Virus record (IMG/VR): IMGVR_UViG_3300000116_000036
Location: 1-48,037 of that record
Origin: a virus
Length of the DNA: 48,037 bases
Strand: one strand, 5' to 3'
A program made the position numbers and the translations under genes. The first letter of the stretch is position 1; every line of letters starts with the position of its first letter. Positions 1 through 48,037 of this stretch are shown in pieces. Under the pieces are notes generated by a model, which saw only the letters and a list, made by a program, of their open reading frames with translations, was not told the DNA's origin and ran no database searches.

Positions 1-42
1 AGGGAAGAAATCAACGGTACAGATGGAGTTTGTGAGTTGCAT
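1..42 (-). CDS. 5' fragment of an unidentified gene
   Basis: Only the first 14 codons lie inside the window (MQLTNSICTVDFFP). The ATG at 42 is about 25 bases downstream of a good sigma70-like promoter, in the same relation as the helicase gene and its promoter at 4345. The fragment is too short to identify. The promoter makes a real gene likely. Confidence 0.5.
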   Translation of the reverse strand, partial: MQLTNSICTVDFFP

Positions 43-67
43 TGGTGTGTGTTTCTTTGACTCTTAT

Positions 68-96
68 AGTATTGCACCGATTGGCGCGGAAATCAA
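68..96 (-). promoter_or_regulatory. Sigma70-like promoter, copy 1 of a repeated module
   Basis: On the minus strand, TTGATT (91-96) is followed by a 17-bp spacer and AATACT (68-73), then ATAAGAGTCA. The block GTGCAATACTATAAGAGTCA is identical at 2264 and 4343. It should drive the gene starting at 42. A 26-bp dyad lies just upstream. Confidence 0.7.
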
Positions 97-102
97 GCGA
101 TA

Positions 103-128
103 GTGGACAGTTTGACCAACTGGCACAC
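103..128. repeat. 26-bp dyad repeat, copy 1
   Basis: An imperfect inverted repeat whose arms read GTGTGCCAGTT and AACTGTCCAC on the minus strand. The same 26 bases occur at 1135-1160, and a diverged copy is at 2301-2326. Here it ends seven bases before the -35 box of the neighbouring promoter. An operator or other protein-binding site is one reading. Confidence 0.7.
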
Positions 129-135
129 GCTGGGT

Positions 136-369
136 TTAATTCTCTTCGTCTTCGCGTGTAAGATCAGGAGCGAAAATGATCTCAACCTCACCATCTTGAG
201 GGTCTTGACCATCAACTACCCACTCTTCATAACAGGCAATTGCATCAAATGGGCGCTCATTTGCATTTGTTACCATAGCAGCGTAATAAGACTCGCCCAT
301 AGTATCAATCATATGCTGTTGATCATCAGTCTCGTTGAATGTGAAGAGGTCTAGAGTAGTGTCAAACAT
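136..369 (-). CDS. Hypothetical acidic protein, 77 aa
   Basis: A small acidic protein beginning MFDTTLDLFTF, with a C-terminus rich in Asp and Glu. It is last in a leftward cluster of small genes (136-1072). The ATG at 369 was chosen because the longer frame reaches back into the upstream gene and adds a Ser/Thr/Asn-rich stretch that does not look native. I do not recognise a family. The acidic composition resembles many cyanophage early host-takeover proteins, but that is only context. Confidence 0.6.
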   Translation of the reverse strand: MFDTTLDLFTFNETDDQQHMIDTMGESYYAAMVTNANERPFDAIACYEEWVVDGQDPQDGEVEIIFAPDLTREDEEN

Positions 370-403
370 GTTAGTTAGGGAGTGTGAGTGTGTGGAGTTA
401 GAG

Positions 404-616
404 TTAGTCGCGGAAGACTTCTTTAGCGTCAATGTACTTTACGGGAAACCCATAGTGATGAACAAGCACTTCAATCAAGTGGTCTTGATCTTCAGCGTTC
501 CAGTAATCAACGTAGTTACAGCAATGATCAGTGTAGTCCATTTGTTTGTCTGGTGGACATTCAAAGTCTACATCTTCAAAATCAAATACAATAGCAGTGA
601 CAGTAAATTTCTTCAT
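404..616 (-). CDS. Hypothetical protein, 70 aa
   Basis: Starts MKKFTVTAIVFDFEDVDFE, with an acidic middle and a C-terminal segment HHYGFPVKYIDAKEVF. The ATG at 616 comes one base after the stop of the gene upstream (ends 618), so the two look translationally coupled. The Tyr/His/Asp-rich middle (DYTDHCCNYVDYWNAEDQDH) is distinctive, but I cannot assign a family. Confidence 0.6.
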   Translation of the reverse strand: MKKFTVTAIVFDFEDVDFECPPDKQMDYTDHCCNYVDYWNAEDQDHLIEVLVHHYGFPVKYIDAKEVFRD

Positions 617-617
617 G

Positions 618-809
618 TCAGTTGAATCCTTTCTTGGTTTTGTAGTCATGGACAATAACAGTTTGATTGGTGATAGTTTGTTGCCACCAATACTGTCTTA
701 CATGTTCATAATCATCAAACCGTTTGCCATTGATAGTGTAGTAGTGCCTATCATATGGTTTGTCTGATGTATGAGTGAACCAATCAGATTGTTTAATTGT
801 TGGTGTCAT
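618..809 (-). CDS. Hypothetical protein, 63 aa
   Basis: Starts MTPTIKQSDWFTHTS and is rich in aromatics (Trp, Tyr). The start codon overlaps the stop of the gene upstream as TAATG, indicating translational coupling. No recognised domain. It belongs to the leftward cluster 136-1072. Confidence 0.6.
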   Translation of the reverse strand: MTPTIKQSDWFTHTSDKPYDRHYYTINGKRFDDYEHVRQYWWQQTITNQTVIVHDYKTKKGFN

Positions 810-1072
810 TAGTCTACGAGTTCCTGCATCATTTCGTTAACCTCTATACCATTTATATTAACATCATCCCACTTGCATCCGTCTGGTGTTTCCTTACTAC
901 CAAAGTCATTCAAGAGACTATAAACCAAGTCACCGTATGATCCACCGTTCCTTGCAGTCTCGCAAGCAAGGTTATACAAACCCTCATCATTACCGATCCA
1001 AAGTGATACGTTCCAGGTCTCCCAGTTTGTCCAACCGTTGTAGGTCTCGTTCTGTGTGGTGGTGGCGGTCAT
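809..1072 (-). CDS. Conserved phage protein with NGWTNWETWNVSLWI motif, 87 aa
   Basis: The hallmark is NGWTNWETWNVSLWIGNDEG near residues 12-31. This Trp-rich block occurs in a widespread phage and plasmid family that I recall only as a domain of unknown function. The ATG at 1072 is preceded by AAGGA at proper spacing. An in-frame ATG at 1093 would add seven residues but has no such ribosome site. It is the first gene of the leftward group that continues to 136. Confidence 0.65.
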   Translation of the reverse strand: MTATTTQNETYNGWTNWETWNVSLWIGNDEGLYNLACETARNGGSYGDLVYSLLNDFGSKETPDGCKWDDVNINGIEVNEMMQELVD

Positions 1073-1110
1073 GGTGGTTTCCTTGATTTCCATACTGTTA
1101 GTATGGCATG

Positions 1111-1257
1111 CTATGGGGTGCTTTGGGGGGTTTGGTGGACAGTTTGACCAACTGGCACACCAGGATCCTCTATGTTACTCTCTTGGATGTATTCTTCCAT
1201 TAAGTAACACATTTGAGGATCTTCTGGCATGTTAGATCTAACGATCTCATACAGCAT
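1111..1257 (-). CDS. Hypothetical protein, 48 aa, whose C-terminus is encoded by a repeat
   Basis: Starts MLYEIVRSNMPEDPQM and overlaps the 3' end of the gene upstream by 11 bases. Residues 33-41 (GVPVGQTVH) are translated from the 26-bp dyad repeat at 1135-1160. The repeat has either been captured as coding sequence or the true protein is shorter. A competing frame opens at the ATGA overlap at 1250 but gives only 16 residues. No known family. Confidence 0.4.
   Translation of the reverse strand: MLYEIVRSNMPEDPQMCYLMEEYIQESNIEDPGVPVGQTVHQTPQSTP
1135..1160. repeat. 26-bp dyad repeat, copy 2
   Basis: Identical over 26 bases to the copy at 103-128 and in the same orientation. Unlike the other two copies, it is not followed by the AATACTATAAGAGTCA promoter block. 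The region downstream instead contains a short palindrome (CCATAC, five bases, GTATGG) at 1090-1106, just before the gene at 1072. Confidence 0.7.
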
Positions 1258-1495
1258 TTGTTTCACAGCACCCATAAACTACCTCTTCAAATTGTTCTTT
1301 AGTCATCTCAGTATAGCGGTTCCCAGGAATAACGGCAACATTATCTTGAGGAGTGACAACATACCAAGTACGTTCAATATCATCGCTAAGGTAAGTTACT
1401 TCACGATGAAGTTCATACCCAAGGAAAGAACGAATGCGGGAAGAATAGTCCAATGGATACTTACCCGCGTTGTCGCGATTGTAAACGAAATTCAT
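1247..1495 (-). CDS. Hypothetical protein, 82 aa
   Basis: Starts MNFVYNRDNAGKYPLDYSS and contains YELHREVTYLSDDIERTWYVVT. The ATG at 1495 follows the upstream stop (ends 1497) by one base. The longer frame from 1546 would overlap the upstream gene heavily and is less likely. The fold looks like a small alpha/beta protein. No family recognised. Confidence 0.6.
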   Translation of the reverse strand: MNFVYNRDNAGKYPLDYSSRIRSFLGYELHREVTYLSDDIERTWYVVTPQDNVAVIPGNRYTEMTKEQFEEVVYGCCETNAV

Positions 1496-1496
1496 A

Positions 1497-1886
1497 TCAA
1501 GCACCCTGACGATATAGGTAACCACCTGCCCAATCAGCATGCTCAAACAACCAATTACGTTGTGAGATAATTAATAGATTGAAACGCACTCCTTTTGCTG
1601 GTGCTTTGACTGATGCTGCTTTGTATACTTCGCCAGTCTTTCTATCAATGAAGGCATGCACTGATTCAGTCTGACCATTTACACACTGCATGACCTTGTG
1701 ATACTTACGACCTGAAATCAGTGCATAAGAATAGTTACGACCACTATTTGGATACTGCTTTTGATGTGACTGTTGCAGTGCATCACATAACATCAGACTA
1801 TACTTAGTGACGTTGATTTGAATGGTGTTCTGTGCATCCTTCTGAGCACAATAGTCAGAAAACTCTTTGTTCATTGTGATGGTCAT
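1497..1886 (-). CDS. Conserved hypothetical protein, 129 aa
   Basis: A basic protein starting MTITMNKEFSDYCAQKDAQ. It contains GRKYHKVMQCVNGQTESVHAFIDRKTGEVYKAASVKAPAKG (given here as the segment near residues 60-97) and ends AGGYLYRQGA. The DRKTGEVYKAASxxxPAKGVRFNL segment is typical of a protein family common in T4-like cyanophages. I know no function for it. Its ATG overlaps the upstream stop as ATGA, so it is coupled to the HicA-like gene. Confidence 0.7.
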   Translation of the reverse strand: MTITMNKEFSDYCAQKDAQNTIQINVTKYSLMLCDALQQSHQKQYPNSGRNYSYALISGRKYHKVMQCVNGQTESVHAFIDRKTGEVYKAASVKAPAKGVRFNLLIISQRNWLFEHADWAGGYLYRQGA

Positions 1887-2077
1887 TTAACGGTGCCTAG
1901 TGTACGACGAATTTGACGAGATGCTTGAGCGATAGCATAATTATCGCTTGGAGTCTTGCTAGTAGTCATAACAACACCCGTATCATGTTTCCAGATAAGG
2001 TGTTTAGTTTCTCTAGCAAGTGTGAACCCATTGCGTTGCATTAGCACACGCATTTCTTTCGTTTGATTCCTTGCCAT
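1883..2077 (-). CDS. HicA-like small protein, 64 aa
   Basis: Starts MARNQTKEMRVLMQRNGF. The pattern of a short helix, then xRNGF, then a basic strand and KHLIWKH at residues 25-31 matches the HicA/YcfA double-stranded-RNA-binding-like fold. In HicA toxins the strand carries the catalytic His (here H26 or H31). Nothing like a HicB antitoxin is next to it: both neighbours are unrelated small proteins. The ATG at 2077 is one base after the upstream stop. A toxin activity is inferred only, and a repurposed RNA-binding protein is equally possible. Confidence 0.55.
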   Translation of the reverse strand: MARNQTKEMRVLMQRNGFTLARETKHLIWKHDTGVVMTTSKTPSDNYAIAQASRQIRRTLGTVK

Positions 2078-2078
2078 A

Positions 2079-2237
2079 TCAGTAAGAGAGCAATTGATCA
2101 ACAGCGTCATCAGCATCACCGATAACATCGCTGACCCATTCGTCTTCAGCAACTTGATAATTATCAACGTCACTTTCAACAGCAGGAACATAGTCCCATG
2201 CTTTTGTGTGGAATGATTTGAGTTGGTTCCTAGGCAT
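2079..2237 (-). CDS. Hypothetical acidic protein, 52 aa
   Basis: Starts MPRNQLKSFHTKAWDYVP, followed by a strongly acidic half (VSDVIGDADDAVDQLL). It is the first gene downstream of the promoter at 2266-2294 and leads the run 2079, 1883, 1497, 1247, 1111. The basic N-terminus and acidic C-terminus are all that can be said. No family recognised. Confidence 0.6.
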   Translation of the reverse strand: MPRNQLKSFHTKAWDYVPAVESDVDNYQVAEDEWVSDVIGDADDAVDQLLSY

Positions 2238-2265
2238 GAGTTGCGTGTCTTTGTTTGACTCTTAT

Positions 2266-2294
2266 AGTATTGCACCGATCAAGGTGCTTTGCAA
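2266..2294 (-). promoter_or_regulatory. Sigma70-like promoter, copy 2 of a repeated module
   Basis: TTGCAA (2289-2294), a 17-bp spacer, AATACT (2266-2271), then ATAAGAGTCA on the minus strand. It should start transcription about 25 bases before the 52-aa gene at 2237. The dyad at 2301-2326 lies in the same relation as in copy 1, including the shared ATCGCTTG between dyad and -35 box. Confidence 0.7.
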
Positions 2295-2300
2295 GCGATG

Positions 2301-2326
2301 GTGGACAGTTCGTTACACTGGCACAC
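2301..2326. repeat. 26-bp dyad repeat, diverged copy 3
   Basis: The outer arms are conserved (GTGTGCCAGT and GAACTGTCCAC on the minus strand) while the centre differs from copies 1 and 2. Conservation of the arms with drift in the loop argues for a binding site or structured element rather than coding sequence. Confidence 0.65.
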
Positions 2327-2469
2327 CGCGTCGGTTTGGCGTTGAGACAGGTATCAGGCAGAATCTCACCTGAGACCCACCTGAGATCCCAGTCAGGGAC
2401 TGAAATACAAAACGCGAAAAATCCATAACGAGATGCGGAAGGTGCGAGAGGTCACCCGCGCAAATAGAA
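2327..2469. other. Intergenic segment, no gene seen, with a short direct repeat
   Basis: About 140 bases between the dyad repeat and the stop of the gene at 2470. No credible reading frame. It contains a 9-bp direct repeat CACCTGAGA at 2367-2375 and 2378-2386 (11-base period), and it looks more GC-rich than its surroundings. No terminator hairpin with a T-tract is evident. Confidence 0.5.
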
Positions 2470-3066
2470 TTATAGGTTTTTGAGGTGTTCATAGAAAGGG
2501 TTGCAAACTTTGTACTGTCCTTTAACATGAGTGTCATCTAGTAAGTGTGAGTTAAGATGGTGAATCACCAAACTAGGGTGAGTTATGTAATCTGCATAAG
2601 ACCACGAGCAAGATCTAACATAGCGGTTGCTCTGCTCTTCACATATGCGTTTGATTTGCTGATCCAATCTATCAGCAATCGCTTCAAACTTAAATTCAAT
2701 CACGTACGCCAAGACTCCATCAATAAAGAATGATTGAATGATGGGTAGGTTAGCATCGCGATCCTTTACGAATCGTGCTCTAGTGTAATCATTAAAGCAA
2801 CCGCTTCCGTTAGTAGTCTTGCCCGTGTAATTCTTTGGTTTAACTTCCTTCTCTTCTTTCGTAATCTTGTGCTTTGCATCACGACCCAGTTTGCCAGGGA
2901 TAGCATCACATCCAGCAACTTCTGCTGTAATGTGTTCACGTAGCGTTGAGGAGTTGCTGTCATTCATGTATAGGTTGTAGAGTTCCTCAAATAGATCTCC
3001 CTGCCCTATGATGGGGCAACCAAGGGCACGATCAACGCAGAGATGGAGTAAGTCTGTTGAAAACAT
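2470..3066 (-). CDS. Conserved hypothetical protein, possible nuclease, 198 aa
   Basis: Lies three bases downstream of the helicase gene and is co-transcribed with it. Visible features are GRDAKHKITKEEKEVKPKNY (about residues 61-80), a Gly/Asn segment TNGSGCFNDYTRARF, and a beta-rich segment IQSFFIDGVLAYVIEFKFE. Lys- and Glu-rich patches such as EVKPK and FKFE would fit a restriction-endonuclease-like core, but I cannot trace a convincing PD-(D/E)xK motif. The helicase neighbour suggests a DNA-related role. Treat the nuclease idea as weak. Confidence 0.6.
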   Translation of the reverse strand: MFSTDLLHLCVDRALGCPIIGQGDLFEELYNLYMNDSNSSTLREHITAEVAGCDAIPGKLGRDAKHKITKEEKEVKPKNYTGKTTNGSGCFNDYTRARFVKDRDANLPIIQSFFIDGVLAYVIEFKFEAIADRLDQQIKRICEEQSNRYVRSCSWSYADYITHPSLVIHHLNSHLLDDTHVKGQYKVCNPFYEHLKNL

Positions 3067-3068
3067 AA

Positions 3069-4319
3069 TCAGGAGTAGACGTAAGCGATAGCAGGGATAC
3101 CTTTGACGAAGATGGTGTCAACAATAGACTGCAATCTGCTTGCAGTACGCTTGCCTGAACCATAACCAGATGTCATGGGCACTGTAACATAACCACAAGA
3201 CTTGCGGTACATGGAGAACTTACCAGGGGTGATAGATCCCTCACTGATACCTCTAGCGTCATCTTTGTTGACACGGATAACACGACCGATTGTCTGTGCC
3301 ATCTCAATGATGGGAAGATTACGCAGCAAGATGCAATGAGTCAGACCAGGCACGTTGATACCTTCAGACAAAATGCTATAGTGGAAGACAAGAAACTTAC
3401 GACCCTTTTCTTTGCCCCACTGATCAAGAGTCTGGAAGAATTTCTCTCGTGAGACTTTCTCTTTGTTGACATATGCACCATGCTTGGATGTGATATGCAT
3501 CACGTCATAACCACGCTGTTTGATCTCTTCCAGAATATATGACTCTGAAAGCATACGCCACAGCACACGAGTGTTAGGAGCAGCAACCAGAACCTTTTGA
3601 CCCTGTGTCTCATCAAGGCGATCAAGTACGCCTAGAATGTTGTTAGCATCAAGCAAAGGTGCGTTCTCTTTAGTGCGAACCTCATCGGTCTCGTAAGGTA
3701 CTACCTGAGGAGGAACAATGCTACCGTTGTTTAACAGTTCGGGAGCAGGAGTTGACTCCAAGACATTACCATAGACCTTGACATTGTTCATGCCACGTTG
3801 AATGTGACCACGATCATGCTTGGGAGTTGCTGTCACAAAGAAGCGACGATTAGCATACTTAGATACTGCCTTGACAGACTGAAAGAATCCCTTGCCTGTA
3901 GAATTGTGTGCCTCATCAAAGTAGATAGTATCAATAGGAATGCCACTATCTACAACACGACCCAAAGAATGGTATGTCGTGAATATCATGACGTGACGAC
4001 CACCACCGTTCTGAAATACACAGAAGGAAGAGATGTCATGTGGTTTAGTAGAAGAAAACTCCATAGTCTCTCCACTATGTACGTGCATGACCTTAGCATC
4101 AGTGAGAAACTCACTGAACTCAGCATGCAGTTGATTAGCGAGAAGAATGCGAGGAGCAACAACAACGAAGACAGAAGGATTGTCAAGTTGTTTGACCCGA
4201 CGCATGAGGTCTGCGATCATAATGTATGTCTTACCGCCACCTGTAGGGCAGTAGATTTGACCGACAGTCGCTGACTCCATGGCATCGTGGGCGCGTTGCT
4301 GATGGGGACGGAGTTGCAT
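3069..4319 (-). CDS. SF2 DNA/RNA helicase, UvsW-like
   Basis: A superfamily 2 helicase with the expected motifs in order: Q-motif-like RPHQQRA at the N-terminus, Walker A PTGGGKT (25-31), Walker B DEAH (135-138), motif III TATP (163-166), and motif VI QTIGRVIR (342-349). It should couple ATP hydrolysis to unwinding or remodelling of nucleic acids. Length is 416 aa, shorter than T4 UvsW (587 aa), which has an extra N-terminal domain. Core layout also resembles the helicase subunits of type I/III restriction enzymes. The ATG at 4319 is the only sensible start, about 25 bases after a clear promoter. It shares an operon with the 198-aa gene at 2470. Confidence 0.85.
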   Translation of the reverse strand: MQLRPHQQRAHDAMESATVGQIYCPTGGGKTYIMIADLMRRVKQLDNPSVFVVVAPRILLANQLHAEFSEFLTDAKVMHVHSGETMEFSSTKPHDISSFCVFQNGGGRHVMIFTTYHSLGRVVDSGIPIDTIYFDEAHNSTGKGFFQSVKAVSKYANRRFFVTATPKHDRGHIQRGMNNVKVYGNVLESTPAPELLNNGSIVPPQVVPYETDEVRTKENAPLLDANNILGVLDRLDETQGQKVLVAAPNTRVLWRMLSESYILEEIKQRGYDVMHITSKHGAYVNKEKVSREKFFQTLDQWGKEKGRKFLVFHYSILSEGINVPGLTHCILLRNLPIIEMAQTIGRVIRVNKDDARGISEGSITPGKFSMYRKSCGYVTVPMTSGYGSGKRTASRLQSIVDTIFVKGIPAIAYVYS

Positions 4320-4344
4320 GCGAGGGCGTTTCTTTGACTCTTAT

Positions 4345-4373
4345 AGTATTGCACAAAAAAAGACCCCCGTCAA
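4345..4373 (-). promoter_or_regulatory. Sigma70-like promoter, copy 3, with its -35 in a terminator loop
   Basis: TTGACG (4368-4373), 17 bp, AATACT (4345-4350), then ATAAGAGTCA, driving the helicase gene. The -35 hexamer is exactly the loop of the upstream terminator hairpin, and the T-tract of that terminator forms most of the spacer. Confidence 0.75.
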
Positions 4374-4380
4374 GGGGTCT
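4355..4380 (-). terminator. Rho-independent terminator
   Basis: On the minus strand AGACCCC, loop TTGACG, GGGGTCT, followed by seven T's. It closes the leftward group of small genes ending at 4399 and directly abuts the helicase promoter. Confidence 0.85.
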
Positions 4381-4398
4381 AGACCAGTTCAGCGACTG

Positions 4399-4695
4399 TC
4401 ATAAGAAGAACTGTTCTAGTCCTCTTAGATTCTTAAGCATTGCTGAATAGGGAGAAGTATTGCCTAGACTAACACGATCTCCAACCTTCTTATGTGTTAT
4501 TGGACTGTGGTAATGTTTGGTCTTTGTGTTGTAGAAACCCCAGATACAACGAGAGGGATTGTTATCATTAAAAAGGAACTTACGATGAGATACAATCCAC
4601 ACTGCAAGAACATTAGTCTTAAAGCGAACTGTCTCGTATCGGTATCCTTTAGGGGGTTGATGTGGTTCAAGTTGTTCACAGATCTCGGTAAGCAT
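4399..4695 (-). CDS. Conserved hypothetical protein, 98 aa
   Basis: Starts MLTEICEQLEPHQPPKGYRYETVRF and has a central WIVSHRKFLFNDNNPSRCIWGFYNTKTKHYHSP-type stretch (near residues 33-66) rich in aromatic and basic residues. The ATG at 4695 overlaps the preceding gene by 20 bases. A longer frame would run through that gene. The last gene before the terminator at 4355. No function known. Confidence 0.6.
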   Translation of the reverse strand: MLTEICEQLEPHQPPKGYRYETVRFKTNVLAVWIVSHRKFLFNDNNPSRCIWGFYNTKTKHYHSPITHKKVGDRVSLGNTSPYSAMLKNLRGLEQFFL

Positions 4696-4876
4696 CACGA
4701 ATTCCAAGGAGTTGGGCGATCTCGTCAATTTGACTGAATTTACGGTTGTATTCAGTCTCGGAGATCTTTTTATCAGCATAAAATGACTGTTGAAGATCGC
4801 AGATTAGCAAGAAGATTGCTTGCTTAACCAATGCCTTTTGTTCACGATCTAAGATCGCTGAATGTAGCGTCGTCAT
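4676..4876 (-). CDS. Hypothetical protein, 66 aa
   Basis: Starts MTTLHSAILDREQKALVKQAIFLL and appears entirely alpha-helical (QAIFLLICDLQQSFYADKK, then ETEYNRKFSQIDEIAQLLG). It follows the 57-aa gene by four bases. No recognised domain. A small helical dimer or regulatory protein is possible. Confidence 0.6.
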   Translation of the reverse strand: MTTLHSAILDREQKALVKQAIFLLICDLQQSFYADKKISETEYNRKFSQIDEIAQLLGIRDAYRDL

Positions 4877-4880
4877 GTCA

Positions 4881-5054
4881 TTAACGTCGTAGTGATGGAA
4901 GATAGTCCAGAACTTGTTGCCGAATTTCCATCAATTCATTGAAGCACTCTTGATTATGGGCACATGAGCGAAGACGATCATCTGCTTTGTGAACAGATTC
5001 TACAAACAGATCTAGTCCACGATTCCATTTTGTGTCTTGGGATTCGTTGTTCAT
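4881..5054 (-). CDS. Hypothetical protein, 57 aa
   Basis: Translation is MNNESQDTKWNRGLDLFV at the start and FNELMEIRQQVLDYLPSLRR at the end, predicted helical. It sits in a tightly packed leftward run (5084, 4881, 4676, 4399). No family recognised. Confidence 0.55.
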   Translation of the reverse strand: MNNESQDTKWNRGLDLFVESVHKADDRLRSCAHNQECFNELMEIRQQVLDYLPSLRR

Positions 5055-5083
5055 GGTACAAAAGTTATGTTAACAGATTTTAT

Positions 5084-5224
5084 TCAGTAGTCAACGGTAT
5101 ATTCACAAGGAATCTCGGGATAATCATCATACTCTGACAATAGGATGTCATCAATGTCATCCATGTCATCAAATATGTCTTTACCGTCATCAAGTTGATC
5201 TAGGATAGTTCGTGGTAGATACAT
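5084..5224 (-). CDS. Very acidic small protein, 46 aa
   Basis: Starts MYLPRTILDQLDDGKDIFDD and has about one third Asp/Glu. Its ATG follows the upstream TAA by one base, and GAGGAGT, within the last codons of the upstream gene, serves as ribosome-binding site. The acidic composition hints at DNA mimicry or interaction with a basic partner such as the product of the gene just upstream, but this is conjecture. Confidence 0.6.
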   Translation of the reverse strand: MYLPRTILDQLDDGKDIFDDMDDIDDILLSEYDDYPEIPCEYTVDY

Positions 5225-5225
5225 A

Positions 5226-5402
5226 TTACTCCTCGTTATAGTAATCAATTTGCTCTATACGCTTGCTTTTTGATGGTTTGTTATCTGTATAGTCATCTCC
5301 CCAACTTGAGGACTTTTTACTATTTCCACGCTGACGTTTTTCACGGAGTGATTTCCCATAAGAGTTGTACTCGTCTCCTCCACGGCGATAAGTTCGTCCC
5401 AT
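5226..5402 (-). CDS. Basic, charged small protein, 58 aa
   Basis: Starts MGRTYRRGGDEYNSYGKSLREKR and is rich in Arg, Lys, Ser and Gly, so it is probably disordered and nucleic-acid-binding. The ATG at 5402 was preferred to a TTG at 5444 because a late-promoter box (5435-5442) overlaps that TTG. It pairs with the strongly acidic protein downstream. Confidence 0.6.
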   Translation of the reverse strand: MGRTYRRGGDEYNSYGKSLREKRQRGNSKKSSSWGDDYTDNKPSKSKRIEQIDYYNEE

Positions 5403-5434
5403 TGCTACTAATCTACTTTTAATAAAGGTGCTAG

Positions 5435-5442
5435 TATTTATC
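5435..5442 (-). promoter_or_regulatory. T4-type late promoter
   Basis: GATAAATA within TTGATAAATACTAG on the minus strand, about 33 bases before the ATG at 5402. Matches the T4 late box (TATAAATA) at seven of eight positions. It overlaps the stop of the gene upstream. Confidence 0.6.
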
Positions 5443-5680
5443 AATCTGCGGTAGCAGAAAAATGAACGTAACTTGAGTTATTTTCTTCAGTCAGGAACTG
5501 GGGTTGTTCATCATTGTATGGTGTCTTATCATCAACGACAATAGACAATTCATCAAAGAAGTAACCAACACCACGCAAGAAATCAGCAGACTTCTCAACA
5601 GTATCTTTCAAAAATACAGACTCAAATTCCTTAGTTGTTACGGTGCCGTCTTCATCAACGGCGGTGAGTGTGAATAGCAT
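5441..5680 (-). CDS. Conserved cyanophage protein, 79 aa
   Basis: Starts MLFTLTAVDEDGTVTTKEFESVF, followed by a helical segment (EKSADFLRGVGYFF) and an acidic tail. This layout (FTFT.DEDG, KEFESV, ADFLRGxGY) recurs in small cyanophage proteins next to tail-fibre genes, as I recall, without known function. I chose the ATG at 5680 because a terminator hairpin (5685-5723) lies just upstream, making the longer frame from 5761 unlikely. Confidence 0.7.
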   Translation of the reverse strand: MLFTLTAVDEDGTVTTKEFESVFLKDTVEKSADFLRGVGYFFDELSIVVDDKTPYNDEQPQFLTEENNSSYVHFSATAD

Positions 5681-5684
5681 GTCT

Positions 5685-5723
5685 GAAATAAGAAGACCCC
5701 CATAGTATAAAACCATGAGGGTC
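5685..5723 (-). terminator. Rho-independent terminator
   Basis: An 11-bp stem (GACCCTCATGG pairing with CTATGGGGGTC, two G-T pairs) with loop TTTTATA, then TTCTTATTT on the minus strand. It follows the structural gene ending at 5754 and separates the fibre operon from the small gene at 5680. Confidence 0.75.
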
Positions 5724-5753
5724 GTTCTGTCAACTGTACCAGTCAGATTAGTG

Positions 5754-6233
5754 TCACCCACCCATGCGGGTTGCTAATCCTGCTGCATGGTTTTCACCAC
5801 CGATCAAAGTCCATACACTTCCTGCATCAATATTGACGGTATATCCTGCGCTAATTGTAATCGGTCCAATACTCATAGCATTAGCAAACTCAGGATCAGT
5901 GTTAGTTAATGCTCCTAAATTGAGGTTCTCTTCAATTGTAGCAGCGTTAGTTCTTACAATGGATCTCTCGCCTAAAGATGATCCTCCACCGCCCACAGAG
6001 GTCCATCCAGGGTTACCCTGTGAGGCATCTGTAACGTATATTTGAGCAGAATCTTCTTCGTTATTGAATACAATAGTACCCGTCGCTGGTGATGGGATAG
6101 CAGCAGTGATTGCCGCCTGATCTGCATACTGAGACAACTTCAGATAAGATCCATTACCTGTCAACTGAAGCACCTTAATCAGTGCCTCAGTCGTATTATC
6201 AATATTATTGCCGTTAATCTTTGTTAGTGCCAT
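5754..6233 (-). CDS. Virion/tail-fibre-associated protein, 159 aa
   Basis: Starts MALTKINGNNIDNTTEAL, with the beta-strand and Gly-rich texture of a tail-fibre or collar protein. Near the C-terminus ISAGYTVNIDAGSVWTLIG resembles the end of many cyanophage short fibre/adhesin proteins. A strong Shine-Dalgarno (AGGAGGAAATATG) precedes the ATG. It follows the 1264-aa structural gene in the same direction and ends at a terminator. Likely a small fibre or fibre cap; the exact position in the virion is unknown. Confidence 0.65.
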   Translation of the reverse strand: MALTKINGNNIDNTTEALIKVLQLTGNGSYLKLSQYADQAAITAAIPSPATGTIVFNNEEDSAQIYVTDASQGNPGWTSVGGGGSSLGERSIVRTNAATIEENLNLGALTNTDPEFANAMSIGPITISAGYTVNIDAGSVWTLIGGENHAAGLATRMGG

Positions 6234-6255
6234 ATTTCCTCCTGTATATTAATAT

Positions 6256-9200
6256 TTAGATTGGCAACTCTCTAATTTCAACATAATCAGAGGTAGTAGG
6301 TGCATCGCCAGAAGCAAACACTACGTTAGTACCATTACTGTCTACAGTATAGTTTACGTCAGGATGTTGAAGGACACCATTAATAGTAACGATCAAGGAT
6401 TTTGAAGTATGGACAACACTAGCATAAGATGTAATCTGATAGTTTAGTGTAGATCCATCACCTTGAGTTCTTCTAGTAATATATTTGTCAGGAGCAACAC
6501 CACCACGACCATCAACTCTAAGATCTCCAGTAATACGCTGAGATCCTTCTACTTCTAATCTATATGTGGTAGAAGCAGGACGACCGAGACCAATATGTTG
6601 TGCAGAAGCACCACCATAGGCACCAAATTGGAACACTCCAGTGTTAGTTAGACCAAACTTAACCCAAGTACCTTCATAATACATCCAACCTAAGTTAGAT
6701 CCAGGAGTCCAATCAATGTTGTAAACAATGTCACCATCAGAAGGTGCATTGTAGTTCTGAACATTACTGAGGTCAGGTACACCTTGACCAACTGGAGGTG
6801 TGCCAGAGGTTAATTCAGGTGCCAACAGAGTAGACTTTAGAACCGTACCATCTTGGTTATTATATGTAAGTTTCTTGGCAATAATATCTTTCTGAGATGA
6901 TAACGTACCCTGAACAGTTACAGGACCAGAGAAGATAGATTCTAAATTGTTAGATGCACCACCGATAACAGTGAGTTTGTCAGTAACAACAACCTCAGAG
7001 AATGTCTCAATAGTAGTATTCTCTTCACCGAGAACGTTCAACTGAGCAATATCTTCAGATGTAATCTGACCTGTAACAGGGTTAATAACTTGGTTACCAA
7101 TGAATAGGTCACCATTAGAGTTTAGACCCGAATAGAATGCAACTCCTGCCTCTTCTTTGAGAGACTGTGATAGTCTAATCTGCTCATCAGTTAGTGTCTC
7201 AACCTGAGTTTGTGGGAATGCCGTGGAATAGTTACCAGGACCGAAACCAGTATACTCAAACGTGTGATTACCAGATCTAAGAATAGAGTGGCGACGAAGT
7301 TCTACGTTAATTGGAACAAGAGCGTCATTGTCTGCACTATCTTGAAGGATAGGAATCTTTCTCGTTTCTTCATCACCAAGGCGAGAAGTGAGTGGGATAT
7401 CTGATAGAGTATCATTGATTGAGTTCCAACCAGGAGAAGAACCTGCGACCCAACCAGTATCATTCAGAAGGAACAATACTGCTTCCTTAGTGATTGATCT
7501 CTGATCATCTCTTGCAGGGGTTGGTTGTGCTCCATCAGTACCATATACAAGACCAATAGTTTCATTATCAGCAACAGATACGGAAGCGTCAGGATCACTA
7601 TTAGGATTATCTCTATCAAAAGCAGGATATACTTCATTTACGTTCTGAGAGAACGCCATATCATCAAAGTTTGATGTAGTTGGTGCAATAGATCCACACA
7701 ATAGGGTAAGATAGAAGATACCATCACTTACACCACGTTCAAACTTCTGAACTTCAGTAATATCGTAGATATAATAACACTTCTGAAGTTGATATGCAGT
7801 GTTGTCAGTATTATATGGTTGAAGTACAAAACCTGCAATAGGTGAGCGAGGTAGGGGTGGATTCTGTTCCTTAGGAATTACATAACGAACACGATATGTT
7901 CTGTCAGTAAGGTTTCTAGCGTCAGGAACACGCTTGATGAATGTTGTTGGAGTGAAGTTAAGGTTATTATACGTCGCAGTATTATTAACTAGAGTCTGAT
8001 AGATCTGGTTATTAGTTGCATTGACTGATAAGTACCATCCACCAACTTCATTCGGTACACCGTTAATGGTATAAGTATTGGCATCATATTGCAGAGGTGA
8101 ACCATCACCACCTGCAACGGTTCCAGATACATCAGGACCGAATGGATTGATCTCTGCTGATTGAATAGTTGGCGAAGTTGCACCAGAAGCAATCAATAGG
8201 CAGTAAAGTTTATCAGGTACAGCATTAACACCAATACCATCTTGTCTGGCACCAATAACATAACCCTGAACCTTATTCGGTGGTGGTGCATTAACATTAG
8301 TATATCCGTAGATATACAATCTGGAACCAAGTGTGCCACCTTGACCAGCAAGAGCGTTGTTAATATCCTTGGTTCTCTTAATATCAAGGTTAGTCCAGTT
8401 TGCAGAGATCTCTGCAACATCAGACAAAGACTTAGGAGGAATGATGTGAGTAATCGTACCTGCTTTATCCTTGGTAAATGATGCTCTCTTAAATCCTTTT
8501 GATCTTAGTGCTGTATTACCGAAGTTACTATTACTGTTAGTAATAGACATGTCAGCGCCTTGATAACCAGCGAAGTGGTCAGCATATCCAACCGCGAACA
8601 CAGAAACGACCTGAACAAATGAGTCATTGGAGCACATAACATGAGTGCTTCTCCAACCTTTCTTATATTCAGCGAAACCATCTAGGTGAGCACCAGGACC
8701 ACCCTCGTCATAGTTTCCTGTCGTAGAGTTATATTTAACAAACGCTCTATCATCTTTCTGAAGACTCAATCCCGTGAACTGTGCAACAACCATGGACTTA
8801 AATCCTGTTGCCTTAGCACCATCAGCATGCATACCACACATGCCCCAGGTAGATCTTAGGGACAAGTTAAAGATATATGGAGAAGCAGAGTCTACAGTAT
8901 CAATCTCAACTTTAACAACGATATTAGAACCGATGGCATTACCACTAGGTTCTTCTGCTAATTGATATGTAAATACGTTACCAGATGCTGAAGTTACAGC
9001 AAATGATCCATTATAGTTTTGTGCATCTAGGTCTGTTTGGGGTCCAGTAGATCCAGTGACACCAGAAATGTTAACGTTAACGCCGACAGAAAATCCGTGG
9101 TTCTTTGGGTTTCCTTGCTCGTCAACAGTAATTGCTGTAGCAGTGTTGCCATTGCGTGTAATTTGGAGAACTCTAAATTCATCTGAAATCGGTCCAACAA

Positions 9201-10050
9201 TACGATTTTCTTCTACTCTTGCCTGAATCTGGTCAGTTGCAGGATCACCAGAAGTATCGGGAATAGTAGCAAAACCACGAGATACTTTCTGATAGTAAAT
9301 ATCAAGGTCAGTTCTTTCTAACAGGTTAGGGATAGAAGAACCAGTAATCTCAGAAGAGTTTTCTACAGTTCCAAGATTGTTAATTAGTTGACTTAAAGTA
9401 TTAGCACCATCAGCAAATTCAAATGCTGTTAGTTTATGGTGAGAATATGATGGTGCGATCAGTTCAGAATCATCTGGTTTGAAATATACACCACTGGAGT
9501 CACCATCAAAGAATGAGAACTGCCAGAAGTAACAACCACCAGTAACACGGAAAACAGCAGTCTTAGAAGGAACTTGATCCTCTGTGTTAATACCTTTAGC
9601 AGGATAAGTTGTAGGATATGGAACGTACTTAGGAATGATTTTCGTTCTTCTAAGGTCCATACCGACCAAAGAACAACCTCTAGGTACGATTACACCACCT
9701 TCAACAGAGTTAAATTTATATAGTACATTATTTGGTGAAGTAACATCCATATTGGAATTACTATCCAATGGTGGAATATTAGTGTAAAGAACTTCACCTG
9801 GACGATTATCAATAATATACTCAGAAGGATAGAGCATAATACTGAAGGCGTCAAACTCATCATTAGACAGACCAACTCTATACGAGAACCTTGCTACTTC
9901 AAGAAAGGCACGTTGCAGAGATTTGAATGGTCTGAGGGAAGAGTTTCCTCTGTTATCAATATCATCACTCGCATCAAAGTCATCAGGGTTGACATAAATG
10001 ATACGACCCGTACGGGAAGTGATGATATTCTTAAGACGAGTAAGTGCCAT
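6256..10050 (-). CDS. Large virion structural protein, tail-fibre/baseplate type, 1264 aa
   Basis: The N-terminus (MALTRLKNIITSRTGRIIYV, then NPDDFDASDDIDNRGNSSLRPF) is a conserved start of a very large cyanophage structural protein. SLRPFKSLQRAFLEVARFSY (about 37-56) looks like a helix anchoring a long beta-rich body with many Gly/Asn/Thr segments. It probably forms a fibre or a baseplate-fibre connector. A late promoter box lies 25 bases upstream. C-terminal segments (YYEGTWVKFG, LEVEGSQRITGDL) look like trimeric-fibre modules, ending in a domain with VVHTSKSLIVTINGVLQHPD. Confidence 0.75.
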   Translation of the reverse strand: MALTRLKNIITSRTGRIIYVNPDDFDASDDIDNRGNSSLRPFKSLQRAFLEVARFSYRVGLSNDEFDAFSIMLYPSEYIIDNRPGEVLYTNIPPLDSNSNMDVTSPNNVLYKFNSVEGGVIVPRGCSLVGMDLRRTKIIPKYVPYPTTYPAKGINTEDQVPSKTAVFRVTGGCYFWQFSFFDGDSSGVYFKPDDSELIAPSYSHHKLTAFEFADGANTLSQLINNLGTVENSSEITGSSIPNLLERTDLDIYYQKVSRGFATIPDTSGDPATDQIQARVEENRIVGPISDEFRVLQITRNGNTATAITVDEQGNPKNHGFSVGVNVNISGVTGSTGPQTDLDAQNYNGSFAVTSASGNVFTYQLAEEPSGNAIGSNIVVKVEIDTVDSASPYIFNLSLRSTWGMCGMHADGAKATGFKSMVVAQFTGLSLQKDDRAFVKYNSTTGNYDEGGPGAHLDGFAEYKKGWRSTHVMCSNDSFVQVVSVFAVGYADHFAGYQGADMSITNSNSNFGNTALRSKGFKRASFTKDKAGTITHIIPPKSLSDVAEISANWTNLDIKRTKDINNALAGQGGTLGSRLYIYGYTNVNAPPPNKVQGYVIGARQDGIGVNAVPDKLYCLLIASGATSPTIQSAEINPFGPDVSGTVAGGDGSPLQYDANTYTINGVPNEVGGWYLSVNATNNQIYQTLVNNTATYNNLNFTPTTFIKRVPDARNLTDRTYRVRYVIPKEQNPPLPRSPIAGFVLQPYNTDNTAYQLQKCYYIYDITEVQKFERGVSDGIFYLTLLCGSIAPTTSNFDDMAFSQNVNEVYPAFDRDNPNSDPDASVSVADNETIGLVYGTDGAQPTPARDDQRSITKEAVLFLLNDTGWVAGSSPGWNSINDTLSDIPLTSRLGDEETRKIPILQDSADNDALVPINVELRRHSILRSGNHTFEYTGFGPGNYSTAFPQTQVETLTDEQIRLSQSLKEEAGVAFYSGLNSNGDLFIGNQVINPVTGQITSEDIAQLNVLGEENTTIETFSEVVVTDKLTVIGGASNNLESIFSGPVTVQGTLSSQKDIIAKKLTYNNQDGTVLKSTLLAPELTSGTPPVGQGVPDLSNVQNYNAPSDGDIVYNIDWTPGSNLGWMYYEGTWVKFGLTNTGVFQFGAYGGASAQHIGLGRPASTTYRLEVEGSQRITGDLRVDGRGGVAPDKYITRRTQGDGSTLNYQITSYASVVHTSKSLIVTINGVLQHPDVNYTVDSNGTNVVFASGDAPTTSDYVEIRELPI

Positions 10051-10074
10051 CTTTTAGACTATATCCTATGGAGT

Positions 10075-10082
10075 TATTTATT
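10075..10082 (-). promoter_or_regulatory. T4-type late promoter
   Basis: AATAAATA within ATCAATAAATAACTCC on the minus strand, 25 bases before the ATG at 10050 of the 1264-aa structural gene. Fits the T4 late consensus at seven of eight positions. Confidence 0.65.
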
Positions 10083-10101
10083 GATAATATATTGTTAGGG
10101 A

Positions 10102-11589
10102 TCAATCACCACCGTCGCCAGCATCACCACCAGCAGCACCAGTCTGATAATCACCAGTACGTTGATATAGTGCAGTAACAACTTCACTAACGGTATCTTG
10201 GAAGGCATCTAATGTAAAGTTAACACGACCATTAGTCGCCTCAACGATGATAGATTGACCAGGACCGATAATGATTCCTTTACGCTCTTCTGAGGTAGAT
10301 TGTGCAATAGCATCAGTATTGACGATGGTGTCTGCATCAGAAGAATTACTGACACTAGAAATAGTTACAGTTGCTTTAGTGACTGATGCTTGTCTTGGTG
10401 ACTCAATGAACGTGTCAGTACCTACCCACAGGGCAGATCCAGGACCATTAGTTACATATACTTTACTATTTGCCTTGTCGTAATCCAACACAGTGCCATA
10501 AGAATCACCAGCAATAGCATCAACTGCATATGTTACATCACGATAAGTAAATGCATCAGTGATGATCCATAGATCTGGTGTTTGCAAATAGTCATCTTTT
10601 TGAGTATAGACATAAATCTCATTGAAAGTGTAATCTTCAGTGAATACAAAATACTGAGAATCATCTAGATAAGTAGCATCCGCTTGATCATATGGGTAGA
10701 ACGTGGAGACAAGTTCGGAACCAAGTAAGTTATACTGAACGAACGCACCACTATTTCCTGGAATGCCGCCAGTAGTCTTACCAGTAGTAAACTCATCGCC
10801 ACTATTGTTAGTGCCTCCAGCAGTATCAGAGAACTCAAGTTCCTTACCAACCATACTGGTATCGGAAACATCAAACTTATAGATACGATCGGTCAATAAG
10901 TCAGGTTGAATCTCGTTTTGAAGACGGAATACAGCACCACCAGCACCATCGTTGAATACAAATCTTCCCGCAGCAGTAGCAATACCACCCGTGGAAATAG
11001 TACCTGAAGTAGTAGAAGAACCACCAGTCAGTACATCACCTTCAGCAAAAGTGCCGCCAGTAATATCACCAATCCAGAGAACTGCGTCGTCATTTGTACC
11101 AGGAACGTTCTCATATACAACACCACTAACACCAGAACCATTAGTAATGGTCTCACCGTTAGCATAGTCTGGTGTATTTGATGAAGCAGTATCAGCAACG
11201 TTTTCTAGTGTGAATGCAACCAGTGACTTAAAACGTACTTGGTATGTCGTAACATCTGGATCAGCAACATCCAAAAGATATGCACATTTTTCACCATCGG
11301 TGCTGGTGAACTTTGTACCAGGAATTGCATCCTCTAGAGGAATAGAAGCAGAAAGTGTCCACTTAACATTACTGATAAGATCTCCTCTATGCAGAAGATA
11401 TGTGTTAGCATCAAGAGTCAGTTCTTGATCCCAACGTCTTAGTTTAATGTTATAAGTATCAGCGCCAGTGCTATCACAGTTTGCAACAACTGTGCCTGTA
11501 GTGCTACTTAGTACATCATTCTTAAATAATGTGGTTGCTGTGGCACTCGCTGGTTTAATATTGGCGAGTGCGCCTGTATTAGTTGCCAT
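10102..11589 (-). CDS. Virion structural protein, 495 aa
   Basis: Starts MATNTGALANIKPASATATTL and is rich in Gly, Thr, Asp and Ser, with beta-type repeats (NGSGVSGVVYENVPG, GDITGGTFAEGDVLTGG). Composition and position between two fibre-like genes make it a virion component, probably baseplate or fibre. It starts seven bases after the stop of the 438-aa gene, so it shares that gene's late promoter. The C-terminus ends in a Gly/Asp-rich tail (GAAGGDAGDGGD). Confidence 0.7.
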   Translation of the reverse strand: MATNTGALANIKPASATATTLFKNDVLSSTTGTVVANCDSTGADTYNIKLRRWDQELTLDANTYLLHRGDLISNVKWTLSASIPLEDAIPGTKFTSTDGEKCAYLLDVADPDVTTYQVRFKSLVAFTLENVADTASSNTPDYANGETITNGSGVSGVVYENVPGTNDDAVLWIGDITGGTFAEGDVLTGGSSTTSGTISTGGIATAAGRFVFNDGAGGAVFRLQNEIQPDLLTDRIYKFDVSDTSMVGKELEFSDTAGGTNNSGDEFTTGKTTGGIPGNSGAFVQYNLLGSELVSTFYPYDQADATYLDDSQYFVFTEDYTFNEIYVYTQKDDYLQTPDLWIITDAFTYRDVTYAVDAIAGDSYGTVLDYDKANSKVYVTNGPGSALWVGTDTFIESPRQASVTKATVTISSVSNSSDADTIVNTDAIAQSTSEERKGIIIGPGQSIIVEATNGRVNFTLDAFQDTVSEVVTALYQRTGDYQTGAAGGDAGDGGD

Positions 11590-11595
11590 TAGTTA

Positions 11596-12912
11596 TTAAA
11601 TCTGTGAGAGGTAAAGTTGTTGTTGACGAACACGAGATGTTAATCTCTGAGCACCAATACCAGCACCAAATTGTACGTCGTCTAGGGTTACGTTGTCGGT
11701 AGACAACAGAGTGGCATTAGAATCTGGGAACTTAATAGTACGAGATTCAGTAATGTTTGTAAGATCTAAAGTGATCCTACGCTGCTCTACCAGATCATCT
11801 ACTAGAACTACTCTATTTAGTTGTTTGTTACTGAGTATTTGCGAAGCATTAATAGTGACAAGTTCAGAAGAACCCGTAGATTGATTGAGATTAGCACCAG
11901 GGAACTGGAAAGGGAGGTTGTTATTGGTGGTCTGATTCGCTAAAGTGAGGCGAACACGTTTTGCTTCATCAGTACCATCAGCAAGAATCAAATCCTTGAT
12001 TACTTTGTTACTCATTGTCTGAGTAGCATTCGTTCCTGTTACTGTAATTGACAGATTAGGGAACGTAACAGTACGATCAGCATCTAGTGATGCAGTGTCA
12101 AATGTTACTGCGGGAGCATTTGTATCTGTAGTTGATGCAAACTTAGCATCAATAAGAGTTTTGGATGATAGTTTCTGGAAAGTTATATCATCAATAAGTT
12201 CACTTGTAGTGATTGAAATTCCAGGATCAGGTAGTTGATACGTTTTAGTACCAGTTACCGTGTTATCCCAATCAAAAGTAAATCTAGCATTCTTTTCATT
12301 ATTACCAACACCATCACGGATAGTGAAACGTTGGTCTTCAATGATAATATCTTTGTTGGTGATTAACTGGTTAGTGTCATCGCCAAGAACAACTGTTCCT
12401 CCGCCAGTAACAATTTCTGGAAGAGTAAACACTCGGATTCCAGAAGTATTACCAATATTTCCTACTTCAAATCTTGCTTTTCTAGTATTGTCACTATTGT
12501 CATATAGTACAAATTTAGAGTCGTCAAGCAATAGTTGACCTGTAACTTCTACTCTACCCGCACCTTTAGGAGAGATGATAATATTTGAGTTTGTAGCAGT
12601 ATCATCAGCAACTGTAATCAAGTTAGTGGATGATCCATCAGTATTCTCAAGTCTAGAGAAATAAAATCCACCCGACCCGTAAGCAATTCCAAACTGATCA
12701 TACGCATTTTGGTACAATCCAGTATCCCGATCCAAGTCAAAACAAAGTCCTGGTGCTGCTTTAGTACCAGAATCTACAGTCTTAAACAGTTGATTTACTT
12801 TTGATTTACGGTTGGGGATTAGTGGGTCTGATACGACAACGGGGAGAATTGCTTCTCCCGACAAATTAGCGTCATCAATTCCATCTAACTGTGAGATTTT
12901 CTTAGTTGCCAC
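11596..12912 (-). CDS. Repeat-built tail-fibre-like structural protein, 438 aa
   Basis: Starts MATKKISQLDGIDDANLSGE, a typical fibre anchor seen in many cyanophage structural proteins. From about residue 125 the chain consists of degenerate units of some 50-65 residues. Each has a strand like ARFEV, ARFTF or RRITLDL, then a TxxTYxLPDP or TIKFPD turn, then LxNKxI (ITNKD, MSNKVI, LSNKQL). This modular pattern is typical of trimeric fibres. Expressed from a perfect TATAAATA late promoter. First gene of the fibre operon 12912-5754. Confidence 0.75.
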   Translation of the reverse strand: MATKKISQLDGIDDANLSGEAILPVVVSDPLIPNRKSKVNQLFKTVDSGTKAAPGLCFDLDRDTGLYQNAYDQFGIAYGSGGFYFSRLENTDGSSTNLITVADDTATNSNIIISPKGAGRVEVTGQLLLDDSKFVLYDNSDNTRKARFEVGNIGNTSGIRVFTLPEIVTGGGTVVLGDDTNQLITNKDIIIEDQRFTIRDGVGNNEKNARFTFDWDNTVTGTKTYQLPDPGISITTSELIDDITFQKLSSKTLIDAKFASTTDTNAPAVTFDTASLDADRTVTFPNLSITVTGTNATQTMSNKVIKDLILADGTDEAKRVRLTLANQTTNNNLPFQFPGANLNQSTGSSELVTINASQILSNKQLNRVVLVDDLVEQRRITLDLTNITESRTIKFPDSNATLLSTDNVTLDDVQFGAGIGAQRLTSRVRQQQLYLSQI

Positions 12913-12935
12913 AGACTCAATATCTTGCTACAAAT

Positions 12936-13061
12936 TTATTTATACGATCGGGGATATAGTATGTTGTACTTCATGAATCCTCGCAGTCTACGAACAGGAT
13001 CCCAAGGTACTCCAAGTGAAATACAACATTCACGATAATTTTCCCATTCAGTCAAGAGCAT
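12936..13061 (-). CDS. Small protein, 41 aa
   Basis: Translation starts MLLTEWENYRECCISLGVPW and ends LRGFMKYNILYPRSYK. The ATG lies inside the end of the gene upstream (overlap 14 bases), typical of this packed cluster. Its stop codon overlaps the late-promoter box at 12937, so coding and regulatory information share bases. No family recognised. Confidence 0.5.
   Translation of the reverse strand: MLLTEWENYRECCISLGVPWDPVRRLRGFMKYNILYPRSYK
12937..12944 (-). promoter_or_regulatory. T4-type late promoter, perfect box
   Basis: TATAAATA (exact T4 late consensus) in CGTATAAATAAATTTG on the minus strand, 25 bases before the start of the 438-aa structural gene. It sits in the last codons of the 41-aa gene. 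Confidence 0.85.
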
Positions 13062-13287
13062 CAAGATTACCATGACGTGCAGGTTGGATAAAACCATCCA
13101 ACAAATCGGTAACTTTATTTGCTTTTTGCATTTGCTCTTGATGATATTTAGACCAGTCTTCAATAGAGTCTTTTAGATCCAAATAAAATTCAGATGAAGT
13201 GACATTTTGATCAGTCAAATAATCATCAACGACAGATTGAAGACGTTCTTTACGCTGCTCTGCATAAGTAGAGTTTCGGAGTTTCAT
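13048..13287 (-). CDS. Hypothetical helical protein, 79 aa
   Basis: Starts MKLRNSTYAEQRKERLQSVV and is predicted almost wholly helical and charged (DLKDSIEDWSKYHQEQMQKA). A coiled-coil or small scaffolding role is possible. Its ATG overlaps the upstream stop as ATGA. No family recognised. Confidence 0.6.
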   Translation of the reverse strand: MKLRNSTYAEQRKERLQSVVDDYLTDQNVTSSEFYLDLKDSIEDWSKYHQEQMQKANKVTDLLDGFIQPARHGNLDALD

Positions 13288-13499
13288 TGTTCGTACTCTT
13301 TTTTTGTTTTGAAGTAAAGTTTGTAGTAAGGTTTCTTCATTTCATTGAGTTTGTTCATGTCTTCTTCAAACCCCATGTATTTACAGAGTTGAGATGACCC
13401 TTCTAACTCACTGATCAATCTTAGTATATTGGCAGGATGTCTGTCAAGTCCACCAAAGTCGTATTTACTTAGACCCTGTGTCATATCCAGCGGCATCAT
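13284..13499 (-). CDS. Hypothetical protein, 71 aa
   Basis: Starts MMPLDMTQGLSKYDFGGLDRH (a second ATG follows at 13496). Contains a helical segment NILRLISELEGSSQLCKYMGFEEDMNKL and a basic end (YYKLYFKTKKEYEQ). It overlaps the preceding 52-aa gene by 35 bases in another frame. No clear ribosome-binding site, so the start is uncertain. Function unknown. Confidence 0.55.
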   Translation of the reverse strand: MMPLDMTQGLSKYDFGGLDRHPANILRLISELEGSSQLCKYMGFEEDMNKLNEMKKPYYKLYFKTKKEYEQ

Positions 13500-13623
13500 C
13501 TTGCTTCTTAATAGTAGCACGGTCTACTGAATTATGCAACTGTTTCAATGCTTCAATAGTTTCGGGAGTTTCTTCCCATTCCCATTGTTGGGCATGCTTG
13601 TTCTTGAATGATTTTTTTCCCAT
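13465..13623 (-). CDS. Hypothetical protein, 52 aa
   Basis: Starts MGKKSFKNKHAQQWEWEETP and ends KKQDDAAGYDTGSK. Basic N-terminus, acidic middle, a helix TIEALKQLHNSVDRATIKK. Its 3' end overlaps the start of the next gene. No known family. Confidence 0.55.
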   Translation of the reverse strand: MGKKSFKNKHAQQWEWEETPETIEALKQLHNSVDRATIKKQDDAAGYDTGSK

Positions 13624-13627
13624 GGTC

Positions 13628-13732
13628 TCAGGTGTGTTTTACTACAAGTGATTTCAATTCTTTTGCTGTGAGTTTATCCAACCGCTCTGTGAAATAATCC
13701 AGTAGCAGTTGTTTATATTCTTTTTTAGTCAT
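13628..13732 (-). CDS. Very small protein, 34 aa
   Basis: Translation MTKKEYKQLLLDYFTERL, then DKLTAKELKSLVVKHT: one or two amphipathic helices. Starts eight bases inside the end of the upstream gene and ends five bases before the next ATG, so it fills the only slot in a contiguous coupled series. Too short to identify. Confidence 0.45.
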   Translation of the reverse strand: MTKKEYKQLLLDYFTERLDKLTAKELKSLVVKHT

Positions 13733-13901
13733 CGTATTGTTTGATCAATCGTTCAACTTGTTTTTTGTCACAACCACAAGGAGCATTTCTTAGACATCTA
13801 AGAATTACTTCAGTATCACTAATGGCAGGTTTGATAGTAAACCCCCATTTGTCAACTTCACCCTCTGTAGGTGCTTCAACATAATCAAATTCACTCGGCA
13901 T
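13725..13901 (-). CDS. Small cysteine-containing protein, 58 aa
   Basis: Starts MPSEFDYVEAPTEGEVDKWG and contains CLRNAPCGCDKKQVERL (Cys residues near 37, 42 and 44). Three closely spaced Cys could bind metal or form a disulfide, but a full zinc-finger pattern is not visible. Overlaps its neighbours on both sides by about ten bases. Function unknown. Confidence 0.55.
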   Translation of the reverse strand: MPSEFDYVEAPTEGEVDKWGFTIKPAISDTEVILRCLRNAPCGCDKKQVERLIKQYDD

Positions 13902-14061
13902 TGTCTGCCCCCATAAGATACTCTACTGTTCTTGCTACATCTTCCATTGCATCATGTAAGTAGATTCTTTGTCCAGTTTCTTGCACTCTAACATCATCAG
14001 CATCAGTGAGTGTCCATCTCCACTGTTTCATATCATTGCAATACCATAGTTGAATTTGCAT
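13891..14061 (-). CDS. Small protein, 56 aa
   Basis: Starts MQIQLWYCNDMKQWRWTLTD and continues with an amphipathic helix HDAMEDVARTVEYLMGAD. Pattern: two beta-strands then a helix. A late-promoter box CATAAATA lies 13 bases upstream, so this gene probably leads the run of six small genes ending at 12936. No known family. Confidence 0.55.
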   Translation of the reverse strand: MQIQLWYCNDMKQWRWTLTDADDVRVQETGQRIYLHDAMEDVARTVEYLMGADNAE

Positions 14062-14073
14062 AGATTTAAAAGA

Positions 14074-14081
14074 TATTTATG
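14074..14081 (-). promoter_or_regulatory. T4-type late promoter (candidate)
   Basis: CATAAATA in CTCATAAATATC on the minus strand, matching the T4 late box at seven of eight positions. It overlaps the stop codon of the gene at 14077 and precedes the ATG at 14061 by only 13 bases, so the leader would be very short. Confidence 0.45.
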
Positions 14082-14373
14082 AGGTGTGCTTTTTCCATAG
14101 TTCTAGAAAGTAACGATCTACTTGATACAAATCACCCATAGGTGGTTGTTCTTCAATCTTAGACCATTCATTACATAGTTCTCTCATCTCTTGTGATATA
14201 CCTGAAGGTTTAAACATTCTCCCGAATGAAGACATTGCGAATGCATATCGCATTCTAATGCGCTGTTCCATTTCCTGAGTAGGCGTCTGTTTCGTAATAG
14301 TTATTTTCACCTTTTCTGTGCCCGAAATAAACGGTGGCACATATAAAGGGTAGTGATCCAAAAAGTAGGACAT
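14077..14373 (-). CDS. Conserved hypothetical protein, 98 aa
   Basis: Starts MSYFLDHYPLYVPPFISGTEK and contains EQRIRMRYAFAMSSFGRMFKP and helical C-terminal segments (DLYQVDRYFLELWKKH). Follows the oxygenase gene (ends 14396) after 22 bases. No domain recognised. Confidence 0.6.
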   Translation of the reverse strand: MSYFLDHYPLYVPPFISGTEKVKITITKQTPTQEMEQRIRMRYAFAMSSFGRMFKPSGISQEMRELCNEWSKIEEQPPMGDLYQVDRYFLELWKKHTS

Positions 14374-14395
14374 GTGCTAAAGTCATATCAATTCT

Positions 14396-15028
14396 TTAGA
14401 TGGGGATAAATGATAGAGTAGTATCACGATAAGTTGTATCTGATGGTCTCATGACATTCCCTGCTAATGTAATGCGAGGCATGTTATCAAACTCACCAGA
14501 CTGCACAACTTCATGTAATCTGTCACCTGGACCTATGTATAACTTCCCAGGTTCATTCTTAATACGGTAAAGTTCATTGTCACCTTTATAAAACACAGTC
14601 TCTGTATTCTGAGGATATATGGACAAATACCAATGAATAGGATAGTCATGATGATGCTTGTGCAACAATCCACCTTCAAGATGAGAATTGACCCAACACT
14701 GTGTCCATGCTCGTTCTTCCATACCAATGAAATCACGAAGACATGTTTTTACTTCAGAGAACAGATCATAGATTACCACATCTTTAACTCTAGAAGAGAA
14801 AAAGTTATAGTATCCATACAACCATGTTGAATTAGGACATTGATTAGGATCATGTTTATGATGCCCACCTTGCCATTCAACACCATTCAGCACTGAAGAT
14901 ACCACACCACTTGTTTGTAGTGCTGCATCAGCAATTGCAGAAAGATTCTCACGTACGAACGAAATATCGTACAGTTTATAGTTTTTTGTACTGTCTGTCA
15001 AAGATGAACTCACTTTTAGTGTTACCAA
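14396..15028 (-). CDS. 2OG-Fe(II) oxygenase family protein, 210 aa
   Basis: A putative iron- and 2-oxoglutarate-dependent oxygenase of the compact phage type. The iron-binding region is LLHKHHHDYPIHWYLS (H126 and D128 likely ligands), the distal histidine is H172 in GDRLHEVV, and the 2-oxoglutarate-binding arginine is R185 in MPRITLAG. The substrate is unknown. The frame opens with a TTG at 15028 and overlaps cpeT by 53 bases; no ATG exists near the start, so a GTG at 15013 or a later codon could be the true start. It lies directly after the CpeT-like gene. Confidence 0.75.
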   Translation of the reverse strand: MVTLKVSSSLTDSTKNYKLYDISFVRENLSAIADAALQTSGVVSSVLNGVEWQGGHHKHDPNQCPNSTWLYGYYNFFSSRVKDVVIYDLFSEVKTCLRDFIGMEERAWTQCWVNSHLEGGLLHKHHHDYPIHWYLSIYPQNTETVFYKGDNELYRIKNEPGKLYIGPGDRLHEVVQSGEFDNMPRITLAGNVMRPSDTTYRDTTLSFIPI

Positions 15029-15434
15029 TTACCTGTTTACCATTCACAAACCCACGGTCCCATGAACGATACTGATCTTTACTCAAGTATCCAGTATAGT
15101 ATACCTCAAGATCTGCAATAGTGCAACTACCTTCACTCTTCCATCCATCATGAGCAACCTTCCATTGTATATCACATCCTACAGATTTCCAATCAAGAGT
15201 ATGATTGACAAGGATAATAGTATTATCTAATTGTTCTACCTTAAAATTACGCTCACGATAAACTTCCCCATCATGGTGATACCATTGACGTGATTGTAGT
15301 TTAGAATCTCCTAGATTTATCCACTGTATCCATGCCCAAATAAATCCTGTTGGATCTGATTGTGCTTGTTTCTTATTAGTATAAGTTCCTTCAATTACTC
15401 GGATGAACTCTTCGCTTCCATTTGTTGCATCCAT
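14976..15434 (-). CDS. cpeT: CpeT-like phycobiliprotein bilin lyase
   Basis: Resembles the CpeT/CpcT family, which attaches phycobilin chromophores to light-harvesting phycobiliproteins in cyanobacteria. Signatures are EGTYTNKKQAQSDP (residues 15-28, matching the family's GxFxNxxQA motif), GCDIQW (86-91) with a second Cys at 104 (GSCT), and GKQVIGNTKSEFIFDR (132-147) near the end. Length 152 aa is short for the family (about 180-200 aa in cyanobacteria) but usual for cyanophage copies. The host is therefore likely a phycobilisome-bearing Synechococcus. It sits third in an operon starting from the sigma70-like promoter at 15830, not from a late promoter. Confidence 0.8.
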   Translation of the reverse strand: MDATNGSEEFIRVIEGTYTNKKQAQSDPTGFIWAWIQWINLGDSKLQSRQWYHHDGEVYRERNFKVEQLDNTIILVNHTLDWKSVGCDIQWKVAHDGWKSEGSCTIADLEVYYTGYLSKDQYRSWDRGFVNGKQVIGNTKSEFIFDRQYKKL

Positions 15435-15625
15435 TCGGTTTTCAACTCCTCAATTTGATCAACGATTTCAGGATTAATTGTAGTCTTTTCTATTACTGGG
15501 ATCAGCATATAATTTTTACCATCCTTAGTGATTCGGAATGGTTGTTGATTACTATGACATAGGTCTACAATAAACTCAAAGTTTTTTTCAAGTTCTTCAA
15601 ATGTAATTTCAAGAGGCAACTTCAT
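15395..15625 (-). CDS. Phd/YefM-like antitoxin-type protein, 76 aa
   Basis: Starts MKLPLEITFEELEKNFEFIV and contains QPFRITKDGKNYMLIPV (residues 28-44), the helix-then-beta-hairpin pattern of the Phd/YefM DNA-binding fold (ITKxGKxxAVLIP). The C-terminal helix (EIVDQIEELKTEWMQQMEAK) would be the toxin-binding arm in true antitoxins. No toxin gene is adjacent: it lies between a conserved cyanophage protein and cpeT and overlaps both. It could act as an operon repressor or anti-toxin decoy, which is inference. Confidence 0.6.
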   Translation of the reverse strand: MKLPLEITFEELEKNFEFIVDLCHSNQQPFRITKDGKNYMLIPVIEKTTINPEIVDQIEELKTEWMQQMEAKSSSE

Positions 15626-15806
15626 AGGTATATGTAAATAGGTCTGGTTGATTGAGTGCGCGGAATGATTCTAATGTCTCAGTGAATCCTGCTGCACCTT
15701 CTTCATCAAACTTCCAACATACTGTCTCATCATACCCTTCATCGTCTAGCATAGTAACTTGACGTTTAGAAAGATTCACGAAAACGTGCTGGAGGTAGGT
15801 GTTCAT
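15609..15806 (-). CDS. Conserved cyanophage protein, 65 aa
   Basis: Starts MNTYLQHVFVNLSKRQVTMLDD, with a beta-strand pattern followed by an acidic helix and a C-terminal LFTYTYEVAS. I recall similar short proteins (YLQHVFVNLxKR) in many Synechococcus phages, without known function. First gene of the metabolic cassette downstream of the promoter at 15830. Overlaps the Phd-like gene by 17 bases. Confidence 0.65.
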   Translation of the reverse strand: MNTYLQHVFVNLSKRQVTMLDDEGYDETVCWKFDEEGAAGFTETLESFRALNQPDLFTYTYEVAS

Positions 15807-15829
15807 GAGGATAAGTCTAGTACCAACCT

Positions 15830-15858
15830 AGTATAGCACAAGTATCTCAGTTTAGCAA
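15830..15858 (-). promoter_or_regulatory. Sigma70-like promoter for the cpeT cassette
   Basis: TTGCTA (15853-15858), a 17-bp spacer, TATACT (15830-15835) on the minus strand. Its -35 box overlaps the last codons of gp5. It lacks the ATAAGAGTCA extension of the repeated module. It places the cassette 15806-14396 under early, host-type control within a late structural region. Confidence 0.7.
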
Positions 15859-18345
15859 GATGGTCGCAGCAGAAATTTTACAAACAGCAGCAGCGGTGAT
15901 ATTGACAGCAGCACCAGCAGTGAGTGAAGCAGCGGCAGATGCTGCCAAAGTAACAGCACCAGCGGCAACATTAACAGCGAAAGCGCCAGCACCGACTGTA
16001 AATAGAGCACCACCAGCAGCGCAGTTTACAATAAATGGTCCAACAGTATTGACCGAAAATCTGGGAATGGGATCAAATGTAGGAGCAGGAAGCAAAACAT
16101 AGTCAATAGGACCACCACAAGTGGTAAAGATACCAGACTTACCCTTGGGAATAATGCCACCAAGAGTGTTGATGAAGTGATACTCAGCGGGAGCAGTAAA
16201 TGTTAGTGCATTGCCTGCATTGATGTTAACATCACATGCATTGATTTCATATCCCTGACAATCAATCTTAGTATTACCAGTAGGAGCGACAATTTCAGCG
16301 TTTGTGCCACCTTTACCAGCAACAGTATTACCGATTGCTTGAGTCTGAAGATGTCCTTTAACATCAATAGCAAGATCGGATGCAAAGTTCATAGTAGACT
16401 TCTGAGTCTGACTATCTCCAGGACCAGGACCACCTGAACAATCAACGAATAAACCACCACCAATTTCAAGGTGCATATCTCCAGATACTTTAAGACGATA
16501 GTCACCATCAATGGTAATGATATTATCCTTACCGATGGTATAGCACATGTCTTTTTTGAAATCCGCTGTAAAATTACCAGGGATGTCAACATTAGTTCCT
16601 AGTAAAGGATCAGCAGCGTCAGTTTTAGCACTATTTAATTTTTTAGCATCTGCTGCTGCATTTTCAATACTTTTATTTTGCTTTGACAGTACCTTATATT
16701 TTGCATGCTGTTGGTTTTCAATAGCAACGTCAGTAATAGTAGCACCAGATGCCATCCTAGTGATGGTCGCTTCTCTACCAGGAGTGCTTAATTGTAAATT
16801 ATAGGCCCCGTTAATAAAACTAGTGGCAGCATTTAGATATGGATCAGCATCATTGAAAATGGAATCAATAATTCCTCCACCTCCACCAGATTGACCACAA
16901 CTAGGATATGACTGTCCACCTCCAGGTGGACCACCCAAGTCAGAAGAACTACATCCAGTTACTCCAAAGAATGGGAAAAATTGTTTACTCGTTCTCGCTC
17001 GGTCTCCTGGTTTTCTATTACATCCACCAAAATCAAATAGAGTAAAGATTAGACTAATGATCTGTCCAATACTAGAAATGTCAAGTTTACTAATATTAGT
17101 TGCTTCATTGAAAATATCCGCACCAGTTTCAAATGTCTCTTTCAATGTTTCAAATCCTTCAGCAATTGACGTTGCTGTTTTAACTAAATCAAGCACTTGC
17201 TTTACCATACCAAGTCCATTTTGAATGGAACATGTTACTTGATTAATAATATCCTGAACTCCAGCAACTGCTGCCTCTGCTTTGGAAAGTGCTCCAGAAA
17301 TCAAATCTTCAGCAATGCCAGTAACTACACCCATAGGGTTTGCTAGCATATCAAAAATAAGGGAATCTAGACCGCAAATTTGTGATAGGAGAAGTTCAAT
17401 GATTGTCTGGACAAGTTTCAATACAACATATGGAATACCAGTAAACTTCGCAATGACTCCTGCTGCTGTTAGTCCTTGACCCGCAACAATAGTAAGTTGT
17501 TCTTTGGCAGCAGATACAACTTGAGAGAATACAGCACTCAAGAAGTTCTGGAGTTTATCAGTAAACTCCTCCATCCTAACGATCTTATTCTCAAATACAT
17601 CAACAAAATCGCCATTCTCATTTTGAACAACGGATGATGCTGCTCCAACTAAGTCTTCTACAAGTTGGGTTATTTTAATTTCTAAGGTTTTCCAAGGTCC
17701 ACCAACTCCAGATGCAGCAGGAGTGCCAGAACTCCTAACAGTTGGTTTTGTCTGGTTTGATGCTGTTGCAGGTGCTTTTTGCGCTGCACTATTTGGACTG
17801 CTAGCAGTAACCTTAGCGTCTGGTTCTCCAGGTGTCTTTACAGTATTACTACCACTACTTTGGTTTTGAGTTTTATTAATATCAGCAGAACTAGCACCAA
17901 CTTCTTTGTTTACTGGGTTAATATCTTCCCTGTTAGGAGCATTAGTAAACAAGAAGGTACTATCTTTCCCTTCTAGTGAAGTACCTTGATTCTGACTAAT
18001 CCTGAGAACACCCATAACAATGGGGAACTGTGCTTCCTCACCATCAAGGAAGAAACCCATTACAATAGCACCAGGACGTAACTGATGTGAAGACTTACCT
18101 AAACCTTCAACGCCTGCTTGGTCTGTTGGTTGAAGTACACTTGCCCACGGTAAATCTTTAGTGGATAAATCTTTCTGAAATCCTGCTTCTGGACCAGTAT
18201 AAAATCCAAGAACTCTGACTTTTACTCTACCAATAAATTGAGGATCCTTAGTATCCTCAACTTCACCAACCCACCAGATAAATCCATCTTTACCCAAGAA
18301 ATCGGTAGAAGATTCACCTACAATATTGTCAACGTATGCAGACAT
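15847..18345 (-). CDS. 5: gp5-like baseplate hub/spike protein without visible lysozyme
   Basis: A baseplate central spike protein related to T4 gp5. N-terminal OB-fold: KDGFIWWVGEVEDTKDPQFI, GRVKVRVLGFYTG, LPWASVLQPT, RPGAIVMGFFLDGEEAQFPI (residues 1-120). T4 gp5 then carries a lysozyme domain. Here a Ser/Ala-rich linker (about 130-215) and a long hydrophobic helical segment (to about 430) occupy that position, and no catalytic Glu/Asp/Thr lysozyme pattern is seen. Residues from about 570 on form the C-terminal beta-helix needle (DNIITIDGDYRLKVSGDMHL) with a very Ala-rich tip. 832 aa against 575 in T4. Confidence 0.85.
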   Translation of the reverse strand: MSAYVDNIVGESSTDFLGKDGFIWWVGEVEDTKDPQFIGRVKVRVLGFYTGPEAGFQKDLSTKDLPWASVLQPTDQAGVEGLGKSSHQLRPGAIVMGFFLDGEEAQFPIVMGVLRISQNQGTSLEGKDSTFLFTNAPNREDINPVNKEVGASSADINKTQNQSSGSNTVKTPGEPDAKVTASSPNSAAQKAPATASNQTKPTVRSSGTPAASGVGGPWKTLEIKITQLVEDLVGAASSVVQNENGDFVDVFENKIVRMEEFTDKLQNFLSAVFSQVVSAAKEQLTIVAGQGLTAAGVIAKFTGIPYVVLKLVQTIIELLLSQICGLDSLIFDMLANPMGVVTGIAEDLISGALSKAEAAVAGVQDIINQVTCSIQNGLGMVKQVLDLVKTATSIAEGFETLKETFETGADIFNEATNISKLDISSIGQIISLIFTLFDFGGCNRKPGDRARTSKQFFPFFGVTGCSSSDLGGPPGGGQSYPSCGQSGGGGGIIDSIFNDADPYLNAATSFINGAYNLQLSTPGREATITRMASGATITDVAIENQQHAKYKVLSKQNKSIENAAADAKKLNSAKTDAADPLLGTNVDIPGNFTADFKKDMCYTIGKDNIITIDGDYRLKVSGDMHLEIGGGLFVDCSGGPGPGDSQTQKSTMNFASDLAIDVKGHLQTQAIGNTVAGKGGTNAEIVAPTGNTKIDCQGYEINACDVNINAGNALTFTAPAEYHFINTLGGIIPKGKSGIFTTCGGPIDYVLLPAPTFDPIPRFSVNTVGPFIVNCAAGGALFTVGAGAFAVNVAAGAVTLAASAAASLTAGAAVNITAAAVCKISAATILLN

Positions 18346-18365
18346 TCTTTTTAATTAGCGTAGTA

Positions 18366-18920
18366 TTATTTAGCGACAAAATCAAAGGAGATGATAACAC
18401 GATCATCACCCTCCATCTTGGGATAGAAGTGTACTAGATTAGATGGAAATAGAATCAACTGACCTTCTTCAACAGGTGCAATAAAGTTAGCAGTATTCCA
18501 CATTGTTGGTTTCTCTTCGTCCAATTCAATGACAGGAACGAATGTGTTCTTGAATGGATTCTCAAATACTAATGGAGTATGACCTTCCTTCTCACTATAC
18601 TTTACCATAAAGTAACCAGTAAGATAAGTTCCACGATGGGTATGTGCAGGAACTTGAGTTCCCAATTGTGATACCTGAACTTCTGTATGACTGATAGAGA
18701 CAGTATTACTATAACCAAGAATATCTTTCAAGAAAAACTGTGCTTTCTCTTCAACCCAGGAATAAAATCCTTCCATGTCTGGTAGTTTACCATCATAGAC
18801 AAACAAATCATCTTCTCTTTTTACATCATCCCAATTAAGGTCTAATTTCTTAATGACCGTATCTTGAATATCAAAATTGTCTGTAAAAAGAGGATATGAA
18901 AATGCTGGAATAATTTGCAT
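18366..18920 (-). CDS. 2OG-Fe(II) oxygenase family protein, 184 aa
   Basis: Starts MQIIPAFSYPLFTDNFDIQD. Iron-binding segment PAHTHRGTYLTGYFMV (H93, H95), distal histidine H164 in PSNLVHFYP, and 2-oxoglutarate arginine R174 in DDRVIISFDF: the HxH...H...R pattern of the PF13759-type family. Substrate unknown. It is the first protein gene after tRNA-Val and shares that tRNA's promoter at 19039. It separates gp5 from the rest of the hub genes, so it is part of an inserted cassette. Confidence 0.8.
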   Translation of the reverse strand: MQIIPAFSYPLFTDNFDIQDTVIKKLDLNWDDVKREDDLFVYDGKLPDMEGFYSWVEEKAQFFLKDILGYSNTVSISHTEVQVSQLGTQVPAHTHRGTYLTGYFMVKYSEKEGHTPLVFENPFKNTFVPVIELDEEKPTMWNTANFIAPVEEGQLILFPSNLVHFYPKMEGDDRVIISFDFVAK

Positions 18921-18937
18921 AATAATTACATTACGAA

Positions 18938-19009
18938 TGGGTAATACTGGATTTGAACCAGTGACCTACTGCGTGTAAAGCAGTCACTCTACCACTGAGT
19001 TAATCACCC
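18938..19009 (-). tRNA. tRNA-Val (anticodon TAC)
   Basis: A complete cloverleaf on the minus strand: acceptor GGGTGAT/ATTACCC, D-arm ACTC...GAGT, anticodon stem ACTGC with loop TTTACAC and GCAGT, T-arm ACTGG TTCAAAT CCAGT. The discriminator base is A and CCA is not encoded. It reads GUA (and possibly other GUN) valine codons, in keeping with the phage's AT-leaning codon use. Confidence 0.92.
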
Positions 19010-19031
19010 ATAAAGGGGAAACCCCTTATGG
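19008..19031 (-). other. Hairpin at the 5' edge of the tRNA transcript
   Basis: CCATAAGGGG, loop TTT, CCCCTTTATGG on the minus strand (one bulged base). It begins about where transcription from the promoter at 19039 should start and its 3' arm includes the first two bases of the mature tRNA. No T-tract follows in the transcribed direction, so it is not a terminator. It may guide 5' processing or compete with the acceptor stem. Confidence 0.5.
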
Positions 19032-19038
19032 AAAAATA

Positions 19039-19067
19039 AGTATAACATAGTTATACTGAGATGTCAA
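19039..19067 (-). promoter_or_regulatory. Strong sigma70-like promoter for tRNA-Val
   Basis: TTGACA (19062-19067), exactly 17 bp, TATACT (19039-19044) on the minus strand: the best consensus match in the window. The -35 overlaps the stop codon of cp12. It drives the tRNA and the oxygenase downstream. Confidence 0.8.
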
Positions 19068-19294
19068 TCCTCGTAGACCAGACACTCTGGTTCTGATGGA
19101 TTACTATCACAAAATAGTTCCAAATACGTGGGGTCGTGATGATCACCTGCTTCAATCTCTTTCTTATGATGTTCTACATAAGATTCTAGTTCTTGAAGTT
19201 CTCCTTGAATGTGACGACGTTGTTGGGGAGATGTTGTATCTGCCTGGAGGATCTTTTGATCTTCGTCAATGTGTTGCTCAACTGTGCGTTGCAT
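19064..19294 (-). CDS. cp12: CP12-like Calvin-cycle inhibitor
   Basis: The C-terminal module LELFCDSNPSEPECLVYED (residues 58-76) matches CP12, with the cysteine pair C62 and C71 that forms the redox disulfide binding GAPDH. The N-terminal Cys pair of plant CP12, used for phosphoribulokinase, is absent; the N-terminus (EQHIDEDQKILQADTTSPQQ) and a helix (QGELQELESYVEHHKKEIEA) agree with the phage type. CP12 shuts down the Calvin cycle, sparing NADPH for phage nucleotide synthesis. Length 76 aa is normal. It lies between the gp27-like gene and tRNA-Val, downstream of a CATAAATA late-type box. Confidence 0.88.
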   Translation of the reverse strand: MQRTVEQHIDEDQKILQADTTSPQQRRHIQGELQELESYVEHHKKEIEAGDHHDPTYLELFCDSNPSEPECLVYED

Positions 19295-19323
19295 ATTCCT
19301 AACCTATGGACAATGCTTGATAT

Positions 19324-19331
19324 TATTTATG
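19324..19331 (-). promoter_or_regulatory. T4-type late promoter (candidate)
   Basis: CATAAATA in ACCATAAATAATATC on the minus strand, seven of eight positions matching the T4 late box, 30 bases before the cp12 ATG. It overlaps the stop codon of the gp27-like gene. Confidence 0.5.
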
Positions 19332-20658
19332 GTGCCACCTTGATACTATCTTTTAATAGATGCAAAGTAGTCAGGAGTTCCGAAACTCTATAGGTATGCG
19401 TAACTCCTCCTATAAGATAGATCCCCGAGTAAACTTTGTCAAGTTCTGCTTTCTTTCTCTTAACCTGCATTCTTGGAATCTGAACATTTACACCACCACC
19501 AGCAAACAAATTTAAGTTTCCAGGTACAGTAATCTCCAACTGAATTGCTTCTAATGATTTCTTTCTTAGGTAATTATATGAAGCAGTATCTAAGTAATTA
19601 TTAAGATTGCGGGATCCCGTAGAACTACCATCAGATTTTGTAGAGTCCCATAAGTGTGTAGGAAGTGCTCTATAGTGTACTCTCTTTGGATTGTTAATGA
19701 GTTTCTTGATCTCTGGATTGTTAATGTCAATGGGGAGTTTACCACCTTTCTCCAATTTTGACATACGCTTAAACGTATTTTCAATAGTATAGTATCCTGT
19801 TTGTGCAGTTACTTTTTTATTTTTAGTTGGGAGAACAGATTCGCCAAACGTGCTAGGATCAAGTCCAATAATATATCCAGACCATGTTCCCTGTCTCAGG
19901 TTTCTTATTGAGTTAAATGAATGTGGAAATGATAACTTACTGATTAAGAAATTATTCTTTGATGGGTTGTCTGATAATGCTTTCTGACCATAAACATACG
20001 TTGGTTTTTCCTGATCTCTGGCATCCTCAATCAATTTATCTATTGTTTTGAAATGATACCCTAAAGCATTCTCATAGAAAATATATGCACCTTGAGGATT
20101 ATCTGACGACCCGCCTGATCTAGTTGCTTTGGATGCAATAAAGTTGATAGCATCAAATGGTCTCCAATTAGGAGAAGTAAATCTTAGTTTATTGGCAGAC
20201 TCAGCATCTAACTTAGCACCACCCTTTCCTCCTAAAGTAGTAACCATGCCAAGAATCTTCTTAACATGCGCTGCTGCATCGGTAGGTGCATATGAACCAA
20301 AGACATTGGTGACTTCATTATTAATAAATGCAGGTGACACAAGTTTCAGAACATATGCTTCTTTCTTTTCAGATTTTACTCTAGCAGTAATCTCATAGCA
20401 TTGGAAGACATACGTTATATTATAACCACCAGATTCAAGATCAATTCTCCAATATTCATTACCAATAAGTGTGTTAATAAAGTCGGTTGCATCAAAAATA
20501 CTTATCTCAGCATATACTGTAGGACTACTGATACTTTCAACAATCTTTAAACTGGAAATCAGTTCTACAATGTTACGAGAACCATCCTTTGCGGTTCTAA
20601 TTTGACCATTACTATCTAAAAGAAATGCTGCTAAGGCAGTTTGTCCCGATTTTTGCAT
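19327..20658 (-). CDS. gp27-like baseplate hub protein, 443 aa
   Basis: Starts MQKSGQTALAAFLLDSNGQI. The N-terminal part NIVELISSLKIVESISSPTV, YAEISIFDATDFINTLIG has the pattern of the first hub domain shared by T4 gp27 and VgrG proteins, and its order beside gp5 supports a gp27 role: a trimeric ring joining tail tube and spike. 443 aa against 391 in T4. The C-terminal region NLNLFAGGGVNVQIPRMQV (near residue 390) is also hub-like. Start codon overlaps the upstream stop as TAATG. Assignment rests on position and pattern, since gp27 diverges strongly. Confidence 0.65.
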   Translation of the reverse strand: MQKSGQTALAAFLLDSNGQIRTAKDGSRNIVELISSLKIVESISSPTVYAEISIFDATDFINTLIGNEYWRIDLESGGYNITYVFQCYEITARVKSEKKEAYVLKLVSPAFINNEVTNVFGSYAPTDAAAHVKKILGMVTTLGGKGGAKLDAESANKLRFTSPNWRPFDAINFIASKATRSGGSSDNPQGAYIFYENALGYHFKTIDKLIEDARDQEKPTYVYGQKALSDNPSKNNFLISKLSFPHSFNSIRNLRQGTWSGYIIGLDPSTFGESVLPTKNKKVTAQTGYYTIENTFKRMSKLEKGGKLPIDINNPEIKKLINNPKRVHYRALPTHLWDSTKSDGSSTGSRNLNNYLDTASYNYLRKKSLEAIQLEITVPGNLNLFAGGGVNVQIPRMQVKRKKAELDKVYSGIYLIGGVTHTYRVSELLTTLHLLKDSIKVAP

Positions 20659-23297
20659 TATACTGAAGCTCCAAATAATCCGAATGTAGGCAAGAATTGT
20701 AATATCTCAGGTGTGTTATTAGTAGGTACTATAACTTTAGTACCTCCACCTCCACTACCAGCAGCAGAACTAGCATTTTGAGCAGATTTTCTACTAACAG
20801 CAGAGGCAACTGCTGTTGCTGCTGCCATCTTTTCACCAGTCTTAACCTCTTCTGCATCTTCTGCTTTTAGTTTTGCATCAGCAGTTTCAGTAGTAGTCTG
20901 TAGAACACCATCACTACCAATAGTCTTTCTTGTCTCCATAATAGCATCCTGAAGTGCTTGGAATGCTATATTTTGTTTTGCCTCTGGTGTTTGAGCAATT
21001 TGTTGAGTAGTACCTCCTCCATTATTTGTGGGTCCACCCACACCACTGAGTGCTCCAGAAGCAACATCAGCATTCATTTGAGACATAACGTCTGGGTTAT
21101 CACTAACTAAAGGTGCTCCACCTCTAGCACCATCTAAAGCAGCAGCAACCTGCTCTACACTGTGAGAAGATGCATTACCTCCTCCATACATAGATCTCCC
21201 AGTAGCAGGATCGGGTAGAGATGCCCATTCTCCTGCCAATGCTTTCATAGCACCAGTTCTATCATTATGTTTCTTAGAAATATAATCCCAAGCATAAGGT
21301 TGCTTATGTTTGATAAGACCTATGCCAATTTTATCCTGCATTGTCTTATCAAACTTAGCACTCTTATCAATTCCCATGGTCCCAACAATTGCTTTCATTG
21401 TTCCAGGGATAACCTGATAACGACCAGCAGCAAATACACCATAATCCCCTTCTTGAGGATTAGACTTATTCATCAAAAATGACTGTCTTTCAATCAACTC
21501 ACCGACAGTCATATCAGTCAGTTTTTTCTTGACTACACTACTAGAATCATGTGTACTTCCGACAATACGATTGCCTTTAGTACCTTGATTCATTGAGTTA
21601 TATCCACCTTCACCAGATGCAATGAAATCTAAGAGTCCACCAGCAGCAAATTCTTGTGGTTTTACTAGTGGTGCTTTCGCAAACATTCCACCAACATCAA
21701 AGTTATATACACTATTACTATTATTCATCATACCACCAACATCAAAATTATTCATCATATTATACATGCCATCTAGATTAAATCCTTTACTAGACGCTTC
21801 AGTTATTCTACGATCAGTAAGGTTACCATCATTCTTTGTGGCAGAAGTATTAAATGGTACTACAAATGCTCCACCTTTTGCTTTTTGTGCAACATATTCT
21901 AAACCATGACCAATGAATGCTGTTGATCCACCACCGTCCAGTGATACAGGATAACCTGATTGTGGACCTTGAATCCATCCACCCATTGCTCTTTCGGGCG
22001 GTTTATCTTTTTTCTTCTCTTTATCTTTTGGTGGAATTGACCCAGATACACTAGATGCAATTGCCGTTGCAGGCATTGACTTATGAAACTTTGGTTTATT
22101 TGCATGCTGTGCTTGATCACCAATTACATAAGCACCATTAAACTTAGATTGAACTGCCTGAATAGACTTGGGTAGAATCTTACTATAAGGTTCTTTAGCA
22201 TCTTTATCATATGATGCATATTCAATCATTGCTCCTGCATCCTGTGCAGATTTTACAGTAGCATCATGAACTGGTTTATATCTATCATCCTGATTGGATG
22301 GAGGAACAAATACTGGAGTATATCCTAATTCTTTGATTGCTGCGATTGCTGCCGCAACTCCCTTTGCTCCTTCCTCAGGATCAGCATAATCCTTACTACC
22401 AGCAGTAAGAATAACATGCTGTTTTGTACTTTGCTGACCTTCTGGAACAGTATTTGCACCATTTCCTTGAGTTTCTCCACCATCGTTTACATCAGATTCA
22501 GTAGATCCCGCATTTGCGGACATAGCAGTCACACCTATTAGGGCAGTTGCACCAACAGCAGCAGCAATTGCTCCTCTGCCTTTCAGTGACCTTAGCATAC
22601 CCTTCTTACCTTTCAGAAGATTCTTATAAAGAGTCTTCAATATCCAGATAAAATCTTTAACTAATTTTGCTGGATTCTTTAACCATCTTAGACCTAATAG
22701 TAATGTTCCTAGTGATAAGAAAAATTGACCAAACCCTGTTAATTTTTCCCACCAAGTTGCCTCAGGGTCAAACATTTTACCAAGACCATCCAATATTCCT
22801 CCAACAGTACCCTTGAAGAAATCATATATGAAAGTTGCTACAGTAATAAAACCATCAACAATATCTTCTAGTTTCTTAATATTATTTTCATCCGCCAACC
22901 ACTCTAAAATTCCTCGTACAATGAAAGTCTTAAAGAACCATCCTGCTAGGTTAGCAAGACCTTCAAAGAATCCCATGACTACAGGAGCAACAAAGTCAGT
23001 TAGACCACTTTTTTTCTCTCCTTCTTGATTATTGGCAGTTAGAGGATTAGCATCTGCATTAATTTTTTTAAGAAGATCCTTTTCCATCATGGAATTGACC
23101 TTCATGCTGTCGGAAATATCCTTAAGGATCACACCCATACTATTAAGTACGGAACCGATACCATTATTAGATTTTACGACCTTTGTAGCAATTATATTTG
23201 CAGATACAGTACCTTCAGAGTCGTCTTTACTTACTTGACCCCTAGGACTTAAAAACTTATAAAAGTCTATTTTAGATGTCTTACCAGACTTTTGCAT
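20658..23297 (-). CDS. Tape-measure-like tail protein with muramidase domain, 879 aa
   Basis: The N-terminal third (about 95-190) holds hydrophobic amphipathic helices (FFEGLANLAGWFFKTFIVRG, ILEWLADENNIKKLEDIVDG) that match the neighbouring 998-aa protein, so the two are paralogues. Residues about 555-720 form a lysozyme-like domain: DFIASGEGGYNSMNQG with catalytic Glu candidate E563, and GRYQVIPGTMKAIVGTMG, as in phage muramidases (COG4678 type). It probably lies inside the tail tube or hub and cuts glycan strands during infection. Residues 285-420 include an SGNH-like or NagZ-like segment (VILTAGSKDYADPEEGAKGV). Start overlaps the upstream stop as TAATG. Confidence 0.75.
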   Translation of the reverse strand: MQKSGKTSKIDFYKFLSPRGQVSKDDSEGTVSANIIATKVVKSNNGIGSVLNSMGVILKDISDSMKVNSMMEKDLLKKINADANPLTANNQEGEKKSGLTDFVAPVVMGFFEGLANLAGWFFKTFIVRGILEWLADENNIKKLEDIVDGFITVATFIYDFFKGTVGGILDGLGKMFDPEATWWEKLTGFGQFFLSLGTLLLGLRWLKNPAKLVKDFIWILKTLYKNLLKGKKGMLRSLKGRGAIAAAVGATALIGVTAMSANAGSTESDVNDGGETQGNGANTVPEGQQSTKQHVILTAGSKDYADPEEGAKGVAAAIAAIKELGYTPVFVPPSNQDDRYKPVHDATVKSAQDAGAMIEYASYDKDAKEPYSKILPKSIQAVQSKFNGAYVIGDQAQHANKPKFHKSMPATAIASSVSGSIPPKDKEKKKDKPPERAMGGWIQGPQSGYPVSLDGGGSTAFIGHGLEYVAQKAKGGAFVVPFNTSATKNDGNLTDRRITEASSKGFNLDGMYNMMNNFDVGGMMNNSNSVYNFDVGGMFAKAPLVKPQEFAAGGLLDFIASGEGGYNSMNQGTKGNRIVGSTHDSSSVVKKKLTDMTVGELIERQSFLMNKSNPQEGDYGVFAAGRYQVIPGTMKAIVGTMGIDKSAKFDKTMQDKIGIGLIKHKQPYAWDYISKKHNDRTGAMKALAGEWASLPDPATGRSMYGGGNASSHSVEQVAAALDGARGGAPLVSDNPDVMSQMNADVASGALSGVGGPTNNGGGTTQQIAQTPEAKQNIAFQALQDAIMETRKTIGSDGVLQTTTETADAKLKAEDAEEVKTGEKMAAATAVASAVSRKSAQNASSAAGSGGGGTKVIVPTNNTPEILQFLPTFGLFGASV

Positions 23298-26293
23298 TAC
23301 TTAGCAGGATAAGATGAATTTGGGTCGCGATAGACAACTATAGGTTCCCCACCAGTATTTATGATCTGGGTATTCGTTATAGGGAGGGTAATCGGAACTA
23401 CCGTTTTACCTTTCTTATCTATATCAGTATCTGCTTGATTTAATGAATTTTTAGTTGAAAGAGATGCTACAGCAGGTTGAGCAGATGTTGCAGAACTAAT
23501 AGATCGTGATGCTGGTGACGATGATGTAGGAGCAAGAGTACGTTTTTCGTCAGAGTATATTTGACCACGAACATCTTTAATTGCAGAGTCTAGCATACCA
23601 AAAATGCGACTCATTTTTTGTTCTTGAGTCTCTGCTGGTTCTACTGCTGCTTGATTGTCATTTGGTTGTGTAGTTGTAGTATCACTAGTGTTCCCACCTG
23701 GAGTAACGTTAACACTGGTATCATCTTCTGTTACAGGTTCAGTTTTTACATTAGCATTTGCAGTACCAGAACCACTTAAGTTCTCCCAATGCCATGCTTC
23801 TGTTTTATTAGGAGTATTAGGACTTAGACCCCAACCTGACAGAGGTTTGAATCCAAACTTACTGGCATTTGCCCACAACCACTTATATCCACCATCAAAG
23901 TAGTTGAGGTCAGCAGCAAGACCATACCCATGATTTGATGTTCCTGGACGAGCAGCAGTACCAGGAGGTTTAGTGTTATACATGTGCTGCTGATCAGCAA
24001 TCGTTCTAAAGGTATCATTAATACCGAGAGGATGACCCGCTTTCTTGGCAGAATCTAACATAGATTGAAACTGCTTTGCAACACTCTTATGCAACTTACC
24101 TTTTCCTGCTTGTCCCCAACCTGCATAACCTTTTACTGCTTGCATCTCAGAAGCAGGTACTTCTCCATTCTTATACTTACCTACTGGACCACCTCCAGAA
24201 AATCCATCCCATCCAGCAGCACGATAATTAGACTTTGCAGGATTTGAAACAGGTTTTAGATCTTTTGGCATTACTGGTTCATTTTCTTTCTGCCAGTTAG
24301 CAAGACCACCTCTATTAGTTCCTGTAGATTTAAGACCACCACCCTTTGCAAGTTCTGGTTTTTCTTCCTCACCCTTTTCCAATCCCTCTGGTGTTTGACC
24401 TTCTTGATTGGTAAACATACCAATCAGTCCTTTAAGTGGACCAGCAGGAAGGTTATCTTTTGCAAAGGCATTAACTTGATCAATAAGACCTTTAGCACCA
24501 GGAATTGAACTTATCATAGCATCTTCCATTTGTCTGATGCCAGGAATCAGATCTCTAAACAAAGAGAATACATCAAGTCCTAATGAAACATATGGACCAG
24601 CAGCAAAACCAAATGCTCCAGATAAATCAAACGCAGCAGATAATGCTTCAATACCAGCACCAACTGCATCACCATCAGTTAAGCGATCATATGCAAATAG
24701 TAAGTTAATAAGACCACCAACAATTGGTAGTGCTTTGCCACCAATTTTTTGAATAAGTGGTTTCGGTTCTAATAGAGAAAGTCCCTTCTTCTGAAGGTAC
24801 TCTTCCATCATTATACCTGCGCCAGAAGACATGACCTTGGACATAACCTGTCCTGCCATTCCCCTGATGCCTTTCATCATTGGTTCAAAGAACTTACCCA
24901 AAGGTTCTACGATCTTTGATGTCGCAAAATTCTTAACCCAATTTGATGCACCTTTTAAACCATTATCTGCCCAAGCAACAGCATCTCCTGCCTTACTCTT
25001 AAGATTAGCGCCAAGTGCCTTTGCCCTATTACCATACTTCTTTCCTTTCTCAAGAGAGAATTCCCACGCTTTTTTTGCGTTTTCAGAGAATCTAGCATAG
25101 ATTTCTGCAGGAGTTCCACTCAACCCATATTTTTTACGTGCAACTTTTATTTGTTCTGCAATTACAGCGGCAGGTTTATCAATCAGAATACCTTTGAGAT
25201 TCTTGGCATGATCACCCAAGAAATCTGCAAATTTCATTAGACTGTCTTTAATCCCTTCTGCCGCTGAGGTTCCAACATTCTCAAGAGTATTGAATGTTCT
25301 TCCCAGTAAACCAGATGGTTTATTCTTCCTTGCTTGTTTTACAAGTTTTTCTATTGCCGATTCAGTTAGTTCTTCTCCAGATTTCTGAGCAACACTTCTT
25401 AATTTAGCATACTCTTTCGCTTGCTCAATGGTCTTAAATCCATGCCTCTTCTTAATATTTTCAAGAATTTGTGCTCTGGATCTTACATTATCAGTATTTG
25501 GAGTTGGTTTTGGTTTTGGTTTGGGGTTATCAGCATCAGGTAAATCTGGTTCTTTCTGCATCAAATCAAACAAACCCATTATGTCTTGGATTAGTCCAAA
25601 TGGATTTAGAAGATAACCTAATGCTTTTAATCCTACTATGCCTGTTAAGAGGGTTCCTACCCCCACAATCATATCCCAAGCACCACCTAAGTTACCTTGA
25701 GCAATCTTTTTAGCGCCGCCAAATATTTTGGCAAGACCATCAAATACTGCGCCTACACTAAAAGTAACTAACTTATATACAAAATCTCCAACCGTCTTAA
25801 GAGTGTTGAAGATATTCTCCATCGCCTCAAGGTTTTTCTCATCGGAAAACCATTCAAGTATTGCTCTGGAAATAAAAGTTCTAGCAACCCAGGCAAATAA
25901 ATTGCCGAGTGGTTTCAACATTTTCTCCAACCACCCTAGAGGATTCTTCTGCTTCTTAACTTCGTCCTCTAAATCATCATCTAAATTTTCTTTATTTTCT
26001 TGACTTATTCCACCTTCCGCTTCTACTTCTGCTCTACTATCCCTAGCAAGATCACTAAGTCTTTCTCTCTCAGCAATCTGCTCTCCCAAGAAAGTTGATC
26101 TTTCGGATATAGTATTCCTAATGTCCTCCAGGACACTACCCATACCCTCTAAGGTCTTACCAATTTGATTGTAAGATTTAGTTACTGTATATACTGATTT
26201 TTTAACCGAATCGGCAACCTTCAACCCACCAGACTCTTCACTAGTGATTGAAGTTGGGATTAACTTATGTGGTTTAATCTTAGATGATACCAT
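23297..26293 (-). CDS. Tape-measure-like tail protein with M15 peptidase domain, 998 aa
   Basis: The probable tape measure, being directly downstream of the frameshifting gp26 chaperone. N-terminal coiled region with QIGKTLEGMGSVLEDIRNTI, then paralogous helices (about 125-200: NLFAWVARTFISRAILEWFS, GAVFDGLAKIFGG). The C-terminal region (about 715-850) is an M15 / VanY-type zinc peptidase: SNHGYGLAAD supplies H788 and D795, and EAWHWEN supplies H835. This should cleave peptide cross-links of peptidoglycan. It is followed by a Thr/Asn/Pro-rich linker and a C-terminal tail. Starts five bases after the end of the frameshift extension. Confidence 0.78.
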   Translation of the reverse strand: MVSSKIKPHKLIPTSITSEESGGLKVADSVKKSVYTVTKSYNQIGKTLEGMGSVLEDIRNTISERSTFLGEQIAERERLSDLARDSRAEVEAEGGISQENKENLDDDLEDEVKKQKNPLGWLEKMLKPLGNLFAWVARTFISRAILEWFSDEKNLEAMENIFNTLKTVGDFVYKLVTFSVGAVFDGLAKIFGGAKKIAQGNLGGAWDMIVGVGTLLTGIVGLKALGYLLNPFGLIQDIMGLFDLMQKEPDLPDADNPKPKPKPTPNTDNVRSRAQILENIKKRHGFKTIEQAKEYAKLRSVAQKSGEELTESAIEKLVKQARKNKPSGLLGRTFNTLENVGTSAAEGIKDSLMKFADFLGDHAKNLKGILIDKPAAVIAEQIKVARKKYGLSGTPAEIYARFSENAKKAWEFSLEKGKKYGNRAKALGANLKSKAGDAVAWADNGLKGASNWVKNFATSKIVEPLGKFFEPMMKGIRGMAGQVMSKVMSSGAGIMMEEYLQKKGLSLLEPKPLIQKIGGKALPIVGGLINLLFAYDRLTDGDAVGAGIEALSAAFDLSGAFGFAAGPYVSLGLDVFSLFRDLIPGIRQMEDAMISSIPGAKGLIDQVNAFAKDNLPAGPLKGLIGMFTNQEGQTPEGLEKGEEEKPELAKGGGLKSTGTNRGGLANWQKENEPVMPKDLKPVSNPAKSNYRAAGWDGFSGGGPVGKYKNGEVPASEMQAVKGYAGWGQAGKGKLHKSVAKQFQSMLDSAKKAGHPLGINDTFRTIADQQHMYNTKPPGTAARPGTSNHGYGLAADLNYFDGGYKWLWANASKFGFKPLSGWGLSPNTPNKTEAWHWENLSGSGTANANVKTEPVTEDDTSVNVTPGGNTSDTTTTQPNDNQAAVEPAETQEQKMSRIFGMLDSAIKDVRGQIYSDEKRTLAPTSSSPASRSISSATSAQPAVASLSTKNSLNQADTDIDKKGKTVVPITLPITNTQIINTGGEPIVVYRDPNSSYPAK

Positions 26294-26298
26294 TTCGG

Positions 26299-26484
26299 TT
26301 ATGAGTTCCTTTCTTTGTACCGTTTCTCCTCTTCCTTCAAGTAATTGAGAAGGAGATTAACATAAACCTCCTTCTCCCAAGGCATAATGTTATCTAGATA
26401 TTCAGGATTCCACTTATGATGGTGGATCAATGCAAAGTTGGTTTCATAATAATTTTGTAGACTGGTGTGGAGAAGGACTAACCG
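26299..26484 (-). CDS. -1 frameshift extension of gp26 (61 codons), gp51/T-like
   Basis: An open frame in -1 relative to gp26 with no own start codon near its beginning. It is entered at the slippery site 26484-26490 and encodes 61 residues beginning RLVLLHTSLQNYY, then NFALIHHHKWNPEYLDNIMP, WEKEVYVNLLLNYLKEEEKR, ending before the tape-measure start. The pattern of His-rich turn, MPWEKEVY and a long acidic/basic helix resembles the second frame of tail-assembly chaperones (lambda GT type). The fused product would be about 297 aa. An internal ATG (MPWEKEV...) could give a 28-aa product instead, which seems less likely. Confidence 0.75.
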   Translation of the reverse strand, partial: RLVLLHTSLQNYYETNFALIHHHKWNPEYLDNIMPWEKEVYVNLLLNYLKEEEKRYKERNS

Positions 26485-27191
26485 AAAAAACTTGCTAAAC
26501 CCTCAAGTTCCAAAGTTTGTTTCTTCTTAGTCTTAGGATTAGTAAATTTAATCTCGTGTGCCAATTTTGGCATTGTTTCAAAAAACTTTTGAATTTCTTG
26601 AAACTGTGTAGTGTTCAATTGATCAAGGAATTCAGTTAACTCCTCTTTTGAACTTTCCTGTGCTTCATATACATCCTCACCTTCAACAATTTGAACAATA
26701 CAATCAACTGTAAGTTCAAACAAACTTTCTACAGTACTATTAGTTTCAAAGTTATTTTTAACAAACATATCCATACTGGGATATTTCATAACCATAGAAA
26801 TTTTATTATCTAGTTTCAGTACGTTTGTATGATCATCGTTAAATTTTACATTAATATCATCAAGATCAACAGTTACCTTCACTTTAGTCTCACCATCGTC
26901 AGGTGATGTTACCATAATATCAACGGTTTCACCTACAGACTTGGCACGAATATTCAAGAAGATATATTCAAAATCAAACGTAGCAAGGTTCTTAATATCA
27001 GTCTGAGATAAGTTAGTGCAGTTAAGAAGCAACGTTTGAATAGTATCAACCATCTGCCCCTGATCTTCAGTTTCCATTGCTAGCAACAGCAATTTCTCTT
27101 CTTTCACCAGGAATGGACGATATTTAATTCTTCTCTCATCAGAAGGCAGTTTCAATTCATAGCGAGGAACATTTAGTTTAGGTAATGCCAT
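26478..27191 (-). CDS. 26: gp26-like baseplate hub / tail assembly chaperone
   Basis: 237 aa, starting MALPKLNVPRYELKLPSDER, the usual start of T4 gp26 homologues (T4 gp26 is 208 aa). The N-terminal half, MALPKL..YELxLPSxxxxIxxRPFLVKEEKxLLLA, is highly characteristic, followed by IKNLATFDFEYIFLNIRAKS. The gene ends GLASFFG, where the bases T TTT TTC allow a -1 shift into a 61-codon extension. Its place just before the tape-measure-like gene matches the G/GT chaperone position in lambda. In T4, gp26 is a minor hub protein; a chaperone role is inferred from the frameshift. Confidence 0.85.
   Translation of the reverse strand: MALPKLNVPRYELKLPSDERRIKYRPFLVKEEKLLLLAMETEDQGQMVDTIQTLLLNCTNLSQTDIKNLATFDFEYIFLNIRAKSVGETVDIMVTSPDDGETKVKVTVDLDDINVKFNDDHTNVLKLDNKISMVMKYPSMDMFVKNNFETNSTVESLFELTVDCIVQIVEGEDVYEAQESSKEELTEFLDQLNTTQFQEIQKFFETMPKLAHEIKFTNPKTKKKQTLELEGLASFFG
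26484..26490 (-). promoter_or_regulatory. Programmed -1 ribosomal frameshift slippery site
   Basis: Heptamer T TTT TTC read in the gp26 frame as AGT TTT TTC GGT TAG on the minus strand: two phenylalanine tRNAs can re-pair perfectly after slipping back. The gp26 stop follows one codon later, and the new frame stays open for 61 codons, ending just before the tape-measure gene. Confidence 0.75.
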
Positions 27192-27215
27192 AGATAATCA
27201 CTTCATTATTTGTAT

Positions 27216-28163
27216 TTAGCCGTTATTCTGAGGTGATGTATTACCCCAGAAATTAAGAGGTTCTGTACCTGGTGGTTGCGAAAACCCAAAATTACTACCA
27301 AAATTAAATTGTGGCATAACGGCAGGATTCAAATCTAAGTTTCCAAGAAACTCAGAATAATCAATTCCACTTTCCTTGAAAAATTTCTGAGCTTGTTTAT
27401 CAAGACTCTTCAAATATTGATCTTTAGGACTCTTCCCTTTCTCTTTATTGGATGTCAGATCTACATTCTTATTATTAGGATAAAATCTAAAGTTTCTGTA
27501 TTGGAATCCTACATTAAAAGTAGTATAATTTCCTTGACCAGACTGAAGATCTACTTGTCCAAGATTATATGGGAATACATCTGCTAATGCCCAACAACCA
27601 GTGACATCATTTTCATAGTAAAATCCTGTTTTTTGAGAAGCATTTTTCTCATTTGCTTGCTCTTTAATAAGATCACTTGCAGTATAGAATCTTTTCTTAC
27701 CAGCACCCCTCTCCATTTTATAAATCTTCATCGTGCAAGTATAATTGTCTAATAGATCAACATGCTGAGTAGTATCATTCATAATTAAATTGATCCACCT
27801 ATCAAAGAAAGTATAGGTTTGTAGTGACCTAGGCATAATGAATTGAATGTTTATCTCACTATGACTTTGACCAGTAGCATACTTATAAGCAGAACCAATA
27901 TTATTTACCGTCGCTGTAGTTAGATTTCTACTAGGAGTTGATACACTTGCAGCATAATGATTCAACATCAATGCTAATCTACCTGATGTCCTTCCATAAG
28001 GAACTAAAGCATTTCCATACTGTTCAACGAGTACTCTAGGTTGTCCAAACTCAACACCATAAAGATTATTGATGGATGGAGCATCCTTCGTACTCTTAAT
28101 TAGTGATTTGAACGCTGTAAATGAGTTATCATTAAAGCGACTTTCGTTGAATTTTATTGCCAT
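27216..28163 (-). CDS. 54: gp54-like baseplate tail-tube initiator
   Basis: 315 aa, close to T4 gp54 (320). The body has the tail-tube-like fold pattern shared by gp19, gp48 and gp54: INIQFIMPRSLQTYTFFDRW (about 103-122), DNYTCTMKIYKMER, and CWALADVFPYNLGQVDLQSG followed by TFNVGFQYRNFRFY. It would cap the baseplate and seed polymerisation of the tail tube. C-terminal tail is Asn/Pro/Gly-rich and probably disordered. It precedes gp26 in the same direction and follows gp4 by two bases. Confidence 0.8.
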   Translation of the reverse strand: MAIKFNESRFNDNSFTAFKSLIKSTKDAPSINNLYGVEFGQPRVLVEQYGNALVPYGRTSGRLALMLNHYAASVSTPSRNLTTATVNNIGSAYKYATGQSHSEINIQFIMPRSLQTYTFFDRWINLIMNDTTQHVDLLDNYTCTMKIYKMERGAGKKRFYTASDLIKEQANEKNASQKTGFYYENDVTGCWALADVFPYNLGQVDLQSGQGNYTTFNVGFQYRNFRFYPNNKNVDLTSNKEKGKSPKDQYLKSLDKQAQKFFKESGIDYSEFLGNLDLNPAVMPQFNFGSNFGFSQPPGTEPLNFWGNTSPQNNG

Positions 28164-28165
28164 TG

Positions 28166-28585
28166 TTAAACCTTAAGTTCTTTTTCGGTTATGAGCATAA
28201 ACTCTAAAGAATGATCTTTACAGAACTCTCGTGCTGCTTTCCATTTTGCCTGGTTAACACTGTAGGTAACAACTTCATTAATATATCTTTTAGTAACTCG
28301 CTTTTGAGTCTTTGGTTCTAAAGTTTGTTTGAAGGGTTTAACTTCTACGATATACTTTTTATTTGCTACCTTAACATAGAAGTCTGGAAAATATCTATGT
28401 CTTTTTCCATCAACAGGTGATATATATGGAATGATGATCTCTTCACTTCCCCATTCAGAAACTGAAGCAGTATTGTCGCACCACTTCATAAATTTATATT
28501 CCCAAGATGACCGATAAACAATGTCTCGGACATCACCTCGGTACTTAGCGGGAAAGGATGGTGTATACTTCCCTCTATAATGCAT
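28166..28585 (-). CDS. 4: gp4-like head completion nuclease
   Basis: 139 aa, starting MHYRGKYTPSFPAKYRGDVR. Conserved T4 gp4 features: IVYRSSWEYKFMKWCD (about 22-37), EWGSEEIIIPYISPVDGKRH, and a PD-(D/E)xK core RYFPDFYVK with D68 and IVEVKP with E81 and K83. It joins the head during completion of DNA packaging and probably trims the DNA end before tail attachment. The ATG at 28585 is 24 bases from a perfect late box and overlaps the late promoter of the divergent gp48. A longer frame to 28642 would run through its own promoter. Confidence 0.88.
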   Translation of the reverse strand: MHYRGKYTPSFPAKYRGDVRDIVYRSSWEYKFMKWCDNTASVSEWGSEEIIIPYISPVDGKRHRYFPDFYVKVANKKYIVEVKPFKQTLEPKTQKRVTKRYINEVVTYSVNQAKWKAAREFCKDHSLEFMLITEKELKV

Positions 28586-28590
28586 AAATA
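28583..28590 (+). promoter_or_regulatory. T4-type late promoter for gp48-gp53
   Basis: CATAAATA in TGCATAAATATAATT on the plus strand, 26 bases before the GTG of gp48. It overlaps the start codon of the divergent gp4 gene. Seven of eight positions match the T4 late box. Confidence 0.65.
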
Positions 28591-28608
28591 TAATTGGACC
28601 ATTACATA

Positions 28609-28616
28609 TATTTATA
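28609..28616 (-). promoter_or_regulatory. T4-type late promoter for gp4, perfect box
   Basis: TATAAATA in CACTATAAATATATG on the minus strand, 24 bases before the ATG of gp4. It abuts the GTG start codon of gp48, so the two promoters and the two start codons interlock within 36 bases. Confidence 0.75.
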
Positions 28617-29645
28617 GTGGCGAAGAATAAAGAAGCAGTCACATTAAAGTATCCAGAAAAACTTCCCTTTGCGGAAAGAGGTCCTAGTGCAGAGGATAGT
28701 TTTGAAGGAGAATTTGCAGACTATGTAAAATTCTCTAGGTATAGTTTTAAGAATACTGGTGGTGCTCAATACTTTAATGTACCAGATAACTCAAATAAAA
28801 CCAATAAGCAGTTAATTACTTCTGCTTATATCGCAATGCCATCTCAACTATCTGCTGACTATGGTGTTAACTATCAGCAGGCAAATTTGGGTGCTCTGGG
28901 TAGGGCTGCAACTGGCGCACTAGCAGCAGGCAGTTCTGGTGAGATCGCTGCAACTCTTCAAGAAGCAGCAAAGGCAGGTTTACCCGAATCTGCATTCAAT
29001 AATCTCTCTCAAGGGATTCAGGGTGCTGGAGGTCTATTAGGTTTAAACACCGATGGTATTTCCCCTAATATGCTATCTGCAATTTCTCAAGGTAAAGTAT
29101 TTAATCCATACTCAGAACAAGTATTTGAAGGTGTGGGATTTAGAAACTTTACTTTCAACTTTAAGATGGTTGCTAGAAGTGAGAAAGAAGCACAGAGCAT
29201 TCAAGATATTCTTGAAATGTTTAAGCTTGGACTTCTCCCTTCATATGGTGCAGGGGGATCTGGATCAGGATCTCTTGGACAACTACTCACTAAGAGTGGT
29301 GCAAATCAAAGGTTCTTGAATGTGCCAGACAAATTCCTAATTCAATTTGTTAGAGTTGGGGAAAATTCTTTATCAACACAGTCTCTAGATCACTTCAAGA
29401 TTGATTTCTGTGTATGTACTTCTATGAGTGTAAACTACACTCCAGATGGTCAATATGTTGCTATAAAAAACGAACGATTGAGAAGAGCATACAGAGCACA
29501 AAATAAAGACCTTTTGTCTGGTGATGCTGCTAATCTATCTCAAGGTAAAGCACCTGGAATGATTTATGTTCCTGCCATCAGTTTAGATCTTCAGTTTACT
29601 GAGACATCTATCATTACTCAAGAAAAAGCACTCGCTGGATACTAA
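28617..29645 (+). CDS. 48: gp48-like baseplate tail-tube cap protein
   Basis: 342 aa (T4 gp48 is 364). GTG start; translation MAKNKEAVTLKYPEKLPFAE. Pattern of the tube-like family: SAYIAMPSQLSADYGVNYQQ, VFEGVGFRNFTFNFKMVARS (about 168-187) and EAQSIQDILEMFKLGLLPS, then DHFKIDFCVCTSMSVNYTPD. A Gly/Ala-rich insert (95-155) is typical for gp48. It forms the layer between baseplate hub and tail tube. No Shine-Dalgarno is visible. It is co-transcribed with gp53; they are the only rightward genes here. Confidence 0.85.
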   Translation: MAKNKEAVTLKYPEKLPFAERGPSAEDSFEGEFADYVKFSRYSFKNTGGAQYFNVPDNSNKTNKQLITSAYIAMPSQLSADYGVNYQQANLGALGRAATGALAAGSSGEIAATLQEAAKAGLPESAFNNLSQGIQGAGGLLGLNTDGISPNMLSAISQGKVFNPYSEQVFEGVGFRNFTFNFKMVARSEKEAQSIQDILEMFKLGLLPSYGAGGSGSGSLGQLLTKSGANQRFLNVPDKFLIQFVRVGENSLSTQSLDHFKIDFCVCTSMSVNYTPDGQYVAIKNERLRRAYRAQNKDLLSGDAANLSQGKAPGMIYVPAISLDLQFTETSIITQEKALAGY

Positions 29646-30586
29646 TGCCTGCATATTTCTCATATCTCCCTAATGTTTACGTTGGCAGAGGATCAAGTTC
29701 TGATACTCGCCAAGAGTATGTCGTAGTTAAAAATATCTTCCGTAGAGTAAAAGCACGGGAGGACTTATCAAGGTATACTGAATTCTTTGAGCAAGTATCC
29801 ATTGAAGATGGACAAATGCCATGGCAACTTGCTGAAGAATACTATGGAGATCCAGAACTTGACTGGGTAGTTCTACTCACGAATAATGTCGTTGATATGT
29901 ATTCCGAATGGCCTAAAAGTAGAAGGGAATTGGAATATTTTACAAAACAAAAGTATGATAGTGTAGAAGCAGTTCATCATTATGAAACTAATGAGATTAA
30001 GTGGGAATCTCGCGTAATGGTAGAAGAAGGAACTATTGTTGATGAGAGTTTTAGTTATAAAAAACCAGATGGTATTACTGTCACTGGTCTAGCAGCAAGA
30101 TTCCCAGTCTCTAACTGGGAATATGAGTACTATGAAAATGAACTAAAAAGAAATATATACATCACACTTCCAAATGCATTAGAAGCATTCATTGAAGAAT
30201 TTGAAGATCTAGTTGGATATGAATCCAGTGACGAACTTGATGAAAATGGTGTCAAGAAGACTGAAATCTCAATTGCAGAAAAATTCTTGGGCAAATCAAT
30301 CGGTGGTGGTATTGGTCGTCAATATACTTCAGTCTACACTGGAACTGGAAGAACAATTAGTAACCTGACAACAACTACCAGTAGTGGTGGAACTTCATCA
30401 GGAATTACAACTATTCAATCAGATGCTTCAATAGGAGTACAGGTTGCTTCATCTTCATCCTCAAGTGGAAGTACATCATCAACCTCTAGTAGTTCTAGCA
30501 GTTCCTCAAGTTCTTCTTCTAGTTCTAGCAGTTCCTCAAGTTCTGATTCTGGTTCTGGTGGTTCTGGATATGGTGGTGGATATTAA
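29645..30586 (+). CDS. 53: gp53-like baseplate wedge protein with Ser-rich tail
   Basis: 313 aa against 196 in T4. Residues 1-215 carry the gp53 domain: MPAYFSYLPNVYVGRGSSSD, IFRRVKAREDLSRYTEFFEQ, EYYGDPELDWVVLLTNNVVD, MYSEWPKSRRELEYF. This protein joins the baseplate wedges into a ring. After about residue 215 the chain becomes a low-complexity Ser/Gly/Thr segment with a long run of serines (about 270-297) ending DSGSGGSGYGGGY. Start overlaps the gp48 stop as TAATG. Terminator follows at once. Confidence 0.85.
   Translation: MPAYFSYLPNVYVGRGSSSDTRQEYVVVKNIFRRVKAREDLSRYTEFFEQVSIEDGQMPWQLAEEYYGDPELDWVVLLTNNVVDMYSEWPKSRRELEYFTKQKYDSVEAVHHYETNEIKWESRVMVEEGTIVDESFSYKKPDGITVTGLAARFPVSNWEYEYYENELKRNIYITLPNALEAFIEEFEDLVGYESSDELDENGVKKTEISIAEKFLGKSIGGGIGRQYTSVYTGTGRTISNLTTTTSSGGTSSGITTIQSDASIGVQVASSSSSSGSTSSTSSSSSSSSSSSSSSSSSSSSDSGSGGSGYGGGY
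30491..30544 (+). repeat. Tandem 30-bp repeat in the Ser-rich tail of gp53
   Basis: A 24-base unit starting AGTTCTAGCAGTTCCTCAAG occurs at 30491-30514 and again at 30521-30544 (period 30 bases). It encodes only serine codons. Such in-frame repeats can expand or contract by slippage and change the length of the serine tract. Confidence 0.8.
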
Positions 30587-30591
30587 ATACT

Positions 30592-30617
30592 AAAAAACCT
30601 CCCCAAGGGAGGTTTTT
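30592..30617 (+). terminator. Rho-independent terminator, bidirectional
   Basis: AAAAAACCTCC, loop CCAA, GGGAGGTTTTT: a 6-bp GC-rich stem flanked by A and T tracts, so it can act on both strands. It ends the gp48-gp53 operon and also faces the leftward gene at 30641. Confidence 0.9.
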
Positions 30618-30640
30618 CTATGATAGGTTAGGTTTATTTT

Positions 30641-30814
30641 TTATTCTTTTAAGACTCTCTTACAAATACGTTTACAATATTGCTGGGTATCATCACACTC
30701 TATCAAGCAATCAAAGTAGTCGTTAATCAATTGATGTTGTTCAGTTGAATAATCTACTGTTGATGCGAAATGGTTCCATGAAGCGAGTTGATTTTGGGAA
30801 ATTAAGTTATGCAT
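30641..30814 (-). CDS. Hypothetical protein, 57 aa
   Basis: Starts MHNLISQNQLASWNHFASTV and ends DDTQQYCKRICKRVLKE. It contains cysteines at 36, 40, 48 and 51 (CLIEC and CKRIC), a spacing that could bind a metal or form disulfides. GGAG lies seven bases before the ATG. The gene has its own intergenic region upstream and stops just before the shared terminator. No family recognised. Confidence 0.6.
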   Translation of the reverse strand: MHNLISQNQLASWNHFASTVDYSTEQHQLINDYFDCLIECDDTQQYCKRICKRVLKE

Positions 30815-30966
30815 AATGCTCCGTTCAAGTTGTAATCATTACGAATACTTCTCTACATGTGTTTAGTAGCAACTGATACTATGTAGGTGTATTATGTTGA
30901 AATTCTGACTTGGTAATATAACTCTTATAGATGAGACATATTGCTACACAATTAATGTAAAGTTAA
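30815..30966. other. Intergenic segment between two leftward genes
   Basis: About 150 AT-rich bases without a reading frame. On the minus strand it contains CTATAAGAGTTA, close to the CTATAAGAGTCA block of the repeated promoter module, but no -35 hexamer at 17 bp. A promoter for the 57-aa gene probably lies here, but I cannot fix it. Confidence 0.4.
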
Positions 30967-31413
30967 TTAACCCCCATCTATCTGGCAACCCGCTAGAGCG
31001 CCACCGACGATCCCCGTAGGGATTGCCCACCAGCGACCGTCTCCACGCGACAGAGCGGCACCTAGACCCCCTCCAGCGATCCCTCCAATCACACTGCCTT
31101 CAATACATGAATTGTCATCGGTCTTACTCTGCTTACGCTCAGTTGGTACTGGTCTGGGAGAAGAATATGAATGACTATGGTGGTGAGATCCAGCACGATG
31201 ACGATTAATGCATCTATGCCAAGGAAGTCGTCGGAAATCTTTCATCTGACTTCCATCAGCATAAACAGTAACGTCAACTACTAACTTAGTGCAAGTTTGC
31301 CAGTCTTTCTCTGAAATATACTCATAGTGATTAATAATACGAGGTGATCGGTGGTGTGCATATGCAGGACCACCTAGAACAGTAGTGAGTAGAAGGATTG
31401 GGAGAAATTTCAT
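30967..31413 (-). CDS. Secreted or periplasmic protein with glycine-zipper C-terminus, 148 aa
   Basis: N-terminal signal peptide MKFLPILLLTTVLGGPAYA with predicted cleavage near A19. A His/Ser/Arg-rich middle (SHHHSHSYSSPRPVPTERK, about 76-94) is followed by a glycine-zipper segment SVIGGIAGGGLGAALSRGDG and GIVGGALAGCQ (about 107-145), as in outer-membrane lipoprotein-like proteins. It would be exported into the host envelope, with the zipper inserting in or spanning a membrane. A role in lysis, superinfection exclusion or envelope remodelling is possible. Follows gp32 by 26 bases. Confidence 0.7.
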   Translation of the reverse strand: MKFLPILLLTTVLGGPAYAHHRSPRIINHYEYISEKDWQTCTKLVVDVTVYADGSQMKDFRRLPWHRCINRHRAGSHHHSHSYSSPRPVPTERKQSKTDDNSCIEGSVIGGIAGGGLGAALSRGDGRWWAIPTGIVGGALAGCQIDGG

Positions 31414-31438
31414 CAGAAGTAGTTAATTTACTATACTA

Positions 31439-32383
31439 TCAATCTTCAGACGCCAACGATGCGAAGTAGTTCATTACATCATCATCGTCTTTTACTGGAG
31501 CAGCAGCGACAGTTTTCTGTTGAAAGGAGTCAACTTCAGCAGTCCAATCTGGTGCGTTTGCAACAGCCATCTCTGGAGTATTGTATGTTCCACGTCCTTC
31601 AGATTCATCCTCAAAAGATTCATCTTGACGGGGAGTTTCTTTACGACTCAGAACAGACGTAAGTCTAGCATTAAGTTCATCATAGGTCTTAAAGTTAGAG
31701 TCATCAGTAAATGCAGTCAAGGAATACTCCTTGTTCCATGCTGATTCAATCTCAGCATCATCTGCACCAAACAGAGCACTTGGAGAAGCAAACTCAGACT
31801 TATCGTAGTTCCAGTAACCATCTTTCTTGACGATCTTCAGTTTGAAATCAGCACCACTCCAAGGATCAAATACATTGACTGGAGTTTCGTCTTCAAACTG
31901 AGGTTGCATCGCTTCAATGATCTTGTCAAAGATCTTCTTGCCAAACTTATAAAGCTTTACTTGACCATCGTTTTCTGGATGCAGGGGATCCTTGACCACA
32001 AGGATGTTAGTGTAATATGAAAGTTTACGCTTTTGCTTACGAGCAACTTCCTTATCAGAATCACGACCAGAATTCCAGAGTTGACGATTAAGTTCGCCTA
32101 CTGGATCTTTCTTGTTAAGAGTCGTAAGGGAGTTTTCAATATACCAACCACCAGGACCTTGGAATGCATGACTCCAGATCTTAGCAAAAGGAACATCTTC
32201 TCCGTCTGGAGCAGGAAGAAAGCGAATAACAGCATAACCATTGCCGCTTTTATCCAGTTCGGGTTTCCATAGACGCTCGTCTCCACCGCTTCCCCCTCCT
32301 GTGGGGTTAGAGATCTTTTCAATCTCTTGGGTGAGTTTAGCAAAGGAACTTGCACTGGACTTTTTTAGATTAGAAAATGACAT
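31439..32383 (-). CDS. 32: gp32-like single-stranded DNA-binding protein
   Basis: 314 aa (T4: 301). Starts MSFSNLKKSSASSFAKLTQE, the basic N-terminal cooperativity segment. The OB-fold core contains DERLWKPELDKSGNGYAVIR, KIWSHAFQGPGGWYIENSLT, ARKQKRKLSYYTNILVVKD and VNVFDPWSGADFKLK, with a strongly acidic C-terminal tail (DDDDVMNYFASLASED) for partner binding. The protein has no cysteine at all, so T4 gp32's zinc site (one His, three Cys) is lost, although the surrounding WSHAF is kept. It coats replicating single strands and recruits gp59 and others, several of which are encoded just upstream. Confidence 0.92.
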   Translation of the reverse strand: MSFSNLKKSSASSFAKLTQEIEKISNPTGGGSGGDERLWKPELDKSGNGYAVIRFLPAPDGEDVPFAKIWSHAFQGPGGWYIENSLTTLNKKDPVGELNRQLWNSGRDSDKEVARKQKRKLSYYTNILVVKDPLHPENDGQVKLYKFGKKIFDKIIEAMQPQFEDETPVNVFDPWSGADFKLKIVKKDGYWNYDKSEFASPSALFGADDAEIESAWNKEYSLTAFTDDSNFKTYDELNARLTSVLSRKETPRQDESFEDESEGRGTYNTPEMAVANAPDWTAEVDSFQQKTVAAAPVKDDDDVMNYFASLASED

Positions 32384-32413
32384 TTAGAATGTTAGGATTT
32401 AGTTTGTTGCTAC

Positions 32414-32442
32414 TGTATAGACGTAGCGTTCTATTTAGGCAA
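32414..32442 (-). promoter_or_regulatory. Sigma70-like promoter for gp32
   Basis: TTGCCT (32437-32442), 17 bp, TATACA (32414-32419) on the minus strand, 31 bases before the gp32 start. It overlaps the last codons of the oxygenase gene upstream. Moderate match to consensus. Confidence 0.55.
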
Positions 32443-33189
32443 TGGTGCTTCCCAGTCATACTTACGTTGCCAGGGAGGACTCGTAACATTCTGATCCAAC
32501 ATGAAGTTGGCAGACAGAGTGATTCGTTTCTCACCTTGCTTATTGTAGTACGGCATGACCCAATGTGTCAAGTTTGCTGGGAAGATCAGGAAACGTCCAG
32601 GACTAGGATCACCAACAACAAACTCATTGATAGCGAATGGTTGTGGGGATCCCGATAAAAAGGTGGTCTTGCCGTTGTTTCTCCATTGAGTTTCCGACTC
32701 TGGGAAAATAGTGCCCATCTCCGTTGGTACATCTAAGTATAGTATGGAACTCAGATCACAGTTGTGGATGTGTGGCGGATTAAAATCTGGACCAGGGGAC
32801 GTGAAATTCACCCAAGCATTCACTAGACGCAACTGGGTATTGATCTCGGCACCATCGCCATCAGATCCCTGGTTAACGCGAGCAGCGTTATATGCAATAG
32901 GGGTAGAGGGTCCAATACGCCCCGCAGCAACTAATTCATTTAGATATCTCTGCACAAAAGGAGCGAGCATTGGTGTCAATACAGTTTGTGAAAATTCTTC
33001 ACTACACCATACTTCTCTTTCAATGTTACCCACCAGTCCCATACTAGCATCATCACGTTGCTTAGAATTTGCATGTTCTAGGATGATGTTGCGGTCTTCT
33101 TCAGAAATAAATGCCGCATGAATACCAGGACCGAATGGAAAGATAGTATTTCCAACTACGGCAGGTTGTGCATTTTCAGGTGAGTTCAT
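32431..33189 (-). CDS. 2OG-Fe(II) oxygenase family protein, 252 aa
   Basis: Contains PPHIHNCDLSSILYLD (near residues 143-158), the proximal iron-binding HxH and following strand; PANLTHWVMPY with the distal His near 216; and KRITLSANF with the 2-oxoglutarate Arg. All match the PF13759-type oxygenase pattern. N-terminus (MNSPENAQPAVVGNTIFPFG) differs from the other copies. Starts as an ATGA overlap with the DUF1825 gene, so it is translated in the replication operon that ends with gp32. Substrate unknown. Confidence 0.78.
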   Translation of the reverse strand: MNSPENAQPAVVGNTIFPFGPGIHAAFISEEDRNIILEHANSKQRDDASMGLVGNIEREVWCSEEFSQTVLTPMLAPFVQRYLNELVAAGRIGPSTPIAYNAARVNQGSDGDGAEINTQLRLVNAWVNFTSPGPDFNPPHIHNCDLSSILYLDVPTEMGTIFPESETQWRNNGKTTFLSGSPQPFAINEFVVGDPSPGRFLIFPANLTHWVMPYYNKQGEKRITLSANFMLDQNVTSPPWQRKYDWEAPLPK

Positions 33190-33518
33190 GTAATTCGTTC
33201 TTTGGCGTTATCAAGGTGTTGAATCATTTGATCAAAACAATCTCCCAAATCACGATATCCAAATGCCTGTGACATTGCGTTGATTCGTGTCTTGAGATCT
33301 GATGCTTCTACATCTTCCATAGCAGCAAGAGCAAGTCTAGTATAGAACAGTTTTTGCTTTTCTACAAGTGCTTTAGTATTTTCAATATGTTCAAGACGCT
33401 GCTCTTTATTCATACCAGATAGTTTATTCTGCATATGAGCAAGTTTTTGATATGTTTTGAAAATCTCATTAATCTCCAACTGCACATTATCTGAGTGAAA
33501 AAATCCTTCTTCGGTCAT
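33186..33518 (-). CDS. DUF1825 family protein, 110 aa
   Basis: Starts MTEEGFFHSDNVQLEINEIF and contains MNKEQRLEHIENTKALVEKQ and KLFYTRLALAAMEDVEAS. This FFxSxxVQxExxEI ... EHIExxxxLxEKQKxxYTRLxL pattern is that of DUF1825, a helical family common in cyanobacteria and their phages. Function is unknown. It lies between an oxygenase and gp59 with ATGA overlaps on both sides. Confidence 0.82.
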   Translation of the reverse strand: MTEEGFFHSDNVQLEINEIFKTYQKLAHMQNKLSGMNKEQRLEHIENTKALVEKQKLFYTRLALAAMEDVEASDLKTRINAMSQAFGYRDLGDCFDQMIQHLDNAKERIT

Positions 33519-34111
33519 AGTTTTCTTTGCATTGTTTCTAGAACAACTTTTTTATATTTCTTACAATCAATATTGAGGAAAGGTGCATATTTAACAATAC
33601 GCATACTAGTATCTTGCCAAACAGGATCAGTCAAGACTCTATTAAAGTTATCTACAAATCCTAAACAATAATTTAATACAACCAGTGTCTCTAGACTGAT
33701 TTCGTTTCCATAATATCCTCTAATTAAAATCGGATGCTTACCAGATTCCGCATGAAAGAGAGTATCAAAACTTTTCTCATACGGTTGCTCAATCTCATTT
33801 AGAAGAGTATCAATATCCTGTTTAAATTTGTAAGTAAAAGACTCTTGTGTAGTCTTCCATTGATTATAGTTACTCTCCTTAAACTGACGAATATAATCCG
33901 CACCCATAATAAAATTGGATACAAAGTAATATAATAGTTCGTTGTTATCTTTTTTTGTTGCTAGTTTCTTAAACGTGTAGATGTCTTTACGTTTATTGAA
34001 AGCAGATTCAGAAGCTCTTGTTTTGCCATTGAATCTGAAAAAATCATAATCTAGTCTAGTAAAATGTGATCTCACAGCGAGATACATTTTATAGCATTCA
34101 AATCCTGTCAC
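33515..34111 (-). CDS. 59: gp59-like helicase loader
   Basis: 198 aa (T4 gp59: 217). Starts MTGFECYKMYLAVRSHFTRL, then FFRFNGKTRASESAFNKRKD and a helical body (FVSNFIMGADYIRQFKES), the signature of gp59. It loads the replicative helicase gp41 onto gp32-coated DNA at forks. The start is a GTG within a GTGA overlap with gp33. Neighbours gp33 and gp32 are the usual context in cyanophages. Confidence 0.85.
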   Translation of the reverse strand: MTGFECYKMYLAVRSHFTRLDYDFFRFNGKTRASESAFNKRKDIYTFKKLATKKDNNELLYYFVSNFIMGADYIRQFKESNYNQWKTTQESFTYKFKQDIDTLLNEIEQPYEKSFDTLFHAESGKHPILIRGYYGNEISLETLVVLNYCLGFVDNFNRVLTDPVWQDTSMRIVKYAPFLNIDCKKYKKVVLETMQRKL

Positions 34112-34362
34112 AGTGGCAAGATTCCTCTGCTGCTGCGTTTCATATAATTGAGTTGTTGGGCATCATGCCTCAGTTTCTCTTTTAATGGTTTTGATAGTAG
34201 TTTGGGAACGGACTCAAGTTCAATTTCATTATCATCACAAAAACATACAATTGCTTCAATATAGTTAATATCTCCATGCGAGTCTTTAACGAGGGCCTCA
34301 ATATGCTCCGAAAATTTTGTCGGAGTCATGAAGGGTTTATCACCCTTAGTCTTGGGTGGCAT
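34108..34362 (-). CDS. 33: gp33-like late transcription co-activator
   Basis: 84 aa (T4: 112). Sequence MPPKTKGDKPFMTPTKFSEH, then YIEAIVCFCDDNEIELESVP and LKEKLRHDAQQLNYMKRSS. In T4, gp33 binds the RNA polymerase beta flap and links sigma gp55 with the sliding clamp, needed for late promoters. The presence of several TATAAATA promoters here fits this. The ATG at 34362 lies within the end of the exonuclease gene; the longer frame to 34464 runs further into that gene. Confidence 0.8.
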   Translation of the reverse strand: MPPKTKGDKPFMTPTKFSEHIEALVKDSHGDINYIEAIVCFCDDNEIELESVPKLLSKPLKEKLRHDAQQLNYMKRSSRGILPL

Positions 34363-35020
34363 AGAATTCTTCTTGGTAAGATTTAAGTAATTGTAAATAG
34401 TCATTAAGATTGTACTTCTGAAATACTTGAATAGATCCTTCTTCAGTGGCGATAAGTGTGACAATTTTCTTTACCTTAATACCCGAACGTTCATAGAACA
34501 TAGCGGCGTAAGCAGACTCTTGTACGAAATAGTTCTCAATGTAAGACTCCTTCTTCTCTTTAGTTGAGGTTTTAAAGTCAATTACTGCTAATTCGTTATC
34601 AAATTCAGCAATGCAATCAACGCGACCAGCGAGAGCGAGAACATGACTGTAAAGAGGGGTTTCAAGAGCGTGAATGTTATCCACCCGAGCAAGAGTCGTA
34701 CGAGCCATTTTGTACATGGTGAGTGCAAGCGGGTCTCGTTCATAAGTCTGCTCGTTTAGTGTGCCACGGATGTGGTCCTCTAGTATAGCATGAAAACAGT
34801 TTCCTCGCTTGGAAGCTCTGTTAGAAATACGATTTGCTTCAGCTTCACCAACTCTTCGTCTCCAAGCAGCAATAGATTTGCGAGAGCGAATGCCAGTGAC
34901 AGTTGTTACTGATGGATATGGTTTATCTACATTAGGAAATTTATAAAAACGTTTTCCGTTTTCCTGAACTACTGTAGGTTCTTCCAGACTATCATATGTA
35001 ACGTCAACAAAATTAAACAT
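34346..35020 (-). CDS. RecB/PD-(D/E)xK family exonuclease
   Basis: 224 aa. A RecB-like nuclease core is visible: H77 in NCFHAILEDH, D135 in LAGRVDCIAEF, D148 and K150 in ELAVIDFKTS, followed by YIENYFVQESAYAAMFYE (QxxxYA motif, near 160-177). These are the residues of the PDDEXK_1/Cas4-RecB family. Likely an exonuclease in recombination or host-DNA breakdown. The ATG overlaps the oxygenase stop as TGATG; the 3' end overlaps the start of gp33. Confidence 0.8.
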   Translation of the reverse strand: MFNFVDVTYDSLEEPTVVQENGKRFYKFPNVDKPYPSVTTVTGIRSRKSIAAWRRRVGEAEANRISNRASKRGNCFHAILEDHIRGTLNEQTYERDPLALTMYKMARTTLARVDNIHALETPLYSHVLALAGRVDCIAEFDNELAVIDFKTSTKEKKESYIENYFVQESAYAAMFYERSGIKVKKIVTLIATEEGSIQVFQKYNLNDYLQLLKSYQEEFYATQD

Positions 35021-35631
35021 CAGTATTGATATCCCATAATATTTAAATTGAACGCAATTGAGATGCGATCTTCACGAGAATAATTTGGATATACTCCATG
35101 ATATATTTCAGATGGAAAGATAAACATATCTCCTTCTCTAGGCATAACCTCAAATAGAGGACCATACTCAGGAAGTTTGCAATGCTCTTCAATGATCGGA
35201 TTATGTGGTCCAGGTCTGATAAAATAGAGAGCACCAGACTTAGGAGGTACTTTAACATAATAGATACCACTAAAGTGTGTACCTCCATGATTATGTGGTT
35301 TATTGTAGTGGCCGCGGCCATTAACATTCATCCATAATCCAGCACCTTGAATATTCCATTCCCCTACTTTAGCATTGGAGTCCTTCAAATGTTCGGTCAA
35401 AAGACTTTTTGCAATCATAAACAAAGGTTGCCATGCAAGTCCCTTGATAGCAGGAGAAGATTGATATCCACCTACATTACTAAACTCCATTGATTTACTA
35501 AACTCTTCCTGAGTTTTATAAACCAACTCCTCAGTTACAAGATCAGTTCCAACATTTTTATATGTTATAGGAGTTGGAAAAAGATTGTGTGTTTTTTGTT
35601 CTAAATTAGAACTTTCAGTATAAATGGACAT
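35020..35631 (-). CDS. 2OG-Fe(II) oxygenase family protein, 203 aa
   Basis: Starts MSIYTESSNLEQKTHNLFPT. Iron region NKPHNHGGTHFSGIYYV (HxH type), a GDMFIFPSEIYHGVYPN segment with the distal His, and RISIAFN with the Arg; KSGALYFIRPGPH lies between. It is a clear PF13759-type (SGvyYv ... FPS ... H ... RiSiaFN) member. Starts by ATGA overlap with phoH; a TTG at 35634 is an alternative only on paper. Substrate unknown. Confidence 0.82.
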   Translation of the reverse strand: MSIYTESSNLEQKTHNLFPTPITYKNVGTDLVTEELVYKTQEEFSKSMEFSNVGGYQSSPAIKGLAWQPLFMIAKSLLTEHLKDSNAKVGEWNIQGAGLWMNVNGRGHYNKPHNHGGTHFSGIYYVKVPPKSGALYFIRPGPHNPIIEEHCKLPEYGPLFEVMPREGDMFIFPSEIYHGVYPNYSREDRISIAFNLNIMGYQY

Positions 35632-36410
35632 CAATAACCAAGTTGTAATTTGTTCATTAGGTACGAGCGAACTAATCCAGATCTAACAATATCATCAACA
35701 CCAAACTCAGTAATATCAAACTCTGGCATTTGTTGAAGAATACGCATGAAATCTAGGATACCATTACGCTCATTCTCTTTAACCAAATCTGTCTGAGTAA
35801 CATCACCACAGAACATAATTTTACAATTATCTCCTACACGAGTGATCATACTATCAAGTTCATGAAAATTCAAGTTTGAAAATTCATCAACAATTACAAT
35901 ACAGTCATCCATAGTAACACCACGAATGAATGAAGTTGACCAGAAAGAAATAGTTTCTTGAGATTTAAGATTATCATACAACATATCAAAGCTGTTGTCA
36001 TCTGGCATCTTAAACATATACTTTACCATGTTCTTATATGGAACCTGGTAGAGCATAGACTTATCTTCATGAGTTCCAGGCAAGAATCCAATCTCCCTGG
36101 TAGGTACAAGAGATCTAACAATATAGATCTTCTCATAAGGAGAATCCTCATCAAGGACTTCCTTAAGTGCATTATATAGTACGATAAAAGTTTTACCAGT
36201 ACCTGCACACCCATGAAGTACACAATTTTTACCTTCGGCATATGAAGCAAATACCGATTCCTGATTATCAGTCATCGGTTCAATATTACGAAGGTATCCC
36301 CCGTCAATTGGTTTTTTACGCTTCATCTGTTTTTTAGACATACCTGAAGATGACTCGTTAAAGAGATCGCCATATTTTTGGGATCTAGATTTAGATCTTG
36401 CTCTAGCCAT
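35631..36410 (-). CDS. phoH: PhoH-like ATPase
   Basis: 259 aa. Walker A GCAGTGKT (67-74), IYIVRSLVPTREIGFLPGT (about 95-113), Walker B IVIVDE (171-176) and KIMFCGDVTQTDL (sensor-like) define PhoH. The family joins ATPase and, in related proteins, RNA-helicase or nuclease-associated activity. It is common in marine phages, often linked with phosphate stress but not shown to be regulated by it here. Basic N-terminus (MARARSKSRSQKYG). Start overlaps the upstream stop as TAATG. Confidence 0.9.
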   Translation of the reverse strand: MARARSKSRSQKYGDLFNESSSGMSKKQMKRKKPIDGGYLRNIEPMTDNQESVFASYAEGKNCVLHGCAGTGKTFIVLYNALKEVLDEDSPYEKIYIVRSLVPTREIGFLPGTHEDKSMLYQVPYKNMVKYMFKMPDDNSFDMLYDNLKSQETISFWSTSFIRGVTMDDCIVIVDEFSNLNFHELDSMITRVGDNCKIMFCGDVTQTDLVKENERNGILDFMRILQQMPEFDITEFGVDDIVRSGLVRSYLMNKLQLGY

Positions 36411-36664
36411 TAGAATTCCCTCGCGCTGTCAGGTAAGTAGGGTTTCAATCCATTTTGAATTGATCCTCCTACTTTATAATGCTGTATGGCAACATCTGCC
36501 ATTTTTTTATCTTGTTGGTTTGATGCAGTAATGTCTACACCTCTCCAGTTTACTAGTTGCTTAATATGAGGGTTTTCCTCCAAATACTTTTCACGACCAG
36601 CAAGAGATAAAAACTTTTCTTCTACCTCACCAGTCTTAGTATCTTCAAATTTGTAGATTGGCAT
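36410..36664 (-). CDS. FmdB-like N-terminal module protein, 84 aa (paralogue A)
   Basis: Starts MPIYKFEDTKTGEVEEKFLS. The MPxYxFxxxxTGExxEKxxS pattern recalls the FmdB regulatory zinc ribbon, but the four zinc-binding Cys are absent. Related to the next gene (same MPxY...KTGE...S...ENP layout), so a tandem duplication is likely. C-terminal region NQQDKKMADVAIQHYKVGGS is its own. Function unknown. Confidence 0.65.
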   Translation of the reverse strand: MPIYKFEDTKTGEVEEKFLSLAGREKYLEENPHIKQLVNWRGVDITASNQQDKKMADVAIQHYKVGGSIQNGLKPYLPDSAREF

Positions 36665-36665
36665 A

Positions 36666-36896
36666 TCAAGTAAACCGAGATAAGTTAGAACGTGGGTGTG
36701 CTTTCTGCACTTTAGACATTACCTCCTTAAACCCATTATCAAGTTTAGGGACACCGTAAGTAGTTCCTGCAATGCCTTGTGACCAGTCTTTGTCCCAGTC
36801 AGGATTTTCATCCTTCCAAGACATATATTCTTTGCAGGACATAAGGAGTTCTTTAGTCTCGCCAGTCTTCAAATTTTTTACAGGATAGGTAGGCAT
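36666..36896 (-). CDS. FmdB-like N-terminal module protein, 76 aa (paralogue B)
   Basis: Starts MPTYPVKNLKTGETKELLMS and contains the segment ENPDWDKDWSQGIAGTTYGV. Shares the MPxY-KTGE-ENP layout with the following gene. Similar short cyanophage proteins with ENPDWxxDWS are, as I recall, common and lack known function. TAATG overlap with the oxygenase upstream. Like its paralogue it has no zinc-binding Cys set (a single Cys, in SCKEYMSW). Confidence 0.65.
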   Translation of the reverse strand: MPTYPVKNLKTGETKELLMSCKEYMSWKDENPDWDKDWSQGIAGTTYGVPKLDNGFKEVMSKVQKAHPRSNLSRFT

Positions 36897-37600
36897 TATT
36901 GTGGAGTTAAAATACGTTGAACTTTTTCACCAAAGAAATTAATACTGGTGACTCTCATGTCATCTTTGTGGACCCCAGAAAGGGGTCTTTGTCCATGATA
37001 TATATGACCAGGAAACACAACCATTGTGTTGTAACTATCTAGCAAAGTATACAACTCCTTATATTCAGACTCATTTCTCCAGGTATCAACGTGTTCAGAA
37101 CCGAGAGGAGAATCGCTGATCTTCTCATAAAATGTCGTACCTGCACCCATGTGATTATGGGGATTCAAGTATACCATACAATTATAGCATTTGTCAGTAT
37201 GGGGCCAAAAGTATGGGTCATCTTTGCTGATATCTATTTCCATAAACTGATTGAATATTCTCCAAGAGAACATACGAACCCCATCTATCTGCACGTCAAG
37301 AATTCTTGCCATGTACTCATATAGATTAATCTCCACTTGCTTGGGTTCAGAGCAACGTTCTGCATAGAACTTACCATCATAAAAACCCTTGCCGTTTATA
37401 TACTCTTCTCCAATAGACTTTTCTAATTGCTGTTTTTGATTACGATTACTTTTAATACCAGCCTGTGCAACATAATCTCTCACACGATCAGGATACATGT
37501 AGTAATTATCAACAAAGATAAAATATTCTCCATTAAAGTTACAAACTTCAACGGAGACATCATCACTTACTTGAAAGTCTTCTTCGGTAAAAAATCTCAT
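36896..37600 (-). CDS. 2OG-Fe(II) oxygenase-like protein, HxD type, 234 aa
   Basis: Starts MRFFTEEDFQVSDDVSVEV. Contains WPHTDKCYNCMVYLNPHNHM with HxD (HTD) as proximal iron ligands, VVFPGHIYHGQRPLSG with the distal His, and DMRVTSINFF with the 2OG arginine. This is the DUF6445-like or prolyl-hydroxylase-like arrangement, distinct from the HxH group at 18366, 32431 and 35020. The ATG overlaps thyX as ATGA; an extended frame upstream to 37648 is unlikely. Confidence 0.72.
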   Translation of the reverse strand: MRFFTEEDFQVSDDVSVEVCNFNGEYFIFVDNYYMYPDRVRDYVAQAGIKSNRNQKQQLEKSIGEEYINGKGFYDGKFYAERCSEPKQVEINLYEYMARILDVQIDGVRMFSWRIFNQFMEIDISKDDPYFWPHTDKCYNCMVYLNPHNHMGAGTTFYEKISDSPLGSEHVDTWRNESEYKELYTLLDSYNTMVVFPGHIYHGQRPLSGVHKDDMRVTSINFFGEKVQRILTPQ

Positions 37601-38295
37601 AGTATCATAATACAAGGTTGATCCATGCCATCGTAATCGTGATGACACTCACATTCCTCATCACACCATTCTAGAGCGCGAGAAATTGTAGGAAACTCAC
37701 AAATAAAGATTTTTTGGATTGCCTTTGCAATATCCATGTGCTCCTTCTGGGTGCCATTGGCAGAACGCAATTGGATATAATGGATCCAATTTCTGAGATT
37801 GCCCGTCATGTACATTTTGGTTGGTACGCATAAAGGAAGCACATTTCTTGCACATTCCTTTGCAATATTGTCCTCTAACATCTGCTGATACAGGTCCATC
37901 GCTTGCTGGAAGTGATGCTGCATCAAAATTTCATACTTCTGTCTCTTAAAAGGATCAACGTCATCTACAGAATTTTGACGATTTTTAAGATCTTGAGAAC
38001 GAAGTTGTGGTAGTGGAATCTTATCCCCTAAAAGAGATGAATCTGCATAACGTTGCGAAAATTCTTGGAAAGTAAACGAACGATGACGCAGAATTTGAGC
38101 TGCAATTGCTCTAGTTGTACTAATTTCAACTGTTAGCACAGCTTGCTCAAACACACTCCAGTGTCCATGCTTAATACAGTATTTTAGAAGTCCCTCAATT
38201 TTAGGATTTTCTTGGTTTGCAGGATTACTTACTCTTGCAATATATCCAATAGTTTTTTCTGCGTCTGGAGTGACAGCGATCTTACATACTTTCAT
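37597..38295 (-). CDS. thyX: Flavin-dependent thymidylate synthase ThyX
   Basis: 232 aa. Makes dTMP from dUMP with folate and FAD. Contains the ThyX motif RHRSFTFQEFSQR (70-82), where the canonical RHRxxSxxxxSxR has Thr in place of the first Ser. Also present are RVSNPANQENPKIEGLLKYC, HWSVFEQ (45-51), the folate/FAD region ECARNVLPLCVPTKMYMTGN and LRNWIHYIQLR. A short Cys/His-rich C-terminal extension (CDEECECHHDYDGM) is unusual. Upstream gene for a membrane protein ends three bases before. Confidence 0.93.
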   Translation of the reverse strand: MKVCKIAVTPDAEKTIGYIARVSNPANQENPKIEGLLKYCIKHGHWSVFEQAVLTVEISTTRAIAAQILRHRSFTFQEFSQRYADSSLLGDKIPLPQLRSQDLKNRQNSVDDVDPFKRQKYEILMQHHFQQAMDLYQQMLEDNIAKECARNVLPLCVPTKMYMTGNLRNWIHYIQLRSANGTQKEHMDIAKAIQKIFICEFPTISRALEWCDEECECHHDYDGMDQPCIMIL

Positions 38296-38298
38296 GAT

Positions 38299-38595
38299 TT
38301 AACGTTTAAACAAAATACGACTTACCCAACACAATGCAAATGACTGGAAATAACCAATAGTAACCAACCCCGTGATAGGAATCAACCAGTTCAATAATAG
38401 CATGACTATCAGAGGATTGGCAAATAGATCAAATAGGGTTATTACCAGTTGTTTAGCATTTTCATCTCGTGCTTCTTTTTCAACTAACTCACGTAGTCTT
38501 TCTTCAGCTTCTTCATCTTGCTGCTCTGCGACTTTTTTGGGGTTGAAGTACACACTCACGATTTTTTCGGTTTTGGTTTCTGAGGATCTTCCCAT
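38299..38595 (-). CDS. Small membrane protein, 98 aa
   Basis: Charged N-terminal half with a coiled-coil-like helix (AEQQDEEAEERLRELVEKEA) followed by one or two transmembrane helices: LIVMLLLNWLIPITGLVTIG (about 58-77) and YFQSFALCWVSRILF. Overlaps the upstream gene by 40 bases. Role unknown; a membrane-anchored adaptor is possible. Confidence 0.65.
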   Translation of the reverse strand: MGRSSETKTEKIVSVYFNPKKVAEQQDEEAEERLRELVEKEARDENAKQLVITLFDLFANPLIVMLLLNWLIPITGLVTIGYFQSFALCWVSRILFKR

Positions 38596-38822
38596 AATCT
38601 TGGATTTTTAGTACCTGCCGTTTGATTAAACGTAGTGAAATTTTCTTTATAATGATCCCAATAATGATCAAAGATATCTACTTGCTTCCCTGCAAGTACA
38701 ATATCAAACGAAACTACCCCATCATCAACATATTCTACAAGATATGCAGTACAGGGTAGTGTCTTGTCATTAGCCAAGGAAGGATCACATTTTTCGCGGA
38801 TGATTGTGATCTTTTCTTTCAA
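38556..38822 (-). CDS. Hypothetical protein, 88 aa
   Basis: Starts MKEKITIIREKCDPSLANDK with a TTG codon overlapping the upstream stop as TTGA. Pattern of beta-strands (YLVEYVDDGVVSFDIVLAG), then helix (DHYWDHYKENFTTF) and a Pro/Lys-rich tail (EDPQKPKPKKS). Common in cyanophages, in my recollection, with no known function. Confidence 0.6.
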   Translation of the reverse strand: MKEKITIIREKCDPSLANDKTLPCTAYLVEYVDDGVVSFDIVLAGKQVDIFDHYWDHYKENFTTFNQTAGTKNPRLWEDPQKPKPKKS

Positions 38823-39274
38823 CTTCTATTTCCCCACTTAATTTGAGGGAATGCGTCTTTTACTACTGCTGTAGTAATACGATACTTTGATTGAAGGTCT
38901 TTGTCTTTAGCAAGAACTACTACTTCTGCCTCACTTTCATGCAATCCTTCAAGCATTTGAATGAATAGTGTTTCTTTCTTCATCATAGGTAGTCTATCAT
39001 CGCCACCCTTAAAGAATCGGTACAGTTTTCTATACTCTTTGGCGAGTCTAGTATGTTCTGTACCTGCAGGTGCGTCATTCGCCTTAAAAGGAACTTCTCC
39101 CTCAGGCATGACACATACCAAGCTCTCATCATAGTTTATGATAAGAATTGCACGGAGAGCATCGGTATTATAGGTTCGTAGCAAATCAATTTTTTCTTTC
39201 TTTGTTTTGGCGTTAGATACTTTTTTAAGTACCTCACTAACCAACAAAGCGTTCACATCAGTTATTCTTGCCAT
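38819..39274 (-). CDS. Conserved cyanophage protein, DUF6433-like, 151 aa
   Basis: Starts MARITDVNALLVSEVLKKVS and contains AKTKKEKIDLLRTYNTDALR, LVCVMPEGEVPFKANDAPAG and a helical C-terminal half (MKKETLFIQMLEGLHESEAE). The order KTKKEKIxLL, ALRxIL, PEGExP, LxxEYRKLYRF is that of a family I recall as DUF6433 in T4-like phages. Function unknown. It precedes the TTG-start gene. Confidence 0.7.
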   Translation of the reverse strand: MARITDVNALLVSEVLKKVSNAKTKKEKIDLLRTYNTDALRAILIINYDESLVCVMPEGEVPFKANDAPAGTEHTRLAKEYRKLYRFFKGGDDRLPMMKKETLFIQMLEGLHESEAEVVVLAKDKDLQSKYRITTAVVKDAFPQIKWGNRS

Positions 39275-39285
39275 GGTTTTAGTAA

Positions 39286-39519
39286 TTAGTCATCATCTTC
39301 TTGGTCAATTTCTTCCCAAACGTCAAAGTTGGGTCTAATGTAGATCAACTCATCATGTAAAATATTACCGTTCTCATCCAACATTTCTGGGTGAGTGACT
39401 GACTTAGAATATGCAGCATTTTCAATGAAATCTTCTACATATCCTTTTGCCAACCAGGAGACGGTAATCCCTAAAATAAATGCTCCAATGGTCATCAGAG
39501 TCATTAATGCAATTAACAT
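39286..39519 (-). CDS. Small single-pass membrane protein, 77 aa
   Basis: N-terminal transmembrane helix (LIALMTLMTIGAFILGITVS, residues 2-21), then a cytoplasmic or lumenal acidic tail with HPEMLDENGNILHDELIYIR. The PEMxDExGN segment recurs in cyanophage small membrane proteins. Strong ribosome-binding site GGGAGGAACC before the ATG. A late-promoter box is 60 bases upstream. Confidence 0.7.
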   Translation of the reverse strand: MLIALMTLMTIGAFILGITVSWLAKGYVEDFIENAAYSKSVTHPEMLDENGNILHDELIYIRPNFDVWEEIDQEDDD

Positions 39520-39578
39520 GGTTCCTCCCGTAGTTAAATTTAATCTGGAACCTATCCTCCTAAGTATTAACTTAGAAG

Positions 39579-39586
39579 TATTTATT
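39579..39586 (-). promoter_or_regulatory. T4-type late promoter
   Basis: AATAAATA in GTAATAAATACTTCTAAG on the minus strand, 60 bases before the ATG at 39519. The flanking ACTTCTAA also follows the box at 43921, a shared extension. Confidence 0.6.
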
Positions 39587-39592
39587 ACTATT

Positions 39593-39829
39593 TCAGATGA
39601 GTTTGTTTTCTCTTAGGTATTTAATAGAATCGCTACATCCACCCAATTTTTTCTCATTCATGAGAACTTGAGGGAATGTTGCACCTTTACCAAATTCTTG
39701 GTAAAACTTTTCTCGGTCAAAGTGTTCTCCAAGTCTATATTCTTGGTAACTCTTCTTTTTAGCATCTAGAACTTGTTTGACTTTATCGCAGTAAGGACAC
39801 CCACTGCGGGTATAAACAGCAAAATTCAT
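39593..39829 (-). CDS. nrdC: Glutaredoxin (NrdC-like)
   Basis: 78 aa with the glutaredoxin fold: active site CPYC (C11-C14), the cis-proline motif TFPQV (about 52-56) and GGCSDS near the C-terminus, which binds glutathione. In T4, NrdC reduces ribonucleotide reductase; here it may do the same for the phage or host enzyme. An ATG two codons earlier (39835) is equally possible. Stops seven bases before the late promoter of the next gene. Confidence 0.9.
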   Translation of the reverse strand: MNFAVYTRSGCPYCDKVKQVLDAKKKSYQEYRLGEHFDREKFYQEFGKGATFPQVLMNEKKLGGCSDSIKYLRENKLI

Positions 39830-39877
39830 TGTCATTCTTGAGGGTTGAGCATCAGATTCCGTACATTATATATCACA

Positions 39878-40051
39878 TTAACATACCTGTGTTTCGTTGT
39901 CAATTTCCCATGTGGGGGGATGGAAATTACAGTATTCATTAAATGTAATTTTCATCTCTTTTTCTGTTAGATTACAGTGTTTTGCTGCTTTTGGTAAATT
40001 CCATTTAGCAGACCAGAGCATCTCCATGGATTCTCGCGTTTCAATTCTCAT
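39878..40051 (-). CDS. Conserved small cyanophage protein, 57 aa
   Basis: Starts MRIETRESMEMLWSAKWNLP and continues AAKHCNLTEKEMKITFNEYC and HPPTWEID. The ESMEMLWSAKWNLPKAA... LTxxEMKxTFNEYC pattern is one I recall as conserved in T4-like cyanophages, resembling a small helix-turn-helix. DNA binding is therefore possible but unproven. Confidence 0.7.
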   Translation of the reverse strand: MRIETRESMEMLWSAKWNLPKAAKHCNLTEKEMKITFNEYCNFHPPTWEIDNETQVC

Positions 40052-40124
40052 AAAAACCTATAGAAGTCATTTTTTAGCGGACTTTTTTTTCCGACTTTTT
40101 GGGAAATAAAAAGTCAATTTCGTT

Positions 40125-40304
40125 TTAGCACTCTTCTTTTTTAAATTTCTTGCGACACTTCTTCACCTCTTTTAGTTCATCCTTAATCATTTGATAAGCA
40201 TCTTCAGATGAAATTTTCCTTGCCATCTCCATGGCAGTAATGATTTCAACTCGTGTTCCGAAGTGCTTCAGTGCTTCTTCAAAACAATCTAGTTCTTCAT
40301 ACAT
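40125..40304 (-). CDS. Conserved small cyanophage protein, 59 aa
   Basis: Starts MYEELDCFEEALKHFGTRVE and continues with a helical, Lys-rich C-terminus (KDELKEVKKCRKKFKKEEC). Amphipathic helices with a basic end suggest nucleic-acid or membrane contact. The start overlaps the previous gene's stop by eight bases. About 70 bases follow before the next gene. Function unknown. Confidence 0.65.
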   Translation of the reverse strand: MYEELDCFEEALKHFGTRVEIITAMEMARKISSEDAYQMIKDELKEVKKCRKKFKKEEC

Positions 40305-40596
40305 CTTTTTTATTCAATGTTGATGCTTCGTACAGTCCAGAACGATAGTATCTTTGATTCTTCTTTACCTTACGGGCAAAATCTTTAGGAGACATGTTCT
40401 GTTTTTGCTGGAAGATTTTGTTCAGTGATGTCAATTCCTCAATAGTCTTTTGCAATTGACGTTCTGACTTTTTCTGCTCATAAGGAATCATTGCATCCTC
40501 CTCTTCCCCCAGAGGTTCAAACTCTGCGGTGTCTCCATCAATCATGTCCTGAACTTCCTCTGGCAATTGGTCTTTAGGGATTTTTGGTAGGTCCAT
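40297..40596 (-). CDS. Hypothetical protein, 99 aa
   Basis: Starts MDLPKIPKDQLPEEVQDMID, followed by an acidic segment and a long Lys/Gln-rich helix (KKSERQLQKTIEELTSLNKI) with coiled-coil character, then a basic C-terminus. Follows the large structural gene with a TAATG overlap, so a virion or assembly role is plausible. No family recognised. Confidence 0.6.
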   Translation of the reverse strand: MDLPKIPKDQLPEEVQDMIDGDTAEFEPLGEEEDAMIPYEQKKSERQLQKTIEELTSLNKIFQQKQNMSPKDFARKVKKNQRYYRSGLYEASTLNKKDV

Positions 40597-43500
40597 TATA
40601 GTCTGGGTTCAAATCTACATGTAATTAATTGTACTCTTTGTTCGCTGGTTGCGCTGATAATTTCAAACTTAGTTGCGGTATCCTCACCAGCGTTAGCGGC
40701 ATTACCTTCCTCAACAATCACTTGAATGCTTGATTGAGGATCTATGTCGGCATTTAGACTAGAGTCTGCTACAGACCAGTTCCCACGATAGGAATTGATT
40801 ATTTCTGTACCATCCACTATAACACGAACCCTAAAGGATCCGCAAGAGCTACCTTGACTTCCTCCAAGGTGAACCAATCTACAGTTATTATTATCTGGGA
40901 TTTTTACATATTGTATTCCAGATGTTGAAGTGGCATCAGTATATGTAGAGCACCCAGTCTGAGAATATCCTGTAGGGCGATGAATAACTTCAAGTGTGTT
41001 GCCTGTTGTAAATACAATTGTGTTTACGCCTGGAATTGGATCATTAGCAGTTACTTGCTCCCCTTCTTTGTACAAATATGTACCAATACCCTGTCTTGTA
41101 TTAAATATCTCACCTGCACTGTTATCAATTGTAGCAGTGACGGATCCCATTTTAATTGGTGCTGGAGTATAAGGATAACCAGGAATAGTTAGCAGATCAC
41201 CAGTACTATAACCAGTACCAGGACTAACAACACTATTAATTCTCAACCGTGTATCATAATCTCCACTACCATCTTGAATTGCTTGTATAGTAATGTTCAA
41301 AACCAAACCAGTACCAGAACCACCACCCATAGTAAAGTTCTGAGTAATTACTTGACCGTCACTTGTAAATCCAAATGCCGCGCCGTCCTCATTTTCAACA
41401 AACTCACCAATCTGAGCACCAACATAATCATCATCCCTATTCATGATCTGGAATTGATCAGGTATTCCACCAGTAGTTTGAACTTGCTGAGAGACTTGTG
41501 TAATTTTAAACTCAGCATTACAATCATTGCCATCCAAATCAAAGAAACATAATTTCTTATTATTATTCTGTACTGCAAATCCACCATAACCATTACCCTG
41601 ACCAATAGTTAGTGTCTCAGTAGTAGGAGCTGTTACTGTAATAGTTCTAGTCTTCTTGCCCTTGCCGCCGCTGGCGTTCCAAGTCTTTCCAGCCAGTGAA
41701 AGAGAATCAATAGCAGTGCCAGCAGTGTTTGGATTATCATCCCATTCCAACTCCAATGTAATTCTAGCCTCACCACTACCAGAGACCACTAGATTACCGC
41801 TGCTGTTCCACTCTGCTTCTGTACTACCACCCGCTGCAATAGGCACCTCCTGACCGCCAGAGGAGATGCGTATGCCCCATCCACCAGGGTTTCTTTCCCA
41901 ATCATAGAAACCATTGTCAACGTTAGTACATCTGACCGTCATGGTTCTAGTACCACTAGTCACAGGATGAGTGAATATGGTAGGGGCAGATGCAAAATCA
42001 TTAAAGACTCTAATGACATTACTACCATCAAGGATCATCTCACCATCAATTTCAATCGTAGTAAGGTTATCAGATGATACTTCAAAAGTATAACTACCTG
42101 ATACTGGAAAGTTTATATTATATTTAATCTCTTGCTCTTCATCTGGCAAGACACACTCCTTATCATTAACCCAAACCATATAATTATTTGCCCATGTAGA
42201 CCAAAGAGGATGATCCACAGCATATGTTTCAGGATCAGTCTTGTTAGCAACAACATATTTCTGAGCCTCAGTTGTACCAAAGGTTTCAAAAATATTGAGC
42301 ATTATAGTACCATATGTCGTAGGATCATACCCACCTCTACTATTGCTTGGCAACATACTAAAACTTAATTGATTGGAATCAAATAATGGTTGAATCCAAG
42401 CACCAGTTCCAGAGGAACTTAGTTCTGCCTTAGAAAGATTACCATCAAATCCCAAACCAGAAGGTAGTTCTAAAACATAAGATTTAAATCCAACCCATCC
42501 TCGTGGTTTACTAATGAAATTAATACTCTGAATCCACATCTTAGAATCATTAAGATCAAACTGATTTGCTCTCTGATCTCCACCAGCACCAAAACGAGAT
42601 CCAATCACAACAAGGATTGCCCCACCTTCCAGCGAAAAAGACGTATAGATTGGTCCATCTGCTGACTCTTGAGGAGCACCAGGTTGACGGACACCTGTAA
42701 ATAGTGTGCGATGAGCAACCTCTAATTCCATCTCACTATTTTTACCTCTAGTCCATACCATTTCAGAATATGCATCCTTACCATAGATAGGACCATTGCC
42801 GTTGTTCTGAGCATAGTCTAGAAGATTAAACCCAATGCCAGATATAATACATCCCATACCAACTGGATTTCGCGACCAGGACGTGCTAGTTGGTACGTTT
42901 GTTACTGTAAATTCAAATCTCTTCCAACCTGCCTCAGTAAATGTAATACTTGCAGTTGCTGGACCACTATTCATATTATTTCCAGCATCAAAGACTGGAA
43001 TATTAGTTCCTTCCGATCCAGAGAACGTGAATGTACCAGCATCATCCATAGCATACTGTACAGTATGAGTGCCAACATTAGTAACGTACACTAACATCTG
43101 CCAAGGCCATGTCTTATTACCAGCTGTGTAGTTTGCTGGCGACACTGCGTTATCCATTAACCAACTGTTCCAGGCACCAGTGAAAGATCCAATTGCAGGA
43201 TAGTAGGACTTGTATAGAGTTCTACTAGTAGTCAATCGTTCATTACTTTCATTTGTTCCAATACCAGCATTAACTCCCGAGATAACTTCCTTCAACTCAG
43301 AGATGTTATTATCAAAATTCTCATCAGGCCAGTAACCTAAACAATAAAACTCATTAAATTCTGGACCTGTGTATGGTACAGGTAAAAATCTTCTTTTATA
43401 TTTTTCTGCTAATCTATCTACAAACTTATAGCATTCATCACCGACACAATTAGGATCTGGAAATTCGTAGGGATCTCCATCAATAAAATTTATGTACTCT

Positions 43501-43907
43501 GCTTTACAGTCATAGTATTCTTGTGTCTGAAAATCATACTTACACAACATACCATCAAGAATAGGTATTGTCCCGTCATCAATATCAATAAGACCTGGTG
43601 TGGGAAAAATAGGTCCCCAAGGTTCACGATCATCACCAGGATCAGGGAATAATTTGTCTCCTCTAACTCTACCAGCATTGCCAAAGAAATCTGGATCACA
43701 AATAGGACCCATGTAACTGGCATCTATTACTCTGATGGGAGAATACTTTCCTTCAGTTAGTTCTCTTATTGTGCTTGTAGGGATTCCTATCTGCTCTGTC
43801 TGAGCACCCTCAGGATTGTTTACACTACCAGGTGGACCCGTTTCAACTACATTCGTAGTTAGAGGATCACAAATCGGTCCAAATTGTCCTAATGGAGTGT
43901 AGGTCAC
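40596..43907 (-). CDS. Large virion protein, fibre/adhesin type, 1103 aa
   Basis: GTG start; MTYTPLGQFGPICDPLTTNV. N-terminal 210 residues include repeated GPICDP motifs (10-15 and 67-72), a Pro/Asp-rich segment and several Cys. The centre is beta-rich with repeated units VYVTNVGTHTVQYAMDDAGT and NFPVSGSYTFEVSSDNLTTI, EIDGEMILDGSNVIRVFND. These resemble PA14-like or carbohydrate-binding beta-sandwiches that recur in fibre adhesins. Late-promoter box 14 bases upstream. Followed by a probable assembly gene. Function in host recognition is likely but inferred. Confidence 0.7.
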   Translation of the reverse strand: MTYTPLGQFGPICDPLTTNVVETGPPGSVNNPEGAQTEQIGIPTSTIRELTEGKYSPIRVIDASYMGPICDPDFFGNAGRVRGDKLFPDPGDDREPWGPIFPTPGLIDIDDGTIPILDGMLCKYDFQTQEYYDCKAEYINFIDGDPYEFPDPNCVGDECYKFVDRLAEKYKRRFLPVPYTGPEFNEFYCLGYWPDENFDNNISELKEVISGVNAGIGTNESNERLTTSRTLYKSYYPAIGSFTGAWNSWLMDNAVSPANYTAGNKTWPWQMLVYVTNVGTHTVQYAMDDAGTFTFSGSEGTNIPVFDAGNNMNSGPATASITFTEAGWKRFEFTVTNVPTSTSWSRNPVGMGCIISGIGFNLLDYAQNNGNGPIYGKDAYSEMVWTRGKNSEMELEVAHRTLFTGVRQPGAPQESADGPIYTSFSLEGGAILVVIGSRFGAGGDQRANQFDLNDSKMWIQSINFISKPRGWVGFKSYVLELPSGLGFDGNLSKAELSSSGTGAWIQPLFDSNQLSFSMLPSNSRGGYDPTTYGTIMLNIFETFGTTEAQKYVVANKTDPETYAVDHPLWSTWANNYMVWVNDKECVLPDEEQEIKYNINFPVSGSYTFEVSSDNLTTIEIDGEMILDGSNVIRVFNDFASAPTIFTHPVTSGTRTMTVRCTNVDNGFYDWERNPGGWGIRISSGGQEVPIAAGGSTEAEWNSSGNLVVSGSGEARITLELEWDDNPNTAGTAIDSLSLAGKTWNASGGKGKKTRTITVTAPTTETLTIGQGNGYGGFAVQNNNKKLCFFDLDGNDCNAEFKITQVSQQVQTTGGIPDQFQIMNRDDDYVGAQIGEFVENEDGAAFGFTSDGQVITQNFTMGGGSGTGLVLNITIQAIQDGSGDYDTRLRINSVVSPGTGYSTGDLLTIPGYPYTPAPIKMGSVTATIDNSAGEIFNTRQGIGTYLYKEGEQVTANDPIPGVNTIVFTTGNTLEVIHRPTGYSQTGCSTYTDATSTSGIQYVKIPDNNNCRLVHLGGSQGSSCGSFRVRVIVDGTEIINSYRGNWSVADSSLNADIDPQSSIQVIVEEGNAANAGEDTATKFEIISATSEQRVQLITCRFEPRL

Positions 43908-43920
43908 AAACTTTTAGAAG

Positions 43921-43928
43921 TATTTATT
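43921..43928 (-). promoter_or_regulatory. T4-type late promoter (candidate)
   Basis: AATAAATA in AGAATAAATACTTCTAAAAG on the minus strand, 14 bases before the GTG start of the 1103-aa gene. The leader would be very short. It overlaps the stop region of the oxygenase gene at 43924. Confidence 0.5.
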
Positions 43929-44580
43929 CTTTATGACTAGGCGCTGTTGCAACCTTTGCCAGTTGACTATAACATAATCTCACATCATCACCAATGTATG
44001 CAGTGTGAGGAATCATAGAATTATATACAGTAATAGTATTTTTCTTGCACGGTGCTTCACCAATATATTCAAACCCCCAACTCTCTATGTAATCAATACC
44101 AAAATTTTCCCAAGAATATTCTACTTCAGTCTGCAATCTATGGAGATATTGTTTCTTATCACATGAGGGTTTCATTAGATCTTTTAACATAGTAAATCTA
44201 TTATCTTTCCACTGGTCTTTAAAGTTAAAGAATCTGGTGGATCTTTGCCCTTCAGGTTGATCCACGAACCAAAGATTACCCACCATACCAGGTCCATCAA
44301 TATGTGGTAGATGAGAAAACCTCCACGTCTTATGTCGTATCTTATCGTAGTGATTGCCCCAATTTTTTCTACCGATATTGGGTGTACCATTCATAAGATC
44401 TTCTACCACATCCCCAACAAACTTTTCAATCTCCAAATCAACTTCCCATGCCTTAAAAGGATTACAGTCTGTTGGATTACTAAATGGTTCGGGCACAACC
44501 TCAGGAAGATTATCTAATTGGACTGTATGGTATCCAAAATCCTCAGTGAGTTGTGTCCACTCAACCCCACAAATCTCCAT
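43924..44580 (-). CDS. 2OG-Fe(II) oxygenase-like protein, HxD type, 218 aa
   Basis: Starts MEICGVEWTQLTEDFGYHTV. Candidate iron ligands LPHIDGPGMVGNLWFV (HxD, near 92-94), a distal His in NSMIPHTAYIGDD (near 192), and Arg in DDVRLCYSQLA. The layout resembles DUF6445-type oxygenase-like proteins (as at 36896). The ATG at 44580 has GGAGAG just upstream and was chosen over a TTG at 44607 that would add a His-rich tail. Overlaps the next oxygenase by 20 bases. Confidence 0.65.
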   Translation of the reverse strand: MEICGVEWTQLTEDFGYHTVQLDNLPEVVPEPFSNPTDCNPFKAWEVDLEIEKFVGDVVEDLMNGTPNIGRKNWGNHYDKIRHKTWRFSHLPHIDGPGMVGNLWFVDQPEGQRSTRFFNFKDQWKDNRFTMLKDLMKPSCDKKQYLHRLQTEVEYSWENFGIDYIESWGFEYIGEAPCKKNTITVYNSMIPHTAYIGDDVRLCYSQLAKVATAPSHKE

Positions 44581-45226
44581 TCTGATCTCTCCATGATGAT
44601 GATGCAATGTTAACCTCTCCCTCAGGGGGATCTTTAATAAAGAGGTTCCATGAAATACTTATACGTTCACCCTCTTGGTAGTGTGGTTCCACAAAGTGTG
44701 GCAACCAAGAAGAAAATGCTATCCCAGTTCCTACAATAGGGTTTTTATAAAACATATTAGAACCTTCCAAACGAGAACCTTGTGCTCCTCCTCTGGGATC
44801 AGGAACTGCAAATCTCCCTTCATTTTCAGGTAGTTCTGGACTGTCTATCCAATAGACACCACTAATATCTGAGTTGGGATGAGTGTGATAGTTACTATAA
44901 CTATATTGACCCAGTACTAGAGCCCAACATTTAATTCTTACTTGGGATTCTGATGGGAGACTTTGACCTCCCATCAATCCATAGTGATACTTATTAGATA
45001 CACCAAGTATCATACTACGAAGTTCTTTAGACCATTCATAGTCTAAGTTTGCAAGATCATCTTTAGAATGCCAAGCAGTATTCCCCTTAACAGAAAAAGA
45101 GGGCAACTCTGGTGAAGATGCTCTCTCTTTTTTTAGATATTCAACAATTTGTTTGTTGAATATCTCTGATCTTGGATTTTGAAACTCAATAATATTTGTG
45201 GTAAATAACGAAATTGTTCCAAACAT
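44561..45226 (-). CDS. 2OG-Fe(II) oxygenase family protein, 221 aa
   Basis: Contains YSNYHTHPNSDISGVYWI (HxH type, near 110-127), then PENEGRFAVPDPRGG, SSWLPHFVEPHYQEGERISI with distal His and Arg, and SISWNLF. A textbook PF13759-type pattern. Overlaps the 218-aa HxD-type gene downstream, forming an adjacent pair of different oxygenase subtypes. Follows the 140-aa tail-fibre-associated gene. Confidence 0.82.
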   Translation of the reverse strand: MFGTISLFTTNIIEFQNPRSEIFNKQIVEYLKKERASSPELPSFSVKGNTAWHSKDDLANLDYEWSKELRSMILGVSNKYHYGLMGGQSLPSESQVRIKCWALVLGQYSYSNYHTHPNSDISGVYWIDSPELPENEGRFAVPDPRGGAQGSRLEGSNMFYKNPIVGTGIAFSSWLPHFVEPHYQEGERISISWNLFIKDPPEGEVNIASSSWRDQNGDLWG

Positions 45227-45231
45227 GTATG

Positions 45232-45654
45232 TTAACTAGGAAGTTCAGGGAATGATGTGGTGCCACCAGCGTTAGGGTTAGGTGGTTCCTGCCATTCAGG
45301 ATACGAAGCACCTTCTGGTTTAGGAAACTTTGCCTTAACTGCTGCCATCTTATCAATGATTGCTTCCATCTTAGCACCGATGTCAATACCTGCTGCCTTG
45401 AGAGTTGCTGCCATGTCCGTCAGAGCATGGATCTGTGCTGGTTCAGAAGGATAGTATTTTCTCCTTTCCCCTGTGAGAACTTGCATGTCTGTATTCTCCC
45501 TTGCCGCGTGGACATCGGGTTCTGGTTGTGATTCCAACCAATAATCATACTCTTCTTGAGAGATTGGTGCATCACCTGATTGTGATGCCTCAATCATAGT
45601 TTCCCTAGGGAAAATATTCTCGTAGTATGCTCTTTTTTCTGCGCTAATAGCCAT
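45232..45654 (-). CDS. Tail-fibre-associated protein, 140 aa
   Basis: Starts MAISAEKRAYYENIFPRETM and contains ISQEEYDYWLESQPEPDVHA, a helical centre (ALTDMAATLKAAGIDIGAKM), and a Pro-rich end with YPEWQEPPNPNAGG. Follows the fibre gene at 45676 and precedes the oxygenase. Position and YPEWQEPPN suggest a fibre-assembly chaperone or fibre-tip partner. Inference from context. Confidence 0.6.
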   Translation of the reverse strand: MAISAEKRAYYENIFPRETMIEASQSGDAPISQEEYDYWLESQPEPDVHAARENTDMQVLTGERRKYYPSEPAQIHALTDMAATLKAAGIDIGAKMEAIIDKMAAVKAKFPKPEGASYPEWQEPPNPNAGGTTSFPELPS

Positions 45655-45675
45655 TGTAGTAGAATCTCCTTTAAA

Positions 45676-46647
45676 TTACCAAGAACCAGACCATTCTTTT
45701 GCTTCGGATCCAGCAACACCGAAGACCGAGATGATTGTGTTAGTACCAGTTGAGCAGGCACGAACACTGTTACCATCTTGGTGACCGATTCTGAAACCAG
45801 AGATCGGATATCCTGTACCAGATTGAGTGGCACCAGTCCACTGACAACCCTGCCAACCAGTACCACAATTCTGCTGTGACCAGTAGTTGTAGTTGCAATA
45901 CATGTTCCAGTAGTTGGTGTTATTGCTGTTTGGGGTGTTAGACATCATAATCTCACCCTGATAACCACTCTCACCCGTTGGGTTCATACGGTAAGAGTTA
46001 TTGTTAACAACAGTAATAGGCCAGTAAGAGTTATTCTGTGAGTTCTGTCTACTCCCACCATCATTAGAGTGCCACCACTCACCAGAAAAATAATAACCAC
46101 TAGTAGAAATATTATTATCTGCTCTCCAATACCTCAACCAGAAACGATCAGTACCGTTCGGGTCAGAGGTAGTGATATAGAATTTATATTGATAGTAATC
46201 GTGGTTTGTATATGTTGTTCCCCATCTAGCATTCCAGGTGTTCCATGCACCAGTTCTTGCAGACATGTGGTAAAGCATTTGCTTACCACCAACAGCATAC
46301 CAACCGTCGCGGCCACCATCACCAGACTGAGAAACATCAAAGTAACTCTCTAGAGTAGATTGCTCAGTGTTATAACGGATAGTAGCATCACGGTTCCAGG
46401 TGGTATCGTTAGCAGGACGCTGCGCTCTAGTTCCTCTAGAGACTGCCAACCCTTCGGTGCCAGCACCAGTATCTTCATCTGCACCTACAGATTCCCATTC
46501 AGAACCAGTGTAAACTTGAAGTTTGCTTTCAGTAGTGTTATAAATTACCAGTCCTGTGGTGCCAGCTGGCCTATTTGAATTTGTATATTGTGGGTACTGT
46601 ACGCCATCACCCGTGACGTTAACCTTTCCTACATTTAGTTGGGACAT
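45676..46647 (-). CDS. Tail-fibre/adhesin tip-like protein, 323 aa
   Basis: Starts MSQLNVGKVNVTGDGVQYPQ, a common fibre anchor. It continues with a YNTTESKLQVYTGSEWESVG segment (typical phage fibre motif) and a second unit PANDTTWNRDATIRYNTEQS. The rest is rich in Trp, Tyr, Asn and Gly, with Cys near the end (CNYNYWSQQNCGTGWQGCQ). The aromatic-rich C-terminal half is typical of receptor-binding tips and may evolve rapidly. Expressed from a perfect late promoter. Confidence 0.72.
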   Translation of the reverse strand: MSQLNVGKVNVTGDGVQYPQYTNSNRPAGTTGLVIYNTTESKLQVYTGSEWESVGADEDTGAGTEGLAVSRGTRAQRPANDTTWNRDATIRYNTEQSTLESYFDVSQSGDGGRDGWYAVGGKQMLYHMSARTGAWNTWNARWGTTYTNHDYYQYKFYITTSDPNGTDRFWLRYWRADNNISTSGYYFSGEWWHSNDGGSRQNSQNNSYWPITVVNNNSYRMNPTGESGYQGEIMMSNTPNSNNTNYWNMYCNYNYWSQQNCGTGWQGCQWTGATQSGTGYPISGFRIGHQDGNSVRACSTGTNTIISVFGVAGSEAKEWSGSW

Positions 46648-46680
46648 GGAATACTAATTTCACTGGTACTTCTCTGAATT

Positions 46681-46688
46681 TATTTATA
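46681..46688 (-). promoter_or_regulatory. T4-type late promoter, perfect box
   Basis: TATAAATA in TTTTATAAATAAATTC on the minus strand, 33 bases before the start of the 323-aa fibre gene. It directly follows the T-tract of the terminator at 46688-46720. Confidence 0.85.
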
Positions 46689-46720
46689 AAAGAAAAGACC
46701 CCAAGTATTTCTTGAGGTCT
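46688..46720 (-). terminator. Rho-independent terminator
   Basis: AGACCTCAAG, loop AAATA, CTTGGGGTCT (10-bp stem, one G-T pair) followed by TTTTCTTTT on the minus strand. It ends transcription of the 339-aa gene (stop at 46760) and separates it from the fibre operon. Confidence 0.85.
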
Positions 46721-46759
46721 ACACTTCCTTCACACGGACGTACTAATTATAATAGTTAT

Positions 46760-47779
46760 TCAAGCAGCAACTGGGGTGGAAAAGATTTGGTGTAAGTTGG
46801 GACTAACTTTCTGATCCTTATATTTAAATGCAGTCTGCTTCCAATCACCACCTGGTTTAGTTCCAGTTTGATCTTTCATATACTTATCCATCCAGTAACA
46901 AGCAAATGATACTGTATTATTCAGTCCACCATCCTTGTACCAGATAGTAGTCTTATCTTTCCACATGTTTCCAGTCTCCCACTCATAAACAATATGAGTA
47001 ACTCCATCCCAATCTTTAGTTCTTCGGGATCCAGCAGCACGTTGATTGATAAACGATAGTGCTTCAATCAATTTTTGATTGTCACATCCATACTTCTTCA
47101 ATGTCATCAGTGCAGTGCAAACCAATGCTTGATCCCAGGCACTAGAGTTTGAACAGATCTGATCAAACGCTTTGATTTCATTTAGAAATGCACCAACCTG
47201 GCCAGGAATCTCCGCAGCCTTTACATTATACTGATTCCAAGTTTCGGGAAAGTAAAAGTGACATGCTTTGTTGAGACCACTAAGGATTGCTCCTTGAATC
47301 AACTTATGAGATACTGGTTGGTAACTATACATACCATACAGAACACCATAAATCTTCTCTTGATTTCGTTCTACGCTATCAACTGAATCAAAGGTATCAT
47401 ATGATTCGCGAATACGTGCAAGACTTTTGAAAGAATATTCAATAACAAATACTTCATTAGGAATTGAATCCGACCCACCACGAGACCAATTCATGGCACG
47501 AGTGTTGGAATCAATTCTAAAACGATATCCTGCAGGATACTTTTTACCTTTCAGTTCATCTGGTTCTGTTAGTTTAGCAAGAAAAACTACACAGTGCTCA
47601 GTCAAAAGTTTTGAAAGGTGTTTTTGTGCTTTAGCTAAGCGCCCTTCTGTATTTCGTTGGCAGAATACTTCAGGTAGTTCTGCAAACTTATCATAGTTCA
47701 TCCAATATGAATTAATCTGTCCACTATCGCGAATAGGCATGAATGGTACGATAGTGCCATCTGATCTTTGTACTGTCAT
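46760..47779 (-). CDS. Unidentified protein, possibly ParB-like, 339 aa
   Basis: Starts MTVQRSDGTIVPFMPIRDSG. Contains PAGYRFRIDSNTRAMNWSRG (near 82-101), resembling the nucleotide-binding DGxxR box of ParB/sulfiredoxin-like phage proteins, then a mostly helical body (RNQEKIYGVLYGMYSYQPVS) and a C-terminus TTIWYKDGGLNNTVSFACYW. The family cannot be fixed by eye. It lies between purM and the fibre block, with its own promoter and terminator: an independent transcription unit. Confidence 0.6.
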   Translation of the reverse strand: MTVQRSDGTIVPFMPIRDSGQINSYWMNYDKFAELPEVFCQRNTEGRLAKAQKHLSKLLTEHCVVFLAKLTEPDELKGKKYPAGYRFRIDSNTRAMNWSRGGSDSIPNEVFVIEYSFKSLARIRESYDTFDSVDSVERNQEKIYGVLYGMYSYQPVSHKLIQGAILSGLNKACHFYFPETWNQYNVKAAEIPGQVGAFLNEIKAFDQICSNSSAWDQALVCTALMTLKKYGCDNQKLIEALSFINQRAAGSRRTKDWDGVTHIVYEWETGNMWKDKTTIWYKDGGLNNTVSFACYWMDKYMKDQTGTKPGGDWKQTAFKYKDQKVSPNLHQIFSTPVAA

Positions 47780-47836
47780 TTAGTGACCATTTAGTAAACC
47801 AGTAACCAGTTGCAGGTTCTGGGAGGTGACTCTCAT

Positions 47837-47865
47837 AGCATAGCAGATGCTCTATGACTTGTCAA
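47837..47865 (-). promoter_or_regulatory. Sigma70-like promoter, copy 4 of a repeated module
   Basis: TTGACA (47860-47865), 17 bp, TATGCT (47837-47842), followed by ATGAGAGTCA, on the minus strand. The downstream ATRAGAGTCA links it to the copies at 68, 2266 and 4345. The -35 lies in the last codons of purM. It drives the 339-aa gene. Confidence 0.7.
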
Positions 47866-48037
47866 CCACCTCTCCAATGACCCAAGATCTCATACCAAAT
47901 GGTGTGTCAGCAATGAGAGTTTGTGTCATATCTACTGCGTCTGGTGGCACCACTATACAAAATCCAATGCCACAGTTGAATACATTACGCATTTCTTCCT
48001 CGGCAATCTCTCCTGCCTCCTGAATCTTGTTAAAGAG
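47852..48037 (-). CDS. purM: PurM, phosphoribosylaminoimidazole synthetase (C-terminal part)
   Basis: Only the last 61 codons are in the window: LFNKIQEAGEIAEEEMRNVF, then NCGIGFCIVVPPDAVDMTQT and ending WVIGEVVDKS. The MRNVFNxGIG motif is diagnostic for PurM (AIR synthetase), which closes the imidazole ring in purine synthesis. Cyanophage purM is a known auxiliary metabolic gene for DNA production. The gene runs off the right edge. Confidence 0.9.
   Translation of the reverse strand, partial: LFNKIQEAGEIAEEEMRNVFNCGIGFCIVVPPDAVDMTQTLIADTPFGMRSWVIGEVVDKS

Follow-up and report, generated by a model that had tools for sequence, protein, structure and literature searches.

A T TTT TTC heptamer very probably directs a -1 frameshift in the tail assembly chaperone locus of Kyanoviridae-like T4-related cyanophages

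The 3' end of gp26 in a 48-kb window (the whole stretch of DNA analyzed here, 48,037 nucleotides), which is a fragment of a T4-like cyanophage genome, raises the question of whether one gene encodes two tail assembly chaperones. In phage lambda, G and GT are a short protein and its -1 frameshift fusion, and G-T frameshifting is widely conserved, T4 being excepted (NAR 2016 review, PMC5009743). The gp26 protein of the window has 237 aa (calculated 27.4 kDa) and its nearest annotated relative is found in Synechococcus phage ACG-2014d (89% identity). As a preliminary description of this DNA had reported, the gene ends AGT TTT TTC GGT TAG, and T TTT TTC is indeed a canonical two-tRNA -1 site. Reading across it in the -1 frame gives FF-RLVLLHTSLQNYY...KERNS, that is, 61 codons after FF followed by a TAA stop (26301-26299), which is separated by five bases (CCGAA) from the next ATG (26293); both the length of the open frame and the five-base spacing described earlier are confirmed by the coordinates. 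The extension had also been said to have no start codon before residue 34, which holds for ATG, whereas a TTG is present earlier, at residue 19 (26430). The predicted fusion gp26-gp51 has 297 aa (calculated 35.0 kDa), with QTLELEGLASFFR and LVLLHTSLQNYYETNFALIHHHK as its junction tryptic peptides. A canonical -1 site close to the end of the short form and a -1 frame continuing as coding sequence are both present, as in lambda G/GT.

Table 1 Features of the gp26-gp51 locus and the adjacent downstream gene in the window.
Feature	Position	Strand	Basis
gp26, predicted short tail assembly chaperone (TAC-N, lambda G-like)	26478..27191	-	PF12322 and phrog_150 matches
Slippery heptamer T TTT TTC	26484..26490	-	0 frame AGT TTT TTC GGT TAG
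gp26 0-frame stop TAG	26478..26480	-	Sequence
-1 frame extension (gp51 C-terminal part, TAC-C, lambda T-like)	26299..26484	-	phrog_634; pN/pS 0.30
Predicted frameshift fusion gp26-gp51 (TAC-NC, GT-like)	26299..27191	-	Conceptual translation
SD-like GAGG, candidate stimulator	26501..26504	-	10 nt upstream of heptamer; codon bias
Downstream gene, 998 aa, VanY peptidase domain, tape-measure candidate by position only	23297..26293	-	Domain and PHROGs matches

Comparison with relatives revealed strict conservation of the site. T TTT TTC NNN stop is found at the identical place in all 81 closely compared sequences, namely 80 IMG/VR relatives and the window. A wider set that included more distant groups and annotated phages comprised 215 loci with a readable gp26 stop, of which 23 are Ackermannviridae-like and were counted apart, the other 192 making up the non-Ackermann set. 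All of these 192 loci, a count that includes near-duplicates, carry an in-frame TTTTTTN close to the gp26 stop (145 TTTTTTC, 42 TTTTTTT and 5 TTTTTTA), and each of the 186 that are not truncated by the contig boundary has a -1 frame of 57-71 codons. Kyano-like loci in which the heptamer sits at -10 amount to 123 unique sequences and 39 below 75% identity; the site is kept throughout, the 39 representatives having a mean pairwise identity of 47%. In 30 loci, the gp26 stop lies seven codons later and the position of the heptamer relative to the extension is unchanged. The heptamer and the -1 frame, whose comparison across related cyanophages had been proposed as a check, are therefore conserved in every non-Ackermann relative examined. 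A scan of viral contigs with the Vibrio D525 protein gave no matches.

The extension itself is under purifying selection, and in this frame only. Across 38 representatives, the -1 frame has a pN/pS of 0.30 and the other two frames have values of 1.20 and 1.69; between the window and a close relative (L001) pS is 0.79 and pN 0.055. A substitution pattern typical of non-coding sequence, which had been named beforehand as evidence against a fusion, is thus not what the extension exhibits. AlphaFold models are confident for gp26 (pLDDT 87) and helical for the extension (pLDDT 80). Conservation of the site together with coding selection on the extension strongly supports the programmed -1 frameshift suggested earlier, and we consider it very probable that T TTT TTC acts in this way in the chaperone locus of Kyanoviridae-like T4-related cyanophages, giving gp26 and a gp26-gp51 fusion.

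Most ribosomes would terminate at the gp26 stop and yield the short chaperone, and a minority would slip by -1 on T TTT TTC and continue into the fusion, which carries the conserved gp51 helical domain at its C-terminus. Slippage is probably aided by the SD-like GAGG. At this element, Glu is encoded by GAG in 23 cases and by GAA in 7 among 39 divergent representatives, compared with 232 GAG and 627 GAA elsewhere (Fisher p about 4e-8 for the difference). This preference for GAG makes an SD-like stimulator likely, as in Escherichia coli dnaX, where a similar element precedes the slippery site by about 10 nt; unlike the phage locus, dnaX is a cellular gene with an A AAA AAG site and a downstream stem-loop. 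No stable downstream RNA structure was detected in the window (z = +1.6), and a conserved stem-loop or pseudoknot as stimulator was rejected, RNAalifold giving none over 38 representatives. Based on T4 homology and the lambda G/GT analogy, the short and long forms would coat the tape measure and bring in the subunits of the tail tube.

Other explanations for this arrangement should be weighed against the same data. If gp51 were a separate gene, relying on an independent start or on stop-start coupling, the heptamer would merely represent two Phe codons. Annotation of gp51 as its own CDS in P-SSM2, S-PM2 and S-RIM8, a -1 stretch whose first ATG is codon 6 in 55 of the 123 unique Kyano-like loci and TAATG overlaps in ValKK3 and D525 are all in line with such a gene. 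However, 30 distinct extensions, that of the window included, contain no ATG, GTG or TTG ahead of a conserved N18 and still conserve H8 (25/30), L11 (30/30) and NF18-19 (29/30). Conservation of these residues is to be expected only where they are translated from upstream, in this frame via gp26, and the start-less conserved extensions argue strongly against a separately started gp51. Further, the heptamer is invariant whereas Phe-Phe pairs elsewhere in gp26 are encoded otherwise, TTT TTC being used in just 2 of 128, and ACG-2014d (L084, NC_026923.1), the nearest reference relative, lacks an annotated gp51 although its -1 extension is intact. Taken as a whole, a separate gp51 gene is quite improbable.

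The frame could also be changed by RNA polymerase slipping on the T run instead of the ribosome. Every site found is T6 or longer, so comparison alone cannot separate transcript from ribosomal slippage. On the other hand, the constant reading phase of T TTT TTN fits a ribosomal mechanism, as does the SD-like GAGG, given its codon bias, and six T is a short run for bacterial transcript slippage, which makes a transcriptional origin very improbable. A -1 frame that is open by chance, or through a sequencing error, has a practically negligible probability and is refuted by the conservation in 192 of 192 loci and by coding selection confined to the -1 frame; a chance heptamer is ruled out by the same conservation. 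Programmed ribosomal frameshifting on T TTT TTC is the preferred explanation.

Family assignments relate the locus to a pair of T4 genes. The gp26 protein matches PF12322 (T4_baseplate, 5.9e-70) and phrog_150 (baseplate hub, 6.1e-81), and the extension matches phrog_634, the 'baseplate hub assembly catalyst' gp51 (6.8e-26). T4 gp26 consists of the PF12322 domain alone and T4 gp51 of a complete PF12322 domain (residues 1-201, 3.9e-52) plus the phrog_634 segment, and it follows that cyanophages would reach by frameshifting the same short and long pair for which T4 uses two genes. Both systems share a PF12322 short form and a long form made up of this domain and a C-terminal extension; they differ in that the T4 forms originate from two genes, whereas in the cyanophages frameshifting within a single gene would supply both. 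In T4, Aeromonas phage 31 and KARL-1, gp26 and gp51 are separate genes on opposite strands, in RB43 they are adjacent on one strand, and the Straboviridae members ValKK3 and Ci1 retain T TTT TTC. A tree placed T4-type gp26 and gp51 domains on one side and frameshift-type proteins on the opposite side (support 92/93, not starred), consistent with a single duplication behind the T4-type pair. Because T4 gp51 contains a complete gp26-family domain plus an extension, the unification of T4 gp26/gp51 with lambda G/GT put forward in the preliminary description holds by architecture; it is correct but already published. The likeness to lambda is likewise one of architecture, a short form plus a predicted -1 fusion, and the two differ in the slip site, which is a T run in the cyanophages and not in lambda. 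Separately, T4 gp26 (L086:3803-4429) also weakly matches the gp28 family phrog_1140 (9e-4), a hint that gp28 may also be related.

No solved structure of the gp26 family was found by sequence, and Foldseek gave no significant match for gp26 in the PDB. The PDB matches with the highest probability (0.47 and 0.51) are two chains of the HK97 chaperone 2ob9; they are weak (E 1.0 and 1.9, TM-scores about 0.2/0.4), and the resemblance of the modeled gp26 fold to this HK97 tail assembly chaperone is only a hint. In BFVD, the best named matches are gp26-type baseplate hub proteins.

The Ackermannviridae-like loci represent an exception. Their gp26 genes (L093-L095, L097, L099-L117) lack TTTTTTN and instead have TTY after ATT, GTT or CTT. 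In some of these loci gp26 overlaps the gp51 segment through TAATG, and others have no ATG, yet conserve the same upstream residues. The combination that had been expected to speak against frameshifting, a broken heptamer with an ATG-started downstream reading frame, does therefore exist, confined to these distant phages; the non-Ackermann loci agree with frameshifting. A possible, though rather doubtful, overall scenario would be that a dnaX-like, SD-stimulated U UUU UUC frameshift without downstream structure sets the chaperone ratio in Kyanoviridae, that the T4 lineage swapped it for a gene duplication once, and that the heptamer disappeared in Ackermannviridae-like phages, which would rely on a weaker slip of a single tRNA or on overlapping stop and start codons.

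T4-like tail assembly chaperones were identified by Vladimirov, Gautam and Davidson (Virology 2022), as cited in PMC10274946 and PMC12846349. According to the passages citing that work, T4-like phages that have, in place of a frameshift, a short gene and a long fused one are known (PRFect, PMC10274946), as are poly-T slippery sites in TAC-N genes of T4-like phages (PMC12846349). The TAC locus of Vandenendeviridae and Andersonviridae (PMC12846349) was approached by similar reasoning and is alike in having a GTTTTT motif that ends TAC-N and an uninterrupted -1 frame; it belongs to other phage families, and the comparison concerns motif and layout. With the main principle published in 2022, the cyanophage site is well supported and not a discovery. 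Scale, the SD-like GAGG with its codon bias, the missing annotation and the Ackermannviridae-like exception are what is added here. The abstract of the 2022 study is said to describe frameshifting as conserved in several T4-like groups.

With respect to annotation, none of six Kyanoviridae records examined marks a joined or fusion CDS. What is annotated as 'gp51' in cyanophages most likely represents the tail end of a frameshift product instead of a small free-standing protein, and its re-annotation would affect hundreds of cyanophage genomes. Frameshifting at gp26 would also account for the two related T4 genes 26 and 51 and offer a clear example in which gene duplication took the place of recoding.

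The gene following the extension had been called tape-measure-like, which is plausible from its position only. No match to PF25671 (T4_Tape_measure, T4 gp29) was obtained for the 998-aa protein, and it was rejected as a T4 gp29 homologue on this basis, though the genome-search control was uninformative. Similarity between the N-terminal regions of two large minus-strand genes, 20658-23297 and 23297-26293 (phmmer 3.8e-20, covering residues 16-241 of the former), makes them look like paralogues; PHROGs labels both 'endolysin', and either could be the tape measure.

Within ORFs of at least 150 aa, the window contains 43 in-frame X XXY YYZ sites, three of which open a -1 frame that passes the stop of the gene. 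Of these, G GGT TTA and T TTT TTC belong to gp26 and the third is beside an overlapping gene. G GGT TTA (26496-26502, minus strand) precedes T TTT TTC by 12 nt in the same phase; it was discarded as an alternative slip site, being carried by a minority of loci and not conserved. A T TTA AAT within 35020-35634 (minus strand), 27 nt before the stop of the gene, opens a long -1 frame that probably just overlaps the next gene.
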